Assembly: GCA_030532385.1 (NCBI GenBank)
Contig: JAUNLG010000004.1
Coordinates: forward strand, 1 to 64,000
Direction: 5' to 3'
DNA length: 64,000 nucleotides
DNA from: Anaerococcus sp.
Lineage (GTDB): Bacteria; Bacillota; Clostridia; Tissierellales; Peptoniphilaceae
Made by a program: the position numbers and the translations under genes. The notes under the pieces were generated by a model, which was not told the origin of the DNA, did not search any database, and saw only the letters and a list, made by a program, of their open reading frames with translations. Position 1 is the first letter of the stretch. Every line of letters begins with the position of its first letter. This document shows, piece after piece, positions 1-64,000 of the stretch.

Positions 1-1772
1 CAAAAGATATTATTGGATAAAATTAAAAGAAGAATTTTTCACAGACAAAAGGATAAAAAGATTAAGAAGAATATCGGGAGGAGATACCTAAAACTTCTAC
101 TACTAAGCCTAAAAGATGAGGGCAAACTCTATTATGACGGAGTAGAAAGTGATTTTATAAAAGAGTTAGCACTAATCATAGATGAAACAGACGATATGGA
201 AACAGATATAAGTATTCCAATCAAAAATATTATTAATGAAATTTATGCAGTAGACACCAGTAGAAAAATAAAGGCAGTGTATAAGGAAAAGGGACTTGAT
301 GGAAAGCATACAGGAAGTCATGCCATTTACGGATATAAAAAAGATCCTGAGGATAAAGACAAATGGATTATTGATGAAGAAGCTGCAAAGGTAGTGAAAA
401 AAATTTACTCTTTAGTAGTAAGCGGACTTGGCCTTATCAGATAGCAGATTTATTATATAAAGAACAGGTATATTCACCCTCTTATTATATGGCTATGAAT
501 GGCTATGGAAATCGTATTAATAAGGAATTTGACAATCCTTATCGTTGGTGGGGAACAACGGTGCAATACATCGTTAGAAGATAAGAATATTTGGGACATA
601 CCGTAAACTTTAAGACCATAAAACCAAGCTTTAAGGATAAGAGAAGCTACATCAATAAAAAAGAAAATTGGGCTATTTTTGAAAATACTCATGAAGCGAT
701 TATTGACAAAGAAACATGGGAAATTGCGAACTCTCTATTAAACACCGTAAGAAGACCGTCAAGAGATGGAACAGTAAATCCACATACAGGGAAGTTGTTC
801 TGTGTAGATTGTGGAGAAAAGTTATATAATTCAAGAGGAACAAATCAAAAAGGAACAGGACATTACAAAGAAGATGTCAAGTATGATAATTATATATGCT
901 CAACCTATCAGAAGCATAGAAATGAATGCTCTGCACACTATATAAGAACAAAAGTAGTCAGGGAGCTTATTTTAGAATCCTTAAAAGATATAAGTAAATA
1001 TATTGAGGATCATGAGGAAGAGTTTAAAAACATCGTTATATCTACTAGGCTTGAAGAAAGAGAGAAAAGTCAAAAGGAATATATAAAAAAATTAAAGGTG
1101 GACAAAAATAGACTTGCTGTAATAGATAGGTTGTTTGTAAAACTTTATGAGGATAATGCAAGTGGCAGAATCAATGATGAAACCTTTAATAAGATAGCAA
1201 TTCAGTATACAGAGGAACAAAACACCTTAAAAGATGAAATAGTTGCACTCGAGGAAGTAATGAAGAATGTACAAAATGCTAGTGATAATACAGAACAGTT
1301 TATTAAAAGCATTAAGAATTTTACTGATTTTTCCATACTTACAACCTCAATGATAAATCAACTGATAGATAAAATAGTAATCTATCAAAAGCAAAAACTT
1401 AAAAGATATAAGTTCACCCAAAGAATAGATATATACTTTAATTTTATCGGTAGGTTTGAAATAGGAAAAGATGATGAAATAGAGGAAGATACTTATGTAG
1501 AGGAAGAAGATAAAAAGTATATTCATAAAAACAGTAGATTTTTACCAATAACAGAATATCTTAAAGGTCAAGATAAAGAAATAGAGCTTGATTTTTCAAA
1601 GATGGAAGAACTTATAGGCAGAAAACTTTGTAAATCAGCAAGAAAATATCCTGGTTATTGGTATGCAAGTGATAACAGACCCATGGGAAATGCTATTTAC
1701 AATGCTGGATATTATATTGCTAAAGTGGACATAAAAGGAGAAAAAGTAAAGCTTGTAAATTATGATAAATAG
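1..1772 (+). pseudogene. Large serine recombinase (TndX/TnpX type), decayed, with C-terminal DUF7662-like domain
   Basis: Remnant of a large serine recombinase of the kind that excises and inserts conjugative transposons. The catalytic N-terminus lies outside the window or is lost. The recombinase domain is recognisable from about position 240 (PIKNIINE, AVDTSRKIKAVYKEKG, GYKKDPED). The frame breaks at about 432, where one base seems missing in ggcctta and translation continues as PYQIADLLY. A TAA at 582-584 stands where Glu of a REEYLGHTVNF-like motif is expected. After that, 591-1772 runs open with the zinc-ribbon cysteines (CVDCG, CSTYQKHRNEC) and a coiled coil. The last 70 residues (ITEYLKGQ, GRKLCKSARKYPGYW) resemble DUF7662, an unusual appendage. 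Residues before about position 130 do not look like the family. It marks the left end of the lanthipeptide island. Confidence 0.85.
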
Positions 1773-1773
1773 A

Positions 1774-1830
1774 AAAAACTGACCTCCTTAAGTTGATTTG
1801 TTAATACGACTTTTGGGGGTCAGTTTATTA
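1774..1830 (+). terminator. Hairpin after the recombinase remnant, related to 59283-59334
   Basis: Arms AAACTGACCTCC and GGGGGTCAGTTT enclose a loop of about 26 bases and are followed by an AT-rich tail. The first arm and part of the loop (1774-1794) match 59314-59334 exactly in reverse complement. It may be a terminator or part of a mobile repeat. Confidence 0.6.
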
Positions 1831-1861
1831 TTTAAGGTAGTTTTTATGCTTTTATTACTCA

Positions 1862-1890
1862 TTGTTTATAGAGCAATAAAAGATTAAAAT
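1862..1890 (+). promoter_or_regulatory. Candidate promoter of the lanM-lanT operon
   Basis: TTGTTT (1862-1867) and TAAAAT (1885-1890) are separated by 17 bases. They lie just upstream of the Shine-Dalgarno AGGAGG that precedes lanM. Both boxes deviate from consensus, so this is a candidate only. Confidence 0.4.
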
Positions 1891-1918
1891 AAAGATAGGT
1901 AATTCTAGGAGGATATAT

Positions 1919-4822
1919 ATGAATGAAGTAGTCAATGAATGGATTAATATAATTGGAACAGTTCAAAATAAGGACGAATTAGATAAATTTTTAAGTCAAA
2001 CAACTGGTTATAGTTTAGACTATTATTTGAATAAAAGAGATGGATTACAGAATAAGGTAGTTGATTTTAATTATGAGAATGAAGAAATTTTAGAATTAAA
2101 CGAAATATGTGATTGGTATAATTTGTATACTCCAATTTACTTAAAATTTAGACGCAATCTTATTGAAAATATAGGAAATCTTAAATTTATTGCATTTGAA
2201 AACTTAATTCACGAAGTTGATAAATACTGTATTCAGGAATCATTAAATTTATCTTATAGGTGTGTTGTTCAAGAAATAAATATCCTTAGACAGAAAAAAG
2301 AATTGGTAGGAGAAACAAGTGAAGATAGATATTTTTATTTTTGCAATAGTATGTGTAATGATAAAAATTATGTAAAAACATTCTTTAATAAATATCCTCA
2401 ATTATTTGAATTAATAAATTTAAGAATGAAACAAGTAACAGACTTTATAATAGAAATATGTTATAACGTTAATAATGAAAATGAAGAACTCTCAAATACA
2501 TTCTTTGACATAGAAAATTTAGAATTGAAAAACATTAATTTTAGTCTTGGAGATACTCATAATAACGGAAAATTTGTTTGTGTATTGAATTTTGATAATA
2601 ATAAGAAAGTAATTTATAAACCGAGAAATATGGGAATTGATTGTAGACTTGAGGAGTTGGGCAATTTTATTTCTGAAAAAAGTAATTATAGCATAAACAT
2701 ATATACTCCAAAAACAATAGATAAAAAAGATCATGGCTATGCCAGTTTTATTTGTGAAGAATCTTGTGAAGAAGATTCAGAAATAAAGGGTTATTTTAAA
2801 AACATTGGTTATTTATTAGCGTTGTTATATATACTTCAGTCTAAAGATTTTCATGGAGAAAATATAATTACATCAAGAGAAAAGCCTTACTTAATTGATA
2901 ATGAAACGATTTTACATCAAATAGACACAAAAATGGAGTATGAAAATTGTACGGAATATATATATTCTAATATATATAAGTCAGTTTATGGAACAGGAAT
3001 ATTACCTTTTTCTATGTATTCATCTAAAAATAATTTATCTATGGAAGTTGGGACTTTGAACTCTGGTAAAGAAAGAAAATCACCTTTTAAAACACAAGAG
3101 ATAATAAATAAAAAATCGGATAAAATAAAAATAATAAGTAAATTCAAAGATATAACAAGCGTTCCAAGTTCACCAATGTTAAAAAATATTCATATTTCAT
3201 GTGAAGAATATTTAGGTGATGTAATAGACGGATTTACTGAATTTTATAAATTTATCCTAAACATAAGGAAAGAATTTGAGGGTAAAATTAAAGAATTATT
3301 TAACAAAGAAAAAGCAAGATATATTTATAGAAATACGAACACATACTCTCAACTTTTAGAAACAAGTAGACATCCTGATTTATTGAAAAATGAGGTAGAT
3401 AGATACATTTACTTTTTACGATTATATACAACAATTAATTTATCAGACAAAGAAGAATTAACTTTGGCTAAATATGAGTTATCAGCACTTTTAAACAACG
3501 ATATTCCAATATTTTATTTAGGTTGTAATAATGGATTGATTTATGCTGAAAATGATAATGTTGTTGGAAGGGATATCAATAGCTCTTTGATTAATACCTT
3601 GTTAGAAAAAATTGAAAAATTAGATCAAGAAGATCTTAATAATCAACTTAAAATTATAAACATGTCATTTATTGGCAGTGGAATGACTATGGGGATGAAA
3701 GAAACATCATTTGATTTCAATTCTATAAATATAGAAAAACTTATTACAAATCGTTTAATGGATAATGCAATAAAATATAAGAATGAATTAGGATGGCAAG
3801 CGTTGGTAGGTATGGGGCAAGGGCTTTACAATATAATACCTATAGATTTTTCATTATATCAGGGAAGCATTGGAGTTGCATTAATTTTAGCATTAAGTAA
3901 TAAAACTCAGATTTCAGATATAGATAAGATAATTAATTATACTTTATCCAACTATAAATTTTTAAATTCTAAAAAAATGGGAGCATTTGATGGAATTTTT
4001 GGAATATTATATTCGTTAGCTAATATTTATGATATGAAACTTGGACTTGAAGATAAAATTGTTGAGATTATAAAAAGAGAGTTACATGACATTAATGATC
4101 AAGATAGATTAAAAAATTTGAATAATGATATAATATCGGGATATGCTGGAATTTTAGGAGTATTGATTACAATAAATGATATTTTTAAAGATAATAAAGA
4201 AATAGAGTCTATATCACATATTTTAGCAATTAAAGTCATTAATAATTTAAAAATTAAAGATATTAATAATACAGACATAGGTTATGCACATGGAAATGCA
4301 GGGATAATAGTTCAGCTTTATAGGTATATAAAACACTTTAATGTTAATGAGGATGATAAAATTGAAATTAATAACATAATTAGAGACATGCAAGAGTTGG
4401 AAAAAGTTGTAAATAATAAATATGAAATAAGAGAAAATGCAAAATATTATTCTTGGTGTAATGGTATTTTTGGAATTCTTTTAAAGAATGCATATTTAGA
4501 TCCAGAATATCATATTCCAATAGAAATTGAAAAAGACATTTTAGTAAATGGGTTTGGAGAAGATTATTCAATTTGTCATGGAGATATAGGCAATTTAGCG
4601 ATATTAAAAAATATTTCTAATATTGAAGTAGATGATAATAAAATAATAAACAATGCTGTAAAAAAACTATTTTCTATAAAAGATAAGTATAATTATGATG
4701 ATTGGGGTCTTATGACTGGAGAATTAGCAATACTTACCTACTATATGAGTAATGGAATTGAAATTATAAATAGAATATTATGTTTAGAAAAGCTGAGCGT
4801 AAATGATGAAAACAAAATATAA
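1919..4822 (+). CDS. lanM: Type II lanthipeptide synthetase LanM (dehydratase-cyclase), full length
   Basis: Bifunctional cytosolic enzyme that dehydrates Ser/Thr in a precursor peptide and cyclises them onto Cys to form (methyl)lanthionines. It has 967 residues, normal for LanM. The dehydratase half shows GDTH (211-214), KPR (234-236), DFHGEN (from 310) and DNET (from 327), all family signatures. The LanC-like half has GYAHGNAG (from 788) and the zinc ligands Cys847 (WCNG), Cys886 and His887 (CHG). The start has a strong AGGAGG. The 3' end overlaps lanT by 20 bases, so the two are translated together. The candidate substrates are the precursors at 11211-11387 and 12259-12456. All visible motifs are intact, so it is probably active. 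Confidence 0.96.
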   Translation: MNEVVNEWINIIGTVQNKDELDKFLSQTTGYSLDYYLNKRDGLQNKVVDFNYENEEILELNEICDWYNLYTPIYLKFRRNLIENIGNLKFIAFENLIHEVDKYCIQESLNLSYRCVVQEINILRQKKELVGETSEDRYFYFCNSMCNDKNYVKTFFNKYPQLFELINLRMKQVTDFIIEICYNVNNENEELSNTFFDIENLELKNINFSLGDTHNNGKFVCVLNFDNNKKVIYKPRNMGIDCRLEELGNFISEKSNYSINIYTPKTIDKKDHGYASFICEESCEEDSEIKGYFKNIGYLLALLYILQSKDFHGENIITSREKPYLIDNETILHQIDTKMEYENCTEYIYSNIYKSVYGTGILPFSMYSSKNNLSMEVGTLNSGKERKSPFKTQEIINKKSDKIKIISKFKDITSVPSSPMLKNIHISCEEYLGDVIDGFTEFYKFILNIRKEFEGKIKELFNKEKARYIYRNTNTYSQLLETSRHPDLLKNEVDRYIYFLRLYTTINLSDKEELTLAKYELSALLNNDIPIFYLGCNNGLIYAENDNVVGRDINSSLINTLLEKIEKLDQEDLNNQLKIINMSFIGSGMTMGMKETSFDFNSINIEKLITNRLMDNAIKYKNELGWQALVGMGQGLYNIIPIDFSLYQGSIGVALILALSNKTQISDIDKIINYTLSNYKFLNSKKMGAFDGIFGILYSLANIYDMKLGLEDKIVEIIKRELHDINDQDRLKNLNNDIISGYAGILGVLITINDIFKDNKEIESISHILAIKVINNLKIKDINNTDIGYAHGNAGIIVQLYRYIKHFNVNEDDKIEINNIIRDMQELEKVVNNKYEIRENAKYYSWCNGIFGILLKNAYLDPEYHIPIEIEKDILVNGFGEDYSICHGDIGNLAILKNISNIEVDDNKIINNAVKKLFSIKDKYNYDDWGLMTGELAILTYYMSNGIEIINRILCLEKLSVNDENKI

Positions 4823-6959
4823 AATACCATTTATAGAACAACATCAAAAAACCGAATGTGGTTTGTGCTGTGTGGCAATGTTAGCAAGTTATTACAAGCA
4901 TGAAGTCACAGTTAGAGAATTAAGAAGAGAAATTGAAACAGGAAGAGATGGAAGTAGTTTTATACAACTAATAGAGCTTTTAGAGGGAATGAAATTCAAT
5001 GTAAAAGCATATAAGATACCTAATAAAACAGAAAATGTAAAATTTATTAAACCAAAAAGTATAGCACTATGGGAAAGTAAACATTTCATTGTAATAGAGA
5101 GCATAAATAAAAAAAATATTTTAGTTGTTGATCCTGAGATAGGTAGAATAAGTTATACTTACGATGAATTTATGGGGGGATTTTCTGGATATTTAATTTC
5201 TGTGAGGAGTACGGAGCAAGTTGAGAAGAGAAGAGTTAAAATTGATTATTCATTTATGAAAAATATTTTATATTCTCATAAGAAACACTTTTTGTTATTG
5301 TTGTTTTTTACTTCACTGATGTATCTTGTAACATTTATTTTACCGATTGCAATAAAAGATATTATAAATACACTACAAGATAAGAGAGAAATATATAATT
5401 TAAAAGAATTAGTTAGTATTGTGCTTATATTAGCAATATCATATTATTTAATATTAATTCTTCAAAATAATAGTGCAATAAGACTTAGAGCATCAATAGA
5501 TAATCATTTGAATGTATCAACCATATCAAAGTTATTTAAATTACCATATAAGTTTTATTCAAATAGAAGTAAAGGCGATATCATTTATTCTTTAAATGGT
5601 TTACCAAGGATACGTGAATTATTTGCTAATAAAGTAATTATGGGATTTTTAGATATAGGAATGTTATTGTGTATATCTGGATATTTAATTTATTATGATA
5701 TATCAATATTTCTTGTTTCACTTATACTATTTACATTAAATTTATTTGTTTTATTTATTTCGAAGCAAAAGTTAGAACAGAACAATATTATGGTTTCAAT
5801 CCAACAAAATTTAGTTCAAAATAAGCAAATGGAAACCATATACTCAATGATGGGCATTAAAATGGAAGGGTTTGAAGATGATATTTATAAACAATGGGAA
5901 GATCAGTTTAATAAATATATATATAGGTATATAAAGTCTGAAAAATTTTCAAATTATATTAATTCATTATTACAGACAATAACATTTATATCTCCGTTTA
6001 TTGTGTTGGTTGCTACAATTGTTAAGTTCAGTGAAGGTAAAATGACAATTGGAATGGTTATTGCAATTTACTCATTTAGTGGAATATTTTTCAGCAAGAC
6101 TGATAGTGTTTTTAATACTATCATTAGCATAATTAATAGCAAAGTTTTTATTTCAAGAATTAATGATATATTAGATGAAGAAGATGAAAAAATTGGTTAT
6201 GTTAATCACGATTTAACTGGGAATATAACTTTGTCAAATGTATCTTTTTCATATGTGAAAAATGGACAGGAAATTTTAAAAAATATAAATATGGAAGTAG
6301 AAGCAGGCAAAAAAATTGCAATAGTGGGAACATCAGGTGCTGGAAAATCAACTATTTCAAAATTATTAGTTGGATTATATCAGCCATCTACAGGAAAAAT
6401 CATGTATGATGGAATATCAGAGAATGATATAAATCTTCAGTATATTAGAAAACAGATAGGAATTGTTCCACAAGATATGACATTATTCAACAAGACAATC
6501 AAAGAAAATATTGTTAACGGACTACAGTTTACTATGGAAGATGTAATAGAAGCTTGTAAATTAACTAATATACATGATGAAATAATGAATATGCCAATGA
6601 AGTATAATACTCTAGTTTCTGAGATGGGAATGAATTTATCGGGTGGACAGAGGCAAAGAATTGTTTTGGCAAGAGCGTTATTGAAAAAACCAAAAGTGAT
6701 TTTACTTGATGAAGCTACTAGTTATTTGGACAATATTAATGAGAAAAAAATTATGGACGAATTTAAAAAAAATAAGATTACAATAATTGTAATTGCACAT
6801 AGATTATCAACAATTATAGATTCAGATTGTATTTATGTATTTGATGAAGGAGAAGTTCGAGAATTTGGAAAACATGACCAATTAATGAACAGAGATGGTG
6901 GAATTTACAAAAAAATGTATGAATCTATTAAAGGAGAAAAAAATGTTATTAGAAATTAA
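4803..6959 (+). CDS. lanT: LanT: peptidase C39-containing ABC transporter for lanthipeptide export
   Basis: Removes the leader peptide and exports the modified lanthipeptide. The N-terminal C39 protease domain (about 1-140) carries the catalytic Cys19 in TECGLCC, a His in KHFIVI and Asp in DPEIG. A transmembrane domain of about six helices (about 155-440) follows. The ATPase domain has Walker A GTSGAGKST (from 509), signature LSGGQ (from 612) and a Walker B ending in LLDEATS. At 718 residues it has the family's usual size. It starts inside the end of lanM and overlaps the next gene by 17 bases, so the operon is tightly coupled. The C39 domain predicts cleavage after a Gly-Gly-type site, as in the precursor at 12259-12456. 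Confidence 0.96.
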   Translation: MMKTKYKIPFIEQHQKTECGLCCVAMLASYYKHEVTVRELRREIETGRDGSSFIQLIELLEGMKFNVKAYKIPNKTENVKFIKPKSIALWESKHFIVIESINKKNILVVDPEIGRISYTYDEFMGGFSGYLISVRSTEQVEKRRVKIDYSFMKNILYSHKKHFLLLLFFTSLMYLVTFILPIAIKDIINTLQDKREIYNLKELVSIVLILAISYYLILILQNNSAIRLRASIDNHLNVSTISKLFKLPYKFYSNRSKGDIIYSLNGLPRIRELFANKVIMGFLDIGMLLCISGYLIYYDISIFLVSLILFTLNLFVLFISKQKLEQNNIMVSIQQNLVQNKQMETIYSMMGIKMEGFEDDIYKQWEDQFNKYIYRYIKSEKFSNYINSLLQTITFISPFIVLVATIVKFSEGKMTIGMVIAIYSFSGIFFSKTDSVFNTIISIINSKVFISRINDILDEEDEKIGYVNHDLTGNITLSNVSFSYVKNGQEILKNINMEVEAGKKIAIVGTSGAGKSTISKLLVGLYQPSTGKIMYDGISENDINLQYIRKQIGIVPQDMTLFNKTIKENIVNGLQFTMEDVIEACKLTNIHDEIMNMPMKYNTLVSEMGMNLSGGQRQRIVLARALLKKPKVILLDEATSYLDNINEKKIMDEFKKNKITIIVIAHRLSTIIDSDCIYVFDEGEVREFGKHDQLMNRDGGIYKKMYESIKGEKNVIRN

Positions 6960-7698
6960 AGATGTTACAAAGGTTTATGGAGAACATGAAAATAAAGTAA
7001 AAGCATTAGATAGAATATCTTTACAGTTCAACGAAGGAGAGTTTGTATCTGTTATGGGAAGTAGTGGCTCAGGAAAAACTACTCTTCTTAACTGTATATC
7101 AAGTATTGATAAACCTACTTCAGGAGATATTCTAATTAATGGGAAAAGCTTGATAAATTTGGATTCAGACCAATTAGCAGAATACAGAGCAAAAAATATA
7201 TCATTCATATTTCAAAGTTATAATTTAATAACAAACTTAACTGTATATGAGAATATAATTTTACCATTACAAATATCAAAAAAAAATATAAAATATAATC
7301 AAAAAAGAATTGATGACATAATGAGTAGACTATCAATAAAAGAATTAAAGTCTAAATTTCCAAATCAATTATCAGGTGGACAGCAACAAAGAGTTGCAAC
7401 AGCTAGAGCAATCATTAATTCAACGAATATTTTAATTGCAGATGAGCCTACTGGTGCTTTAGATTCATCAAATTCAGATAAGTTAATGCACTTGTTACGT
7501 GAATTAAATAAAGAGATAAAATTATCAATCTTAATGGTTACACATGATCCTTTAGCGGCAAAATATTCATCAAAGGTCATATTTCTATCAGATGGTAGGA
7601 TAATAGATCAACTAATAAGACAAGATGAAGATGATGATCCAAAGTTTTTAGAAAAAATAATAGAGAAACAAAAATATATAGATAAAGAGGTGAGGTAA
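6943..7698 (+). CDS. ABC transporter ATPase, BceA/MacB type, likely lanthipeptide self-protection
   Basis: ATP-binding subunit of 251 residues. The start is set at the ATG at 6943 (MLLEIKDV), preceded by AAAGGAG, rather than at an upstream ATG inside lanT. Walker A is GSSGSGKTT (about 39-47), the signature is LSGGQQQR and Walker B is ILIADEPTGALDS, typical of the BceA/LolD group. The permease follows immediately. BceAB transporters shield cell-wall lipid targets from peptide antibiotics, and their presence in a lantibiotic operon implies producer immunity. No cognate BceS histidine kinase is nearby. Confidence 0.93.
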   Translation: MLLEIKDVTKVYGEHENKVKALDRISLQFNEGEFVSVMGSSGSGKTTLLNCISSIDKPTSGDILINGKSLINLDSDQLAEYRAKNISFIFQSYNLITNLTVYENIILPLQISKKNIKYNQKRIDDIMSRLSIKELKSKFPNQLSGGQQQRVATARAIINSTNILIADEPTGALDSSNSDKLMHLLRELNKEIKLSILMVTHDPLAAKYSSKVIFLSDGRIIDQLIRQDEDDDPKFLEKIIEKQKYIDKEVR

Positions 7699-9705
7699 AT
7701 GTTAGCTAAATTAGTTTTTAGAAATGTAAAAAGAAATCTTCAAACCTATTCTATATATTTTGCAACGCTAACGATAATTTATAGTTTATTATATTCGTTT
7801 AATACTGTGGTTAGTAATCCAGTCTTAAATGAGGCTGGAGATACAAAACAAATATTATCAAGATTTATGGAACAGTTTATGGGAGTGTTATCAGTATTTG
7901 CAGCAGTAGCGTTTATATTTTTAGTGTTATACTCTACTCAATTTGTTCTTAAAAGAAGAAGTAAGGAATTTGGTTTATACTCATCTCTAGGTATGAAAAA
8001 TAAAAAAATAGGAAAAATTTTATTTTTTGAAAGTATAATAGTAAATTCAGGCTCACTTATTTTAGGTTTTATTATTGGGTGGATTATTTCCTTATTTTTA
8101 ACAAAAATTCTTATTAGTATATTTGCATTGAGTAGTAAGGTTAACTATTTTTATGTAAGTTCTAAGGCAATATTTATAACGGTAATATGCTTTTTTATAA
8201 TTGTGATAATTTCATCTATTTTTAATAAAATAAAAATTAATAGAGTTAGCATTATTTCGCTTTTAAAGGAAGAAGATGCAAATGGTAATGAAATAAAATT
8301 GAATAGCATATCCCAGATTATTGGTATGGGTATATCTATTATTTGCTTATCAGTATCAATCTATTTAATTAACAGTTTGCAGGATATATCATCGTTAAAA
8401 AATTTAGGCTACATTATATTAATAGTTTCTGTTATTGGCATTTTGATTTTTTACCATACATTTGGGAATATGTTGATTCGGATGATTAAACGAATTCCAA
8501 AATTATATTATAAATCAACTAACACAGTTTTATTTAGAGAGTTATCTACTGAGTCAAATAAAAACTCCATTACTATTGCAGTGATGTCCATATTTTTAAC
8601 ACTATCTTTTTCAATAGTATTAATTGGAGGAAGCTCATATATTTCAATGAACAAAGAAATTAGCAATTCAAGTCCATATAACTTAACAATTATAGCTAAT
8701 AAGCCTTTAAATAAGGGGCAATTTTTAAAAGAATTGAATGATAGGGGTATAGATACCAATGCCTTATTTTCTAATTCCGTAGATTTTTACACTTATAAAT
8801 CAACAATAAAGTATAGAGATTTAGGGATTGAGGATAAAAATTTATGGCAGATAGATAATGGTCTAGAAAATCAATCAGTTTCAGTAATAAATATATCAGA
8901 TTTTAATAAAACTTTGGAAATGCAAGGCAAAGAAAAAATAAATTTAGATAAAAATCAATATATCATAAATTGCAACTATAAAGGAACTCTATCTTATATA
9001 AATAAATTTTTAGAACAAGGAAGATCCTTAAACATAGGAAATTCAGAATTACAACCTAAATTTCAAAGTCCAACAGACAATACAATAATTATGACTAGTG
9101 TAGGGAATAATGATAGAGGGACTTTAATTGTAGATGATAGTATAACTGATAGTTTAGAAAAAGATGATAATATATTAAATGCTATCTATAAAAAAGGTGT
9201 TGATGAGCGTAAGTTAACACGAATGATTAATGAATATATAATGGATCATTCATGGACAAATGATTCTGGATTACAATTTGATTATAAATATCAAACAAGA
9301 GACAGACTTAGAGATATGTTTAGTGGTTCTATGGGTGCAATAGTATTCTTAACGATGTTTACAGGTGTAATATTTACATTGATTTCATTATGTATACTTT
9401 CAATTCAAACTACAACAACTGCAATTAGTTTTAAAAAAGATTCCAAAATACTTAATTCATTAGGATTGAAATATGAAAAAATATCAAAGTTATTGCTCAA
9501 AGAAATACTTATTTATTTTTCGATTCCTTGTATTTTAGCAATACCAGGAGGAATATTAGTTGGGAAAAAAATTATTAGTTTCTTTGAAACTTTTCTTAAT
9601 TTTACAATTCAAGTCAACCCAGTGGTTTTAATTATACAAATAGCGTTATTTTCACTTTATATTTTTATGACCTATAGTATTAGCAAAAAAATTATAAAAG
9701 ACTAA
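7699..9705 (+). CDS. FtsX-like ABC permease, BceB type
   Basis: Membrane subunit of 668 residues that pairs with the preceding ATPase; the ATG starts right after that gene's stop, behind GAGGTGAGG. The topology is BceB-like. There is one N-terminal helix (about 17-40), a group of helices with two FtsX regions, a large extracellular domain at about 305-525 and a final FtsX domain with three helices (about 555-665). The N-terminus LVFRNVKRNLQTYSIYF is typical of the family. The large loop is the part that senses or sequesters peptide antibiotics in known members. Last gene of the lanM operon before the intron. Confidence 0.92.
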   Translation: MLAKLVFRNVKRNLQTYSIYFATLTIIYSLLYSFNTVVSNPVLNEAGDTKQILSRFMEQFMGVLSVFAAVAFIFLVLYSTQFVLKRRSKEFGLYSSLGMKNKKIGKILFFESIIVNSGSLILGFIIGWIISLFLTKILISIFALSSKVNYFYVSSKAIFITVICFFIIVIISSIFNKIKINRVSIISLLKEEDANGNEIKLNSISQIIGMGISIICLSVSIYLINSLQDISSLKNLGYIILIVSVIGILIFYHTFGNMLIRMIKRIPKLYYKSTNTVLFRELSTESNKNSITIAVMSIFLTLSFSIVLIGGSSYISMNKEISNSSPYNLTIIANKPLNKGQFLKELNDRGIDTNALFSNSVDFYTYKSTIKYRDLGIEDKNLWQIDNGLENQSVSVINISDFNKTLEMQGKEKINLDKNQYIINCNYKGTLSYINKFLEQGRSLNIGNSELQPKFQSPTDNTIIMTSVGNNDRGTLIVDDSITDSLEKDDNILNAIYKKGVDERKLTRMINEYIMDHSWTNDSGLQFDYKYQTRDRLRDMFSGSMGAIVFLTMFTGVIFTLISLCILSIQTTTTAISFKKDSKILNSLGLKYEKISKLLLKEILIYFSIPCILAIPGGILVGKKIISFFETFLNFTIQVNPVVLIIQIALFSLYIFMTYSISKKIIKD

Positions 9706-9754
9706 GCAAATAGGAAATAAAAAATTGATTTATAATTTAAGAATTCGATTTTTA

Positions 9755-10334
9755 GTATGACGGGTATGTCCTAATGCTGGGGTGAAATCCCCTTCAGAGC
9801 GTAGTTACCGGTGAATCTAATAGCGACCCCGAAGTTTTAGATTGCGACATTTAGGAGAGAAGAACGGGTAGCAAAATCGTGGCTTGACGAACAGGAACAT
9901 AATATAAGGCGTAACAGGTGGGCAAGCTAGCTAGAGATAGCAAAAACCCAAAAGGTAACCGTAAACCCAAGGCGTAAATTCTGCAAGTAAACGATGAAAG
10001 TTTTAGGGCTTATCCCGTGAGGTCTCACTAGCGAATCAGTAGTAACAACGAATAGTGAGAAGTCAGCAGAATCCATAGTAGCGAGGAAGTTTCTGTAATG
10101 GAAATGGAGCGAAGGGAGGAACAATATTCATTGTAATATTTGAAAAGGATGGACTATGACTTGATGGAATACAAGGAATGACGTATTCATTCTTCAAGGT
10201 TCGGATAAAAAAAGAATAAAGTTAAATAGTTTCATCAGAAATAAATAATATAACACAAGGAAGATTGAACCGCCGTATGCCGAACGGCACGTATGGGTGG
10301 TGTGAAAGAGGCTAGATATTAGCCCCTATTCGAT
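9755..10334 (+). mobile_element. Group II intron without an encoded protein
   Basis: The RNA core of a bacterial group II intron, about 580 bases. The 5' end reads GTATGACGGGTATGTCC, followed by domain I text (CTGGGGTGAAATCCCCTTC, GAGCGTAGTTACCGGTGAA). Near the 3' end domain V is clear: GAACCGCC, GTATGCC-GAAC-GGCACGTAT, then GGGTGGTGTGAAAG. It is followed by a domain VI hairpin (GGCTAGATATTAGCC) and the canonical-looking end CCTATTCGAT. No reverse transcriptase/maturase reading frame is present, so it is a deleted derivative or depends on a protein in trans. Boundaries are inferred from consensus ends and may shift by a few bases. It sits in the same orientation as the lan operon, 49 bases after its last stop codon. 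Confidence 0.85.
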
Positions 10335-10354
10335 TATAGGAAAAATTCTAATAT

Positions 10355-11005
10355 CTATTTACTCATTTGGTCAAAATAACCTAATTCAACAGCCTTCAAA
10401 ACAGCCTCATATCTGTTACATACTCCTAGTTTAGCATATATATGATTTAGATGATTAGATATAGTTCTTTGAGAGATTTCTAGGTTTTTGGAAATTTCTT
10501 TTATCTCTGATCCAGCTCTAATTAACTTTAATAGTTCCATTTCTCTTGGAGTAAGAATACTAATGACTTCATCGTATTCTCGAAGTTTTAATATATGTCC
10601 ATCTTTATTTATAACTATTTCATTAAAATGATCTGTCCCTGAAGCGATATCTATTAGTGTATAGATAAGAGATTCTTTTGAAATATTTTTTTCAATATAA
10701 CCAGATGCTCCAAGTTCAATAGCTCGAAATTCGTAGATAGGTCTATTATAGTAAGTTAGAAGAACTATCTTTTGCTTAGGACAAATTGATTTGATATCAA
10801 TAGCAACAGAAAAACCAGATTTTTCGGATATATTTTTAAGATCGATCTTAATTAAAATTAAATCATAGAAATTATTTTCTAAAAAACTTTTAATATTATC
10901 AACATCTTTGTAAATGGTTATGTCACTAAATTCATCATGTTGCTCCAACAATGTTTTTAGTCCTAAAGAAAATAACATTTCATCATCAATCAATAGTATT
11001 TTCAT
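10355..11005 (-). CDS. NarL/LuxR-type response regulator with an atypical receiver domain
   Basis: DNA-binding regulator of 216 residues: receiver domain (about 1-120) and LuxR-type helix-turn-helix (about 150-210, LTPREMELLKLI, ISQRTISNHL). The start is the ATG at 11005 with GGAGGAAAA upstream. The acidic pocket D7-D8 and the conserved Lys (YIEK) are present. However, the phospho-acceptor position reads Lys53 (DLILIKIDLK) where the family has Asp. Classical phosphorylation is therefore unlikely, and no histidine kinase lies nearby. It stands directly downstream of the minus-strand precursor peptide genes, so it may control the lanthipeptide locus by ligand binding or dimerisation. Confidence 0.9.
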   Translation of the reverse strand: MKILLIDDEMLFSLGLKTLLEQHDEFSDITIYKDVDNIKSFLENNFYDLILIKIDLKNISEKSGFSVAIDIKSICPKQKIVLLTYYNRPIYEFRAIELGASGYIEKNISKESLIYTLIDIASGTDHFNEIVINKDGHILKLREYDEVISILTPREMELLKLIRAGSEIKEISKNLEISQRTISNHLNHIYAKLGVCNRYEAVLKAVELGYFDQMSK

Positions 11006-11033
11006 TTTTCCTCCTATATTAATACGCAAAGAA

Positions 11034-11068
11034 AACACTCTATGTCTTTGATACGGATATAGAGTGTT
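11034..11068 (-). terminator. Terminator of the lanA1/small membrane peptide unit
   Basis: Ten-base perfect arms AACACTCTAT and ATAGAGTGTT with a 15-base loop. On the minus strand the hairpin is followed by TTCTTT. It lies between the 40-residue membrane peptide and the response regulator, so the regulator is read by read-through or from its own promoter. Confidence 0.75.
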
Positions 11069-11088
11069 TCAAATTTTAATAAAAAAAA

Positions 11089-11211
11089 TTATCGTTTATT
11101 TTTTCTGTTTTTCATTTTTTTGTATATCACAACTGCTATAATGACTATTGTAATAATTATGATAACAGGAGCATAAAACTCTAAAGTTCCTTTAATAGCT
11201 TCTGAATTCAT
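11089..11211 (-). CDS. 40-residue single-helix membrane peptide, candidate lanthipeptide immunity protein
   Basis: Small frame of 40 residues. Its ATG overlaps the stop codon of the precursor peptide (TAATG), so it should be translated by coupling. A short N-terminal stretch (MNSEAIKGTLEFYAP) precedes one hydrophobic helix (about 14-30, rich in Ile/Val) and a strongly basic tail (KKMKNRKNKR). The family is not recognised. Small basic membrane peptides beside bacteriocin genes are often immunity factors, so that role is inferred. It could instead assist export. Confidence 0.65.
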   Translation of the reverse strand: MNSEAIKGTLEFYAPVIIIITIVIIAVVIYKKMKNRKNKR

Positions 11212-11387
11212 TAGCAAGAAACATTATTAGTTGTGCATTCATAAGATCCAGTAAACCATTTTCCACACTTGCCAGCTAAAGTAAGTTGGATAGCTGTTGA
11301 CCAGCCACTACCTGATTTTCCCTCTAATTCTTGGTTTTCTATCTCATAAGATAGAGTTTCGATTGAGTTATTTTCGTCTTTGTTCAT
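11211..11387 (-). CDS. Type II lanthipeptide precursor (LanA1)
   Basis: 58-residue precursor on the strand opposite to lanM, with AAGGAG nine bases before its ATG. The acidic leader (about 1-23) ends in NQELEG. The core begins KSGSGW, resembling the lacticin 481/salivaricin A type start (KGGSGV, KRGSGW). Ser/Thr and Cys are spaced for three regular rings: T36-C41, T46-C51 and T53-C58, each Thr-x4-Cys. The exact leader cleavage point is uncertain (after LEG or after SGSG), since a classical GG is missing. Substrate of the LanM at 1919-4822 by inference. Easily missed because it is short. A coupled membrane peptide gene follows. Confidence 0.88.
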   Translation of the reverse strand: MNKDENNSIETLSYEIENQELEGKSGSGWSTAIQLTLAGKCGKWFTGSYECTTNNVSC

Positions 11388-11408
11388 TGTAGTTCTCCTT
11401 TTAATTTT

Positions 11409-11432
11409 ATTATAGCAAGTTGATCAGGCTTG
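11409..11432 (-). promoter_or_regulatory. Candidate regulated promoter of lanA1
   Basis: On the minus strand, a perfect TATAAT (forward 11409-11414) lies 21 bases upstream of the lanA1 start codon. No good -35 box is found 16-18 bases further upstream. In the spacer lies the imperfect palindrome CAAGcctGATCaaCTTG (forward 11416-11432), which may bind the nearby regulator. The arrangement suggests activator dependence. Confidence 0.4.
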
Positions 11433-11510
11433 TTATATTTATAATTATAGTGCATGTTCATAATAATTGCCATGAGTAAATAGTGCAATATTAGAGAAAA
11501 CTTAGAAGAA

Positions 11511-11717
11511 ATGATGAATGATAACTACAAGGATTTTATAAAAGCACTTGTGAGCATAGAAAAAGGCATTAATGATGAAAAGGCACTTGAAGAAGTGTAT
11601 GTTTTATATATGAACAATGACACAACAGGTCCACTAAGTGATGACTTTGACTATATGATTGATGAGATGAAAGAACAAGGAAAGATTGTTGAAAATACTA
11701 ATAATATTGAAGAATAG
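11511..11717 (+). CDS. Small acidic protein of conjugative-element type, function unknown
   Basis: 68-residue hydrophilic protein (MMNDNYKDFIKALVSIEKG, later DEKALEEVYVLYMNND). I recall similar small proteins next to single-strand-binding-like genes in Tn1549/CTn-type conjugative elements, but cannot name the family. The ribosome-binding site is weak. The same frame continues after the TAG as the decayed OB-fold gene described next, so the two may be neighbours from the same lost element. It is a remnant of mobile DNA between the two lanthipeptide precursors. Confidence 0.5.
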   Translation: MMNDNYKDFIKALVSIEKGINDEKALEEVYVLYMNNDTTGPLSDDFDYMIDEMKEQGKIVENTNNIEE

Positions 11718-12122
11718 GATGACTTAATAAATTTAGTTGGCAATATAGCTGGGAAAGTAGAAAATCTTGAAAGAGAAAATGCTAATGGAGAAAAGTTCAA
11801 AGTAAGTAACTTTTCTCTTGTTTCAAAAGATGATAATGGGAATAAAGTTTATACCAATTGTTCATCCTATGGAGATAAGACAAAAGATTTAGAGAATCTA
11901 AAACAAGGAGATTTTGTTAAAATCTTCGGACAAGTAAAAACAAACATTGATTATAACGGAAAGGAACATAATAATGTTCGTATTTTGTCTTCTAAGCTAT
12001 TAAAAGCAAAAGAACAAGTAAAGAGTCAAGACAAGGATAAAAAGACCATAGCAAAGGAACAGAGAGATAAATATCGGCAGTCTTCGGACTGCCTTTATTA
12101 TTTTAACTTTAATACATATTAA
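11718..12122 (+). pseudogene. Remnant of a single-stranded-DNA-binding-like (OB-fold) gene from a conjugative element
   Basis: Open stretch that follows the TAG at 11715-11717 in the same frame and has no start codon of its own. It translates to LINLVGNIAGKVENL, then FSLVSKDDNGNKVYTN, LKQGDFVKIFGQV and NNVRILSSKLLKAKEQ. This is the OB-fold layout of SSB-like proteins of conjugative transposons. The C-terminal end after about 12065 runs into a terminator hairpin and looks like foreign sequence. With no start and a replaced tail it is considered decayed. Confidence 0.6.
12076..12104 (+). terminator. Rho-independent terminator with UUCG tetraloop
   Basis: GGCAGTC-TTCG-GACTGCC followed by TTTATTATTTT. 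The stem is perfect over seven pairs. It would separate the conjugative-element remnant from the lanA2 promoter. Confidence 0.85.
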
Positions 12123-12142
12123 GTAAATATTTAATTCGGGTA

Positions 12143-12193
12143 TTGATTTATTATGTATAACAGTGTAAAATGTACTTGTACATTAAGTACATT
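12143..12193 (+). promoter_or_regulatory. lanA2 promoter with overlapping palindromic operator
   Basis: TTGATT (12143-12148) and TAAAAT (12166-12171) are 17 bases apart. Immediately over the -10 and the start region lies AATGTACTT-N7-AAGTACATT (12169-12193), a perfect inverted repeat with nine-base arms. It is a likely repressor operator, most plausibly for the GntR regulator encoded 340 bases downstream. Start of lanA2 is at 12259. Confidence 0.6.
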
Positions 12194-12258
12194 GATAAGG
12201 TACTCGTTCCAACATGCTATTATTTGAACACAATAAAAAATAAGGAAGGTAACTGCAC

Positions 12259-12456
12259 ATGAAAAAAAATAAAGAAGTTGATTTTGAAGAATTAAAAAGA
12301 CTTGCTGCATATGGAGGATATGATGATAAAAATCAAAGCGAACCACAGTCTGTAAGCGCAATAGTAAGTGCTACTGTAAAAGTGTGTTTACCAGCACTTT
12401 CTGCTGTAACTACATTTTTCTCATGTAATAAATCTTGCAGTTGGGGCTGCAAATAG
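12259..12456 (+). CDS. Type II lanthipeptide precursor (LanA2), two-peptide beta-like
   Basis: 65-residue precursor preceded by AAGGAAGG. The leader (EVDFEELKRLAAYGG) ends in a Gly-Gly at 19-20, the expected LanT C39 site. The following segment YDDKNQSEPQ resembles the short linker that a second protease trims in lichenicidin/cytolysin-type peptides. The remaining core is rich in Ser/Thr/Val/Ala, with Cys43, Cys56, Cys60 and Cys64 (VCLPAL, SCNKSC, WGCK). It differs completely from LanA1, as the partners of two-component lantibiotics do. It is followed by the GntR-ABC genes and the truncated LanM2, which may have been its dedicated enzyme. Confidence 0.87.
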   Translation: MKKNKEVDFEELKRLAAYGGYDDKNQSEPQSVSAIVSATVKVCLPALSAVTTFFSCNKSCSWGCK

Positions 12457-12532
12457 ACATTTACTTATATAATCATTAAACTTAGCTAAAAGAACGAGCA
12501 TCTTTATTCTTTTATTTATATGGAGGTAGGCG

Positions 12533-12928
12533 TTGGAAATACTTATAAGTTATCAGTCTAAAGACCCTATATATATTCAAATAGTATCACAAATTAAAAA
12601 ACTTGTATTAGACGGAAGATTAAAACCTGGTAATAGTATTCCAGCAATGAGAACTTTAGCTAAAGATTTAAATGTCAGTGTCATAACTGTTCAAAAAGCA
12701 TATGAAATATTACGTGATGAAGGCTTTTTAAACACGGTCGTAGGAAAAGGTACATTTGTAGAAATGCCTGAGATTCATGATTTAAAAATTAATCAAAGAG
12801 AAAATCTCATTACGAAAATTGATGAAACAATAAAATTTGCATATATTAATGGTTTTAGTTCGGATGAATTTCTAGACTTAGTAAATCATCAAATTAAGTC
12901 TTTTGATGATATGAGAAAGGAGAAATAA
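12533..12928 (+). CDS. GntR-family regulator, YtrA subfamily
   Basis: 131-residue repressor-type protein with an N-terminal winged helix (about 8-75: YIQIVSQIKKLVLDGRLKPG, MRTLAKDLNVSVITVQKAYE, VGKGTFV) and a short C-terminal dimerisation helix, the layout of the YtrA subgroup. The start is TTG at 12533, supported by GGAGG six bases upstream. The stop overlaps the next ATG (TAATG), so it is co-translated with the ABC exporter, the usual ytr-type arrangement. Probable target: the GTAC palindrome before lanA2, and perhaps its own promoter. The signal may be cell-envelope stress or the peptide product. Confidence 0.92.
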   Translation: MEILISYQSKDPIYIQIVSQIKKLVLDGRLKPGNSIPAMRTLAKDLNVSVITVQKAYEILRDEGFLNTVVGKGTFVEMPEIHDLKINQRENLITKIDETIKFAYINGFSSDEFLDLVNHQIKSFDDMRKEK

Positions 12929-13794
12929 TGGATAAGATATTAGAAGTTAAAAATTTAGAAAAATCATATCCAAATAACGGATTTAAATTAAATAAAATAA
13001 ATTTCAATGTAGCTAAAGGTTCTATAGTAGGAATTATAGGGGAAAACGGATCTGGTAAAACTACTACTTTGAATTTAATTTTAGGATTGAAATCCAAAGA
13101 TGGTGGAGCTGTTGAAATATTTGGTAGAGAATTTAATATAGATGATATAGATATAAAAGAAAAGATCGGTGTATCTTTTGATGAGATTTACCTACCGACC
13201 AATCTAAATGCTAAAGAAATTTCAAAAATATACAAAAATATATACCAAGGTTGGGATGAAAAATATTTTTTTAGTAGTTTAAATAATTTTGGAATTGATA
13301 AGGTAAAAAAGATTGGGGATTATTCAAAAGGGATGCAAAAAATGTTATCCATAGTAATAGCCATGTCTCATGCACCTGATTTACTAATCTTAGATGAACC
13401 CACAAGTTCACTAGACCCTGTAAAAAGAAGTGAAGTTTTAGGAAAGTTTCAAGAATTTATCGAAAATGGAGATCGTTCAATAGTTTTTTCTAGTCATATT
13501 ACTACCGGCATAGAGCATATTTGTGACTATGTAGTTTTTATAAACAAGGGAAATTTAATATTCACGAGTCCGACAATTGAGCTCTTGTACGAAAATTGCA
13601 TTGTTAGATGTACATCTGAAAGTTTTAATAAACTAAATAAATCAAATACAATAGCTTATTTACAAAAAAATAACCAAGTAATTGTTTTGTTGAAATCAAG
13701 AGATGACTTAGATAAATCTATTGATAATATTATAATAGAAAATCCGACACTTGAAGAAATTATGAATATATATTCTAAAGGTACTATATTATGA
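12928..13794 (+). CDS. ABC transporter ATPase of YtrB/LanF type
   Basis: 288-residue ATP-binding subunit with Walker A GENGSGKTT (about 38-46), a degenerate signature YSKGMQKM and Walker B LLILDEPTSSLDP. The C-terminal 70 residues form the extra domain seen in drug- and lantibiotic-exporter ATPases. The gene is coupled to the regulator upstream and overlaps the permease downstream by four bases. In this setting it probably powers a LanFEG-like immunity exporter, though one of its two permease genes is broken. Confidence 0.92.
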   Translation: MDKILEVKNLEKSYPNNGFKLNKINFNVAKGSIVGIIGENGSGKTTTLNLILGLKSKDGGAVEIFGREFNIDDIDIKEKIGVSFDEIYLPTNLNAKEISKIYKNIYQGWDEKYFFSSLNNFGIDKVKKIGDYSKGMQKMLSIVIAMSHAPDLLILDEPTSSLDPVKRSEVLGKFQEFIENGDRSIVFSSHITTGIEHICDYVVFINKGNLIFTSPTIELLYENCIVRCTSESFNKLNKSNTIAYLQKNNQVIVLLKSRDDLDKSIDNIIIENPTLEEIMNIYSKGTIL

Positions 13795-14442
13795 TGGGAT
13801 TAATAAAAAAAGATTTAATGGTATCTGGATTTAAATTAAAGCACATGTTAGTATTTTTAATACTTATTACAGCTCTGTTCTTTCTTGAAATCACAAGAGA
13901 ATATATTCCGCTTATTTCTTATGGCTTTATGTTATTTGCTCCTATTATTGTCTTTTTAAGCATATCGAATTATATGGAAAATGATGATTACAAAACTGAA
14001 ATTCTTTTTCCTATAAAAAAAAAGAACAATAGTAACCGCTAGATTTCTAGAATATTTTATTATATCTTTAATGTGCATTACATTAATATATGTAATGGTG
14101 TATGTAAAACAGGTATTTGATAAAATGCAATTTAGAGATCATCAAATAAATTTATTAGCAACGGGTATTGGAATGACTCTCATATATGGCGGATTGGTAC
14201 TGTGTATGATGTTTGCAATTGGGCAAAATCATATTAAGGAAATAGGGATTGCAGCTTTCATATTTACCTTAATTCCTGTAAGGGTGTTTATGGAAATAGT
14301 AAAAAAATCTCTCGGTTTAACCAATGTTTTTGATTTTTATAGCTACACCAATATGATATTCGCTTTTATCTCTTTTGCTATAGTATTTTATCTAATATCA
14401 TATTTAGCGTCTATACTAATTTTTTTAAAAAAAGAATATTAA
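13791..14442 (+). pseudogene. ABC-2-type permease split by a frameshift in an A9 run
   Basis: Membrane subunit of the neighbouring ATPase. The first part (13791-14042) has two helices and ends at IKKKNNSNR. The second part (from about 14023, in another frame) continues as RTIVTARFLEYFIISLMC and holds four more helices up to 14442. Frames join in the nine-A run at 14015-14023; eight A would restore one protein of about 216 residues. It could be a true inactivation, a phase-variable tract, a slippery site or a sequencing slip. It resembles the ABC2_membrane_5 group that pairs with YtrB-like ATPases. Confidence 0.8.
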
Positions 14443-14456
14443 ATTAAGGAGGGTAT

Positions 14457-15053
14457 ATGAGGGGATTGTTTTCGTATTACATTAAGCTTTCAAAGAGAAA
14501 ATTTCTCTTATTTATGTCTTTACTAATAATAGTAATTTTGATTAGTATGTTTGAATCTGCTCATGAGTTGGTGTTATTGTATTTAGGATTTTTACCTACT
14601 ATATTACTTGCGTATAGTAATGATCAAAAAAACAAAAAAATTATATTCGAAAGATTGATCCCTGTCAATATTAGAAATATAATTACAACTCAGTATTTAG
14701 TAATAATTCTTTATTCGTTGATAGGATTTTTGTTATCCTTACTTTATTTACTAATCTTAAAGTATTTGGATGTTAATCTTAACTTTAACGAACAAATCAC
14801 CAATATAAAGATAATAATGTTGTTTTCAATAAATCTAAATATATCGATATTAATAAACTCATTAATTAAGAAAAAAATGTTTAAAATTTTTGCTTTTGCA
14901 ATACCAATGTTTCAAGTATTAATTACATTTAATGATAAAACAAATCTCTTTTCACAGAAAAGTGTGGATGCATATAATGTTATTGTAACCATACTATATA
15001 TATTAATATCTTTACCTATATCACATAGATTATACAAGAATTATTGGAAGTGA
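14457..15053 (+). CDS. Second ABC-2-like permease of the immunity-type exporter
   Basis: 198-residue protein with about six hydrophobic helices (30-40, 42-57, 80-105, 117-135, 143-160, 175-192) and basic cytosolic ends. GGAGGG stands before the ATG. It follows the broken permease in the same direction and most likely forms the transporter with it and the ATPase at 12928-13794. No specific family motif is visible, so the assignment rests on topology and position. Confidence 0.75.
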   Translation: MRGLFSYYIKLSKRKFLLFMSLLIIVILISMFESAHELVLLYLGFLPTILLAYSNDQKNKKIIFERLIPVNIRNIITTQYLVIILYSLIGFLLSLLYLLILKYLDVNLNFNEQITNIKIIMLFSINLNISILINSLIKKKMFKIFAFAIPMFQVLITFNDKTNLFSQKSVDAYNVIVTILYILISLPISHRLYKNYWK

Positions 15054-15115
15054 TTTTAAAAAATACTATAATTTGAATTTTGTTTATTATAGGAGATAAA
15101 AATATAGGACATAAA

Positions 15116-16360
15116 ATGAAAAATGAAAAAATATCAGAAATTATATATTCGACAAATTTAATACAAAGGCTTATTAATTATTTTAAACTTGATGTTAGTA
15201 TAAATGAATTAATAATATCAAAGGGTATATATGAGAGTATTATTTATAAAAATATATTTTATAATATTTACGAAATATTAGAGCCTATACTCGTAGATCA
15301 ATTTAACTCCATGTATGACCAAGATAATAATAATTTTAAATTTAGGGAAAATTTGTTATCTTTTATTATGATTATAGAGAACGAGAGATATATAAATCTC
15401 TTATTTAGAAATTACCCTGTTTTAGAAAATATTTTCTCCATAACAATACAAGATATTATTAATTTGATTAACGAAATTTATACAAACTACCAAGCTGATA
15501 AATGCGAATTAAACAGTATATTCAATCAAAACTTTGGGTCCATAACCGATATTCAGCTCGGAGTTGGAGATAGGCATAATAATAAAAGTGTAGCTAAAGT
15601 TAAGTTTATCACTGGAGAGCTTTTCTATAAACCAAAAAAATTGCTTACGGACCAATTGTTTAATGAATATTTGGAATTTATGGAAAATCACAATGTTTCA
15701 CAATTCAAAAAAGTAAACTCTTTAATTAAAAATAACTACGCATGGAAAGAGGTAATTAAATGTAGTCAATATTTATCGATTAATGAGGCAATGGAATATT
15801 ACTATCGATCAGGAATTATTCTATCAATTATTACTTGTCTTAGAGGAACTGACATACACTATGAAAATATTATTGTATCAAATGGTTATCCTACAGTCAT
15901 AGATACAGAAACAATAATATCTCCTACTAAGATAGAAAATATTAAAATAGATAATGGGAAAGATTTATCCCTTAGTGTATTATCGACAGCTTTGCTACCA
16001 ATAAAGGATAACCTTTATGATATAAATGTATGTGGGCTATTTCCAAAAGAAGATATTTCTAAATCTATCTATTACTATGAGCTAAATCAAGATGATGATA
16101 ACGGATTTAGTTACGAAAAGAAAGCGGTGAAAATGGATATTGGTTATAACGGAGTTTACGTAAATAATAAACTTGTTAATCCTAACATAGTAAAAGAATA
16201 TCTAGTATCTGGATTTAAAGATGGCATGCATGCTATATACTCTAACAAAAAAGAATTTTTAGATATACTAGGGTCTGAAAAGTATGAGGATTTATTTATT
16301 AGACATATTTTGAGAGGAACACAAGTATATTATACATTTTTAAGAGAAGAATATCTTTAA
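15116..16360 (+). pseudogene. Second LanM, truncated inside the dehydratase domain
   Basis: LanM-type sequence with the dehydratase signatures GDRHNN, FYKPKKL, GTDIHYEN and VIDTETI. The homology ends at RGTQVYYTFLRE, the equivalent of RNTNTYSQLLE at about residue 470 of the first LanM. The last codons (EYL, stop) belong to a transposase remnant that starts at about 16347. The rest of the dehydratase and the whole LanC cyclase are missing (about 414 residues against more than 900). The start is taken at the ATG at 15116; the upstream AGGAGA and AGGAC leave it uncertain. It was probably the LanA2 enzyme and is likely inactive now. Confidence 0.9.
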
Positions 16361-16572
16361 GGGAATATAGTGTTTAGTAAATTAGCAAAAGCCTTAGAAG
16401 AATATATAAAATATTACAATTAAGAAAGAATAAAAAAAGCTAGGATATTTATCTTTAGTGGAATATAGAGAAAAATATATATCATAAAAATTTTATCCCT
16501 AGGGGTAAAAGGCAATAAAAAACACCAGAACTAGTATAAGTACTAGTCCTGATGTTAGGTCTAACTTTATGG
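16347..16572 (+). mobile_element. IS3-type transposase remnant, copy A
   Basis: Translates to NIVFSKLAKALEEYIKYY and then LGYLSLVEYREKY-like text in broken frames, the C-terminal end of an IS3-family OrfB. It is nearly identical to 59375-59603. Both copies share the in-frame stop in atatctttaaggg. It ends with a terminator-like hairpin (aaCACCAG-AACTAGTA-taag-TACTAGT-CCTGatg). It fuses to the truncated LanM and forms the right edge of the AT-rich island. Confidence 0.75.
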
Positions 16573-16602
16573 GATTAGCTTAAGATTTTGCTAGTTTTTT
16601 GT

Positions 16603-17253
16603 TTAATCTAGCCTATAATCTCCTATATTTTCAAGACTTAGGTCAGCGATTTTTTTAATCTCTTCCCACTCTCTTTGGTTATAAGGAAAATCCTTTATAC
16701 CAACAGTCCTTATTCCCTCATTTTTGGCAGCTTTTATTGCATAAAGGGCATCATCAAAAAGCGTTATTTCTTTTGGATCAAGGCCGTGTTTTTTTATGCT
16801 ATATTGCCAAAACTCTTTGGAATCTTTCTTGTGGTTAACAATATCTGGTGTGGCAAAAAAGTCGAAGTAATCATAGATACCCAGCCTTTTTAGGGCAGCT
16901 TCTAGGTACTTATAGTCTGTTGAGGAGGCTATGGACATGGCTATGCCCTTATCTTTGACTTTCTTTAGGAAGTCTTTGACTCCTTTTTTACTTTCTAGCT
17001 CATAAAAATAGGCGTTTTCTATAGTTTTTTTATAATGGTTATAGACTTCTTCTCCTGTCATATCTTTGGCCACCCTATCAGCTATAAAATAGCACATTTC
17101 TTCAAAGGGAAGGGCTTCAAGATGACCTTTTTCTTCATGGCTAAAGTCATTCATAGAAAAATTATACTTAGAAAATATTGACTTTGTTGTTTGGGCCCAT
17201 ATGTGCATGGAAGCAAGTAAAGTTCCATCTACATCAAATAATATTGCTTTCAT
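16603..17253 (-). CDS. HAD-superfamily phosphatase (beta-phosphoglucomutase/phosphatase-like)
   Basis: 216-residue cytosolic hydrolase. Motif I is FDVDGT with the nucleophile Asp7 and Asp9. A helical cap domain follows (about 15-85), then motif II (SIASSTDYKY), Lys of motif III near KKDSKEFW, and motif IV FDDALYAIKAAKNEG. The subtype suggests a small phospho-sugar or nucleotide as substrate; it cannot be fixed from sequence alone. It is the first core gene after the island and shares a two-base gap with the secreted protein gene upstream of it, so the two are probably co-transcribed. Confidence 0.88.
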   Translation of the reverse strand: MKAILFDVDGTLLASMHIWAQTTKSIFSKYNFSMNDFSHEEKGHLEALPFEEMCYFIADRVAKDMTGEEVYNHYKKTIENAYFYELESKKGVKDFLKKVKDKGIAMSIASSTDYKYLEAALKRLGIYDYFDFFATPDIVNHKKDSKEFWQYSIKKHGLDPKEITLFDDALYAIKAAKNEGIRTVGIKDFPYNQREWEEIKKIADLSLENIGDYRLD

Positions 17254-17254
17254 A

Positions 17255-17812
17255 TTAATTCCTATTTGGGTAGGCTCTAGTATAGCCTAAGTCTTCTGCT
17301 TCCTTTATTGAAGCAAAGTAAGTTACATTTTGAATAGATATTTTTTTATAGTCAGGTGATGAGGCCAGGTGGTATTTTCCTGTCATCCTATTTCCTTTAA
17401 TTACTCCATCTGTGGCGTCAGCCTCGTAGGTATTTCCTAGTTTTTTGACTATGTGGGATTTTTGGCCTGTTTTTTCTAATGACCCTTCAGGGAATTTGAA
17501 TTTAGGATTACTTTCTTGGTTTTTGCTAGTAGAATCCTTGTTTCCTGCTTGGTCTTTATCCTCTTTGGAGGAGGTATCTTCATTATTTTTGCTAAGATTT
17601 TCCTTTTCTACTTGGTCCTTATCTTCTTTAGGCTTAGGATCTTCATTATCTTTATCAGGCTTAGGCTTAAGCAGGTCATCTAGGTTTGAATCATCATAAT
17701 ATACTATATCTAGGGAATAATCATCTGTTTGATCTTCTTTTTGGGCAAGGCTAGTTCCTAAGAGGGGAAAAATCAAAAGGCTTAGGACCAAGGCTATTTT
17801 TCTTTTCTTCAT
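17255..17812 (-). CDS. Secreted protein with low-complexity linker and C-terminal sunset domain
   Basis: 185 residues. A signal peptide covers about 1-24 (basic start, LVLSLLIFPLLG, cleavage after SLA). A charged stretch of Lys/Asp/Glu/Asn/Ser repeats follows (about 30-105: PKPDKDNEDPK, SSKEDKDQAG). The C-terminal 60 residues match the sunset domain, found at the end of exported nucleases and other surface proteins (IKGNRMTGKYHL, SIKEAEDLGYTRAYPN). No catalytic domain is seen, so the function is unknown. Confidence 0.85.
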   Translation of the reverse strand: MKKRKIALVLSLLIFPLLGTSLAQKEDQTDDYSLDIVYYDDSNLDDLLKPKPDKDNEDPKPKEDKDQVEKENLSKNNEDTSSKEDKDQAGNKDSTSKNQESNPKFKFPEGSLEKTGQKSHIVKKLGNTYEADATDGVIKGNRMTGKYHLASSPDYKKISIQNVTYFASIKEAEDLGYTRAYPNRN

Positions 17813-17911
17813 TGTTACTCCTTTTACTTTTTTACTCTTTTATCATACCATACCCCTTTTAGGATTTTTAGGAATGTAGGTTTTGGTATATAATTAGCCT
17901 AAGGAGGTCTT

Positions 17912-18448
17912 ATGAATAAATTATTAGAACTTTATTTAACTTTTGTTAAGCTCGGATTTTTCACCTTTGGTGGAGGCTATGCCATGCTTCCTTTGTTAGA
18001 AAGAGAAGTTGTAGATAAGAAGGGGTGGGCAAGTAGCGAAGAGATCTTAGATTATTATGCTATTGGCCAATCAACCCCTGGTATTATAGCTATCAATACT
18101 GCCACCTTTTGTGGCCATAAGCTAGGAGGTAATATTGGAGGAATCATTGCTTCTTTAGGTTTTATTAGTCCATCTATCCTAATTATAAGTCTTATAGCAA
18201 AATTCTTACAAGCCTTCTCTCATTTAGCCATAATCCAACATGCCTTTGCAGGTATAAGAATAGGGGTAAGTGCCTTGGTTGTCTATTCTGTAGCAAAGAT
18301 GGTAAAGAAAAATGCCAATACCTATCTTAAGATCATGATCTTTGTCCTAACCTTTCTAGCAGTTGGATTTTTGTCTATTTCTCCCATCTTGATTGTGCTG
18401 GTAGTTGGGGTTTTTGGTATTCTTTTAGGAAGGAGAACTTATGCTTAG
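17912..18448 (+). CDS. chrA: Chromate transporter family protein, first half
   Basis: 178-residue integral membrane protein of the CHR family, half-size form. It has about five or six helices and the signature FTFGGGYAMLPLLEREVV near the N-terminus, with QSTPGIIAINTATF in the middle. The next gene encodes the other half and overlaps by eight bases; two-gene CHR pairs act as one anion transporter. The substrate in an anaerobe without known chromate exposure is uncertain. AAGGAGG precedes the start. Confidence 0.9.
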   Translation: MNKLLELYLTFVKLGFFTFGGGYAMLPLLEREVVDKKGWASSEEILDYYAIGQSTPGIIAINTATFCGHKLGGNIGGIIASLGFISPSILIISLIAKFLQAFSHLAIIQHAFAGIRIGVSALVVYSVAKMVKKNANTYLKIMIFVLTFLAVGFLSISPILIVLVVGVFGILLGRRTYA

Positions 18449-19001
18449 GTTGATGTGGGAATTTTTTAAGGTGGGTCTTTTTGCTGTTGGGGGAGGAATG
18501 GCGACTATTCCCTTTCTATATGACCTTGGTGAAAGATATGGGTATTTTTCATCAAATGAACTTTTGGATATGCTTGCAGTTTCAGAATCTACTCCAGGAG
18601 CTATAGGAATTAATATGTCTACCTTTGCAGGGATTAGGGCCTATGGGTTTTGGGGAGGTCTCTTGGCTACCCTATCCCTTATTACAGGTCCTATTATTAT
18701 AATCTTACTTATTGCAAAAATGATGGATAAATTTAAAAGCTCAAAGTTAGTTAAGGATGCCTTTGTAACCTTAAGGCCAGCTACTGCAGGACTTATCCTT
18801 GGAGCCATGGCTGAGGTCTTGGTCCTAAGTCTTTTTGACCTAGAAGCTTTTAGGCTTACAGGAAATATTGTGGACTTATTTAGGCTTATCCCTCTAGGAT
18901 TTTTTGCCCTCTTTCTTTTTATCTTATTTAAGTTTAAGAAGGTAAATCCTATTTTTATAATTATAAGTGGAGGATTGGTAGGGGTTATCTTTAGCCTTTG
19001 A
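18441..19001 (+). CDS. chrA: Chromate transporter family protein, second half
   Basis: 186-residue partner of the preceding gene. The same signatures appear: LFAVGGGMATIPFLYDL and ESTPGAIGINMSTFAG, then about five further helices. Translation is coupled by the overlap with the upstream gene. A bidirectional terminator follows directly. Confidence 0.9.
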   Translation: MLRLMWEFFKVGLFAVGGGMATIPFLYDLGERYGYFSSNELLDMLAVSESTPGAIGINMSTFAGIRAYGFWGGLLATLSLITGPIIIILLIAKMMDKFKSSKLVKDAFVTLRPATAGLILGAMAEVLVLSLFDLEAFRLTGNIVDLFRLIPLGFFALFLFILFKFKKVNPIFIIISGGLVGVIFSL

Positions 19002-19007
19002 TTAAAT

Positions 19008-19048
19008 AAAAAATATGCCCTAGCCTTAGTAGGCGGGGCATATTTTTT
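19008..19048. terminator. Bidirectional terminator
   Basis: AAAAAATATGCCC and GGGCATATTTTTT form a strong hairpin with A and T runs on both sides. It serves the chromate transporter pair from the left and the P-type ATPase gene from the right. Confidence 0.9.
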
Positions 19049-19053
19049 GTTTC

Positions 19054-21729
19054 TTATTTATTTCTTCTTACAACTTTTGATAGCTCACCTAGGGCAAGTG
19101 GGATTAGGGCAAGGCCTAATACTGGTAGCCATTCCCAACTTAGGGCTACTATTTCAAATAAGTCCCTTAAGAATGGTACATACATTACTATTAGTAAGAG
19201 AGCAAAGGATAGGCCTAGGGCCTTTATTAGGGAAGGATTTGATCCAAATCCTAGCTCACTTAGGGTGTACTTGGTTGACCTAACTGAGAAGGACCTTAGC
19301 AATTCACTTGTTATCAAGGTTGCAAATACCATAGTGTGGGCCCCTTCTATTGAGTCAGGGAAGATATACTTTAGTCCTATTACATAGGCTAGTAATACTG
19401 ATATGGTTATAAAGATTGATTGGCTTATTAGGCTAACCTTTGTTGGACCTGATATGATAGATTCGCTTGGGTCTCTTGGTTCTTCTTCCATTATGCCAGG
19501 CTCTGCAGGTTCTACACCTAGGGCAAGGGCTGGGAAGGCGTCTGTTACTAGGTTTAACCATAGAAGTTGGATTGGGGTTAGTGGGCTTGGTAGGCCAAAG
19601 AGGATTGATAAGAAGACTATCAAAACTTCAGCTATGTTACATGATAGGAGGAAGGATACAAACTTCTTGATATTTGCAAAGATTACTCTTCCTTCTTCTA
19701 CTGCATTTACTATAGTAGCAAAGTTATCATCTACTAGGATCATATCTGCAGTATCTTTTGCAACATCTGTTCCTGTTATTCCCATTGATATACCAATGTC
19801 TGCATTTTTTATGGCTGGAGCATCATTTACTCCATCTCCTGTCATGGCTACTACTTCGCCATTTTGTTGGAGGGCCTTTACAAGTTGGACCTTATTTTCA
19901 GGTGAAACTCTAGCGAAGATTCTCTTTGTTTTTACAATCTCACGGATTTCTTCCTCGCTCTTATTATCAAGGTCGCTTCCTTGCATGGCTTGGTCACGAG
20001 ATTGGGCTATACCCAAGTCTTTTGCTATGGCAAGGGCTGTTTCAAAATAGTCACCTGTGATCATTATTACATCAATTCCAGACCTATGACATTCTGCTAC
20101 AGCTTCCTTAGCTTCTGGCCTTGGTGGATCTATCATTCCTGTTAGACCTACAAAGACCATATCATTTTCTATATTTTCGCTTGTTATCTCAGTATCTAGA
20201 TTTTCCATTGGCTTAAAGGCAAAAGAGATAACACGGAGGGCTTGGCTGGCTAGGTTTGTATTTTCTTCTAGGACCTTTTTCTTAAGGTCATCTGTAAATT
20301 CTTCTATATTTCCATCGACTAAGATCTTTGATGACCTTGATATAACAACATCAGGTGCGCCCTTAGTGTAGGCATAGTAACTTCCATCTACTTGGTGGAA
20401 GGTTGTCATCATCTTTCTTGTTGAATCAAATGGAATTTCCTCAAGCCTTGGATATTTTTCATTAAGGTCTTCTTGGTTGATATTCCATTTTTCAGCAAAG
20501 GTCAACATAGCCCCTTCTGTTGGGTCACCAGTTATCTTATATTGGCCTTCTTCTCTAATAAGGTTGGCATCGTTACAAAGGGAAGCTATATTCATTAGTA
20601 GCTTAATTTGATCATCACCACTTACAACATCCCCATCCTTACTTCTTATATCTCCCTTAGGTTCATAACCTGAACCTTCTACTTCGTATTCTTTTCCATC
20701 AGTATAGACTTTTCTAATGGTCATCTCATTTTGAGTAAGGGTTCCAGTCTTATCTGAACAGATTGCTGTTGTTGAACCAAGGGTTTCAACAGAAAGGAGG
20801 TTTTTAACTATAGCCTTTCTTTCAGCCATCCTATTCATTCCTATAGATAATACTATAGTTACAACTGCAGTAAGTCCTTCTGGTATAGCGGCTACTGCAA
20901 GGGATACTGCAACCATAAAGTTATCTAATAGGTCCATTTCACTTCTAAAGTAGCCTACTACAAAGACTAGGATACATACTATTACTACTAGGATTGCAAG
21001 TAGTTTTGAAAGTCTTTTTAGTTGGTTTTGTAAAGGAGTATCCTTATCTTCAACACTTTCAAGGCTTGTTGCAATCTTACCTATCTCAGAATCTTCTCCT
21101 GTAGCAGTTACTAGTCCCTTTCCATGGCCATAGGTTACTATGGATGAAGAAAAGGCGTAGTTTTCCCTATCACCAATTCCTACATCTGAATCAAATTCTG
21201 CCTTATAATCTTTTTCTACAGCCACAGATTCTCCTGTTAGGGATGACTCATCAATTTGTAGGTTGGATGATTCTATTAGCCTCATATCAGCTGGGATTAT
21301 ATCACCAGTTTCTATAATAACTACATCTCCTGGTACAAGCTCTTCTGCTTTAAGTATCTTCTTAGATCCATCACGGATTACTGTCGCCTCAGGCGAGCTC
21401 ATTTTTTGTAGGGCCGCAACTGAATCTTCTGCTCTTCCTTCTTGGACTATAGACATAATCGCATTGATTATAACTATAGCTATTATGATAACACTTTCTA
21501 CAAGATCTCCTGTAAAGGCTGATACAATAGCAGCTATTACAAGAAGAATTACCATAGGGTCAACCAACTGCTCTATGATTTTTTTGATCATAGATTTCTT
21601 GTTGGATGATTCAATCCTATTTGGGCCATATTTTTCAAGTCTTGTGCTTGCTTCATTTGAAGTAAGACCACGGTTAGGGTCGCTGTCATGCTTTTTGATT
21701 ACTTCATTTAAACTTCCTTTATAGTCCAT
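19054..21729 (-). CDS. P2-type cation-transporting ATPase, probable Mn2+ (or Ca2+) exporter
   Basis: 891-residue pump. The start is the ATG at 21729 behind GGAGG; upstream in-frame codons lie in the leader. It has actuator TGES, phosphorylation motif DKTGT (Asp326), GDGVNDAP hinge and ten predicted helices. Helix 4 has PEGL and helix 6 has NLVTD, the calcium site II residues of the SERCA-like group. The leader carries a candidate yybP-ykoY riboswitch, which in other Firmicutes senses Mn2+ and controls such ATPases. That favours manganese export over calcium. Confidence 0.93.
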   Translation of the reverse strand: MDYKGSLNEVIKKHDSDPNRGLTSNEASTRLEKYGPNRIESSNKKSMIKKIIEQLVDPMVILLVIAAIVSAFTGDLVESVIIIAIVIINAIMSIVQEGRAEDSVAALQKMSSPEATVIRDGSKKILKAEELVPGDVVIIETGDIIPADMRLIESSNLQIDESSLTGESVAVEKDYKAEFDSDVGIGDRENYAFSSSIVTYGHGKGLVTATGEDSEIGKIATSLESVEDKDTPLQNQLKRLSKLLAILVVIVCILVFVVGYFRSEMDLLDNFMVAVSLAVAAIPEGLTAVVTIVLSIGMNRMAERKAIVKNLLSVETLGSTTAICSDKTGTLTQNEMTIRKVYTDGKEYEVEGSGYEPKGDIRSKDGDVVSGDDQIKLLMNIASLCNDANLIREEGQYKITGDPTEGAMLTFAEKWNINQEDLNEKYPRLEEIPFDSTRKMMTTFHQVDGSYYAYTKGAPDVVISRSSKILVDGNIEEFTDDLKKKVLEENTNLASQALRVISFAFKPMENLDTEITSENIENDMVFVGLTGMIDPPRPEAKEAVAECHRSGIDVIMITGDYFETALAIAKDLGIAQSRDQAMQGSDLDNKSEEEIREIVKTKRIFARVSPENKVQLVKALQQNGEVVAMTGDGVNDAPAIKNADIGISMGITGTDVAKDTADMILVDDNFATIVNAVEEGRVIFANIKKFVSFLLSCNIAEVLIVFLSILFGLPSPLTPIQLLWLNLVTDAFPALALGVEPAEPGIMEEEPRDPSESIISGPTKVSLISQSIFITISVLLAYVIGLKYIFPDSIEGAHTMVFATLITSELLRSFSVRSTKYTLSELGFGSNPSLIKALGLSFALLLIVMYVPFLRDLFEIVALSWEWLPVLGLALIPLALGELSKVVRRNK

Positions 21730-21761
21730 AAATCCTCCATAAAATTTTTGCAAAAAAAGAT

Positions 21762-21866
21762 ATAAAAAAAACTTTTGGCATAAAGCCAAAAGTCTTGCCA
21801 CCTGAGTGGTTTATTTAACCGGGACAAATCCGTTTTGACGATTAAATAATTCGGCTACTCCCTTTT
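21762..21866 (-). promoter_or_regulatory. Candidate yybP-ykoY (Mn2+) riboswitch with terminator
   Basis: Read on the minus strand, the leader starts AAAAGGGAGTAGCC. It contains ATCGTCAAAACGG, CCGG and GGTGGCAAGACTTTTGG, the pattern I associate with the yybP-ykoY manganese aptamer. It ends in a terminator: ACTTTTGGC-TTTA-TGCCAAAAGT and eight T. The ATPase ATG is 33 bases further. In such switches metal binding prevents termination. The assignment is from memory of the motif, not from a covariance search. Confidence 0.7.
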
Positions 21867-21875
21867 GCTACTTCC

Positions 21876-21904
21876 ATTATATAGCAAAGAATGAGTATTA
21901 TCAA
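21876..21904 (-). promoter_or_regulatory. Strong promoter of the riboswitch-ATPase unit
   Basis: On the minus strand TTGATA (forward 21899-21904) and a perfect TATAAT (forward 21876-21881) are exactly 17 bases apart. Transcription would start just before the GGGAGTAG of the aptamer. Confidence 0.8.
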
Positions 21905-21906
21905 CA

Positions 21907-22929
21907 TTATTTTTGAACAAATTCAAATAACAATTTGTATAAATTCATTAGACCTTTTTCATGGGTTCTTTCGTAACCATGACTTGCGGCAACCCCTGCT
22001 CCAACTAGGGCATGACGGAAGTCATTGGCTGATGAAATAGCAGCTGAAGCATCTGACCCATAATAAGGATAGACATCTAGCCCATAATCAAGGTTATTTT
22101 CCTTGGCTATATTAACAAGTTGGTTGGTTAAGTCATAATTATAAGGGCCTGAAGAATCCTTAGCGCAAATTGATACCATAGTCTCATCACTTTCTAAATC
22201 ATCATAGACTACACCCATATCAACTGCAACCATATCCTTAATTCCTTTAGGATGGCCTGAAGCTGCTCCATGGCCAACTTCTTCATAGATAGTAAAGGTC
22301 ATATATAAGGGTCTATTGACCTTAATATCCTTATCTTTAATATCTTTAGCCAGGGCAAGAAGAACTCCTGCAGATGCCTTATCATCTAAATGCCTTGATT
22401 TTACAAAGCCGTTGTCAATCCTAAACCTTGGGTCAAAGGATATAAAGTCTCCTGGCCTTATTCCTAAATTTTCGGTCTCTTCTTTACTTTTAGTCAAAGA
22501 ATCGATTACAACTTCCATGCTAGAGTCATCTCTTTTAGCCTCATAAGGATCTTTTGACCCATGGACAGCAGGCTCATTTAACCTTAAAACCCCGGTAAAT
22601 TCCTTGCCAGACCTGGTGTGGATCTTTAGGTTTTCTCCTTCAGCATAGGCTAGGGGAAAGCCCCCTAGGCTTGTTATCATAAGCCTACCATTGGCCTTGA
22701 TACTTCTTACCATAAGGCCTAGGGTATCGACATGGGCTGATAGCAAAAGGCCATTTTCTTCTCCTTCTACTATAGGAACTATGACATTGCCCTTTACATT
22801 TTGGTAGGGTTTGTAGCCAAGTTTTTCAAATTCTTCTATTAGGTAGGCTTCACATTTTTTACTAAAGCCTGTTGGGCTTGGCTTATTAACCAAGTTTTCT
22901 ATATATTTTGTTATTGTTGAAATTTCCAT
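21907..22929 (-). CDS. M42-family metallopeptidase (glutamyl aminopeptidase type)
   Basis: 340-residue cytosolic di-metal aminopeptidase. Metal ligands are visible in order: His in SAHVDTLG, bridging Asp in LDDKASAGV, the catalytic Glu pair in YEEVGHGAA, Asp in AVDMGVV and the final His in AASHGYERTH. The family trims short peptides. It probably shares an operon with the upstream LURP-one-related gene, nine bases away. Confidence 0.93.
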   Translation of the reverse strand: MEISTITKYIENLVNKPSPTGFSKKCEAYLIEEFEKLGYKPYQNVKGNVIVPIVEGEENGLLLSAHVDTLGLMVRSIKANGRLMITSLGGFPLAYAEGENLKIHTRSGKEFTGVLRLNEPAVHGSKDPYEAKRDDSSMEVVIDSLTKSKEETENLGIRPGDFISFDPRFRIDNGFVKSRHLDDKASAGVLLALAKDIKDKDIKVNRPLYMTFTIYEEVGHGAASGHPKGIKDMVAVDMGVVYDDLESDETMVSICAKDSSGPYNYDLTNQLVNIAKENNLDYGLDVYPYYGSDASAAISSANDFRHALVGAGVAASHGYERTHEKGLMNLYKLLFEFVQK

Positions 22930-22938
22930 CTTATCTCC

Positions 22939-23433
22939 TTAATTATTTCTACTAGCTTCTTCTAAATCATGGATGTTATTTAGACATAGGCAAAGGGCTA
23001 TAAGCTCTAGCCTATAATTTGTATTATGGACGCTTAGGACATAGGTATCTCTAAGGGCCAAGATCTTTTTGGATACTTCCCCTACCAGGGTATTCTTATG
23101 GTATATTTTAAATTCATAGTCAAAGAAATTTCCCCTAAGGTTAAGGTCTCCATCTTTCATTATAGCATCTATTGATTTTTTAAAAAGCTTAAAGTTAGCC
23201 TTAATTGTCATCTTATCACCATTGGCAAAGTCTATAAAGTAAGTTGGCAAGAGGGATAAGATCTTTCTGTTGATTATAAATAGAGGGTTTTTATTCCTAT
23301 CTAATAGGCTTACAGTAAAACCTACAAATTTAAAGTCTTGGTCGACAAAGTAGACTTCATCCCCTTTCTGGTTTTTGATGGGGTAGTGGTCTGTGATTTT
23401 TAAAAATTTTTCCTTAAAATAATATTTTTCCAT
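22939..23433 (-). CDS. LURP-one-related (YxjI/scramblase-like fold) family protein
   Basis: 164 residues with the regular beta-rich pattern of the family (YFKEKFLKITDHYPIKN, GDEVYFVDQDFKF, FIINRKILSLLPTY, LRGNFFDYEFKIY). No transmembrane helix or catalytic motif. Bacterial members have no settled function. First gene of a two-gene unit with the M42 peptidase. Confidence 0.8.
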   Translation of the reverse strand: MEKYYFKEKFLKITDHYPIKNQKGDEVYFVDQDFKFVGFTVSLLDRNKNPLFIINRKILSLLPTYFIDFANGDKMTIKANFKLFKKSIDAIMKDGDLNLRGNFFDYEFKIYHKNTLVGEVSKKILALRDTYVLSVHNTNYRLELIALCLCLNNIHDLEEASRNN

Positions 23434-23588
23434 AGTAAATCCTTTATATTTTTCCTCTTAATAAGATGATACCCAGCTTATACCTTTATTAAAATTTTGA
23501 CAAAAAAATTTCTAGGATGTAAAATTTGAGTAAGTTATTAGACTTTATAAGCCTAGCATAGGCCTTTAGCTTCTAGGAAGGAAATATA

Positions 23589-24935
23589 ATGGAAAAAAAC
23601 AAATTCATAAAAAAAATAGAAAGGGCCAAGTCCAATCCAGCCTTTATCTTGGCCCTAGGTTTTTTAATATTAATAAGTATAGGAGGAATCCTACTTTCGA
23701 CTCCCTTTGTTACAGCTAGTGGAAGAAGGACTAGGTTTTTGGATGCCTTTTTTGTGGCAGCAAGTGCTTCTTGTGTTACAGGTCTTTCCCCTGTTAATAC
23801 TGCAAGCCATTGGAATAGCCTAGGTCATGGTATCATCCTAGTCCTAATTCAAATAGGTGGTCTTGGGATAATGACCCTTGCATCTATTATTCCTCTTATC
23901 CTTAGAAAAAAAATAGGGATCAAATCAAGGATAGTCCTAAGAGAACAACTTAATGTGGAAAGTATGGGAGGAGTAATTAGGCTCTTTAGGTATGTCTTAT
24001 TTTTTACTATAGGCTGTGAGCTTCTAGGAGCTTTTTTTCTAAGCCTTAGGTTTATTCCAAGCTTTGGCCTAGGTAAGGGCCTTTGGTTTTCAATCTTTCA
24101 TTCCATATCTGCCTTTTGTAATGCAGGTTTTGATATCTTGGGAGATTCAATGTATCCTCTTAGAAATGATGGCCTTGTAAATATTGCCATAATGGCCCTT
24201 GTCATAGTAGGAGGCCTTGGCTTTATGGTAACTAGTGAGCTTTATTATAAGAGAAATTTTAGGAATGTTTCAACCAATACCAAGCTGGTTTTATTGGTAA
24301 ACCTGATCCTTATTCTCCTGGGAGCCTTCTTATTTTTTATAATAGAAAGCTTTGGAGGAGTCTTAGAAAAAGAAGGTCTTGTTGGGTCAATCCACCAATC
24401 CTTCTTCCAGTCAGTTGTTGCAAGAACTGCAGGATTTTATTCTGTAGACCTTACAAAGATCAAGGATTCAACTTCTCTTATGCTAATGGGTCTTATGTTT
24501 ATAGGTGGATCTCCTGGATCTACTGCAGGAGGTATCAAGACAACAACCTTTGCTGTCCTAGTCCTTGCTACCCTATCAGTTATAAAAAAACAAAAAGAGC
24601 CAGTAGTCTTTAGAAGGCACATTGGGGTAGAAAGTATAAAGAAAGCCCTATCTATCTTTATAATCTCCCTATCTATAGTATTTATGGTAAGCTTTATCCT
24701 TACTATAACAGATGGCTTTAACCTAATAGATATCCTTTATGAGACAGTCTCAGCCCTGGCTACAGTTGGGGCCAGTAGGGGGATTACCTCAAGTCTTTCT
24801 CCCCTAGGTAAGATTTTGATAGGGGTGTGTATGTATATGGGCAGGGTAGGGCCTATGACTATGGCCTTTGCCTTTGGTTTAGAAAATGAAGAGAAATTAA
24901 TCAGGTATCCTGAAAGTTTTATAAGTATAGGTTAG
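23589..24935 (+). CDS. ktrB: Potassium uptake channel subunit KtrB/TrkH
   Basis: 448-residue membrane channel. Four M1-P-M2 repeats are visible through their filter regions: SASCVTGLSPV, SAFCNAGFDIL, VARTAGFYSV and SALATVGASRGI. It conducts K+ (with Na+) under control of the cytosolic ring encoded next. AGGAAGG precedes the ATG. The next start is nine bases after its stop. Confidence 0.94.
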   Translation: MEKNKFIKKIERAKSNPAFILALGFLILISIGGILLSTPFVTASGRRTRFLDAFFVAASASCVTGLSPVNTASHWNSLGHGIILVLIQIGGLGIMTLASIIPLILRKKIGIKSRIVLREQLNVESMGGVIRLFRYVLFFTIGCELLGAFFLSLRFIPSFGLGKGLWFSIFHSISAFCNAGFDILGDSMYPLRNDGLVNIAIMALVIVGGLGFMVTSELYYKRNFRNVSTNTKLVLLVNLILILLGAFLFFIIESFGGVLEKEGLVGSIHQSFFQSVVARTAGFYSVDLTKIKDSTSLMLMGLMFIGGSPGSTAGGIKTTTFAVLVLATLSVIKKQKEPVVFRRHIGVESIKKALSIFIISLSIVFMVSFILTITDGFNLIDILYETVSALATVGASRGITSSLSPLGKILIGVCMYMGRVGPMTMAFAFGLENEEKLIRYPESFISIG

Positions 24936-24943
24936 GAGAAATT

Positions 24944-25600
24944 ATGGAAAAAAATGTAATTGTTTTAGGCCTAGGAAGGTTTGGTCGTGCAGTTGCTACC
25001 AAGCTTTTTGAAAAAGGAATCTATGTAACAGTGGTTGATAGTAATTATAAGAAGATAGAGAGGATAGCATCTTTTGTATCAAACGCGGTCCAAGCAGACA
25101 TTACAGAAGAGCTTGCCCTTAAGTCTTTGGGAATCAACAATTATGATGTGGCAATTGTTGCAACAGGAAGTGATGTAGAAGCTTCTATAGAATCCACCCT
25201 AATTTGTAAGGATAGCGGAGTAAAAAAAGTTATAGCCAAGGCTACTAGCCAATCTCACGCAAGGATCCTAAAAAAAATTGGGGCAGATCAAATAGTATTT
25301 CCTGAAGCTGATACAGGGGCAAGACTTGCAAGGGCCTTGGCTGGGTCAAATCTTTTGGAATTAGTTCAATTTTCAAATGACTTCTCCCTAATAGAAATAA
25401 AGGCCCACAAAGATTGGATAGGAAAAAGCCTATCTGACCTTGACTTTAGAAATAAGTATAAAATGACAGTTGTAGCCTTTGAAAGAGATAGGAAAATGCA
25501 AATGAGCCTAAACCCTAACGAACAAATAAAAGAGGGAGACGTCCTTGTGATGATTGGGGCAAATGAAAACGCTAAAGCTATAGAAGATGACCTGGTGTAA
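24944..25600 (+). CDS. ktrA: Potassium uptake regulatory subunit KtrA/TrkA
   Basis: 218-residue cytosolic RCK protein. The N-terminal Rossmann fold has GLGRFGRAVA and the acidic VVDSN that binds the nucleotide ribose. The C-terminal TrkA-C domain (about 140-218) ends in EGDVLVMIGAN. It forms the ATP/NAD-gated ring of the Ktr channel with the preceding gene. Confidence 0.94.
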   Translation: MEKNVIVLGLGRFGRAVATKLFEKGIYVTVVDSNYKKIERIASFVSNAVQADITEELALKSLGINNYDVAIVATGSDVEASIESTLICKDSGVKKVIAKATSQSHARILKKIGADQIVFPEADTGARLARALAGSNLLELVQFSNDFSLIEIKAHKDWIGKSLSDLDFRNKYKMTVVAFERDRKMQMSLNPNEQIKEGDVLVMIGANENAKAIEDDLV

Positions 25601-25661
25601 GTGGGGATAGGCAAGTAAAATCAAGCCTTGCAAAAAATAAATAAAAATTTTAAGAAAAAGT

Positions 25662-25689
25662 TTGCACAAAGCGTTTTTTGTGTTATAAT
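25662..25689 (+). promoter_or_regulatory. Consensus promoter of an orphan short transcript
   Basis: TTGCAC (25662-25667) and TATAAT (25684-25689) with a 16-base spacer. No reading frame lies between this promoter and the strong terminator at 25779-25817. Confidence 0.7.
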
Positions 25690-25695
25690 AAAACC

Positions 25696-25817
25696 AGCTA
25701 TTAAATAGCTAGGTTTTTCATTATTAATTCCTTATAGTTTTCCCTTAGAAAACTAGGACTAACTTATTCTTTTCTATGAAGAGGCCGCTAGGAGACCCTA
25801 GTGGCCTCTTACTTTTT
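25696..25817 (+). ncRNA. Candidate small RNA of about 120 nucleotides
   Basis: A unit bounded by a near-consensus promoter and a very stable terminator. The 5' end folds as AACC-AGCTA-TTAAA-TAGCT-AGGTTT. A pyrimidine-rich single-stranded middle follows (TTTTTCATTATTAATTCC). The 3' hairpin is AAGAGGCC-GCTAGG-AGA-CCCTAG-TGGCCTCTT and T5. I do not recognise a known family; it is too short for 6S RNA and lacks T-box or SRP motifs. It could alternatively be an attenuated leader of the zinc peptidase gene 49 bases downstream. Confidence 0.55.
25779..25817 (+). terminator. Strong intrinsic terminator
   Basis: Nearly perfect hairpin AAGAGGCCGCTAGG / CCCTAGTGGCCTCTT with a three-base loop, followed by ACTTTTTAT. 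Confidence 0.9.
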
Positions 25818-25865
25818 ATACTCTAGCCTAAAGGGGTATAGTAAATAAAAAGAAAAGAGGTTATT

Positions 25866-26579
25866 ATGTTTAATCCATATATGTTTAGGGGCTTTTACTT
25901 TGATAAAACCTACCTATTAGTTCTAGCAGGAATAATTATTACAATGATTGCCCAAGCTAATATCCAAAAAGCCTTTGGCAAGTATTCTAAAATCAAAAGC
26001 AAAAAGTCTATAACAGGCTTTGCTGCTGCAAAATATATCCTAGATACAAATTCCTATGATGATATTTCTATAAAAAGGGTAAGAGGGTCCTTGTCTGATT
26101 ATTTCAACCCAGCAAGCAAGGAGATTGCCCTATCAGATTCATCCTTTAAAGATACATCTATAGCATCAATTGCTGTCGCCTGCCATGAGTGTGGCCATGT
26201 TATCCAATATAAGGAGGGCTATACGCCTCTTAGGATTAAGTCATGGATAGTTCCAGCTGTAAATTTTGGTTCAAGACTATCTTTTCCTATAATTCTTTTA
26301 GGTGTCCTAATGGCCAACCAAACCTTTATAAACATCGGCCTAATACTTTTCTCCCTTATCCTAATCTTTCAACTAATAACCCTTCCTGTAGAATTTGATG
26401 CTTCAAGGAGGGCCCTAAGGGTTATGGAAGCTAGCGGTATGCTAGTAGGTGAAGAAATAGGTCATGCAAGAAAGATGCTAAGGGCTGCAGCCTATACTTA
26501 TCTGGCAGCAACCTTATCTACAGCCCTACAATTTCTAAGGCTATTCCTTCTTTTTGGCAATAGGAATAATAGGGACTGA
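25866..26579 (+). CDS. Membrane zinc metallopeptidase, YugP family
   Basis: 237 residues. One N-terminal helix (about 14-30) is followed by the zinc motif HECGH (in VACHECGHVIQY) with the downstream Glu in PVEFDASRRAL. Two or three further helices lie at about 138-178 and 215-232. This is the YugP/DUF zinc peptidase layout; substrates are unknown. AAGAGG precedes the ATG. Confidence 0.88.
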   Translation: MFNPYMFRGFYFDKTYLLVLAGIIITMIAQANIQKAFGKYSKIKSKKSITGFAAAKYILDTNSYDDISIKRVRGSLSDYFNPASKEIALSDSSFKDTSIASIAVACHECGHVIQYKEGYTPLRIKSWIVPAVNFGSRLSFPIILLGVLMANQTFINIGLILFSLILIFQLITLPVEFDASRRALRVMEASGMLVGEEIGHARKMLRAAAYTYLAATLSTALQFLRLFLLFGNRNNRD

Positions 26580-26652
26580 TGGCTTGAAAAAGTCATCTTA
26601 TATAGTACAATTTTACTAGGAATCATTTTTGATTCTTTATTTTTACAAAGAA

Positions 26653-26669
26653 GGTCAGAGATAGTCAAG
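26653..26669 (+). promoter_or_regulatory. CtsR operator
   Basis: GGTCAGAGATAGTCAAG fits the tandem heptamer RGTCAAA-NNN-RGTCAAA bound by CtsR, with one or two deviations. It lies 40 bases before ctsR, so the operon represses itself and is induced by heat or protein damage. Confidence 0.75.
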
Positions 26670-26708
26670 AAATTGACTTTTATATAAATAAGAAAGATAG
26701 GTGATTAT

Positions 26709-27170
26709 ATGGCTTTGACATCAGAAATAGAAAATTTCTTAAAGGCCATGTTGGATGCGACAAGTGATGGGATGGTTGAGATTGGAAGAAATGACCTGGC
26801 CCTTCGCTTTGATTGTGCCCCAAGCCAGATAAACTATGTTCTTTCCACAAGATTTACCCCCTTAAATGGCTACATTATAGAGTCTAAGAGGGGAGGCAAT
26901 GGCTTTATCAAGATCATCACTATAGTTGATGAGGATTCTTATATATCATATTTGATTAAAAATCTTAAGGAAGAGATGAGCCAGTCTTCTGCCGAAAGCT
27001 TGTTTAAGGACTTATATAGGAGAGAATATTTTACAAAAAACGAGTATTTGATGGCAAAGTATGCGACAAGTGATAAGGCTCTTTCTAGTATTTATGATAA
27101 TAAGGAAAAGAAAATACTTCGTTCAGATATTATAAGAAGTATTTTACTAAGCCTTATGGCAAGGAGTTAG
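26709..27170 (+). CDS. ctsR: Class III stress gene repressor CtsR
   Basis: 153-residue repressor of clp genes. The N-terminal winged helix carries MVEIGRNDLALRFDCAPSQI and the beta-wing glycines (ESKRGGNGFI) that enter the minor groove. The C-terminal four-helix domain is the site recognised by the McsB/ClpC system. The operator lies just upstream. First gene of ctsR-mcsA-mcsB-clpC, the standard Firmicute order. Confidence 0.95.
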   Translation: MALTSEIENFLKAMLDATSDGMVEIGRNDLALRFDCAPSQINYVLSTRFTPLNGYIIESKRGGNGFIKIITIVDEDSYISYLIKNLKEEMSQSSAESLFKDLYRREYFTKNEYLMAKYATSDKALSSIYDNKEKKILRSDIIRSILLSLMARS

Positions 27171-27172
27171 TT

Positions 27173-27742
27173 ATGAAATGTGATAAATGTGGCAAGGAAG
27201 CCAATGTTAATGTAAAAACTATTGTAAATGGCAAGGAGCATTCCTACTACCTATGTAGCGAGTGTGCCAAGGACTTAAGTATAGATTCCTTTGATGAGAA
27301 TGGAAATATAAAAAAAGAAAAAAAAGAAAATTTTCATAGGCTAATGGATAAGTTTTTACCAAGCCTAGATGATCTAATAGACTCATATTATGATTATAGG
27401 CACAGGGAGGGGACCTATAAGTTTGACCTCCTAGAGAAGCTATCAGAAAATACTTGTCCAAAATGTGGAAACCCTATTTCTAATATAAGAGAGGGAAATT
27501 TTGGCTGCGATGCCTGCTATAAGCTTGATGAAAGGCTTACAGAAAGGCTATTAAAGACTTTTAACAACTACTCTATCTATGAGGGTAAGTACCCTAAGGC
27601 CTTTAGGCAATTTAAGGATATAGCCAGCCAAATAAAAGATTACCAAGAAAAGCTTAACCAATCTGTTGATACTGAAGATTATGAGAGAGCTGCAAAGATT
27701 AAGGATAAGCTTGATAAGTTAAATATGAAGGTGAAACATTGA
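27173..27742 (+). CDS. mcsA: McsA, zinc-binding adaptor of the McsB-ClpC system
   Basis: 189 residues with four CxxC zinc motifs (CDKCG, CSECA, CPKCG, CDACY) and a C-terminal UVR helix pair (YERAAKIKDKLDKL). McsA activates the arginine kinase McsB and helps ClpC assemble. It starts three bases after ctsR and overlaps mcsB by four bases. Confidence 0.93.
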   Translation: MKCDKCGKEANVNVKTIVNGKEHSYYLCSECAKDLSIDSFDENGNIKKEKKENFHRLMDKFLPSLDDLIDSYYDYRHREGTYKFDLLEKLSENTCPKCGNPISNIREGNFGCDACYKLDERLTERLLKTFNNYSIYEGKYPKAFRQFKDIASQIKDYQEKLNQSVDTEDYERAAKIKDKLDKLNMKVKH

Positions 27743-28707
27743 TTGATTACAGCAAGGATATAATCTTAAATTCTAACCTTAGTCTAAGAAGGAATATAAA
27801 GGGTTTTGACTTTCCAAAGACTATGACCCTAGATGATAGCCTTAAGGTAATTGATATTTTTAGAAAAATCTATGGGGACAAGCTCATCTTGTTAGAGGAC
27901 TTGGATGAGACATCTCTTAATAAGCTCCTTGCTTCCTTTGCCCTAAGCAAGAACTTTGATAAGGGTTCTAGGCAGATAGGTCTAGTATTTGAGGATGATT
28001 ATATCCTAACTATAAATGACAAAGACCACCTAGCCATAAATATCATAGACTTTAATATGGATATAAAAAATGCTTACAAAAAGGCTATGGAAGTAGAAGG
28101 TAAGCTTGATAAGGTCATGGACTTTGCCTTTTCTGCAAAGCTTGGTTTTTTAACCAGTTCTGCTAGAAATACAGGCAGTGGCCTTGAGATTTTCCTAAAG
28201 ACCTTCCTTTTTGGTCTAATAGATTCAAATGAAGCCTATTTTGGCTTAAAGCAAGCCTTGATGGCTGATGGGATCTTTATAAATAAGTATAGGCCTTATA
28301 GGGATAGACCTTATAGTGATGATATTTATATATTAAAAAATGTAGGAAACTACAGGAAGGATATGGATTCATACCTGGCTAAAATTGAAGAAAACCTAGA
28401 TGTGATAGTTAGGAATGAAAGAAGGTTTAGAAGAGATTATAAACTTTTAAATAAGATAGAAGATGAAGAAATAGAAGATAAAATTAACCTTATACTTAAC
28501 AACCTAGACCAAGGATTACTCAAAAGTCTAGACCAAATTGTCAAGAATCTTTATGAGTTAAAAAAATATAGGGCCCTTGATTTTGACACTAGACTTAGTC
28601 CAAATGAGATAGACTATTTAATCTTTAACTTAAGTAAGACTAAGTATAAGGGTAATAGGAATGAGAGACGATATAAGTTTCTTAAAGAATATATGGAGGG
28701 AAGATAA
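27739..28707 (+). CDS. mcsB: McsB-family protein with degenerate kinase signatures
   Basis: 322 residues, positioned as the protein-arginine kinase McsB. The phosphagen-kinase fold is traceable. SLRRNIKGFDFP corresponds to the SSRVRLARN region. The catalytic loops differ from the usual sequence. NEEDHLR has become NDKDHLA. The CPTNxGTGxRAS loop reads SARNTGSGLEI. The GEGSEA-xxxFQISNQ loop is replaced by RPYRDRPYSDDIYILKN. Loss of these Glu, Cys and Arg residues argues against kinase activity. It may have kept an adaptor role. It overlaps clpC by one base. The start is TTG, given the coordinates and coupling to mcsA. Confidence 0.85.
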   Translation: MIDYSKDIILNSNLSLRRNIKGFDFPKTMTLDDSLKVIDIFRKIYGDKLILLEDLDETSLNKLLASFALSKNFDKGSRQIGLVFEDDYILTINDKDHLAINIIDFNMDIKNAYKKAMEVEGKLDKVMDFAFSAKLGFLTSSARNTGSGLEIFLKTFLFGLIDSNEAYFGLKQALMADGIFINKYRPYRDRPYSDDIYILKNVGNYRKDMDSYLAKIEENLDVIVRNERRFRRDYKLLNKIEDEEIEDKINLILNNLDQGLLKSLDQIVKNLYELKKYRALDFDTRLSPNEIDYLIFNLSKTKYKGNRNERRYKFLKEYMEGR

Positions 28708-31148
28708 TGGAAAATAATAGGCTAAATAGACTAACCTCTCAGGCTAGAAGAGAAAGCTATTCCCTAAACCATGATTATATTGGAACAGAGCACTTGCTTT
28801 TAGCCCTTATGAAAACAGGGTCTTTGGCCAACAAGGCCCTAGAAGCAAGTGGTGCAAACTATGATCTTTTTAGATCAATTGTCATAAATAATATAGGCAA
28901 GGGTAATTCCCAAAATCCGGCTACTGAATTTAGTAGGTCTGTTAGAAATATATTTGACCTTGCTAGAAAAATTGCCGGCCAAAGAAGAAGTCCTATCCTA
29001 AGTGAGGAAGATATATTAAGTGCTATCCTTGCAGATGATGATTCATTTACCAACCTTATGTTTTTACTATCAGGAGTCCAAAAGGATGTGGTAGGCAAAA
29101 ACCTTGAAGCTATGATAAAACAAGTCTATAAGGGAGGATCTTCTAGCAAAGACCTAAGCGATAATATAAAGAAGTTTTCCAAAAACCTAAATGATTTAGC
29201 TGAAAAAGGCAAGATCGACCCTGTCATAGGTAGGGATAAGGAGATAGAAAGAGTTATCCAAATCCTTATGAGAAGGACAAAGAATAACCCTATTCTTATA
29301 GGAGAACCTGGAGTAGGTAAGACTGCCATAGCAGAAGGCCTTGCTTCAAGGATAGTTGAGAAAACTGTCCCAAAAATCATAGGCAAAAAGAAAATAGTAA
29401 GCCTAGACTTAGCTAGCATGATAGCAGGAACCAAGTACCGTGGTGACTTTGAAGATAGGCTAAAGAACTTATTTAAGGACCTAGCCAAGAGGGATGATGT
29501 AATCTTATTTATAGATGAATTCCATATGGTCCTTGGAGCAGGAGCAGCTGAGGGAAGCATGGATGCAGCAAATATCCTAAAGCCAATTCTTGCCAAGGGT
29601 GAAATCCAAATAATGGGAGCTACAACTATAGAAGAATATAGGAAACATGTAGAAAAAGACCCAGCCCTAAGCCGTCGTATGCAGCCAATCCAAGTCAAGG
29701 AACCAAGCATAGAAGAAGCCAAAGAAATTATAAGAGGCATCAAGTATAAGTATGAAGACCACCATGGGGTAGAAATAACAGAAAATGCCCTTGATGCAGC
29801 AGTAAGCCTATCTGATAGGTATATAAGTGATAGGTACCTACCTGATAAGGCCATAGACCTAATAGATGAGGCAAGCTCGAAACTGAGGATTAAGGCCTTT
29901 CAAGAAAATTCAGAGGACCTATCCCTAGAAGATAAGCTAAAAAACCTAAGAGAAGAAAAAGACCAGGCAGTAAAAGACCAAGACTTTGAAAAGGCAGCAG
30001 AACTTAGAGATAAGATCAATAAGGCAGAATTTGACCTTGAGAAAGAAAAAGAGAAAAATAAGGATGAAAATAAATTATCCATAGGATATGATGATATAGC
30101 ATCTATAGTAGCATCTTGGTCTAATGTACCGGTTGAAAGATTAACTGAAGATGAGAAGGAAAAGTATGCTAAGCTTGATAAGGACCTAGCTATAAGTGTA
30201 ATTGGCCAAGATGAGGCCATAGGATCAGTAGCAAGGTCTATCAAAAGAGCAAGGGTTGGCCTAAAAGATCCTAAAAAGCCAATAGGGTCCTTTATCTTTG
30301 TAGGACCAACAGGAGTTGGAAAGACATATCTAGCCAAATCCTTGGCCAAGTCCCTCTTTGGGTCAGAAGATAAGCTAATAAGGATGGATATGAGTGAATA
30401 CATGGAAAAATTCGCCGTATCAAGACTAGTAGGATCTCCTCCAGGCTATGTTGGATATGAAGAAGGAGGTCAATTAACAGAAGCTGTCAGGTCAAATCCT
30501 TATTCAGTAATCCTTTTTGACGAGATAGAAAAAGCTCATCCTGATGTCTTTAACCTTCTTTTACAAATCCTAGATGATGGAAGGCTAACAGATGGCCAAG
30601 GAAGGACTGTGGACTTTAAAAATACCATAATAATAATGACATCAAATATAGGAGTAAGAAGCCTAAAAGAAACAAAGTCTATAGGCTTTGAAACTGGCGA
30701 TAAAAAAGACCTTGATGAAAAGAGAACTGAAGAGATCATAGGTAAGGCCATAAAGGACAGCTTTGCACCTGAGTTTTTAAATAGGCTAGATGAAGTAATA
30801 ATGTTTAGGCCTCTTGATACAAAGGATATAGAAAAAATATCAGCCCTTATGCTTGAAAAGACCAAGCAAAGGCTAAATGAAATCAACCTTGATATAATCT
30901 ATGATGAAAAGGTAGTAAAACTTCTAGCAGAAGAAGGTTTTGACCCAGAATATGGGGCAAGACCACTAGAACGTCATATTACAAAAATGATAGATGATAG
31001 GTTGGCTGAAGATATCCTAGACAATAAGTTAAACAAGGATGAAACCATTAGAATATCAGAAAGATCCAAAGGCCTTGTCTTTAGAAATATAAGCAAAGAA
31101 AAAAAGAGACGTGAAGAAAAAAAGTTGGCCCTAAAGGCCGATGACTAA
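28707..31148 (+). CDS. clpC: ClpC, AAA+ unfoldase of the ClpCP protease
   Basis: 813 residues with double Clp-N repeats (about 1-145), first AAA+ module (Walker A GEPGVGKTA), the coiled-coil middle domain including a UVR motif (DFEKAAELRDKIN), second AAA+ module (GPTGVGKTY) and the C-terminal small domain. Hexameric ring that feeds proteins to ClpP and needs adaptors such as McsB or MecA. Last gene of the ctsR operon, followed by a bidirectional terminator. Confidence 0.96.
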   Translation: MENNRLNRLTSQARRESYSLNHDYIGTEHLLLALMKTGSLANKALEASGANYDLFRSIVINNIGKGNSQNPATEFSRSVRNIFDLARKIAGQRRSPILSEEDILSAILADDDSFTNLMFLLSGVQKDVVGKNLEAMIKQVYKGGSSSKDLSDNIKKFSKNLNDLAEKGKIDPVIGRDKEIERVIQILMRRTKNNPILIGEPGVGKTAIAEGLASRIVEKTVPKIIGKKKIVSLDLASMIAGTKYRGDFEDRLKNLFKDLAKRDDVILFIDEFHMVLGAGAAEGSMDAANILKPILAKGEIQIMGATTIEEYRKHVEKDPALSRRMQPIQVKEPSIEEAKEIIRGIKYKYEDHHGVEITENALDAAVSLSDRYISDRYLPDKAIDLIDEASSKLRIKAFQENSEDLSLEDKLKNLREEKDQAVKDQDFEKAAELRDKINKAEFDLEKEKEKNKDENKLSIGYDDIASIVASWSNVPVERLTEDEKEKYAKLDKDLAISVIGQDEAIGSVARSIKRARVGLKDPKKPIGSFIFVGPTGVGKTYLAKSLAKSLFGSEDKLIRMDMSEYMEKFAVSRLVGSPPGYVGYEEGGQLTEAVRSNPYSVILFDEIEKAHPDVFNLLLQILDDGRLTDGQGRTVDFKNTIIIMTSNIGVRSLKETKSIGFETGDKKDLDEKRTEEIIGKAIKDSFAPEFLNRLDEVIMFRPLDTKDIEKISALMLEKTKQRLNEINLDIIYDEKVVKLLAEEGFDPEYGARPLERHITKMIDDRLAEDILDNKLNKDETIRISERSKGLVFRNISKEKKRREEKKLALKADD

Positions 31149-31167
31149 TCCTCATACTTCTACTCAT

Positions 31168-31203
31168 AGAAAAATCTCCCAAAACTTGGGAGATTTTTTC
31201 TTT
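31168..31203. terminator. Bidirectional terminator
   Basis: AAAAATCTCCC and GGGAGATTTTTT with a seven-base loop, between clpC and the convergent CAP-domain gene. Confidence 0.9.
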
Positions 31204-31222
31204 ATTATAATCCCTATAGCTC

Positions 31223-32202
31223 TTATTTATAAGAATCCAGGATTTTTTGGCCTTCTTCTTGAAGTTTTATTGCTTTAGCGACAAGCTTATCTAGGTCATC
31301 TACTATATTTTTTATAGTATTTGGATAGTTTTTCTTAAGCATATTTACAGCATCTACAGTCATCCTACTATCTTCTAGGGCCTTTTCTAATTTTTCTAAA
31401 TAAAGCTTAATCTTTTCATCATCAGATGAGTTTGATGAGGAACCTGTTGAAGGCTTATAGGATCCTAAGTACATGGTGTAGGTACCAACATGACCTAGGG
31501 AATTTTGGTTTTCTGAAGGATCATAAGAGAATTCACCAACCCCATAGTTAAATTTATCTTGGCCGTTGACCTTAGCAAAGGCAAAGGACCTAAACTCTGG
31601 ATTTAGGATGGTGTGGAGATGACCATTAGCAGCATTTGAAACTCCAGCATTAGCCTTAAGGTCTTCATACTCGCTAAACCATAGGCTAAAGGCAAGGTCT
31701 GGGCTCATATTTGCAGAATGACCTGCAAGAATTTCTGCATAAGTTTCTACATTAAAAGATTTTGCACTATACCAATCACTGCCATTTGGCCTGGTATGGC
31801 TTAGGCCTGTTGGAATTTGCTCAAAGGCTCTTTGAAGGGCTATATTTTCAAGACCCTTAGACCAAGAAATTAAATTAAGATAGGCTTCTTTTGAAGTGAT
31901 ATTATATTCTTCTAGGGTCTCTCTTAGTCTTTTTCCTTCTTTATTTGAAGTATCTGTAGTATAGATTACATTCTCATCCCACATCTTAGCCCTTATATTT
32001 TTTAAATTAGCAAGGGCTTGGTCCTTGTTGGTAGATCCCTGGTCTATATAAAGGTCTCTTTGGAAACTATCAAAGGCTGATACATCTACTCCTGTTTCAA
32101 GGATAGGGCTTGCTAGGGAATCGTTTTGCCAAGGGCAAGGGTAAAAATAAAGATTGCCAGAGTCAAAATTACTTTACTTGATTTTTTCTTAAAAATTTTC
32201 AT
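31223..32202 (-). pseudogene. Secreted CAP-domain (SCP/PR-1-like) protein, frameshifted after the signal peptide
   Basis: An ATG at 32202 opens a signal peptide (MKIFKKKSSK, LTLAIFIFTLAL). At about 32129-32131 the frame must shift by one base, since GQNDSLASP is expected where the sequence reads GKTIP-stop. The mature part then stays open: LETGVDVSAFDSF, a helical region, then the CAP domain (AEILAGHSANM, LAFSLWFSEYED, HLHTILNPEFRSFAFAKV) and a C-terminal coiled coil (about 70 residues). CAP proteins are exported and of diverse function. One missing G would explain the break; decay or a read error are both possible. Confidence 0.8.
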
Positions 32203-32497
32203 AACTACTCCTAAAATTTATTTTGTCAAAAGGCTTGACTTTAATAGAGTATATCATATCTTTGAAAAATTCTCTATTAAAATATCATAATAAATTATTA
32301 AAATATACAAGCTATAAAATCTTAAACTGTTACCCTTATTTTATGGTAAAAATTTATCAAAAAAATTTTTATGTTGGCAAAGTAACATTTTTATGTGAAA
32401 AATTTAAAAATGCCTTTCTTTTATCTACAAGATGGTATATAATAAGATATATAAAAATATACAACGTTTTCACTTGTATAAAAATATGGAGGAGTTT

Positions 32498-33820
32498 ATG
32501 AAAAACAAAGTAAAAGCCCTAATGGCTCTATCATTAGCGGCAATTCTAACTGCCTGTGGCGGTAATAGTAATGATGAACAACCAGGTTCAACTGAAACTG
32601 CTGAGGCTAGCGGAAGCATTTCTGTTCAAGTAGAAGAAGGTTGGCTAGACCATTATGAAGCGGCAGCTGAAAGGGTTAAGGAAAAATATCCGGATGCAGA
32701 AATTGAACTAAAGACAGTAAGTTCTTTTGACCACCTAGATATAATCGATGCTACTGATGCAGGAAATGAAGATGTGGCAGACTTATTTGCAATTCCTGCC
32801 GATAGACTTTATGGCCTAGTAGGCAATGACATCCTTGGTGCCCTTGATTCTAAGGCTATGGCAGAAGATCTTGGTGGATGGGATGACTTTGATAGCGGTA
32901 TTGGCGGCAACTTTAATATAGATGGCGAATACTTTGCCTTCCCATACAACATAGAAACCCTTATTACCTATGTAAATACAGCAAATGCTGAAGCTAAGGG
33001 GGTAAATAAGGATGAGCCTATAGAAATATCAAATGCAGGTGATGAGTCTACAGTTTTATTCCCAATCTTTGATGCTTGGTATGGAGTAGCTGCTACTAAC
33101 TCATCAGGCATAGAACTTCTTGGTAAAAATGAAGATGGCAGTCTATTTTCTGACTTTACCAAAGAATGGGCTGACCTTGAAGATGAAAAGAAGGCAACAA
33201 TTAAGGCCATGTATGATTATTGGAAGATGCATAATGAAGCAAACACTGAACTATTTGACCCAGATGCAGGTTGGGGATATATAGATAGAGAATTTACAAC
33301 AGGAGCTGGCGGAGTTGCTAGACTTGGCGGACCTTGGGATGCAGCAGCTATATCTGAGCAAGCTGGAGAGGGAAACCTAGAGATCTTCCCAATAGACCAC
33401 CTAACAATAGCTGAAAAACCACTTGCCCACTGGCAAGGAGGCTGGGGACTTGCTATAAATGCAAGGATTGAAGAAGATGAGAATAAGCTTGCCCTAGCCC
33501 AAGAGATGATAAAAGAGATTGTAAATCCTGAGTATGCAGTTGACCTATATAAGGCTACTGGAAAGATCTTAGAAAATGTAAGCAATGAAAGCTACCAAGA
33601 TTCAGACCTTCCAGAAATTGATAAAAATATAATAGATGCGACAATCAAATCTTATGAGCTAGCACCAACAAGACCTCTATTTAGAGAATGGGGAGATGTT
33701 TGGGATACTTATAAGAATGCTATCTTATCATGGAACTCAGTAAAACCTGCCAGTGAAGAAGAAGCTTATGACCAACTAAAGGCATCATTTGATGCTATGA
33801 TGGCAAACTTTGAAAACTAA
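32498..33820 (+). CDS. Maltodextrin-type sugar-binding lipoprotein
   Basis: 440-residue extracellular solute-binding protein. The start is the ATG at 32498 after GGAGGAG. The signal peptide ends in the lipobox LTAC (Cys about 20). A Ser/Glu linker leads to the family 1 binding fold (SISVQVEEGWLDHYEAAA, DLFAIPADRLYGL, AFPYNIETLITYVN, ARLGGPWDAAA). It delivers the sugar to the two permeases downstream. The overall look is MalE/GanO-like, but the specificity cannot be read from sequence. Confidence 0.9.
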   Translation: MKNKVKALMALSLAAILTACGGNSNDEQPGSTETAEASGSISVQVEEGWLDHYEAAAERVKEKYPDAEIELKTVSSFDHLDIIDATDAGNEDVADLFAIPADRLYGLVGNDILGALDSKAMAEDLGGWDDFDSGIGGNFNIDGEYFAFPYNIETLITYVNTANAEAKGVNKDEPIEISNAGDESTVLFPIFDAWYGVAATNSSGIELLGKNEDGSLFSDFTKEWADLEDEKKATIKAMYDYWKMHNEANTELFDPDAGWGYIDREFTTGAGGVARLGGPWDAAAISEQAGEGNLEIFPIDHLTIAEKPLAHWQGGWGLAINARIEEDENKLALAQEMIKEIVNPEYAVDLYKATGKILENVSNESYQDSDLPEIDKNIIDATIKSYELAPTRPLFREWGDVWDTYKNAILSWNSVKPASEEEAYDQLKASFDAMMANFEN

Positions 33821-33839
33821 GATAGGTTGATAAATAAGA

Positions 33840-33864
33840 AAAGGCCACTTGCTGGCCTTTCTTT
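33840..33864 (+). terminator. Attenuator-like hairpin behind the binding-protein gene
   Basis: AAAGGCCA-CTTGC-TGGCCTTT followed by CTTT. The short T run suggests partial termination or mRNA-end protection, which would give more binding protein than permease. Confidence 0.6.
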
Positions 33865-33871
33865 AACTATT

Positions 33872-34288
33872 ATGAAGAATAATTTTAAGAAAGAAGAAAG
33901 AGAAAAGTTCAAATTAAGGGTCCTTATCATCTGTGCCATCTTAGTTTTAGCCTACAGCCTAGAGGCTATGATGATGGCTAAAGACCCGGATGTCTTTAGG
34001 CAACTAGCAAGGCTTGATGAGTCTATAAGCTATAATGATTATATAAATTCCCTTATAGGCAATTTTTTTATAAGACTTATAAGCCCCCTAGCTATTTCCC
34101 TTTATACATTTTTTATGGTCCATAAGAGTGGGATAAATTTTTCCTACAAGGTATTTTTTTCAGGAATGACCTTAATTGAACTTATCAATATAATTTTTCA
34201 ATTTAGACTAGGGTCTGTGTTTTATTATATAGAAATCCTTCTAAATTTACTTTTATTATTCGTTATTGCAAGGCAAGAAAGGATCTAG
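33872..34288 (+). CDS. Small integral membrane protein in the sugar-transporter operon
   Basis: About 138 residues with four hydrophobic helices (about 16-32, 62-82, 88-112, 118-135). A TTG at 33827 would extend it through the hairpin, so the ATG at 33872 (MKNNFKKEE) is preferred although its ribosome-binding site is weak. No family recognised. It sits between the binding protein and the MalF-like permease, so a link to the transporter is likely. Confidence 0.6.
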   Translation: MKNNFKKEEREKFKLRVLIICAILVLAYSLEAMMMAKDPDVFRQLARLDESISYNDYINSLIGNFFIRLISPLAISLYTFFMVHKSGINFSYKVFFSGMTLIELINIIFQFRLGSVFYYIEILLNLLLLFVIARQERI

Positions 34289-34290
34289 GT

Positions 34291-36321
34291 ATGAAGTATA
34301 ATAAATACCTTTATGATGAATTAGGAGAAAAGCATCCTAGGAAAAACCAGTATATCATTGACCTAATTAAGGCAGAAGAAAGTGGAGAAAGTAAGCCTGA
34401 TGCCAAAAGTCACCCTTACAAAGATAAGCTTAAAGCCTATGAGAATAAGAAAAAGGACCTTTTAGCAAAGGCTAAAATTGCCTATGAAGCTGATCCTAAT
34501 AGCAAACTTGACAAGAAATACCTAAGTAAACTTTACTATAGGAAATTTATGGCAGATGCCATGGTTGACTTTTACTATCAAAACAAGGACCTATCTTATG
34601 ATAGCCTCCTTGATTATAAATTAGCCAAGCTTGAAAGCGAAGGGATCCCTAAGATAATAGAAAATGACTTAGACCTTAAAGCTAAGCTAGAATCTGCTAG
34701 TAATAGGATCCAAAAATTAAGTGATAAAGAAATAACAGATAGCAAAAAGCTAATAGAAGAAGATAAGAAGGTCCTTGAGGAAAGGTATAAAGCAGACTTA
34801 AAATCCTTAGAAGAATCCTTTAAGGAAGGAAAGATCTCCAAAAAAGCCTTTAAGAGTGAAAAGGACCAATTAAAGCAAAAATTTAAGGATCAAAATAAGA
34901 GGATAGAGTATAGAAATCCTGAGCTTTCCTTAAAAGAAGAGATAGAATCAATCAAGTATAAGATTGAAAAGGATTATAAAAGAGAGGTAAAGATCTTAGA
35001 AGGTGACTTGGCTGAAGCAAGGAGGAGGACTCCTGTTGAAGTAGAAAAAACTAGCGCCTATAGGTCCCTACTATCAGCACCCCTTCCAGGTCTTGGCCAA
35101 ATCCTAAATGGCCAGTGGCAAAAGGGTCTTATATTTTTCCTAGGCACTTTATTTATCTACCTAATTGCCATACCCTATGCCCTAGGCTTTGGCAACTACC
35201 AAGGTGAGGGAATAGCAGGCCTAGTTAGCCTAGCCCAAGGAGGGGCAAGACTAGATAGGTCAATACTCTTTATGATAGAAGGAATCCTTGCCCTAGTATT
35301 TGTAAGTCTAGCAGCCTTTATCCTTATAGCTTCCTTTAAAGATGTAAGAAAGATAGAGAAAAAAGAAATCCTAGGCATAAGACCTAACAATTTTTTTGAA
35401 ACAAAAAAATTTATAGGATCGGATGGTTTTCCTTTCCTAATCACAGCTCCTGCCCTTGTGGTAATAATCTTTATAGTTATAGTTCCTATACTAACAGCTA
35501 TCTTGATCTCTTTTACCAATATGGACCCACAAAACCAGAATAAATTTACCTGGATTGGCTTAGAAAACTACCTAACCATAGCCAAGGGCCAAGGAATAGC
35601 AGGACAAGCCTTCTGGCATATCTTTGGCTGGACTATAATGTGGACTATAGGAGCTTCAAGTCTTGCCATAATCCTAGGTTTTGTCTTTGCTCTTATAGTA
35701 AATAACGAGAGGATTAGGGGAAAGAAGTTCTTTAGAACAGTCTATCTCTTACCTTGGGCAATACCTGCCTTTATAACAATCATGTTCTTTTCGATCATGA
35801 CAAGTCGTGGGGGAATCATAGCAGATACTATAGGATCAATCTTTAATGTATCCTTGGATATAAAAAATAATACTGTTCAAACTAGGACTGCCCTAATTCT
35901 TCTACAAGGTTGGCTTGGCCACTCCTATATCTTCTTATTGACTACAGGAGTCCTACAAGCTATACCAAAAGACCTTTATGAGGCAGCAAGTATTGATGGA
36001 GCTACTGGTATCCAAAGGACCTTTAAGATAACAATTCCTTTGGTCCTCTTTCAAATAGCCCCTATGCTAATAAACCAATACACCTTTAACTTCAACAACT
36101 TCTCAATAATTTACCTATATAACCAGGGTGGACCTTTTAACCCTGAAATCTATGGTAACCTTGCAGGAAGTTCAGATATTTTAATCTCCTATATCTATAA
36201 GCTAACTATGGAGAGTCAATATCAGGCAATAGGTGCTGCAATCACAGTATTTATATCAATAATCTTGATAATAATATCATATTTTGGATATAAAAACTCT
36301 TCAGCATTTAAGGAGTACTAG
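34291..36321 (+). CDS. MalF-like sugar ABC permease with long N-terminal cytosolic domain
   Basis: 676 residues; typical Gram-positive MalF proteins are near 430-450. Residues 1 to about 250 are highly charged and predicted to be coiled coil (many Lys/Glu, KAKLESASNRIQKLSDKE, LEERYKADLKSLEES). A PGLGQILNGQWQKG segment and two helices follow (about 262-365). The permease core (about 375-670) has the EAA loop EAASIDGATGIQRTF that docks on the ATPase. The extension is unusual; it may scaffold the transporter or regulate it. Confidence 0.9.
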   Translation: MKYNKYLYDELGEKHPRKNQYIIDLIKAEESGESKPDAKSHPYKDKLKAYENKKKDLLAKAKIAYEADPNSKLDKKYLSKLYYRKFMADAMVDFYYQNKDLSYDSLLDYKLAKLESEGIPKIIENDLDLKAKLESASNRIQKLSDKEITDSKKLIEEDKKVLEERYKADLKSLEESFKEGKISKKAFKSEKDQLKQKFKDQNKRIEYRNPELSLKEEIESIKYKIEKDYKREVKILEGDLAEARRRTPVEVEKTSAYRSLLSAPLPGLGQILNGQWQKGLIFFLGTLFIYLIAIPYALGFGNYQGEGIAGLVSLAQGGARLDRSILFMIEGILALVFVSLAAFILIASFKDVRKIEKKEILGIRPNNFFETKKFIGSDGFPFLITAPALVVIIFIVIVPILTAILISFTNMDPQNQNKFTWIGLENYLTIAKGQGIAGQAFWHIFGWTIMWTIGASSLAIILGFVFALIVNNERIRGKKFFRTVYLLPWAIPAFITIMFFSIMTSRGGIIADTIGSIFNVSLDIKNNTVQTRTALILLQGWLGHSYIFLLTTGVLQAIPKDLYEAASIDGATGIQRTFKITIPLVLFQIAPMLINQYTFNFNNFSIIYLYNQGGPFNPEIYGNLAGSSDILISYIYKLTMESQYQAIGAAITVFISIILIIISYFGYKNSSAFKEY

Positions 36322-36322
36322 T

Positions 36323-37216
36323 ATGTTTAAGAAAAATAAAAGCAAAGACCTCTACCTATCAGACCTTCAGCCCCTATCAGCTGCAGGTAAGCTAGTCTTA
36401 GGGATAAGCTATCTAATCTTATTTGTTTGGGCAGCAGTAATTCTCCTACCCCTAGCCATAATGGTAATATCATCCTTTAATGGTAACCAAGGTCAGTATA
36501 TATCAATGAATGGAGAATTTATCTTCTCCCTAAAAAACTTCAAGTATTTATTTGAAGAGACAGAATTTTTAAAATGGGTCCTAAACACCCTAAAGATTGC
36601 AACAGCAACAACAATCCTTACCCTAATCTTTGTATCCTTTACAGGCTATGCCTACTCAAGATTTAGGTTTAAGGGCAAAAAGGCAAGTCTGATAACAATA
36701 ATGCTGGTTCAAATCATTCCAGCCTTTGCAGGAATCACAGCCTATTATGCAATTCACTCCATAGTATCTGGAATAATTCCAGTCTTTTCAAGATCAGCCA
36801 TGCTAATCTTAATCTATTCGGGTGGAGCAATAGCAACAAATACCTTTATACTAAAAGGCTACCTGGATTCTATATCAAAAGAGCTAGATGAAGCAGCAAA
36901 GATAGATGGGTGCTCAAACATAGAGGTCTACAGGCTAATAATCATGCCTCTTGCCCGTCCTATGCTTGCAATAATAGCCCTCCAATGTTTTATAGGGCCT
37001 TTCTTGGATTATATGATGCCAAAAATTCTTTTGACAAATCCAAGCGATTATACCCTAGCAACAGGACTATTTACCCTAATAAGTGATGTAAGAAATATGA
37101 ACCAGCCAGCCTTTGCAGCTGGAGGATTCTTATCAGCCATCCCTGTAATGCTATTATTCTTAGTCTTACAAGATGAGCTAGTAAGTGGACTTTCCTCAGG
37201 TGCAGTTAAGGGATAG
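36323..37216 (+). CDS. MalG-like sugar ABC permease
   Basis: 297-residue permease starting at the ATG at 36323 after AGGAG, right behind the MalF-like gene. It has six helices and the EAA loop DEAAKIDGCSNIEVYRLIIMP. It forms the channel with the preceding permease. Confidence 0.92.
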   Translation: MFKKNKSKDLYLSDLQPLSAAGKLVLGISYLILFVWAAVILLPLAIMVISSFNGNQGQYISMNGEFIFSLKNFKYLFEETEFLKWVLNTLKIATATTILTLIFVSFTGYAYSRFRFKGKKASLITIMLVQIIPAFAGITAYYAIHSIVSGIIPVFSRSAMLILIYSGGAIATNTFILKGYLDSISKELDEAAKIDGCSNIEVYRLIIMPLARPMLAIIALQCFIGPFLDYMMPKILLTNPSDYTLATGLFTLISDVRNMNQPAFAAGGFLSAIPVMLLFLVLQDELVSGLSSGAVKG

Positions 37217-37224
37217 GAGTAACA

Positions 37225-38310
37225 ATGAAAGTAATATTAGATAATGTAGGAAAAAAATATGAGGGTCGTGAAAACTTTACGATCAGAAATATAAACTTAG
37301 AAATAGACGACAATGATTTTTGTGTAATCTTAGGACCGTCAGGGTGCGGAAAATCTACCCTCCTAAGGATGATAGCAGGTCTTAATTCGATTACAGAAGG
37401 AACCCTAAAGTTTAATGACAAAATAATGAATAAGGTAGAGCCAAAGGATAGAGACATTGCCATGGTCTTTCAATCCTATGCCCTCTATCCTCATATGACA
37501 GTCTATGATAACATGGCCTTTTCCCTAAATATGAAAAAAGAGAGAAAAGAAGTAATAGATAAGAGGATCCAAGATGTAGCAAAGATCCTTCAGCTAGAAG
37601 ACTACCTTTACTCAAGACCATCAGACATATCAGGTGGCCAAAGGCAAAGAGTTGCCCTAGGACGAGCTATTGCAAGAAATCCTGAAGTATTCTTGATGGA
37701 TGAGCCCCTATCTAACCTAGATGCCAAACTTCGTGAGCATATGAGAGTAGAGATAGTAAGAATCCACAACCAACTAGATACAACAAGTATCTACGTGACC
37801 CATGACCAGACAGAGGCAATGACCATGGCTACAAAGATAGTCCTTTTAGATAAGGGGGTAATCCAACAAGTAGGCCCTCCAAATGAGTTTTATCAAAGAC
37901 CAAATAACCTCTTTGTAGCAGGCTTTATAGGATCTCCAACTATGAATATCATTAAGGGGAAAATAGAGGGCGGCATCTTTGTCAATGAATCAGGTCTAGT
38001 AAAAATAAGGCCAAGTGATAAGGATAAGGACCTAATAAAAAGCTATGAGGGCAAAAATGTCTACCTAGGCATAAGGTCAGAAAGATTTATAGCTGAAAAA
38101 AGAGACTACAACCTAGTAAATGCTAACATAGAAGTAATAGAAATGCTAGGAAAAGAACAACTATTATACACAAGATTAAAGGATGGAACAGAGCTAACCA
38201 TAAGCCAACCAGGTTACTTTGAATACGCTAAGGGAGAAGACCATAACTTCACTTTAGACCCAGAAGCCCTCCACTTTTTTGACGGAGAGACTAGGGAGAG
38301 AATAAATTAG
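37225..38310 (+). CDS. MsmK/UgpC-type sugar ABC transporter ATPase
   Basis: 361 residues. ATPase domain with Walker A GPSGCGKST, signature SGGQRQR, Walker B FLMDEPLSNLDA and H-loop VTHDQTEAM. The C-terminal OB-fold domain (about 240-360) is the regulatory part of the CUT1 family. A paralogue lies at 44027-45118. CUT1 ATPases may serve several permeases. Confidence 0.94.
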   Translation: MKVILDNVGKKYEGRENFTIRNINLEIDDNDFCVILGPSGCGKSTLLRMIAGLNSITEGTLKFNDKIMNKVEPKDRDIAMVFQSYALYPHMTVYDNMAFSLNMKKERKEVIDKRIQDVAKILQLEDYLYSRPSDISGGQRQRVALGRAIARNPEVFLMDEPLSNLDAKLREHMRVEIVRIHNQLDTTSIYVTHDQTEAMTMATKIVLLDKGVIQQVGPPNEFYQRPNNLFVAGFIGSPTMNIIKGKIEGGIFVNESGLVKIRPSDKDKDLIKSYEGKNVYLGIRSERFIAEKRDYNLVNANIEVIEMLGKEQLLYTRLKDGTELTISQPGYFEYAKGEDHNFTLDPEALHFFDGETRERIN

Positions 38311-38330
38311 AAAAATAGCCTTGCAGGATG

Positions 38331-38375
38331 AGTAATTTGTTCTGTAACAACATTTATTGATATTTAATATAATAT
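38331..38375 (+). repeat. Hairpin repeat, copy 1
   Basis: TTGCAGGATGAGTAATTTGT and the following TCTGTAA resemble 39171-39215 closely. Arms TTGCAG(G/A)A and TTCTGTAA form the stem. It lies between the MsmK-like gene and the first secreted-protein module and may act as terminator. Confidence 0.6.
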
Positions 38376-38428
38376 ATAATAGTACTATAAGTGTATATCA
38401 TATTTAAATAATTAATCAAGGAGCAAAT

Positions 38429-38984
38429 ATGAGAAAGTTGATTAACCTTCTTAAGAAATCGCTTATGTTGGCGCTAGTTTTTGCTTTTTTTACTGCCTGT
38501 TGTGTTTAAAACTTCATATGCAAGTAAAATTGTAGAAGATCGAGTTGAAATTGAAGAATTTTTCGAAAAAATGGAAAATGAGACAGTTACTACAGAAGAA
38601 ATTGAATACTTTGTAGATATAATACCAGATAGTCTTAAAGATTCTATTGAAAGAGAACTATTGGAAGTTGTTTCAAAGATTAAATTTAATGAATTTGGAA
38701 GACCTTATCTTAAAGAAAATTTAACTTTTTATAATGATGCTGGAAATGATAAGGTTAAAGAGACTATTGAAAATATGAGCGAGGCTAATGCAAGAAATTT
38801 AAGATCCTTTTTAAAACAAAGGTTTGCTATAACATTAGCAGCATTAATAGAATTGCTTATAAGCCTAGGTTTTGCTTGGTTAGTTAATGAAATTTTGAAC
38901 TTTGGTGTGCGACCACCTTGTCAAAAATATAGTGATACGAATTCTATTTTTAGAAAATATTGTAAAACAATGGGGTCTATATAA
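38429..38984 (+). pseudogene. Unrecognised secreted protein, frameshifted in a T7 run
   Basis: AAGGAG precedes an ATG at 38429 that opens a signal peptide (MRKLINLLKKSLMLALVFAFF). The frame ends after 26 codons, but one extra T in the run at 38485-38491 would lead into LLPVVFKTSYA and a mature protein of about 150 residues ending at 38984. The mature part is acidic at first (VEDRVEIEEFFEKMENE), with a hydrophobic helix at the end (ITLAALIELLISLGFAWLV) and two Cys in the tail. The family is unknown. The next gene overlaps the stop (TAATG). Either inactivated, phase-variable or a sequencing slip. Confidence 0.6.
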
Positions 38985-39148
38985 TGTTTAACCTTGTGAA
39001 AATTTTATTATTTACAATACTTATGTTTTTAATTGTGGAAATATTATTTTTTCTTTTAAGAGGAAATTTAAAACAATATGAATCTAATAGAAAATCAAAA
39101 AATATAATAACTATTGCATTTGCATTGTTTTTTGCATATTCAATTTAG
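38984..39148 (+). CDS. 54-residue two-helix membrane protein
   Basis: ATG overlaps the stop of the secreted-protein gene. Two hydrophobic helices (about 4-25 and 41-53) flank a basic loop (RGNLKQYESNRKSKN). No family recognised. By layout it is the membrane partner of the secreted protein, similar in arrangement to 39893-40207. Confidence 0.6.
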   Translation: MFNLVKILLFTILMFLIVEILFFLLRGNLKQYESNRKSKNIITIAFALFFAYSI

Positions 39149-39170
39149 AGAATAATAAAGTTTGATGGTT

Positions 39171-39215
39171 TTGCAGAATGAGTACTTTGTTCTGTAATGC
39201 CATCTTTTGTTATTT
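39171..39215 (+). repeat. Hairpin repeat, copy 2
   Basis: TTGCAGAATGAGTACTTTGT and TCTGTAA, nearly identical to 38331-38375. Here the stem is longer because flanking GATGG pairs with CCATC and a T-rich tail follows, so it can terminate the first module. Confidence 0.65.
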
Positions 39216-39228
39216 AAGTTTATTTTAA

Positions 39229-39277
39229 AAAGCACCTTTTAAATCAAAGGTTAGCCATAAGCTGGTGTTTTTTCTTA
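39229..39277 (+). terminator. Hairpin with T run before the second module
   Basis: AAAAAGCACC and GGTGTTTTTT arms enclose about 28 bases and end in T6. It separates the first module from the promoter region of the second. Confidence 0.55.
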
Positions 39278-39407
39278 TAAAAAAATACTACTTTGGTATA
39301 TTTTAAAAGTTGTACTTATATTATATATAAAACATATATGATGAAACTAAAATTTACTGGGTATAAATATAATAATAGAGAAGAAGATATTGTATAAAGG
39401 AGAGTAT

Positions 39408-39896
39408 ATGAAATCAAAAATGAAGATGTTTCTATCAATTTTATCATCTGTTACTATATTTACAATGTTCGCAAATCCTGTTTTTGCAAATGGTCAAACC
39501 AAGGTAAGTAACAAAAGTATTGTGAGCTTAGATTCGTGGGCTGGAAGGCTTGGTGGAAATGGTGATGGATCGGAGGAGTACTTAGAAGGATCTTTCGGTC
39601 AGATGAATGGTCCTTATAAGAAGATAGGTAGCACAACAGGAAAAGTTGTTGATTTTAATAATACTAGAGATATTGCTACAGGCATTACATTTTCTATAGC
39701 TACTGGGAGGATCCCAAGTAAGGTACTATCAATAAGCACAAGTACAGCTTTATCGATGTTAAATGACCATATAGAGGGAATTTATTATAAGACAACTACA
39801 TACGTTTCTGGTAGGAGGGCTAAACTTGCTATACAAACATATAGCGATGAAACTATGACAGAACCTTATAAATATTATGAAGAAATAAAAAAATGA
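39408..39896 (+). CDS. Secreted protein of unknown family, 162 residues
   Basis: Starts at the ATG at 39408 after AAAGGAGAG. A signal peptide (MKSKMKMFLSILSSVTIF) is cut after about residue 26 (PVFA). The mature protein is Gly/Ser/Thr-rich (DSWAGRLGGNGDGSEEYLEG, GPYKKIGSTTGKVVDFNNT) and lacks Cys. It looks like a small folded extracellular protein. No family recognised. The stop overlaps the next ATG by four bases (ATGA), so it is made together with a small membrane protein, as in bacteriocin/immunity pairs. Confidence 0.75.
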   Translation: MKSKMKMFLSILSSVTIFTMFANPVFANGQTKVSNKSIVSLDSWAGRLGGNGDGSEEYLEGSFGQMNGPYKKIGSTTGKVVDFNNTRDIATGITFSIATGRIPSKVLSISTSTALSMLNDHIEGIYYKTTTYVSGRRAKLAIQTYSDETMTEPYKYYEEIKK

Positions 39897-40207
39897 TAAG
39901 TTCATTAAAAAAACTATGCAGGAGATTTTATTATCTGAGTGAGTTTAAAAAGTATACGATTAGAGTTTTATTATCTCTAATTGTGCTTTTTGTCTTTCGT
40001 ATATATTTAGGGATATATTATATATTTCTGCCATTTACATTTTCTATTTGGATTTGTCTTAGACTGTGTCCGCTTGTTCTGATACAAGAAGAGATTATGG
40101 AAAAGGAAAATCTTAGCAAAAAAGAAGTAGATTTGGAAATATATGAAAGTATAGGAACCTTAGTAGTTTTACTTCTAATTTTTGTTCTTGCGACATTGCT
40201 TAAATAG
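39893..40207 (+). CDS. Small membrane protein coupled to the secreted protein
   Basis: 104 residues with two closely spaced helices (about 22-60) and one C-terminal helix (about 85-103); the loop is acidic (EEIMEKENLSKKEVDLEIYE). No family recognised. Coupled to the upstream gene by an ATGA overlap. Possible immunity, anchor or export partner. Confidence 0.7.
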   Translation: MISSLKKLCRRFYYLSEFKKYTIRVLLSLIVLFVFRIYLGIYYIFLPFTFSIWICLRLCPLVLIQEEIMEKENLSKKEVDLEIYESIGTLVVLLLIFVLATLLK

Positions 40208-40317
40208 ATCTCATGTAATTTCTTTAAATACGGTGTATTTATATTATCTCATTTGCAAGTAAAATTTCACATAATGAATCAAAAAATGTAGTAATTAAAT
40301 CTTAAGATTTTATACAT

Positions 40318-40782
40318 TTATTCTCTGTATTTAGCGTTTTCTAAATCTAAAAGTTTCTTTTTTGTATCAAGTCCATAGGCGAACCCCTTAAGTTTATGAT
40401 CAGATCCAAGAACTCTATGACAGGGATAGATGATCGGGTAGGGATTTGAGTTTAAAGCATTTCCAACAGCTCTATATGATTTATCTCTTCCTATAGACTT
40501 TGCTATATCTTTGTAAGTAGAAGTTTTTCCATAAGGGATTTTTAAAAGAGAATCAAGTACATCTTTTTTAAATCCTTCATGTATTTCTTCTAAATGATTA
40601 AAGCATGTAAATTGCATGCGTCTTCCTTCCAAATATTGTTCAATTTCCAAAAAGACATTATCTGTCATCTGACTTTTTAAGTTTTCTTCTAATATTTCAT
40701 CTACTAGTTGAATCTTTTTGATTTTTCTATCATATGTTATTTTTATAATTCCAAGATAAGTTTCATAAAAGGCATTCATCAT
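40318..40782 (-). CDS. ogt: Methylated-DNA-protein-cysteine methyltransferase
   Basis: 154-residue suicide repair protein for O6-alkylguanine. The active site is PCHRVLG with the acceptor Cys; the helix-turn-helix part (IPYGKTSTYKDIAKSIG, SYRAVGNALNSNPYPIIYP) precedes it. ATGATG at the start leaves one codon of ambiguity, and no strong ribosome-binding site is seen. Single gene, convergent with the secreted-protein module. Confidence 0.93.
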   Translation of the reverse strand: MMNAFYETYLGIIKITYDRKIKKIQLVDEILEENLKSQMTDNVFLEIEQYLEGRRMQFTCFNHLEEIHEGFKKDVLDSLLKIPYGKTSTYKDIAKSIGRDKSYRAVGNALNSNPYPIIYPCHRVLGSDHKLKGFAYGLDTKKKLLDLENAKYRE

Positions 40783-40862
40783 AGTCTTATTATATGAGTA
40801 ATAGCGTTAAAAGTGTATAGTAAAGGTAGTTTTTTGAAAGTAAAAGATGTTTGGAGGATTTT

Positions 40863-42233
40863 TTGGCAAAAGTTAAAAAAGTTTACGAGTGTAGTGAATG
40901 TGGCCACAGGCAGGCCCTTTGGGCAGGCCAATGTCCTAATTGCAAGAAGTGGGGATCTCTTAGGGAGATTACTGTCAAAGAAGAAAAGAAAAAGATAGAA
41001 ACTCTTGTTTCTGATAAGAATGCCAAAAGGCTTAATTCTATAGCCAAGGATACTTCCTTAAGGATAAAGTCTTCTTACGGGGAGTTTGATAGGGTATTAG
41101 GTGGAGGACTTGTTAGAGATTCTGTTTCAATCCTTACAGCAAGGCCTGGGGCAGGTAAGTCCACCCTCTTGCTTCAATTATCCAAGTCTTATGCAGACCT
41201 AGGCCTTAAGGTTATCTATATTTCTGGAGAAGAAAGTGAAAGTCAGATTAAGTCAAGGGCTGATAGGATTATGGATAAGGTAGCTGATAACATCTGGATT
41301 CTTTCTACTAATTCTATGGACCTTGCCATAAAGGAGATTGAGGCACTTGATGCTGATATTATCTTTCTTGATTCTATCCAGACCTTTAGCCTAATGGAAT
41401 TTGACAATAAACCAGGAAGTCCAACCCAGACTATAGAAGTTGCCAACAAGGCTGTTGAACTAGCTAAGGATGGCCCTAAGAAAAGGGCCCTTATTATGAT
41501 AGGCCACATGACCAAAAAGGGTGAGATGGCAGGGCTTAGGACCCTGGAGCACTTGGTAGATACAGTCCTTATATTGGATGGAGAGAGTGATGAAGACCTT
41601 AGGGTTTTGACTACTAGCAAAAATAGGTTTGGTAGAACTGGAGAGATCGGTTTATTTTCTATGAGAGAAGATGGTCTTGTTGAAATAAAAGATCCTAGCC
41701 TATATTTTATTACCAAAAGAGATGAGCCAATAGAAGGATCAGCCATAGCTGTAAGTAAGGAGGGAAGTAGGCTGCTTGAAGTGGAGATTGAGTCCTTGGT
41801 TTCTAAGTCCTTTACCCCTTATCCACAAAGGATAGGAGATTCCCTAAGGAGGGATGATTTAAATACCCTTATATCTATCCTTGAGCAAAGGGCAGGCCTT
41901 AACCTTTATGACCTAAATGTGATTATAAAGACGACAGGTGGCCTTAAACTTAGCAAGCCTAGTGTAAACCTTGCTATAATGATCTCTATTGCCTCATCCT
42001 TACTTAAGGTTCCTATTTCTCCAAAGACTGTTTTTATAGCAGAAGTCGGTCTTACAGGGGAGCTTAAGAAGGTTCCATCTATAAATCAAAGGCTAAAAGA
42101 GCTAGAAAGATTGGGCTATGAGAGGGCCTTTGTAGCCAAAGGGTCAGTTGATGCTAAGGACTTTAAGGGCCTTAAAGTCTTTCAACTTTCAAATATAGAC
42201 CAGGTCATAAGAGAAGTTCTTGGACAAAGATAA
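40863..42233 (+). CDS. radA: DNA repair protein RadA/Sms
   Basis: 456 residues from TTG at 40863, chosen because GGAGG lies six bases before it and MAKVKKVYECSECGH is the family N-terminus. It has a C4 zinc finger (CSECG, CPNCK), RecA-like ATPase (Walker A RPGAGKST), the RadA-specific KNRFG motif and a C-terminal LonP-like domain (about 285-455). It helps branch migration in recombinational repair. Confidence 0.95.
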   Translation: MAKVKKVYECSECGHRQALWAGQCPNCKKWGSLREITVKEEKKKIETLVSDKNAKRLNSIAKDTSLRIKSSYGEFDRVLGGGLVRDSVSILTARPGAGKSTLLLQLSKSYADLGLKVIYISGEESESQIKSRADRIMDKVADNIWILSTNSMDLAIKEIEALDADIIFLDSIQTFSLMEFDNKPGSPTQTIEVANKAVELAKDGPKKRALIMIGHMTKKGEMAGLRTLEHLVDTVLILDGESDEDLRVLTTSKNRFGRTGEIGLFSMREDGLVEIKDPSLYFITKRDEPIEGSAIAVSKEGSRLLEVEIESLVSKSFTPYPQRIGDSLRRDDLNTLISILEQRAGLNLYDLNVIIKTTGGLKLSKPSVNLAIMISIASSLLKVPISPKTVFIAEVGLTGELKKVPSINQRLKELERLGYERAFVAKGSVDAKDFKGLKVFQLSNIDQVIREVLGQR

Positions 42234-42371
42234 GGCTTTGGCAAAATGAAAAGAAATTTAAAAAGTCTTCATAAAATTAACAAAATGCCTAAGAAATTCA
42301 TTAATAGTGTAAATATTTGCATAATTTAGTAGATGTAGTATAATTAAAGAGCAAAAGAAAAGGAGAGATAT

Positions 42372-42782
42372 ATGAAAAATTTAAAATCATTTGCAGCAAT
42401 AGCTGCCCTAGCATTTACTCTTTCAGCATGTGGAAATAATGCTGACGATGCTAATACAGAAGATACAGCAACAGAAACTACTACTGAAGAAACAGAAGAA
42501 GAAACAACTGAAGCTGTTGAAGGTGAAAAAGTAGGAGAAGCAACAGGCCAAGGTTACGGTGGAGAAATGAAAGTTACTGTAACAATGGATGGAGAAACAA
42601 TCAAAGACATCAAGGTTGACCATGAAGAAACTGAAGATGTTGGAGGAGAAGCTGTACCAGAATTAGTTGATGCAATCATTGCAAATAATGGAACAGAAGG
42701 CGTTGACAATGTATCTGGAGCTACTGTAACAAGTGAAGCTTTAAAGGCTGCAGTAGATGAGGCTATAGCAAACGCTCAATAA
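42372..42782 (+). CDS. FMN-binding-domain lipoprotein
   Basis: 136 residues. The signal peptide ends in lipobox LSAC; a Thr/Glu-rich linker (about 22-48) leads to an FMN-bind domain (about 55-136) with the flavinylation motif SGATVTS, where the second Thr would carry FMN. Such lipoproteins take electrons at the outer face in flavin-based extracellular electron transfer. The Thr/Glu linker suggests a tether at the cell wall. GGAGAG precedes the ATG. Confidence 0.88.
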   Translation: MKNLKSFAAIAALAFTLSACGNNADDANTEDTATETTTEETEEETTEAVEGEKVGEATGQGYGGEMKVTVTMDGETIKDIKVDHEETEDVGGEAVPELVDAIIANNGTEGVDNVSGATVTSEALKAAVDEAIANAQ

Positions 42783-42800
42783 TATAAGAAAAATTAGAGG

Positions 42801-42828
42801 CTACCAGGAATTTCCTGGTAGTTTTTTT
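42801..42828 (+). terminator. Intrinsic terminator
   Basis: CTACCAGGAA and TTCCTGGTAG form a compact hairpin followed by T7; ends the FMN-lipoprotein gene. Confidence 0.9.
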
Positions 42829-42898
42829 GTGGCTAAATTTCACATTTCCTATCTTTTATAATAAGATAGAAGAGAGGATTTTTTATAAAGGAGATTTG

Positions 42899-43843
42899 AT
42901 GAAAGATATTTTATTTTTAAAAGGAAAATTTCAGGAGAAGATCTGGGGAGGATCAAGGCTTAAAGATGAGTTCGCCTACCCTATTCCAAATGAAAAGATT
43001 GGGGAGTATTGGGCTATATCTGATATGGATAAGATGAGCTCAACGATTATTAATGGAGACTATAAGGGATTAAGCCTAAGAGAGGTCTATAGGAAGGATA
43101 AGGAGCTTTTTGGAAATCCAACTGGCAAGTCTTTTCCTCTTTTAGTAAAGATTATAGATGCAAGCGATGATCTATCTATCCAAGTCCACCCTGATGATAA
43201 GATGGCAAGTAAGCTAGAGGGTTCTAGGGGAAAAACTGAATGCTGGTATATACTAAATGATAAGCCAAGCTCTATTATCTATGGCCTTAAGGTTGATGAT
43301 AAGAAAGAAGCTGTAGACCTAATTGATCAAAAACGTTGGGATGACTTACTAAGGGATGTTCCTACAAAAAAGGGAGATTTCTTTTTCGTAAGGGCAGGGA
43401 CAGTCCATGCTATAAAAAAGGGATCCTTAATCCTTGAAATCCAACAGGCAAGTGATATAACCTATAGGCTTTATGACTACGATAGGAAGGGTAAGGATGG
43501 CAAGCTTAGGGACCTTCATATAGAAAAGTCAAAGGAAGCTATAAAGATTTTAGATAATAAAGAAGAGATCAGGACCCTTACTGATGGTGACCTTAACTTA
43601 AGGATTTTAACTGATAATGAATATTTTAAGGTTTTAGAGAAAAAACTTACAGGGACCTATAATTTTACTAAAGAAAATCCTTATAGTCTTTTTGCTTGTA
43701 TTGATGGAGAAGGTCAGATAGGTCTTGGCCAAAATTCCTACAAAATAGGTAAAGGAGATTTCTTTATTTTGACAAACTTATGCAAAAATTATACTATAGA
43801 AGGTAGTTTGACTTTAGTGGAGGCTATAGGTAAAAACAGCTAG
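42899..43843 (+). CDS. manA: Class I mannose-6-phosphate isomerase
   Basis: 314 residues from the ATG at 42899 after AAAGGAG. Zinc ligands lie in QVHPDDKMA and GKTECWYIL, and the C-terminal His in AGTVHAI. Interconverts mannose 6-phosphate and fructose 6-phosphate. It stands just before the glycan-degradation locus, which would release mannose. Confidence 0.94.
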   Translation: MKDILFLKGKFQEKIWGGSRLKDEFAYPIPNEKIGEYWAISDMDKMSSTIINGDYKGLSLREVYRKDKELFGNPTGKSFPLLVKIIDASDDLSIQVHPDDKMASKLEGSRGKTECWYILNDKPSSIIYGLKVDDKKEAVDLIDQKRWDDLLRDVPTKKGDFFFVRAGTVHAIKKGSLILEIQQASDITYRLYDYDRKGKDGKLRDLHIEKSKEAIKILDNKEEIRTLTDGDLNLRILTDNEYFKVLEKKLTGTYNFTKENPYSLFACIDGEGQIGLGQNSYKIGKGDFFILTNLCKNYTIEGSLTLVEAIGKNS

Positions 43844-43862
43844 ACGTTTTCAAAAATAAAAA

Positions 43863-43878
43863 ATGAAAATATTTTCAT
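43863..43878. promoter_or_regulatory. Perfect 16-base palindrome ATGAAAATATTTTCAT
   Basis: Lies 20 bases after manA and about 150 before the MsmK-like gene. It shares the TGAAA/TTTCA half-sites with the palindrome at 49313-49332. Candidate operator for a sugar-responsive regulator; the RpiR protein at 54564-55295 is the nearest one. Confidence 0.45.
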
Positions 43879-43885
43879 AAATAGC

Positions 43886-43952
43886 AAGCTGAAAAACGCC
43901 TGGGTGAAAATGCGTTTATTTCAACATTTAGCTTGCTTTTTATTTTGTTTTA
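43886..43952 (+). terminator. Compound hairpin between manA and the msmK-like gene
   Basis: Outer arms AGCAAGCT and AGCTTGCT enclose an inner pair AACGC/GCGTT; TTTTTATTTTG follows. Acts as terminator for manA. Confidence 0.7.
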
Positions 43953-44026
43953 TTATAGAATAATTGTAGCGAGATACTTAGAATTGTTTAGAAAATCCTT
44001 TTCAAAAGGACTTTGTAGGAGATAAT

Positions 44027-45118
44027 ATGGCAAATTTGAAATTAGAACACATAGATAAAATTTATCCTAATGGTGTTCAAGCAGTATTTGACTTTAATTT
44101 AGATATAAAGGATAAGGAATTTATAGTTTTTGTTGGTCCTTCAGGTTGTGGTAAGTCTACAACCCTTAGGATGATTGCAGGTCTTGAGGAGATTTCTGAT
44201 GGAAGTCTTTACATAGATGGAGAATTAATGAATGAGGTTAGTCCTAAGGATAGGAATATAGCCATGGTTTTCCAAAACTATGCCCTTTATCCTCACATGA
44301 CAGTCTTTGATAATATGGCTTTTGGCCTTAAGCTTTCTAAGGTTGATAAAAAAGAGATTGAGAAAAAGGTTCAAAGAGCAGCCCAAATGCTCCAGCTGGA
44401 AAAGCTTCTTGATAGAAAGCCAGCTGCCCTATCAGGTGGTCAAAGGCAAAGGGTAGCCCTAGGTAGGGCTATAGTCAGGGAAGCTGATATCTTCCTTATG
44501 GATGAGCCTTTAAGTAACCTTGATGCTAAGCTTAGGGTGGCTATGAGAACTGAAATATCAAAGATCCACGACCAATTAGACACAACTACCATCTATGTAA
44601 CCCACGATCAGACAGAGGCTATGTCTATGGCTACTAGGATTGTTGTTATGAAAGATGGCTATATCCAACAGGTAGGAAGTCCTGAAGAAATTTATGATAG
44701 GCCAGCTAATGTCTTTGTGGCAAACTTTATCGGATCACCTCCAATGAATTTCTTTAATGGTAAGCTTAAAGACTCTATTATTAGCTTTGGTTCTGATACT
44801 ATTCCTGTTAGAGATGAGGATAAAGATCTTATGAGAGCCTATGAGGGTAAGGATATTATAGTTGGCATAAGGCCAGAATCCTTTACAGTAAATAGGGGAG
44901 AGAAGCTAGATACTTCTATTGAGGCAGTTATTGAAAATATAGAAATGCTAGGGGATGAATCTATCCTTTATGCTGATGCCAAGGAAGCTGCTAGTCAAAT
45001 AGCTGTAAAAGTCCAAGGCAAGTTTAAGGGCCTTAATAAAAACGATAAGATTTACCTAGATGTAAACCTTGATGAGGTCCATTTATTTGATAAAGAAAGC
45101 CAAATGAGAATAGTCTAA
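44027..45118 (+). CDS. MsmK/UgpC-type ABC ATPase, second copy
   Basis: 363 residues with Walker A GPSGCGKST, SGGQRQR, FLMDEPLSNLDA and the C-terminal OB-fold domain. GTAGGAG precedes the ATG. First gene of the glycan importer operon; its stop overlaps the next start. Such genes are rarely inside LplABC-type operons, which usually borrow MsmK, so this import system seems self-sufficient. Confidence 0.94.
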   Translation: MANLKLEHIDKIYPNGVQAVFDFNLDIKDKEFIVFVGPSGCGKSTTLRMIAGLEEISDGSLYIDGELMNEVSPKDRNIAMVFQNYALYPHMTVFDNMAFGLKLSKVDKKEIEKKVQRAAQMLQLEKLLDRKPAALSGGQRQRVALGRAIVREADIFLMDEPLSNLDAKLRVAMRTEISKIHDQLDTTTIYVTHDQTEAMSMATRIVVMKDGYIQQVGSPEEIYDRPANVFVANFIGSPPMNFFNGKLKDSIISFGSDTIPVRDEDKDLMRAYEGKDIIVGIRPESFTVNRGEKLDTSIEAVIENIEMLGDESILYADAKEAASQIAVKVQGKFKGLNKNDKIYLDVNLDEVHLFDKESQMRIV

Positions 45119-45759
45119 TGGGCATTCTTTCAAAGTCTTTGACAAGGATTGGTGAATTTATTATATTTGTATTTCTATCAATTATTTATACATCTATAAT
45201 CCTTTTGCCAATAATCCTTATAAACCTTCTCCTTAAGGAAGTTTTAATAAAGTACCTACTTTTATTTATCCCCCTTATAGGACTTGTTGGTTTTAGTCTA
45301 GAGAGAGAATTTATTAGTATTAGAGAGGCTTATGTTAACTATAGGCCCTATGCAAAGCCTTATTTTAGGAAAGTTTTTACTAAAGATAGCCTTAGTAAGT
45401 ACTTGGCCTACACCTTGGTTTTTAGCCTTTATTTTTATTCAGCTGATGCCCTTAGGATACTTGAAAAAGATATGGTTATCTTTGGTGTAGTTAGGATAGT
45501 CTTAGCCTTTAGTCTAAGAAATATAATTTTTTATATGATCTTACAAAATGCCTTTAGGTCTAGGGTTGATTTTTTGATAGGGGTCAAAAATTCCCTTATC
45601 TTAACCTACAAAAACCTTTTTTATTCAATAATGGTTTTTGCAATCTGGGGGATCCTTGAATACCTTATGGTAAAAAATATTTTATGGACCTATCCTTTTG
45701 TCATAATAATGGGCCTTTTTGGTGTTTTGATTAATGAGTATTCTATAAAGAACTTATAA
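45118..45759 (+). CDS. Membrane protein, YesL/DUF624-like by position
   Basis: 213 residues with five or six helices (about 12-35, 38-58, 95-112, 120-145, 165-185, 190-205). Length and position before LplB/YtcP-type permeases match YesL-like proteins, but I see no decisive motif. It overlaps the ATPase gene by one base. Confidence 0.6.
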   Translation: MGILSKSLTRIGEFIIFVFLSIIYTSIILLPIILINLLLKEVLIKYLLLFIPLIGLVGFSLEREFISIREAYVNYRPYAKPYFRKVFTKDSLSKYLAYTLVFSLYFYSADALRILEKDMVIFGVVRIVLAFSLRNIIFYMILQNAFRSRVDFLIGVKNSLILTYKNLFYSIMVFAIWGILEYLMVKNILWTYPFVIIMGLFGVLINEYSIKNL

Positions 45760-45769
45760 GGAAGTGGAA

Positions 45770-46744
45770 ATGCAAGAAAAAGAAAAGAATTTAAAAAAAT
45801 TAAAGAAAAAAAATAAGAAGCCCTTTGGCAAAAGGTTTAAAAAGAACCTACCCTTAATGCTCTTTTGCCTACCAGGTTTTATCTGGTTTGCTATAATGAG
45901 CTACCTACCTATGTTTGGGGTTATAATTCCTTTTAAGGATTATAAGGTTTTTTCAAAAAACTTTTTCTACAACCTCTTTCAAAGCGATTGGGTTGGGCTA
46001 AAGAATTTTAGGTTTTTCTTTGAAAGCAATGACGCTTGGATTATCATAAGAAATACCCTCTTATACAATGCAACCTTTATTGTTGTAAATATAGTCCTTG
46101 CCATGTTTACAGCCATAGCCCTCCATGAGCTATTAAATAGGAAGGCGGCGAAGTTTTATCAAACTTCCCTATTCTTACCTTATTTCCTATCATGGGTTGT
46201 AATATCCTATGCAGTATTTGCCTTCTTATCACCAGATAAGGGACTTCTTAACCAAATTATTGAAAAATTTGGGGGACATGGGATAAATTGGTATACCAAT
46301 AAGTCCTGGTGGCCTATATTTTTGGTAATAATAAATGCTTGGAAGGGCCTAGGTTATAATACTGTAGTCTACCTATCAGCTCTTTCAGGAATTGATAAGA
46401 CCTATTATGAGGCAGCTGTGATGGATGGGGCTAGTAAGTGGGAGCAAATTAAATATATTACTATCCCAATGCTTAAGCCTGTTGTGACAGTTTTATTTAT
46501 AATGAGCCTTGCTAATATATTTAGGGCAGACTTTGGTTTATTCTACCAAGTGCCAAGAGACTCAGGTCCCCTATATTCAGTAACCAATGTTATTGATACT
46601 TATGTATTTAGGGCCTTGATGAAAAATGGAGATATAGGTCTATCTTCTGCAGTTTCCCTCTTACAATCAGCTGTTGGAGCTATATTAATTATAGGAGCCA
46701 ATAAGATTGTAAAAAGATATGACCCTGAAAGGTCCCTATTCTAG
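45770..46744 (+). CDS. LplB-type sugar ABC permease
   Basis: 324 residues from the ATG at 45770 (AAGGAAG upstream); a GTG six bases earlier is too close to the ribosome-binding site. A basic N-terminus precedes six helices. The EAA loop is EAAVMDGASKWEQIKYITIP. This permease group imports complex oligosaccharides; the pneumococcal N-glycan importer NgtP1 belongs to it. Confidence 0.9.
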   Translation: MQEKEKNLKKLKKKNKKPFGKRFKKNLPLMLFCLPGFIWFAIMSYLPMFGVIIPFKDYKVFSKNFFYNLFQSDWVGLKNFRFFFESNDAWIIIRNTLLYNATFIVVNIVLAMFTAIALHELLNRKAAKFYQTSLFLPYFLSWVVISYAVFAFLSPDKGLLNQIIEKFGGHGINWYTNKSWWPIFLVIINAWKGLGYNTVVYLSALSGIDKTYYEAAVMDGASKWEQIKYITIPMLKPVVTVLFIMSLANIFRADFGLFYQVPRDSGPLYSVTNVIDTYVFRALMKNGDIGLSSAVSLLQSAVGAILIIGANKIVKRYDPERSLF

Positions 46745-46753
46745 GAGAAAAAT

Positions 46754-47689
46754 ATGAATGATTCTAGAAAACTTAAGAAAAACAAAAACAACTACGATCC
46801 CCTAAAGGTTTCAAAGGCGGCTAACTTTGGCCTAAATATCTACCTGATATTTTTGACAATTTCAGCCATCCTACCCTTCTTATTTGTATTTATAATTTCT
46901 ATTACAGATGAGAGGACCCTTGCCTTAAATGGCTATTCCCTATTTCCAGAAGAGATCAGCTTTGATGCCTATAGACTAGTCTTTGCATCAGGATCATCAA
47001 TCCTTAAGGCCTACAGGGTTTCACTTTTTATAACTGTGACAGGTGTTATCCTTGCCCTAATTCTTACAACTCTTTATGCCTATGCCCTATCCAGGCAAGA
47101 CTTTGAGTTTAGAGGATTTTTTACCAAGGTTTCAACCATACCAATGTTATTTTCTGGAGGTCTTGTAGCAGGATACTTGGTTATGACCCAGTTTTTGGGA
47201 TTAAAAAACTCCCTTTGGGCCCTTATCCTACCACTTTTGCTAGGAACCTTTAATATAATAATAATGAGAACTTACTTTCAAACAAGTATACCCAAAGCCC
47301 TAATAGAGGCGGCAACAATAGATGGGGCCAATGAATTTCAAATATTCTTTAAGATAGTCTTACCCCTATCCTTGCCAGTCCTTGCAACCATAGGTTTATT
47401 CTTAACTTTGGGATATTGGAATGACTGGTACAATGCCATGTTATATATAGATGATTTAGATAAGATCCCTGTCCAATATCTCTTGATTAGGATACAAAAT
47501 TCAACGGCCTTCCTAGCATCTAGGGGTGGTCAAATAGGAGGTGTAGCGTCACAAGCAATGAAGACTTTGCCACAAGAGACTTTGAGAATGGCTATAGTAG
47601 TAATAACTACAGCACCAATTGCAATAACTTATCCATTCTTCCAAAGATACTTTATAAGTGGTCTAACTTTAGGAGCGGTAAAAGAATAA
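46754..47689 (+). CDS. YtcP-type sugar ABC permease
   Basis: 311 residues, six helices, EAA loop EAATIDGANEFQIFFKIVLP. Partner of the preceding permease, with AGGAG before the ATG. Confidence 0.91.
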   Translation: MNDSRKLKKNKNNYDPLKVSKAANFGLNIYLIFLTISAILPFLFVFIISITDERTLALNGYSLFPEEISFDAYRLVFASGSSILKAYRVSLFITVTGVILALILTTLYAYALSRQDFEFRGFFTKVSTIPMLFSGGLVAGYLVMTQFLGLKNSLWALILPLLLGTFNIIIMRTYFQTSIPKALIEAATIDGANEFQIFFKIVLPLSLPVLATIGLFLTLGYWNDWYNAMLYIDDLDKIPVQYLLIRIQNSTAFLASRGGQIGGVASQAMKTLPQETLRMAIVVITTAPIAITYPFFQRYFISGLTLGAVKE

Positions 47690-47713
47690 TTCATTATATA
47701 TAAGGAGGAGAAA

Positions 47714-49252
47714 ATGAATTTATTTAAAAAAGTTACTTATTCATCAATGGCTTTGTTATTAGCCCTAGGCCTATCAGCTTGCGGTAATAACGAGGAGAAT
47801 GAAGGTCAAACAGAAGAAAATCCAACAACTGATGAAACTAGCGAGGAAGAAACTGATCAAGCTACAAGTGATGATGGTGAAATCCCTACTCTTGTTTACC
47901 TAAATATAGGTACACCACCACAAGGCAATGATGAGGTAGTTGCTGCTATAAATGACTACCTAGATAGCCAAGATGCAGGCTACCACTTAGATTTAACCTT
48001 CTATGACTGGGGAGATTATGAGCAAAAACTTCAACTTGCTTCATCAACAGGAGAAGACTGGGATATGGCCTTTACAGCAAACTGGGCTGGACCATATAAA
48101 ACCCTAGTTAACCAAAATGCCTTGATGGACCTAACAGATCTAATGGAAGGTAAAGAATTTGTTGACTTAATCAACCCTGACATGATCAAGGGTGTAAGTG
48201 TAGATGGCAAGGTATATGGAATACCTGCAGCCTACCCTGGCGCTGTAGCTGCCAACCAATTTGTATGGACTAAGTCCTTTGTAGATAAGTATGATATAGA
48301 CTATGAAAGTATAAAGGATGCTAAAGATCTTGAGCCAATCCTTAAGAAAATTAAGGAAGAAGAGGGCATGCAATATCCATTTGGAGTATCAAAAGACTTC
48401 CTATTTGCTATGCCTGAGCCTGTTTATAAGGTAACAGAAGGTGTTGCAGTAAAAGAAGAAGATGGCAAACTTATTGCCTATAACCTTTATGCAGATGACC
48501 TATACAAAGAACAAATAGGGGTTATGAAAAAATATATGGATGAAGGTCTAGTATCTCCATCAGCTCCACAAACAGAAGCTGGAACAGTATTTCCTGAAAA
48601 TGAAGTTTTAGTAACTGAAGGTGAGGGAGAACCAGGATCTAATGCCATCTGGTCAAATGATATCCGTGGCGAAGTTGTATCAAGCCTAGTAGGAGATGAA
48701 ATTATGATCTCAAATGATAAGGCAACAGGTAAGATGATCTCCCTTAACTCACAAACAGATAAGGCAGACCTTGCTATGGACTTTATCAATAGGATGTTTA
48801 CAGACCAAAAACTTCAAGATATGCTATCTTATGGTATAGAAGGCAAGCACTACGAACTAGTAGATGGAAAAGTAAGAAAGTTTAACCAAGAAGAAGATGG
48901 AGCAGCAAATGAATATGACGTTCCTTCCTTCACTTTCCTATCAGCTTTCAATAGGACCCCACTAGCAGGAGCTCCTGGCATAGGCGATGAAGAATTTGAC
49001 CAAGAAGCAAAAGAGTTTGAAGAAAGCCTTGTTGCTTCACCAGTACTAGGATTTACAATTGATGAAACAAATGTTGAAACAGAAATTGCAAATATCCAAC
49101 AAACCCAAGAACAATACACAACCAACTTAAAGACAGGTGCCTTTGATGAGTCTTATTACCAAGAATTCCTAGATAAATTAGATACAGCAGGAATCCAAAA
49201 GGTAGTTGATGAAGTTCAAAGCCAATTAGACAATTGGGATCCTGAAGCTTAA
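47714..49252 (+). CDS. LplA-type oligosaccharide-binding lipoprotein
   Basis: 512 residues. Signal peptide with lipobox LSAC (Cys about 23), an acidic linker (NNEENEGQTEENP), then the large binding fold (TLVYLNIGTPPQGNDEVVAA, WDMAFTANWAGPYKTL, VYGIPAAYPGAVAANQFVW). It captures oligosaccharides for the two permeases upstream. Given the neighbouring glycosidases, N-glycan fragments are the likely ligand. GGAGGAG precedes the start. Confidence 0.91.
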   Translation: MNLFKKVTYSSMALLLALGLSACGNNEENEGQTEENPTTDETSEEETDQATSDDGEIPTLVYLNIGTPPQGNDEVVAAINDYLDSQDAGYHLDLTFYDWGDYEQKLQLASSTGEDWDMAFTANWAGPYKTLVNQNALMDLTDLMEGKEFVDLINPDMIKGVSVDGKVYGIPAAYPGAVAANQFVWTKSFVDKYDIDYESIKDAKDLEPILKKIKEEEGMQYPFGVSKDFLFAMPEPVYKVTEGVAVKEEDGKLIAYNLYADDLYKEQIGVMKKYMDEGLVSPSAPQTEAGTVFPENEVLVTEGEGEPGSNAIWSNDIRGEVVSSLVGDEIMISNDKATGKMISLNSQTDKADLAMDFINRMFTDQKLQDMLSYGIEGKHYELVDGKVRKFNQEEDGAANEYDVPSFTFLSAFNRTPLAGAPGIGDEEFDQEAKEFEESLVASPVLGFTIDETNVETEIANIQQTQEQYTTNLKTGAFDESYYQEFLDKLDTAGIQKVVDEVQSQLDNWDPEA

Positions 49253-49261
49253 TTAAGTAAC

Positions 49262-49298
49262 AAAGACTTATATCGGGTTAAATCTGGTATAAGTCTTT
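49262..49298 (+). terminator. Hairpin ending the importer operon
   Basis: AAAGACTTATA and TATAAGTCTTT, 11 perfect pairs with a 15-base loop, followed by AATTTT. Confidence 0.8.
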
Positions 49299-49312
49299 AA
49301 TTTTGCAAGAAA

Positions 49313-49332
49313 TAATGAAAAGAATTTCATTA
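49313..49332. promoter_or_regulatory. Palindrome TAATGAAA-AGAA-TTTCATTA
   Basis: Eight-base perfect arms, about 55 bases before the GH84 gene. It shares TGAAA/TTTCA with the palindrome at 43863-43878. Likely operator for the catabolic genes. Confidence 0.5.
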
Positions 49333-49384
49333 TATATTATTTTTATCACAATTAAGAAAATATATTCAAGCCAAGGAGTTAATT

Positions 49385-50674
49385 ATGGATAAGATAGGAG
49401 TAATAGAGGGGTTTTATGGGATTCCTTATAGCTTTGACCAAAGGTATGATTTGATAGACTTCCTAAGTCATATAGGGATGAATGCCTATATTTATGCCCC
49501 AAAAGATGATCCCTACCACAATATAAGCTGGAGGGAGCCTTACCCAAAAGAAGAATTAGAAAAGCTAGCTGGTCTTTCAAACTTTGCCAAAGATAAGAAG
49601 GTAGACTTTATCTGGGCCATCCATCCTGGGCAAAATTTGATAGACTTTAATAAGTATGAAGAAGAATTGCCCCTACTATTGGGAAAATACAAGAGCCTTT
49701 ATGATAAGGGAATAAGGTCCTTTGCTCTTTGTATGGACGATGTAGATAGGGATAAGGCTTATGAACAAAGGGATTATCACCTAAGACTTGTAGAAGATAT
49801 CCTAGATTTTATAAAGGACTTTGATAATAATGAGCTTTTCTTTGTCCATCCTTGGTATAACGAAGCTTGGATTGATCAGAAGGCTAGGGGATATTTTGAT
49901 AAGTTTAATGACCTAGGTAGGCTTAGGATTATGTGGACAGGGGCTGATGTAGTTGTCCCAATAAGTAAGGATGCCAATGAGAAATTTATAGACCTAGCAA
50001 AGGCTGAGCCTGAGATTTGGTTTAATTGGCCTGTCAATGATTATAAGAGAGATGAGATCTTTATGGAAGTCTTTGAGTTTTATGATTCTTCCAATATAAA
50101 TTATAGGTCACTTTTCTCAAATCCAATGAATCAGGCTGAGTTATCAAAAATATCAATCTACCAACTAGGAGAATTTCTAAAAGACCCTCATGGCTATGAT
50201 CCAGAAAAAGTCTTTAAAAAAGCCCTAGCCTATGTAGATGAGAGTGTAGCAGGTGAACTTTTTATCCTGGCAGATTCATTTTTTGGGTCAGGAGTTTATA
50301 AAAGAACTGAAAATAAAAAATTTGTGGCAGAAAAAGATATAAAAAGAGCCTATGAGCTTAAGGATAAGTTCCTTATGAAAGAAGCTATAGAAAAAAAGCT
50401 TGCTGCTATTGATTCCTACTTTGATAACTATACAAATAAGAACCTTCATGATGAGATAAGACAGTTCCTACTCTCCCTATCCTACCTACTTTTGGCAATA
50501 AGAGAAAGGCTAGATGGCAATGACCTTAAGGCTAGAAGTTATTATAAAAAAAGGGAAGACTTTAAGGTGAAAGTTTATAAGGAAGATTCAAACGATCAAA
50601 TCGAATTAAGGAAGGTTAAGGTATCAGAAAGCCTAGAGGAGATTTATAAGAACCTAGAAGGAAAGACTTTATGA
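49385..50674 (+). CDS. GH84 beta-N-acetylglucosaminidase (O-GlcNAcase/NagJ-like)
   Basis: 429 residues, no signal peptide, so cytosolic. The catalytic domain starts at residue 1 (GVIEGFYGIPYSFDQRYDLI) and holds the aspartate pair Asp118-Asp119 in CMDDVD that drives substrate-assisted hydrolysis. The C-terminal part (about 270-429) is helical. It would remove GlcNAc from imported glycans. AAGGAG precedes the ATG; it overlaps the GH38 gene by four bases. Confidence 0.9.
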   Translation: MDKIGVIEGFYGIPYSFDQRYDLIDFLSHIGMNAYIYAPKDDPYHNISWREPYPKEELEKLAGLSNFAKDKKVDFIWAIHPGQNLIDFNKYEEELPLLLGKYKSLYDKGIRSFALCMDDVDRDKAYEQRDYHLRLVEDILDFIKDFDNNELFFVHPWYNEAWIDQKARGYFDKFNDLGRLRIMWTGADVVVPISKDANEKFIDLAKAEPEIWFNWPVNDYKRDEIFMEVFEFYDSSNINYRSLFSNPMNQAELSKISIYQLGEFLKDPHGYDPEKVFKKALAYVDESVAGELFILADSFFGSGVYKRTENKKFVAEKDIKRAYELKDKFLMKEAIEKKLAAIDSYFDNYTNKNLHDEIRQFLLSLSYLLLAIRERLDGNDLKARSYYKKREDFKVKVYKEDSNDQIELRKVKVSESLEEIYKNLEGKTL

Positions 50675-53298
50675 AAAAAACAATCCATGTCATAAGCCAT
50701 ACCCACTGGGATAGGGAATGGTATATGCCCCACCAAAACCATAATATGAGACTAGTTGACCTAATAGATGGGATAATCGAGGCCTTTGAGGACCCTGATT
50801 TTAAATACTTCCAGCTAGATGGCCATTACCTACCCATAGAAGATTATCTAAGGGTAAAGCCTTACAATAGGGAAATTCTAAGCGATTTGATAAGTTCTGG
50901 CAAGCTTAGGATAGGACCTTGGTATATACTTCAAGATGCCTTTTTAACTAGTGGAGAATCCAATATCAAAAACTTAAAACTTGGTATAGAAAAATCCAGG
51001 GCCTTTGGTAAGCCTTCTATGATAGGGTATTTTCCTGACACCTTTGGAAATATTGGCCAAGCCCCACAAATCCTAAAAAAGGCTGGTATAGGAGTTGCTT
51101 ATTTTGGTAGGGGGGTTAAGGCTACAGGTTTTGATAATGTAGTAATTGATGATTATACATCCAAAAACTCTGAGCTAATCTGGCAAAGTCCAAACGGGGA
51201 TGAGGTCATGGGAATTCTTTTTGCTAATTGGTATTGCAATGGAGTGGATATACCAGAAGAGACCTTGGCCCTTAAGGAATATATGGATAAGAAGATTCAT
51301 GATATGGAAAAGTATGGATCGACTTCTCATCTTTTGTTGATGAATGGCTGTGACCATTCTCCGGTCCAAAAGAATATAGGCAAGATAATAAAAAAAGCCA
51401 ATGACCTCTATCAGGACTATGACTTTATCCACTCTAACCTGGATTATTATTATGAGTGTGTCAAGGCTGAATCAGGTGACCTTGATAAGGTAAAAGGAGA
51501 GCTTAGAAGTCAAACTACTGATGGCTGGTGGACCCTCCAATCAACCTCATCTTCTAGGTACTATCTTAAAAGATCCAACAAGGTCTTAGAAAAGGACTTA
51601 GAAGAAGTAATAAACCCCCTCTTTACCCTTTTTGTAGAAAAAGACCTTTACCCAAGCGAAAAAATCGACTACCTATATGAACTTTTGATCCAAAACCATC
51701 CCCACGATTCAATCTGTGGGTGCTCAATTGATCCTGTCCACGAGCAAAACCATAGAAGGTTTAAGGATGTTAGTGATGGAATTGATTATCTAAAGGACTA
51801 TGCTAGAGAAAAAATTAGAGAAAATACCAAGGTTAAAGCTAAGGGCCATCCAATCTGCCTAATAAATACCCTACCTTATGAAAGAACCAGGGAGGTAGAT
51901 ATGGTCGTTAGACTTGATAAGACCTACTTTAGGGGAGACTTTGAAGAAGTCTATGAAAAATTAAGCAAGAAAGAATACAAGAACTTGGCTTTATATGATG
52001 AAGATGGTAGAAAGATTGACCTAGATGTAGAATTTTTGGGCACAAGATTTGCCTATGACCTACCTAGCAATTCCTTTAGAAAACCTTACTATGCCAACAA
52101 TTTTAGACTAAGATTTACTCTTAATTTAGCTGGATTTGAGAAGAAAATTCTCTACCTAAGACAGTCTTAAGAAAAAGAAGAAAAAGAAGAAAGTCTTGAA
52201 GTAGTTGAAAATCCTTACCTAAAGATAAAAATAAATCCAGATGCCAGCCTTGATATTTATGATAAAAAAAGCCAAATTACCTATAAAAATGTCCTAACCA
52301 TAGAAGATGGGGCAGATATTGGCAATGAATATATCTACAGGGGCATAGATGGGGAGGAGAGAATTCTTGGAGGAAGTTTAGTTAATAAGGAGATTATAAG
52401 AAGGCCAGGCCTTAAGATAATTAAACTTACAGAAGAGATGAAAATTCCTAAAAAAGCCAATAGGGACCTAAGAGATGCCCAGATTAGGCTTATAGATATT
52501 ACAAAAAGGAAGGCTAAAAGGGAAGAGGACCTAGTTAGTATAAAAATTTATAAAGAAATAAAAGCCTATGATAAAAGACCTGGACTTGATATTAAGATAA
52601 GGCTTGATAATAAGGCCAAGGACCATAGGATGAGGGTCTTATTTGGCCATGACCTAGACATGGATTCTGTCTATGCTGAGTCTATCTTTGAATGTGTAAA
52701 AAGAAGGGCTTACCCTCCAAAAACCTGGGAAAACCCAGATTTTTCACAAAATTTTAATAGGTATATCCAAGTTATGGATGATAAGGATAGGGGCTTTACA
52801 GTCTCAAGCCTGGGCCTTGCAGAATATGAAAATGTCAAGGATAAGGGCTTATTTCTAACCCTCTTTAGGTCTATTGGAGAGCTAGGAGACTGGGGAGATT
52901 TTCCTACAGAAGATGCCCAACTAGATAAAGATGGTCTAGGTCGTATGGAATTTGACCTTTTCTTTGATAGTTTTAGCAAAGACTTTAGGTCAAGTAGACA
53001 AAGGGTTCTTGGTGGAAGGGTTGAATTCTTTGCCCTAGAACTTGATAGGGAAAATCAGAGAGAGTTTATGGTAGAAAAGCCTGACCTAGAGCTTTTTGAC
53101 AACCAATTTTCAACCCTCTTTAGGGATAGGGATAAGAATGCTTTTATAAGGATTTATAATCCTGATCCAAAGGCTTCTTATCTAAGAATTGAAAAGGCTA
53201 TAGACTATGATATTTTGGGAGACCACCCATGCGAAAAAGACCTAGCTAAGGATAAAATATCTGCCTTTGATATTAGAACTTTTAAATTGGAGATATGA
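50671..53298 (+). pseudogene. GH38 alpha-mannosidase interrupted by one in-frame stop
   Basis: 875 codons in one frame, broken only by TAA at 52168-52170. The N-terminal part (499 residues) has the zinc motif HTHWDREW, nucleophile region FPDTFGN and zinc ligand NHPHDSICG, that is, a complete catalytic domain. The part after the stop (VENPYLKIKINPDASLDIY to the end at 53298) is the beta-sandwich domain that normally completes the active site. The gap from 52171 to 52437 is open and homologous, so a single point mutation explains the split. GH38 enzymes remove alpha-mannose from N-glycans. It may be a recent loss, a read error, or two polypeptides. Confidence 0.88.
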
Positions 53299-54590
53299 TG
53301 AAAGAAATAATAGATGGATTAATTAAAGAAGTTAATGAAAGTGATAAGATTTCACCACAAATAAAAAAGATTTTTGAAAAGGCCCTAGCCAATACCTTTA
53401 CCACAACTATGAGGGAGACTTCAAGGAAGGATGTTTTTGTAATAACTGGTGATATAGACGCCATGTGGCTTAGGGATTCTGCAGGCCAGATTAGACCGAT
53501 TTTTTATATAGACTCTCCAAAGGCTGATAGGTTGATAAAAAAAGTTTTGGATAGGCAAATCTTCTGTCTAAGTAAGGATCCTTATGCCAATGCCTTTAAT
53601 GAGATTCCTAATGGCAGGGCCTGGTCATCTAAGGATATAAGTGATTTCTCATCTCCTTGGGTGTGGGAGAGAAAGTATGAGCTAGACTCTATATGCTATG
53701 TCCTACAAACAGCCTATCTTTATTATGAGAAAACTGGTGATAGGGGACTTTTTGATGAAAATTTCCTAGACGTCTTAGAAAAGCTAGTAGATTTAATAGA
53801 GCTTGAGCAAAATCATGAAAATTCACCCTATGAATTTCAAAGGCCAGATCCTTGGGCCCAATCAGATTCTTTAAGGGAAAGCAAAAGAGGAACCCCTGTA
53901 GCCTACACAGGCATGTCTTGGTCAGGCTTTAGACCATCTGATGATTCTTGCCTCTACCAGTATCTTATACCATCAAATGCCTTTGCGGTTGTAGTTTTAA
54001 GAAAACTTTCAAAAATTATGGAAACTTTATCTATAAGAGAAGACCTAGCAGCAAAGATGGCTTCCCTTGCAGCAAGGATTGATGAGGGGATAAAAAAATA
54101 TGGCCTTGTTGAAGATGAAGATTTTGGTGAAATTTATGCCTATGAGACAGATGGTCTTGGCAATTTTAACCTTATGGATGATGCCAATATTCCAAGTATC
54201 CTATCCCTTCCCTACCTAGGCTATGGAAAAGTTGATGATGAAAGATACCTTAGGAGTAGAAATTTTATCTTATCTAAGAAAAATAAAAATTATTTTGAAG
54301 GGCTTGTGGCAAAAGGGATTGGCAGCGACCATACTCCCAAGGATTATATTTGGCACCTGGCCTTATCCATGCAGATGATGACAAGTAGGGATGAAAAAGA
54401 GATAGAATATATCCTATCCTTATTTGAAAAAACCCACGGGGGAACCTACCTAACCCATGAGGGCTTTCATAAGGATGATCCTAAGGAATATACCAGGGAC
54501 TGGTTTTCTTGGTCTAACTCGATCTTTGCTGAGGCTATCCTAAGGTACTTAGGTAAAGATATCCTAAGAAAGGTAGACCTCACAGATTAA
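53295..54590 (+). CDS. GH125 exo-alpha-1,6-mannosidase
   Basis: 431 residues, cytosolic. Family signatures: ITGDIDAMWLRDSAGQIRP, EIPNGRAWSSKD, ERKYELDSICY, GMSWSGFRPSDDSC and YTRDWFSWSNS. Removes alpha-1,6-linked mannose. Overlaps the GH38 gene by four bases. GH38 next to GH125 is the arrangement seen in the pneumococcal N-glycan locus. Confidence 0.94.
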   Translation: MMKEIIDGLIKEVNESDKISPQIKKIFEKALANTFTTTMRETSRKDVFVITGDIDAMWLRDSAGQIRPIFYIDSPKADRLIKKVLDRQIFCLSKDPYANAFNEIPNGRAWSSKDISDFSSPWVWERKYELDSICYVLQTAYLYYEKTGDRGLFDENFLDVLEKLVDLIELEQNHENSPYEFQRPDPWAQSDSLRESKRGTPVAYTGMSWSGFRPSDDSCLYQYLIPSNAFAVVVLRKLSKIMETLSIREDLAAKMASLAARIDEGIKKYGLVEDEDFGEIYAYETDGLGNFNLMDDANIPSILSLPYLGYGKVDDERYLRSRNFILSKKNKNYFEGLVAKGIGSDHTPKDYIWHLALSMQMMTSRDEKEIEYILSLFEKTHGGTYLTHEGFHKDDPKEYTRDWFSWSNSIFAEAILRYLGKDILRKVDLTD

Positions 54591-55295
54591 ATCAAGTACT
54601 AGAGTTACTGGAAAAAGCTTAGAGATGGTATAGGAGTAAGAAGGATAGGGAGGAATAAGTATTGCCTTATCAGCTAGCCTATCAAGGCTAGATCCCTCTT
54701 CTTTACTTATAGCAAGAATGCTTGCCTTTCTTTCTTTGGCAAAGTGAACTCCTTCAAGAAGGTTTAAGTTTTCTCCGGTAAGGGATATTGCTATAAGTAG
54801 GTCCTTTGAGTCAAGGGATTTAGTAAGCAAGTCTATACTGTAGGGCTCTTTGGCATAGTCTGTATTGTGAAGGCCAACTTCCCCGAATTTATAGACGAAT
54901 TCATTGGCAGCAAGGCCACTTGAACCTATACCAATTACAGCAATTTTCTCAAAGGAAGAAAAGGACTTGATGAAGTTTACCATATCTTCATCAAGATCTT
55001 TTAGGGAATCTAGGATAAGCTTATAAATTTCCTGGGTCTTAGAAATCTTTGCCCTTGGCCTTTGGGAGTACTTAAATTTAAGTTCAGAAAAACCATCAAA
55101 GCCCAATTTTTGGGCAAATCTCGTGACAGTAGAGTTTGAAACATCAAGACTTTTAGAAAAAGAGCTGATATTACTAGCTTCAAGGTCTATATTTAAAGTT
55201 TTTAATTTATTAACAATTATATTTTCAGATTTTGATAGGGATAAGTTTTTTGATGAAACTATATCCATGATAAAGTTATAGGTATGATTTGTCAT
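54564..55295 (-). CDS. RpiR-family regulator with SIS domain
   Basis: 243 residues from the ATG at 55295 behind AAGGAG. The N-terminal helix-turn-helix (about 1-75: SKSLDVSNSTVTRFAQKLGFDGFSELK) is followed by a sugar-phosphate-binding SIS domain (about 105-235: IAVIGIGSSGLAANEF, ISLTGENLNLLEG). Probable regulator of the surrounding glycan genes, sensing a phosphorylated amino sugar or hexose. Its 3' end overlaps the GH125 gene end by 27 bases (convergent). Confidence 0.92.
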   Translation of the reverse strand: MTNHTYNFIMDIVSSKNLSLSKSENIIVNKLKTLNIDLEASNISSFSKSLDVSNSTVTRFAQKLGFDGFSELKFKYSQRPRAKISKTQEIYKLILDSLKDLDEDMVNFIKSFSSFEKIAVIGIGSSGLAANEFVYKFGEVGLHNTDYAKEPYSIDLLTKSLDSKDLLIAISLTGENLNLLEGVHFAKERKASILAISKEEGSSLDRLADKAILIPPYPSYSYTISKLFPVTLVLDLICEVYLS

Positions 55296-55335
55296 GTTAA
55301 ACTCCTTACCAAGATTATAACATAAGGAGATAAGA

Positions 55336-56205
55336 ATGTATTTAGTATTTGACATAGGTGGCTCAGCTATCAAGTATGGGCTAATAGAAAATGATAGGCT
55401 TATAAAAAAATCATCCATAAAATCTCCTCCAACCATGGATGAATTTTTAAAAGCCCTAGAGAAGATTATAAGCTCAACTACCAAGGCCTATGAGATAAAA
55501 GGCCTAGGCTTCGCCTCACCAGGAAGTGTAAATAAGACCAGCATGGAGGTTACAGGCCAATCTGCCCTAGGCTACTTATCTTATGAAAACTTTGCCAAAA
55601 AGCTTTCTGATAAGTTTAACCTTCCTACGGCTATAGAAAATGATGCCAATTGTGCAGCCCTAGGTGAAGTATATTATAAGAATTTGGATAAGGGTCTACT
55701 TGCCTTTTTGATTATAGGATCAGGCATAGGGGGAGCTATCATAAAAAATGGCAAAATCCTAGAGGGGGCAAGTTTTGAATCAGGAGAATTTGGCTATATG
55801 CTAATTGATAATTCAGGCAAAAACCTCTCCCAGCTAGGAACTTTATCCAATGTAGCAAGAGATTTAAAGAAAGACTTAGGCATAGATAAGGACACCTACT
55901 ATATTTTTGCCAAGTACTTAGAAAAAGAAGAGCCTTATTATTCCAGGGTAGATAGGATGTTTACTAACCTTGCTGTAGGAATTTATAATATAGCCTATAT
56001 TATAAATCCAGATCTTATTTACCTTGGTGGAGCTATATCAGAAGATAAGGTATTTATAGAAAAATTAAAAGAAAAGTTAGAGGATGAAAGATTTGCTATG
56101 GCCCATATTAAGCTTAGACCTGTATCGTTTTTTAATGATAATAACCTTTATGGCGCTTATGTAAATTTATTAGAAAAAATAAAGCAAGGAGCTAAAGATG
56201 ATTAA
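55336..56205 (+). CDS. ROK-family sugar kinase
   Basis: 289 residues. ATP-binding FDIGGSAIKYGLI at the N-terminus, ENDANCAALGE with the catalytic Asp, GSGIGGAIIKNG. The zinc-binding motif of other ROK kinases is not evident. Divergent from the RpiR gene, so they share a promoter region of 40 bases. Likely phosphorylates mannose or GlcNAc liberated from glycans. Overlaps the GH1 gene by eight bases. Confidence 0.9.
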   Translation: MYLVFDIGGSAIKYGLIENDRLIKKSSIKSPPTMDEFLKALEKIISSTTKAYEIKGLGFASPGSVNKTSMEVTGQSALGYLSYENFAKKLSDKFNLPTAIENDANCAALGEVYYKNLDKGLLAFLIIGSGIGGAIIKNGKILEGASFESGEFGYMLIDNSGKNLSQLGTLSNVARDLKKDLGIDKDTYYIFAKYLEKEEPYYSRVDRMFTNLAVGIYNIAYIINPDLIYLGGAISEDKVFIEKLKEKLEDERFAMAHIKLRPVSFFNDNNLYGAYVNLLEKIKQGAKDD

Positions 56206-57580
56206 ATTTCCACAAGACTTTTTCTTTGGGTCAGCTACATCAGCTACTCAGTCAGAAGGAGCGGGGGATATTTTTGGAAAAAGTCCTAATATTTGGGATT
56301 ACTGGTATGAAATTGAGCCTTACAAATTTCATGAAAAGATAGGTCCAAGAGATACTAGCAATTTTTACTTTGACTATAAAGAAAATGCAGAATTTTTGGC
56401 TAAAACAGGCCATAATTCCTTTAGGACATCCATATCCTGGTCAAGACTTATACCAAGACTTGATGGCAAGGTTAACAAGGCAGCTGTCAAATTTTATAGA
56501 GATTATTTTAAAAGTATTAAGGATAAGGGAATAAAATTATTTATAAATTTCTTCCATTTTGACATGCCCCTTTACCTGCAAGAGATAGGTGGTTGGGCCA
56601 ATAGGGAAGTTGTAGCTAGGTATGTGGACTTTTGTGTAAAATCTTTTGAGCTTTTTGATGAGTATATAGACTATTATTTCACCTTCAATGAGCCTATAGT
56701 CCATGTGGAGTGTGGATATTTATCCCAATACCATTACCCAATGGAGGTAGACCCTAAGAAGGCTGTCCAAGTAGCCTTTAATACCCAACTTGCATCATCA
56801 TCAGCTATAAAGGCCCTAAAAGAGAAGGGTCTTAGCAAAAAAATAGGAATAATCCTAAACCTTACCCCGGCTTATCCAAGAAGTGATAATGAAAATGACC
56901 TTAGGGCTGGAAAAATTGCTGATCTTTTTTTCCAAAAATCCTTCCTAGACCCATCAGTTTTAGGAGCCTATCCTAAAGACTTGGTTAAGATAATCAAAAA
57001 AGAAGGTCTTATGCCAGATTTTTCCAAAGAAGATTTGGCTATAATAAGAGAAAATAGGGTTGATTTTCTAGGAGTAAACTACTACCAACCCCTAAGGGTT
57101 AAAGAAAATCCCTATGTCTATAAGGATGATGCCATATTTTCGCCAAATAAGTACTATCTAGACTACGATATGCCAGGCAAGAAGATAAACCCTTATAGGG
57201 GCTGGGAGATATATCCAAAGGCCCTTTATGACATAGCCATAAACTTAAGGGATAATTACAATAATATTCCTTGGCTAGTAAGTGAAAATGGTATGGGGGT
57301 AGAAGATGAGGATAGGTTTAGGAAAAATGGTAGAATAGAAGACGATTATAGGATAGACTTTATGAAAGACCACCTAAGGTATTTAAGCAAGGCCATGGAT
57401 GAGGGGGCTAATTGTAAGGGCTATCAGGTTTGGACCTTTATAGACAATTGGTCTTGGCTAAATGCCTATAAAAATAGGTATGGTCTTGTAGAATATGACC
57501 TTAAAAGTGGTCAAAGAAGAATAAAGAAGTCAGGTTACTTCTTTAAGGACCTGGCAGAGAATAAAGGATTTGATGATTAA
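56198..57580 (+). CDS. GH1 beta-glycosidase
   Basis: 460 residues. Acid/base Glu in TFNEPIVH, nucleophile Glu in VSENGMG and the signature start FPQDFFFGSATSATQSEG. At the place where 6-phospho-glycosidases keep a phosphate-binding Lys (YEKRYG), this protein has YKNRYG, so an unphosphorylated substrate seems more likely. The neighbours import by ABC rather than PTS, which agrees. A role in splitting the Man-beta1,4-GlcNAc core is possible. Confidence 0.91.
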   Translation: MIKFPQDFFFGSATSATQSEGAGDIFGKSPNIWDYWYEIEPYKFHEKIGPRDTSNFYFDYKENAEFLAKTGHNSFRTSISWSRLIPRLDGKVNKAAVKFYRDYFKSIKDKGIKLFINFFHFDMPLYLQEIGGWANREVVARYVDFCVKSFELFDEYIDYYFTFNEPIVHVECGYLSQYHYPMEVDPKKAVQVAFNTQLASSSAIKALKEKGLSKKIGIILNLTPAYPRSDNENDLRAGKIADLFFQKSFLDPSVLGAYPKDLVKIIKKEGLMPDFSKEDLAIIRENRVDFLGVNYYQPLRVKENPYVYKDDAIFSPNKYYLDYDMPGKKINPYRGWEIYPKALYDIAINLRDNYNNIPWLVSENGMGVEDEDRFRKNGRIEDDYRIDFMKDHLRYLSKAMDEGANCKGYQVWTFIDNWSWLNAYKNRYGLVEYDLKSGQRRIKKSGYFFKDLAENKGFDD

Positions 57581-57589
57581 GGAGAAGTT

Positions 57590-58459
57590 ATGTTTGGATC
57601 TATAGAATTAGGCGGAACAAAAATAAGGTGCGGGATTTTTGGTGACAATGGAAAAATGCTTGATGAAATTAGGATAAAGACAAGTGATCCTAAGGATGAT
57701 ATCAAAGAAGTGGTAGGATTTTTTAAGGATAAAGATATAAAATCCTTGGGAGTAGGTGCTTTTGGACCAATAGATGTGGATGAGGATTCTGCTACTTATG
57801 GAAGAATCCTTCAAACACCAAAAAAACTTTGGAGAAACTTTGACCTTTTGGAAAATATAAAAAAAGAACTCAACCTTCCTATAGGCCTTTCCACTGATGT
57901 TGGAGCAAGTGGGATAGGAGAATATGAGCTTGGAGCAGCAAGGGGCAAGGGATCTTCTCTTTACTTAACAATAGGGACAGGGATCGGGGGATCTTTTATA
58001 AATGATGGAAGAATCCTACAAACAAGTTTTCACCCTGAAATGGGCCATATAGAAATAGCTAGAGAAGAGGATGATAAGGTAAAATCTCTTTGTGACTTCC
58101 ATGACTCATGCTTTGAGGGTCTTTGTGCAGGACCATCCATATTAGAAAGGACTGGCATAAGCGGGGAAGACCTTGATAAGGATCATGAAGTTTTTGATCT
58201 TTTGGCTAGGTACATAGCCAAGGCTCTTATGACCTACAGTTTAATCCTAAGACCTGACATTATCATTATAGGTGGAGGAGTTGTAAACAAAGAGGGAATG
58301 ATCGAAAAGATTAGAGATAATTTTGATAAGATAAATACAGGCTATGTTTCCTTACCTAGGAGTAAAGATTATATAGTCTTTCCTAAGCTAGGCAATGAAG
58401 CAGGTCTTGTGGGAGGCTATATCTTGGCAAAAAGAGCCATAGATAAGACTTCTCTTTAA
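57590..58459 (+). CDS. scrK: ROK-family fructokinase-like kinase
   Basis: 289 residues. IELGGTKIRCGIFGDNG, TDVGASGIGEYELGA (catalytic Asp), GTGIGGSFINDG and the zinc motif CDFHDSCFEGLCAGPS typical of ScrK-like kinases. It starts 10 bases after GH1 with AAGGAG and ends the operon. It may phosphorylate mannose or fructose. Confidence 0.9.
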   Translation: MFGSIELGGTKIRCGIFGDNGKMLDEIRIKTSDPKDDIKEVVGFFKDKDIKSLGVGAFGPIDVDEDSATYGRILQTPKKLWRNFDLLENIKKELNLPIGLSTDVGASGIGEYELGAARGKGSSLYLTIGTGIGGSFINDGRILQTSFHPEMGHIEIAREEDDKVKSLCDFHDSCFEGLCAGPSILERTGISGEDLDKDHEVFDLLARYIAKALMTYSLILRPDIIIIGGGVVNKEGMIEKIRDNFDKINTGYVSLPRSKDYIVFPKLGNEAGLVGGYILAKRAIDKTSL

Positions 58460-58799
58460 ATTATAATTAAGGATTTTTAATCTACTTTTTTTATAATTCT
58501 AATAGAAAAAAAGAGTTTTGCCAGGGCCAAGCGAAACAATAAAGATGGTATTGATATCAGAACTGGTAGCTATATTGGTTTTGGTATTATATTATCCTAT
58601 TTAACTTCTAACTAGTATATTATTATTTTGCAATTAGTTTCCTATGGTCTGCTAAATATAAATATTCTAAATTTTGTCCATAGTGTAAAATATAAAATAA
58701 TGTTACTTATAAAAAATTAATAGTATTTATATTACTATGTGAAAAGTAGGAATTAAAAATCCTACCTATAGTGACTTGGTAATATTTTGTGTATAGAAA

Positions 58800-58840
58800 T
58801 CTCCTGATTAGGTTAAACTAAAACTAATCGGGAGAAATTT
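58800..58840 (+). terminator. Orphan hairpin with T run
   Basis: TCTCCTGATTAG and CTAATCGGGAGA (12 pairs, one G-T) with a 12-base loop, then AATTTTTAT. No gene ends nearby. Confidence 0.65.
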
Positions 58841-59282
58841 TTATCGAAAGAAAAAAATGAAATAATCAAAAAAGATAACTATTATCCTAGTTGAGTAATA
58901 TAATCCACGAAGTCAAAAGTCTACCTTAAGGTATTTCTAGATTATCATGTAAGATAGAATAATATAGTATTCAAAAAAGCAGCTTTTATTACTCTTGTAA
59001 ATAACCAAAAAGGCGTGAAGGGATACTTATCAGGTAGGTTGGAAAAATTAATAAGATAAGTATTAGATTTTAGTAGTAACTCAACTAGAAGAAAGATGGC
59101 TAGAAGGTATATTAATTCTTTCAACAGATAAGTTATAATATTTTAAGAAAGTAATAAAAGCAGAATACAAAATGTATAAATCAGTAAATAAGAAACTTGA
59201 CTATAAACACATCATGTAAGGACATAAAGAATAATTAGGGATGTAAAATCAGTATATAAAGTATTAACAAAAGACTTTCTGT

Positions 59283-59334
59283 ACTGCCCTCCTATGGGAC
59301 GGACTTAAAAACTAACTTAAGGAGGTCAGTTTTT
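59283..59334 (-). repeat. Hairpin related to 1774-1830, opposite orientation
   Basis: ACTGCCCTCC and GGAGGTCAGT form the stem. AACTTAAGGAGGTCAGTTTT (59314-59333) recurs in reverse complement at 1775-1794. Confidence 0.6.
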
Positions 59335-59374
59335 AATGGCAAAATAGAGTACAGAATGTAAAATGAGAGTCGTA

Positions 59375-59603
59375 AAAGAATATCTTTAAGGGAACATAGT
59401 ATTTAGTGAATTGGCAAAAGCCTTAGAAGAATATATAAAATATTACAAGGAAGAAAGAATAAAAGTAAAGTTAGGATATTTATCTTTAGTGGAATATAGA
59501 GAAAAATATTGATCATAAAAATTCCACCCCTAGGGGTAAAAGGCAATAAAAAATACCAGAACTAGTATGAGTACTAGTCCCGGTATTAGGTCCAACTTTA
59601 TGG
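59375..59603 (+). mobile_element. IS3-type transposase remnant, copy B
   Basis: Codes in pieces for GNIVFSELAKALEEYIKYY and EERIKVKLGYLSLVEYREKY, the end of an IS3-family OrfB. It includes the same stop before GNIVF as copy A, and ends with hairpin AATACCAG-AACTAGTA-TGAG-TACTAGT-CCCGGTATT. No complete transposase or terminal repeat is visible. Confidence 0.75.
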
Positions 59604-59649
59604 AGTAACATTACTTAGGTTGATACAACAAATTATTTACAGACCCTTC

Positions 59650-61092
59650 TTATCTTCTCTTAGCTTCTAGAATTAAATTTTGTTTTAGATTCCATAAGTC
59701 CTGGGATAAGTCTACGTAGTAGTTATGGGGTTGGTCGAATCTTTTGACCTCATCCCATTGGTCTTCTACTTCCTTTTTGGCATAAAGGTGGATTTGGTCA
59801 AGGCTTGGATTTTCATAGATTAGCTTACCTTTTTCGAAAATCTTAACTTGCATTTGTCTTGCTATAAAATTTTCTAGTCTTTTCATTTTCCAAGTATAAA
59901 GGGGGTCAAAGATTACTATTGGCTTACTATCATCCACGATTTCATTATTAAGGGCTATATAATCAGCCTCAGCCTTGCCAGTTTCCCTATCATAAAGCCT
60001 ATAGACTTTTTTATGGCCTGGGGTTGTAATTTTTTCTACATTTTCTGATACTTTGATTCTTGGTGTAAGCTTGCCATCTTCTTCTATACCAACTAGCTTA
60101 TAGACCCCTCCAAAAACAGGGTCAGACTTAGCTGTGATTAGCCTTTCTCCTATACCAAAAGAATCAATCCTTGCTCCTTGGGATAGGAGGGATTCTATCT
60201 TAAATTCATCTAGGGAGTTGCTTGCAACAATTTTTGTATCCTTATAGCCATTTTCATCAAGGACTTTTCTTACTTCCTTTGATAGGTAGGCTAAGTCGCC
60301 TGAATCTATCCTTACTCCTCCAACTAGGCCCTTTGGATCAAGTTCTTCTTTAAAGACTCTCATGGCATTAACAAGACCTGATTTAAGGGTATCATAGGTA
60401 TCTATCAAAAGGATACAATTATCAGGATAGGCCTTAGCATAGGCCTTAAAGGCCTCATATTCACTAGGGAAGGCTTGGACCCAAGAATGGGCCATGGTTC
60501 CGCTAGCCTTAAATCCATATTTTTTGGCTGAATAGGTATTGCTTGTTATAGGAGCTCCTCCTATGTAGGCAGCCCTTGCTCCTGTAATAGATGCATCAGC
60601 TCCTTGGGCGCGTCTTGCTCCAAATTCCATAACAAGTCTTTCTCCTGCTGCCCTTACTATCCTACTGGTTTTTGTTGCCACAAGAGAGTTAAAGTTCATA
60701 GATAAAAGTAGGTAGGTCTCTATAATCGAAGCTTCGATTATAGGAGCCCTTACTGTTATAATAGGTTCGTTTGGAAACATAACAGATCCTTCAGGAAAGG
60801 CCCACACATCACCGCTAAACTTAAAGTCCCTTAAGTAGTCTAGAAAACCCTCGCTAAAGTTTGTGTTTTCTCTAAAGTAGTCTATATCTTCATCTGAAAA
60901 TGATAAGTTTTTGATATAGTCGATGATATCATTAAGGCCTGCAAATATTGAAAAACCTCCTCCGTCAGGGTTTTTCCTGTAATAGGCGTCAAATACTGCA
61001 ATCTTTTCGCCCATCCCCATGTTAAAATAAGCATTTGCCATGGTAAACTCATAAAAGTCGCTTAGCATGGTCAAGTTTCTAAATTCTTTCAT
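59650..61092 (-). CDS. pncB: Nicotinate phosphoribosyltransferase
   Basis: 480 residues; NAD salvage from nicotinic acid. Signatures: MLSDFYEFTMANAYF at the start, FGARRAQGADASI and GGVRIDSGDLAYLS around the phosphoribosyl site, KIVASNSLDEFKI and FGIGERLITAKS. Length and motifs match the longer Firmicute form. Single gene; GGAGA precedes the ATG at 61092. Confidence 0.94.
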   Translation of the reverse strand: MKEFRNLTMLSDFYEFTMANAYFNMGMGEKIAVFDAYYRKNPDGGGFSIFAGLNDIIDYIKNLSFSDEDIDYFRENTNFSEGFLDYLRDFKFSGDVWAFPEGSVMFPNEPIITVRAPIIEASIIETYLLLSMNFNSLVATKTSRIVRAAGERLVMEFGARRAQGADASITGARAAYIGGAPITSNTYSAKKYGFKASGTMAHSWVQAFPSEYEAFKAYAKAYPDNCILLIDTYDTLKSGLVNAMRVFKEELDPKGLVGGVRIDSGDLAYLSKEVRKVLDENGYKDTKIVASNSLDEFKIESLLSQGARIDSFGIGERLITAKSDPVFGGVYKLVGIEEDGKLTPRIKVSENVEKITTPGHKKVYRLYDRETGKAEADYIALNNEIVDDSKPIVIFDPLYTWKMKRLENFIARQMQVKIFEKGKLIYENPSLDQIHLYAKKEVEDQWDEVKRFDQPHNYYVDLSQDLWNLKQNLILEAKRR

Positions 61093-61199
61093 AATCTCCT
61101 CTCATCTTCTAATATACTAAAAATTATACCCATTTTTTCTTCTTAAGCTTTGATTTTATTAGCTTTTAGGGTAATAGTAATAAAGATAAGGAGGGTTTT

Positions 61200-61850
61200 A
61201 TGTATATATTTGATATAGATGGTACCTTGTTATACACGATAGATGCAATTAGTTTTCATATAAATAAAACTTTAAAGGCCTATGGCCTAGGAGAAGTAGA
61301 AAAAGATAAGGTAAGGGACTTTGTAGGCAATGGACCTAGGGTTTTGATGAATAAAAGCTTGGATAGGGTAAGGGCAAGTAAGGATGATAACTTAAGAGAA
61401 GAGATCCTTAATGCCTACAATTTATCTTATGATAATAATCCTAGCTACCTTACTAGGCCTTATGAGGGAATAAGAGAAAGCCTAGATGAGCTTAAGTCTA
61501 GGGGAGAGAAGCTTGTTTGTTTTTCAAATAAGCCACATTCTACAGCAGTTAAGGTTATAGAAGATGTTTTTGGCAAGGGATATTTTGATTTTATCCTAGG
61601 CTATGATAAGTCCTATAAGAGAAAGCCATCTGCTGAAGGGATTTATATTATACAAGAAAAATTTGCTGAGGATTTTTCAAGGATCCTTTATTTTGGAGAT
61701 AGTGAGGTTGATATAAGGTGTGGGAAAAATGCTTCTGTTTTTACTATTGCCTGCTCTTGGGGATTTAGAGATAGGGATATTTTAGAAAAGGAGAAACCTG
61801 ATCTTATTATAGATAGGGTTGATCAGATTAATTCTATAAGGAGGATTTAA
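61200..61850 (+). CDS. HAD-superfamily phosphatase, phosphoglycolate-phosphatase-like
   Basis: 216 residues. Motif I FDIDGT (Asp4, Asp6), helical cap, motif II CFSNKPHS, Lys in YKRKPSAEG and motif IV FGDSEVDIRCGKNA. Substrate not decided by sequence. AAGGAGG precedes the start. One-base overlap with the next gene. Confidence 0.88.
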   Translation: MYIFDIDGTLLYTIDAISFHINKTLKAYGLGEVEKDKVRDFVGNGPRVLMNKSLDRVRASKDDNLREEILNAYNLSYDNNPSYLTRPYEGIRESLDELKSRGEKLVCFSNKPHSTAVKVIEDVFGKGYFDFILGYDKSYKRKPSAEGIYIIQEKFAEDFSRILYFGDSEVDIRCGKNASVFTIACSWGFRDRDILEKEKPDLIIDRVDQINSIRRI

Positions 61851-62320
61851 TGAGTGAAATTAAGCTTGCAAGGATAGATTCTAGACTTTCTCATGGGAAA
61901 ATGGTAGAAAGTTTTTCCAAGAAATTAGATATAGATACAGTTATAATTGCAAATGATGACCTTTACCAAGATGAATTTAGAAAGGACCTAATGGATCTTA
62001 CTATACCAGATGATATAAGGGCTTTTTACCTAAAGATAGATATGGTAAGGGACTTTCTAGCTAGTCACAAGGAAGATGTATTTTTGATAGTAGAAAATGC
62101 CAAGGACCTAGAGGACCTAAGAAACCAAGGCATAAGGATAAAAGAGATTAATATAGGGATAATCCATATGTCTATTGGCAAAAAGGCCCTTACAGAAGAG
62201 GTTGCGGTAGATTCTGATGACCTTAGGATTTTTAAGGAATTTATGGATGAGGGTTGTAACCTTTATGTAAGGCTTAGCCCATATTCTCAAAGAATGGAAT
62301 TACATTCACTTTTAAACTAA
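61850..62320 (+). CDS. PTS mannose-family EIIB protein, orphan
   Basis: 156 residues. RIDSRLSHGKMV with the phosphorylatable His15, then the fold of mannose-type EIIB (TVIIANDDLYQDEFRKDLM). The canonical loop Gln after Gly is Lys here. No EIIA, EIIC or EIID gene adjoins, only the HAD phosphatase upstream. It may serve a distant PTS or act as regulator. Confidence 0.86.
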   Translation: MSEIKLARIDSRLSHGKMVESFSKKLDIDTVIIANDDLYQDEFRKDLMDLTIPDDIRAFYLKIDMVRDFLASHKEDVFLIVENAKDLEDLRNQGIRIKEINIGIIHMSIGKKALTEEVAVDSDDLRIFKEFMDEGCNLYVRLSPYSQRMELHSLLN

Positions 62321-62321
62321 A

Positions 62322-62345
62322 AAAAGTGATGGAAACCATCACTTT
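62322..62345. terminator. Bidirectional terminator
   Basis: AAAGTGATGG-AAA-CCATCACTTT between the convergent EIIB and SdpI-like genes. Confidence 0.85.
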
Positions 62346-62683
62346 AGCTTAAATTTTTTTCTTATCCAAAGCTTAACTATTCCAAATAAAAGGATGATAA
62401 ATAATAAGACAAAGATGCTTATCATTATGGATAAGTAGTTCCTATTGTCAAAAAAATACAATAATATAGGATAGATTATTCCAAAAAGGATAAGACCTAG
62501 TATTATTGAAAGCCTTCCTGCTAATTTATTGCCATACTCCCAAGTTTCTTTTGAATAACAAACTTCCCAAACATGAAAGCCCACTTCCATTTCAGGGTAG
62601 GAAGAGTGGAAGTTTCTTAAAAATATGCCTATATAGATACAAAAGGCAAGTAGGGTAATATCGGCTACTATTAAAGGACCCAT
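62339..62683 (-). CDS. SdpI-family membrane protein
   Basis: 114 residues with three helices (about 5-22, 55-77, 82-105). The loop between first and second helix has CYSKETWEYGNKLAGRL, matching the conserved Ser-x-Trp-x-x-x-Asn segment of SdpI/YhfL proteins. SdpI protects against the SDP toxin in Bacillus; many relatives have no known partner. No toxin gene adjoins. Confidence 0.8.
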   Translation of the reverse strand: MGPLIVADITLLAFCIYIGIFLRNFHSSYPEMEVGFHVWEVCYSKETWEYGNKLAGRLSIILGLILFGIIYPILLYFFDNRNYLSIMISIFVLLFIILLFGIVKLWIRKKFKLK

Positions 62684-62733
62684 ATTTCACCTCGCTTAAG
62701 ATAACTATACCACAAATATTTTAAAAAAATTAA

Positions 62734-62767
62734 CTAAGCTTTTAACTTTTTTAAAAGCTTTTTTTGT
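62734..62767 (+). terminator. Hairpin with T run upstream of the glycosyltransferase pair
   Basis: AAGCTTTTAA and TTAAAAGCTT arms with T7. It lies only about 25 bases before the ATG at 62791, so it could attenuate that gene. Confidence 0.55.
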
Positions 62768-62790
62768 GTTATCCTATTAATGAGGTATTT

Positions 62791-63939
62791 ATGAAAATAT
62801 TAATAACAAGCGACTGGTACTATCCTGTAGTAAATGGGGTAGTAAGATCAGTATTAAACCTAAAAGAATATTTAGAAGAAAATGGCCATGACGTTAGGAT
62901 CTTAACCCTATCAAATACAGTAAAATCTTACAGGGAAAAAGAGGTCTACTATGTAGGGTCCTTATCTGCAAAAAGGATCTACCCTCAAGCAAGGATAACT
63001 AATATCCTATCAAAGACCTACCTAAAGGAGATAAAAAGGTGGAAGCCTGACCTTATCCATTCCCAATGTGAGTTTTCTACCTTTATTATGGCAAAAATCC
63101 TAGCCCATGACCTTAAAATCCCCCTAGTCCATACCTACCATACAGTCTATGAAGACTACACCCATTATTTTATCCCATCAAAGTCTACAGGTAAAAAGAT
63201 AGTGGCTATGGCCAGCAAGAGATTTGCCAACCTTTGTGATAAAATCGTAGCCCCATCACAAAAGACCAGGGACATATTAAAGGATTATGGAATAGATGAG
63301 AGAAAAATCAAGGTAGTTCCTACAGGCATCCATATGCCTCTTATATATAAGAAAAACCCAAGAGAAATCCTAGGTATAGACAAGGATGATAAGATAATAC
63401 TTTACCTAGGTAGGATTGGAACAGAGAAAAATATAGAAGAAGTCATAGAATTTTACCAAAAACTTAAAGATCCTAGGATAAAACTTTATATAGTAGGAGG
63501 AGGTCCCCACCTTCAAAGGCTCAAAGACTTTGCCCAAGGCTTTAGCAAGGATATAAATTTTCTGGGCATGGTAGATCCTTCTGATGTAAACAAGTACTAC
63601 CAAATGGCAGATGTCTTTGTATCAGCATCTACATCAGAGACCCAGGGACTTACCTACTTTGAAGCCCTAGCCAATGGGCTTCCTGCCCTTTGTAGGAAGG
63701 ATAAGGCCTTGGAGGGGGTAATATTTGATGGTTTTAATGGCTTTATGTATGAAAACTATGAGGATTTTGAGAAAAGTCTAGGAAAAGTTATGGATAATGA
63801 CTCCCTAAAGCAATTTTTAGGGAAAAATGCAAGGGATTATGCTTTGGGAAATTTCTCAGTCAAATCCTTCGGCAAGAAATGTGAAGACCTATATGAAGAA
63901 ACTATAAGAGAGTATAAGTATGAAAATTTTGATCTATAG
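62791..63939 (+). CDS. GT4 glycosyltransferase, diacylglycerol glucosyltransferase-like
   Basis: 382 residues from the ATG at 62791 after GAGG. N-terminal acceptor lobe with YYPVVNGVVRSV and HTYHTVYEDYTHY, C-terminal GT-B lobe with YLGRIGTEKNIEEVI and the nucleotide-sugar site SASTSETQGLTYFEALANGLP. Such proteins make glucosyl-diacylglycerol, the lipoteichoic acid anchor. Overlaps the next gene by 20 bases. Confidence 0.87.
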   Translation: MKILITSDWYYPVVNGVVRSVLNLKEYLEENGHDVRILTLSNTVKSYREKEVYYVGSLSAKRIYPQARITNILSKTYLKEIKRWKPDLIHSQCEFSTFIMAKILAHDLKIPLVHTYHTVYEDYTHYFIPSKSTGKKIVAMASKRFANLCDKIVAPSQKTRDILKDYGIDERKIKVVPTGIHMPLIYKKNPREILGIDKDDKIILYLGRIGTEKNIEEVIEFYQKLKDPRIKLYIVGGGPHLQRLKDFAQGFSKDINFLGMVDPSDVNKYYQMADVFVSASTSETQGLTYFEALANGLPALCRKDKALEGVIFDGFNGFMYENYEDFEKSLGKVMDNDSLKQFLGKNARDYALGNFSVKSFGKKCEDLYEETIREYKYENFDL

Positions 63940-64000
63940 CAAGGACTATGACCTGGTAAAGGAAAGTGGGGTAGGCAAGGCTATTGACCATCAAAAAAGA
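63920..64000 (+). CDS. Second glycosyltransferase, start only
   Basis: Starts at the ATG at 63920 inside the end of the previous gene and runs off the window: MKILIYSKDYDLVKESGVGK, typical start of a GT-B glycosyltransferase with a glycine-rich acceptor loop. Pairs of such genes build di-glycosylated glycolipids. Confidence 0.65.
   Translation, partial: MKILIYSKDYDLVKESGVGKAIDHQKR

Follow-up and report, generated by a model that had tools for sequence, protein, structure and literature searches.

Salivaricin 10 of Streptococcus salivarius SALI-10, known from oral streptococci, has been described as the first lantibiotic of natural origin to bear a stable phosphate and to show immune effects; the strain is reported to make "phosphorylated lantibiotics", and the natural phosphorylated products named in that source are SrnA1, SrnA2 and SrnA4, with SrnA3 absent from those named (PMC13219514). 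A review places the phosphothreonine of salivaricin 10 at position 4 (PMC11944278), which fits a core starting with GWFT. The locus comprises srnA1-4, srnX, Y, K, R, M and T, and we equate the four precursor copies on the SALI-10 plasmid (L005) with SrnA1-4 by strain, order and number, so that copy 2 is taken as SrnA2 and copy 4 as SrnA4. The lacticin 481 group (salivaricin A, estercin A) consists of Firmicutes lantibiotics that are likewise of class II and are served by a LanM and a C39-type LanT; the cores of its members carry a double Cys at the C-terminal end and are recognized by the Pfam type A lantibiotic model. For Anaerococcus, a sactipeptide of A. prevotii is on record (PMC4289311), and the literature surveyed held no report tying the genus to the salivaricin M / salivaricin 10 family.

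Here we describe a locus in a stretch of 64,000 nucleotides of an Anaerococcus genome (hereafter, the window), which very likely encodes the precursor of a salivaricin M / salivaricin 10-type class II lanthipeptide within an apparently complete producer cluster, with proposed steps of modification, export, immunity and regulation. The precursor gene, of the slmA type, is read on the minus strand from 11387 to 11211 and specifies the 58-residue product MNKDENNSIETLSYEIENQELEGKSGSGWSTAIQLTLAGKCGKWFTGSYECTTNNVSC followed by a stop codon. In the upstream DNA (...AAAAGGAGAACTACAATG), an AAGGAG site ends 7 bases 5' of the ATG. Against the NCBIfam model NF040663 (salivaricin M family lantibiotic), the product scores 112.7 bits (E 4.7e-33; model positions 1-56 of 57), far above the curated cut-off of 60 bits, and we see no difference that would break membership of that family. 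The product also matches the plantaricin C model, under that model's cut-off, and a Pfam search gave no match up to E 1.

By tblastn, a genome collection yields two confirmed loci, in Anaerococcus sp. AGMB09787 (78% identity) and Streptococcus loxodontisalivarius (68%), and 72,556 plasmid records yield three, all from Streptococcus (71-72%). The family occurs in two of 31 genomes of the window's genus, exceeds the cut-off in three of 391 genomes of a class sample (own genome counted), and is present in 11 of 196 genomes sampled for their relationship to S. loxodontisalivarius, which we call streptococcal on account of this sampling. Phage origin was considered and rejected, since 50,697 phage records contain no match to the precursor and viral contigs no confirmed relative.

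Judged by its sequence, 11211-11387 genuinely encodes a class II lanthipeptide precursor, one of the salivaricin M family: its core combines Ser/Thr with Cys, and the co-encoded LanM holds dehydratase and cyclase in one chain. That the frame is open by chance, or that the precursor depends on a different enzyme, is extremely improbable. The frame is short, and a second, truncated LanM lies at 15080-16360; still, a chance frame is rejected by the E value of 4.7e-33 to NF040663, both domains occur together only in the LanM at 1919, a SALI-10 LanM query against the genome returns that LanM alone at E 1e-20, and AGMB09787 has the same arrangement of slmA, lanM, lanT and bceAB. The profile match and the tblastn identities thus bear out an earlier note on this DNA, which had read the frame, from the letters alone, as a lanthipeptide precursor with an acidic leader and an AAGGAG site on the strand opposite its LanM; leader, site and strand were all confirmed, the LanM by profile match. 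Its remark that such a frame is too short for common gene callers is not true in general: the plasmid homologues carry an slmA annotation.

The genes expected to act on this precursor are read from the plus strand, convergently with slmA. LanM (1919-4822) is a class II lanthipeptide synthetase of 967 aa that matches TIGR03897 with 577.1 bits against a threshold of 304 and contains DUF4135 and LANC_like domains. It carries the motifs GDTH, YKPR, DFHGEN, RYIYRNT, WCNG and CHG, the last two of which we take to be zinc-site motifs; the P-loop Asp/His, the kinase Lys, the Asp-x-His-x-x-Asn motif and the Arg/Thr pair are all there, and kinase and elimination motifs are present. In CylM, the D/H and R/T positions are described as required for phosphate elimination (PMC4550811). 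LanT (4803-6959) is an ABC exporter with Peptidase_C39, ABC_membrane and ABC_tran domains and intact Cys/His/Asp motifs. It is followed by a BceA-type ATPase (6943-7698; 70% identical to AGMB09787 and 56% to SALI-10) and a BceB-type permease with an FtsX domain (7699-9705; 57% and 36%, respectively), and motifs are intact throughout lanM-lanT-bceA-bceB (1919-9705). We note that, with the regulator described below, this gives the components of a phosphorylated-lantibiotic cluster (lanM, lanT, BceAB pair, response regulator) except for a sensor kinase, which was not found in the genome, itself 82% complete.

Comparison with the SALI-10 locus reveals both shared and distinct features. The two share the gene kinds lanM, lanT, BceAB pair and response regulator and a core starting G-x-x-T, and 26 of 31 core residues of the window precursor are identical to SALI-10 copy 2 (21 of 31 to copy 4). 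In contrast, the window holds one precursor where SALI-10 has four, the window precursor is convergent with lanM-lanT-bceAB whereas the SALI-10 genes are co-directional, SALI-10 has a kinase-regulator pair, and the host genus is Anaerococcus. The enzymes are also more divergent than the core, with identities to SALI-10 of only 36% for LanM, 53% for LanT, 56% for BceA and 36% for BceB; the product is therefore better conserved than the enzymes. A LanM match was obtained in 127 plasmid records; the 30 of them listed are headed by two salivarius plasmids with a salivaricin-type cluster (506 bits), the next highest listed scoring 271 bits. The layout of the window recurs in AGMB09787 (L003/L027), with lanM-lanT-bceA-bceB on one strand and slmA (78% identical) together with a small membrane peptide on the other; there, unlike in the window, the response regulator lies on the far side of lanM, and the core has Ile2 and Leu17 where the window core has Trp. 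S. loxodontisalivarius has the same gene kinds in a co-directional arrangement, with four precursors and a kinase-regulator pair. The lacticin 481 group was rejected, as the window core lacks paired Cys near its C-terminus and gave no Pfam match up to E 1; estercin A, which is placed in that group (PMC11877530), was rejected as a close relative for that reason.

Alignment of the precursors delimits the likely leader and core. Using MAFFT on 18 precursors from seven loci, we find the [ST]-x4-C spacing conserved in 17/18 sequences for ring 1, 18/18 for ring 2 and 17/18 for ring 3, and the Thr of a Thr-Ala upstream of ring 1 invariant in 18/18. This alignment is the unbiased statement on the invariance of Thr, the pattern by which cores were located presupposing it; three tandem precursors of one genome (28 bits, under the cut-off) and four LAB813 copies (L006) that duplicate those of SALI-10 were omitted. 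In 15 of the 18, GS, GA, GG, AS or AA stands immediately before G-x-x-T; the exceptions are an extra residue in one SALI-10 copy (the third) and in one S. loxodontisalivarius copy, and one DA. Intact copies from G507 and G568, obtained after the alignment, gave two further junctions, GS before GWFT and AA before GLYT. The leader (residues 1-27; 11307-11387, minus strand) thus probably ends in ...QELEGKSGS, and the core (residues 28-58; 11214-11306, minus strand) would be GWSTAIQLTLAGKCGKWFTGSYECTTNNVSC, starting with GWST. This placement is based on the alignment, the core comparison and the position 4 given for salivaricin 10 in PMC11944278. A core start at KSGSGW, as previously read, was rejected; it probably lies four residues early, because the double-glycine-type GS sits just before GW, and a start at GW fits both the family pattern and the reported phosphothreonine-4.

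The three Thr-x4-Cys pairs that had been recognized in the earlier note are present at T36-C41, T46-C51 and T53-C58 in precursor numbering, and their spacings are kept in related precursors, whereas their loss was what that note had named as a refutation. LanM would dehydrate Ser and Thr of the core and close rings T9-C14, T19-C24 and T26-C31 (or T25-C31). LanT, in keeping with its Peptidase_C39 domain and the double-glycine-type leader end, is predicted to cut after ...KSGS and to export the core peptide, presumably an antibacterial product. The frame had also been held not to be close to any familiar lantibiotic, which the salivaricin M match and the 26 core residues shared with the SALI-10 precursor contradict. 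The suggestion of a new mature product stands insofar as this is a new member of the family in Anaerococcus; otherwise the kind was already known. The claim of novelty is thus mostly unsupported: given the likeness to copy 2 and the NF040663 match, the Anaerococcus product is an addition to a known kind, from a cluster that appears complete and takes a known family into another host genus. Two points appear worth following, namely a phosphothreonine prediction involving a divergent LanM and an overlooked membrane peptide.

With the core starting at GWST, the invariant Thr is position 4, as in salivaricin 10, and the GWST of the window is also the start of SALI-10 copy 4. By analogy, a phosphate placed by LanM is most likely retained on Thr4, a residue without a ring partner, as reported for salivaricin 10, although the phosphothreonine evidence comes from Streptococcus, whose LanM is 36% identical to that of the window. 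It is rather unlikely that the product, while of the salivaricin M type, has Thr4 dehydrated to Dhb or unmodified and is an ordinary non-phosphorylated lantibiotic. The elimination motifs of LanM are indeed intact, and at 36% identity to the SALI-10 enzyme its site selectivity may differ; the same motifs, however, are present in the SALI-10 LanM, whose strain reportedly makes phosphorylated products (PMC13219514), and Thr4 is invariant in 18/18 precursors, lacks a Cys partner at ring spacing and lies in the same GWST as copy 4. The divergent Anaerococcus LanM offers an independent enzyme for asking how a synthetase of this kind can keep one Thr phosphorylated while others are dehydrated.

Immediately downstream of slmA, at 11089-11211 on the minus strand, we find a frame for a membrane peptide of 40 aa, with a single helix and a basic tail, that is a candidate immunity peptide. 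In fact, a one-helix peptide of 35-40 residues lies 3' of the last precursor gene in 15 loci read, namely those of the window and AGMB09787 and 13 streptococcal loci, including a 35-aa version in SALI-10 that the feature table leaves unannotated. In both Anaerococcus loci its gene overlaps the slmA stop (TAATG in the window), and in 13/13 streptococcal loci it is preceded by a GGAG-containing site. Nine members share an invariant M, E, I, GTL, FYAP, V and K, and the 13 streptococcal copies give a pooled pN/pS of 0.19, the pooled pairs being non-independent. Two more distant Clostridia loci gave no match to the peptide; one of them has a 44-aa helix frame after bceB.

The peptide also follows the precursor across genomes. 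Among plasmids it occurs in the same three records as the precursor, with no listed feature in two and named a sortase-signal protein in one. Of the 196 relatives, 11 reach E 1e-21 or better, a set identical to the genomes bearing the precursor family, and two further genomes match no better than E 0.003 and 0.008. Its own genome gives E 4.5e-18 in the class sample, where 16 others match weakly (E 1.5e-4 to 0.0097; 17 of 391 in total). The model used (A1) includes rows from genomes later searched, and for this reason it is mainly the absence elsewhere that is informative. Profile searches with the nine members gave weak matches to sortase-signal models (TIGR03065 in 6/9, best E 9.1e-5) and one match to CydS (1/9, E 2.8e-4), which might arise with any basic-tailed peptide of one helix.

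What might this peptide do? In Staphylococcus aureus, VraH is a small membrane protein with a positively charged C-terminus that forms a complex with the BceAB-type transporter VraDE and matters for gallidermin resistance (PMC5786555). The likeness to the 40-aa peptide is an analogy by description, and a scan of the nine members returned no VraH-named family among its matches; the srn gene list given in PMC13219514 includes no small peptide. By this analogy, we propose that the peptide is an immunity subunit working like VraH. The BceAB-type transporter (6943-9705) would provide self-immunity, probably together with the 40-aa peptide, which probably helps to protect the producer. A wider form of this proposal we advance tentatively, at somewhat less than even confidence: that the salivaricin 10-type system extends past streptococci to Anaerococcus, and that every Streptococcus and Anaerococcus cluster carries a previously unlisted one-helix peptide of 35-40 residues (E-x-I-x-GTL-x-FYAP, basic tail), which serves the BceAB-type immunity transporter for phosphorylated lantibiotics as its dedicated third subunit and is retained by non-producers for protection against producers. 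If it is an immunity subunit, it would help to explain the resistance of producers and of non-producing streptococci to these peptides.

Decayed streptococcal loci bear on this question. In 10 of the 11 streptococcal genomes with the family, LanM was not found at E 1e-20, and the eleventh has a LanM with one internal stop. Those 10 loci lacking a LanM match have a membrane peptide (35/35 residues), BceA, BceB and kinase free of internal stops, and the regulator is so in 9/10, that of G507 having one stop inside its match. In eight of these loci, all precursor copies found are interrupted; in G507 one of two copies is partial, and in G568 both precursor matches are stop-free. These 10 loci probably share ancestral losses and are not independent. 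S. pneumoniae loci are reported not to make intact peptides (PMC13219514), and decay as such is therefore already known. That the membrane peptide is no immunity factor, and instead aids slmA export, sensing or translation coupling, is quite possible if on balance doubtful: the overlap with the slmA stop in both Anaerococcus loci and the co-occurrence with slmA favor such a role, but the peptide is intact beside BceAB and kinase in 10/10 genomes without a LanM found, eight of them with all slmA copies interrupted. Retention without LanM agrees better with protection or sensing than with production.

The putative regulator of the cluster is a response regulator with Response_reg and GerE domains (receiver and LuxR-type HTH) on the minus strand at 10355-11005, where an ATG with a GGAGG stands at 11005 within a longest frame of 10355-11038. 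It is only 36-40% identical to the regulators of related loci and adjoins a group II intron. Its probable sites of action are TTGCA-N3-TTTACTCAT boxes in front of slmA and lanM. A candidate operator, TTGCACTATTTACTCATG, lies upstream of slmA (11471-11488, minus strand) with one mismatch to the consensus TTGCANNNTTTACTCATT, and a weaker candidate, ATGCTTTTATTACTCATT, upstream of lanM (1846-1863, plus strand) with three. Ahead of the first precursor, the consensus, drawn from seven of the sites it later recovers, is found with 0-1 mismatches in the window and in every streptococcal locus but G568 (12 of 13), and with two in AGMB09787. Before lanM it has one mismatch in AGMB09787, SALI-10 and S. 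loxodontisalivarius. The two Clostridia loci have no such site with up to two mismatches.

In eight Markov shuffles of the first 20 kb, means of 0.0, 0.25 and 1.75 sites were obtained at <=1, 2 and 3 mismatches, against one, two and five observed. The lanM box is thus not significant alone, at a shuffle mean of 1.75, and a second two-mismatch site, better than the lanM box, falls at 9986 inside the intron, where a promoter is not expected; what speaks for the lanM box is its position and the boxes that AGMB09787, SALI-10 and S. loxodontisalivarius carry before lanM. If functional, the candidate boxes would tie both strands into one regulon. Promoter-like sites near slmA are no commoner than in shuffles. 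Between the unit of slmA and membrane peptide and the response regulator, a hairpin at 11032-11070 (minus strand; -13.7 kcal/mol, z -3.5) is a possible attenuator or terminator; a terminator scan reported none, though this hairpin folds.

A partner kinase is present in 13/13 streptococcal loci read. The query used on the window genome is weak across genera: its best AGMB09787 match is distant (26% identity) and lies on another contig there. One may ask whether this strain carries the cluster in a silent or decaying state, with the sensor kinase lost, a group II intron having invaded and the precursor unexpressed. We consider this unlikely. In its favor, the genome gives no kinase match, group II intron domains lie at 9838-10117, neighboring frames are interrupted or truncated (11511-12050; LanM fragment, 15080-16360), and streptococcal relatives are often decayed, LanM not being found in 10/11 with the family. 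Unlike in those decayed loci, however, the biosynthetic, export and immunity frames are open and motif-complete, and the intron sits between genes. Our preferred reading remains that of an apparently complete producer cluster.

Several observations concern the surroundings of the cluster. The group II intron domains (RF02001 and RF01998; 9838-10117, plus strand) lie between bceB and the response regulator, in a region with no reverse-transcriptase-sized frame. Just before lanM, a serine recombinase apparently stands in two pieces (13-444 and 591-1772, plus strand), the second with Recombinase, zinc ribbon and DUF4368 domains and the first with a weak match; comparison with the S. loxodontisalivarius recombinase (20%) was uninformative and was set aside. 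On the other side, an interrupted frame (11487-12050, plus strand) shares 90% identity with a gene that belongs to a mobile element in AGMB09787 (L049, 14479-15201). The latter adjoins a kinase-like gene (L049, 12355-14178, minus strand), a histidine-kinase-like frame running into a glyoxalase-like C-terminal part, perhaps a fusion; further on lie frames resembling a ribosomal-protection GTPase and a nucleotidyltransferase, all of these names coming from reading the sequence. The cluster is probably the cargo of a mobile element.

A second lanthipeptide-like precursor (65 aa, ...VSAIVSATVKVCLPALSAVTTFFSCNKSCSWGCK) is encoded at 12259-12456 on the plus strand and was found only in the window genome among 150 relatives searched. 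It is followed (12533-16360, plus strand) by a GntR regulator, an ABC ATPase, ABC-2 permeases and the LanM fragment, which contains DUF4135 only (15080-16360). The 12 kb read of the S. salivarius plasmid pSsal-YU10 contain no match to this LanM fragment; the plasmid carries a 58% homologue of the second precursor, with no listed gene, in the same GntR-ABC-permease order.
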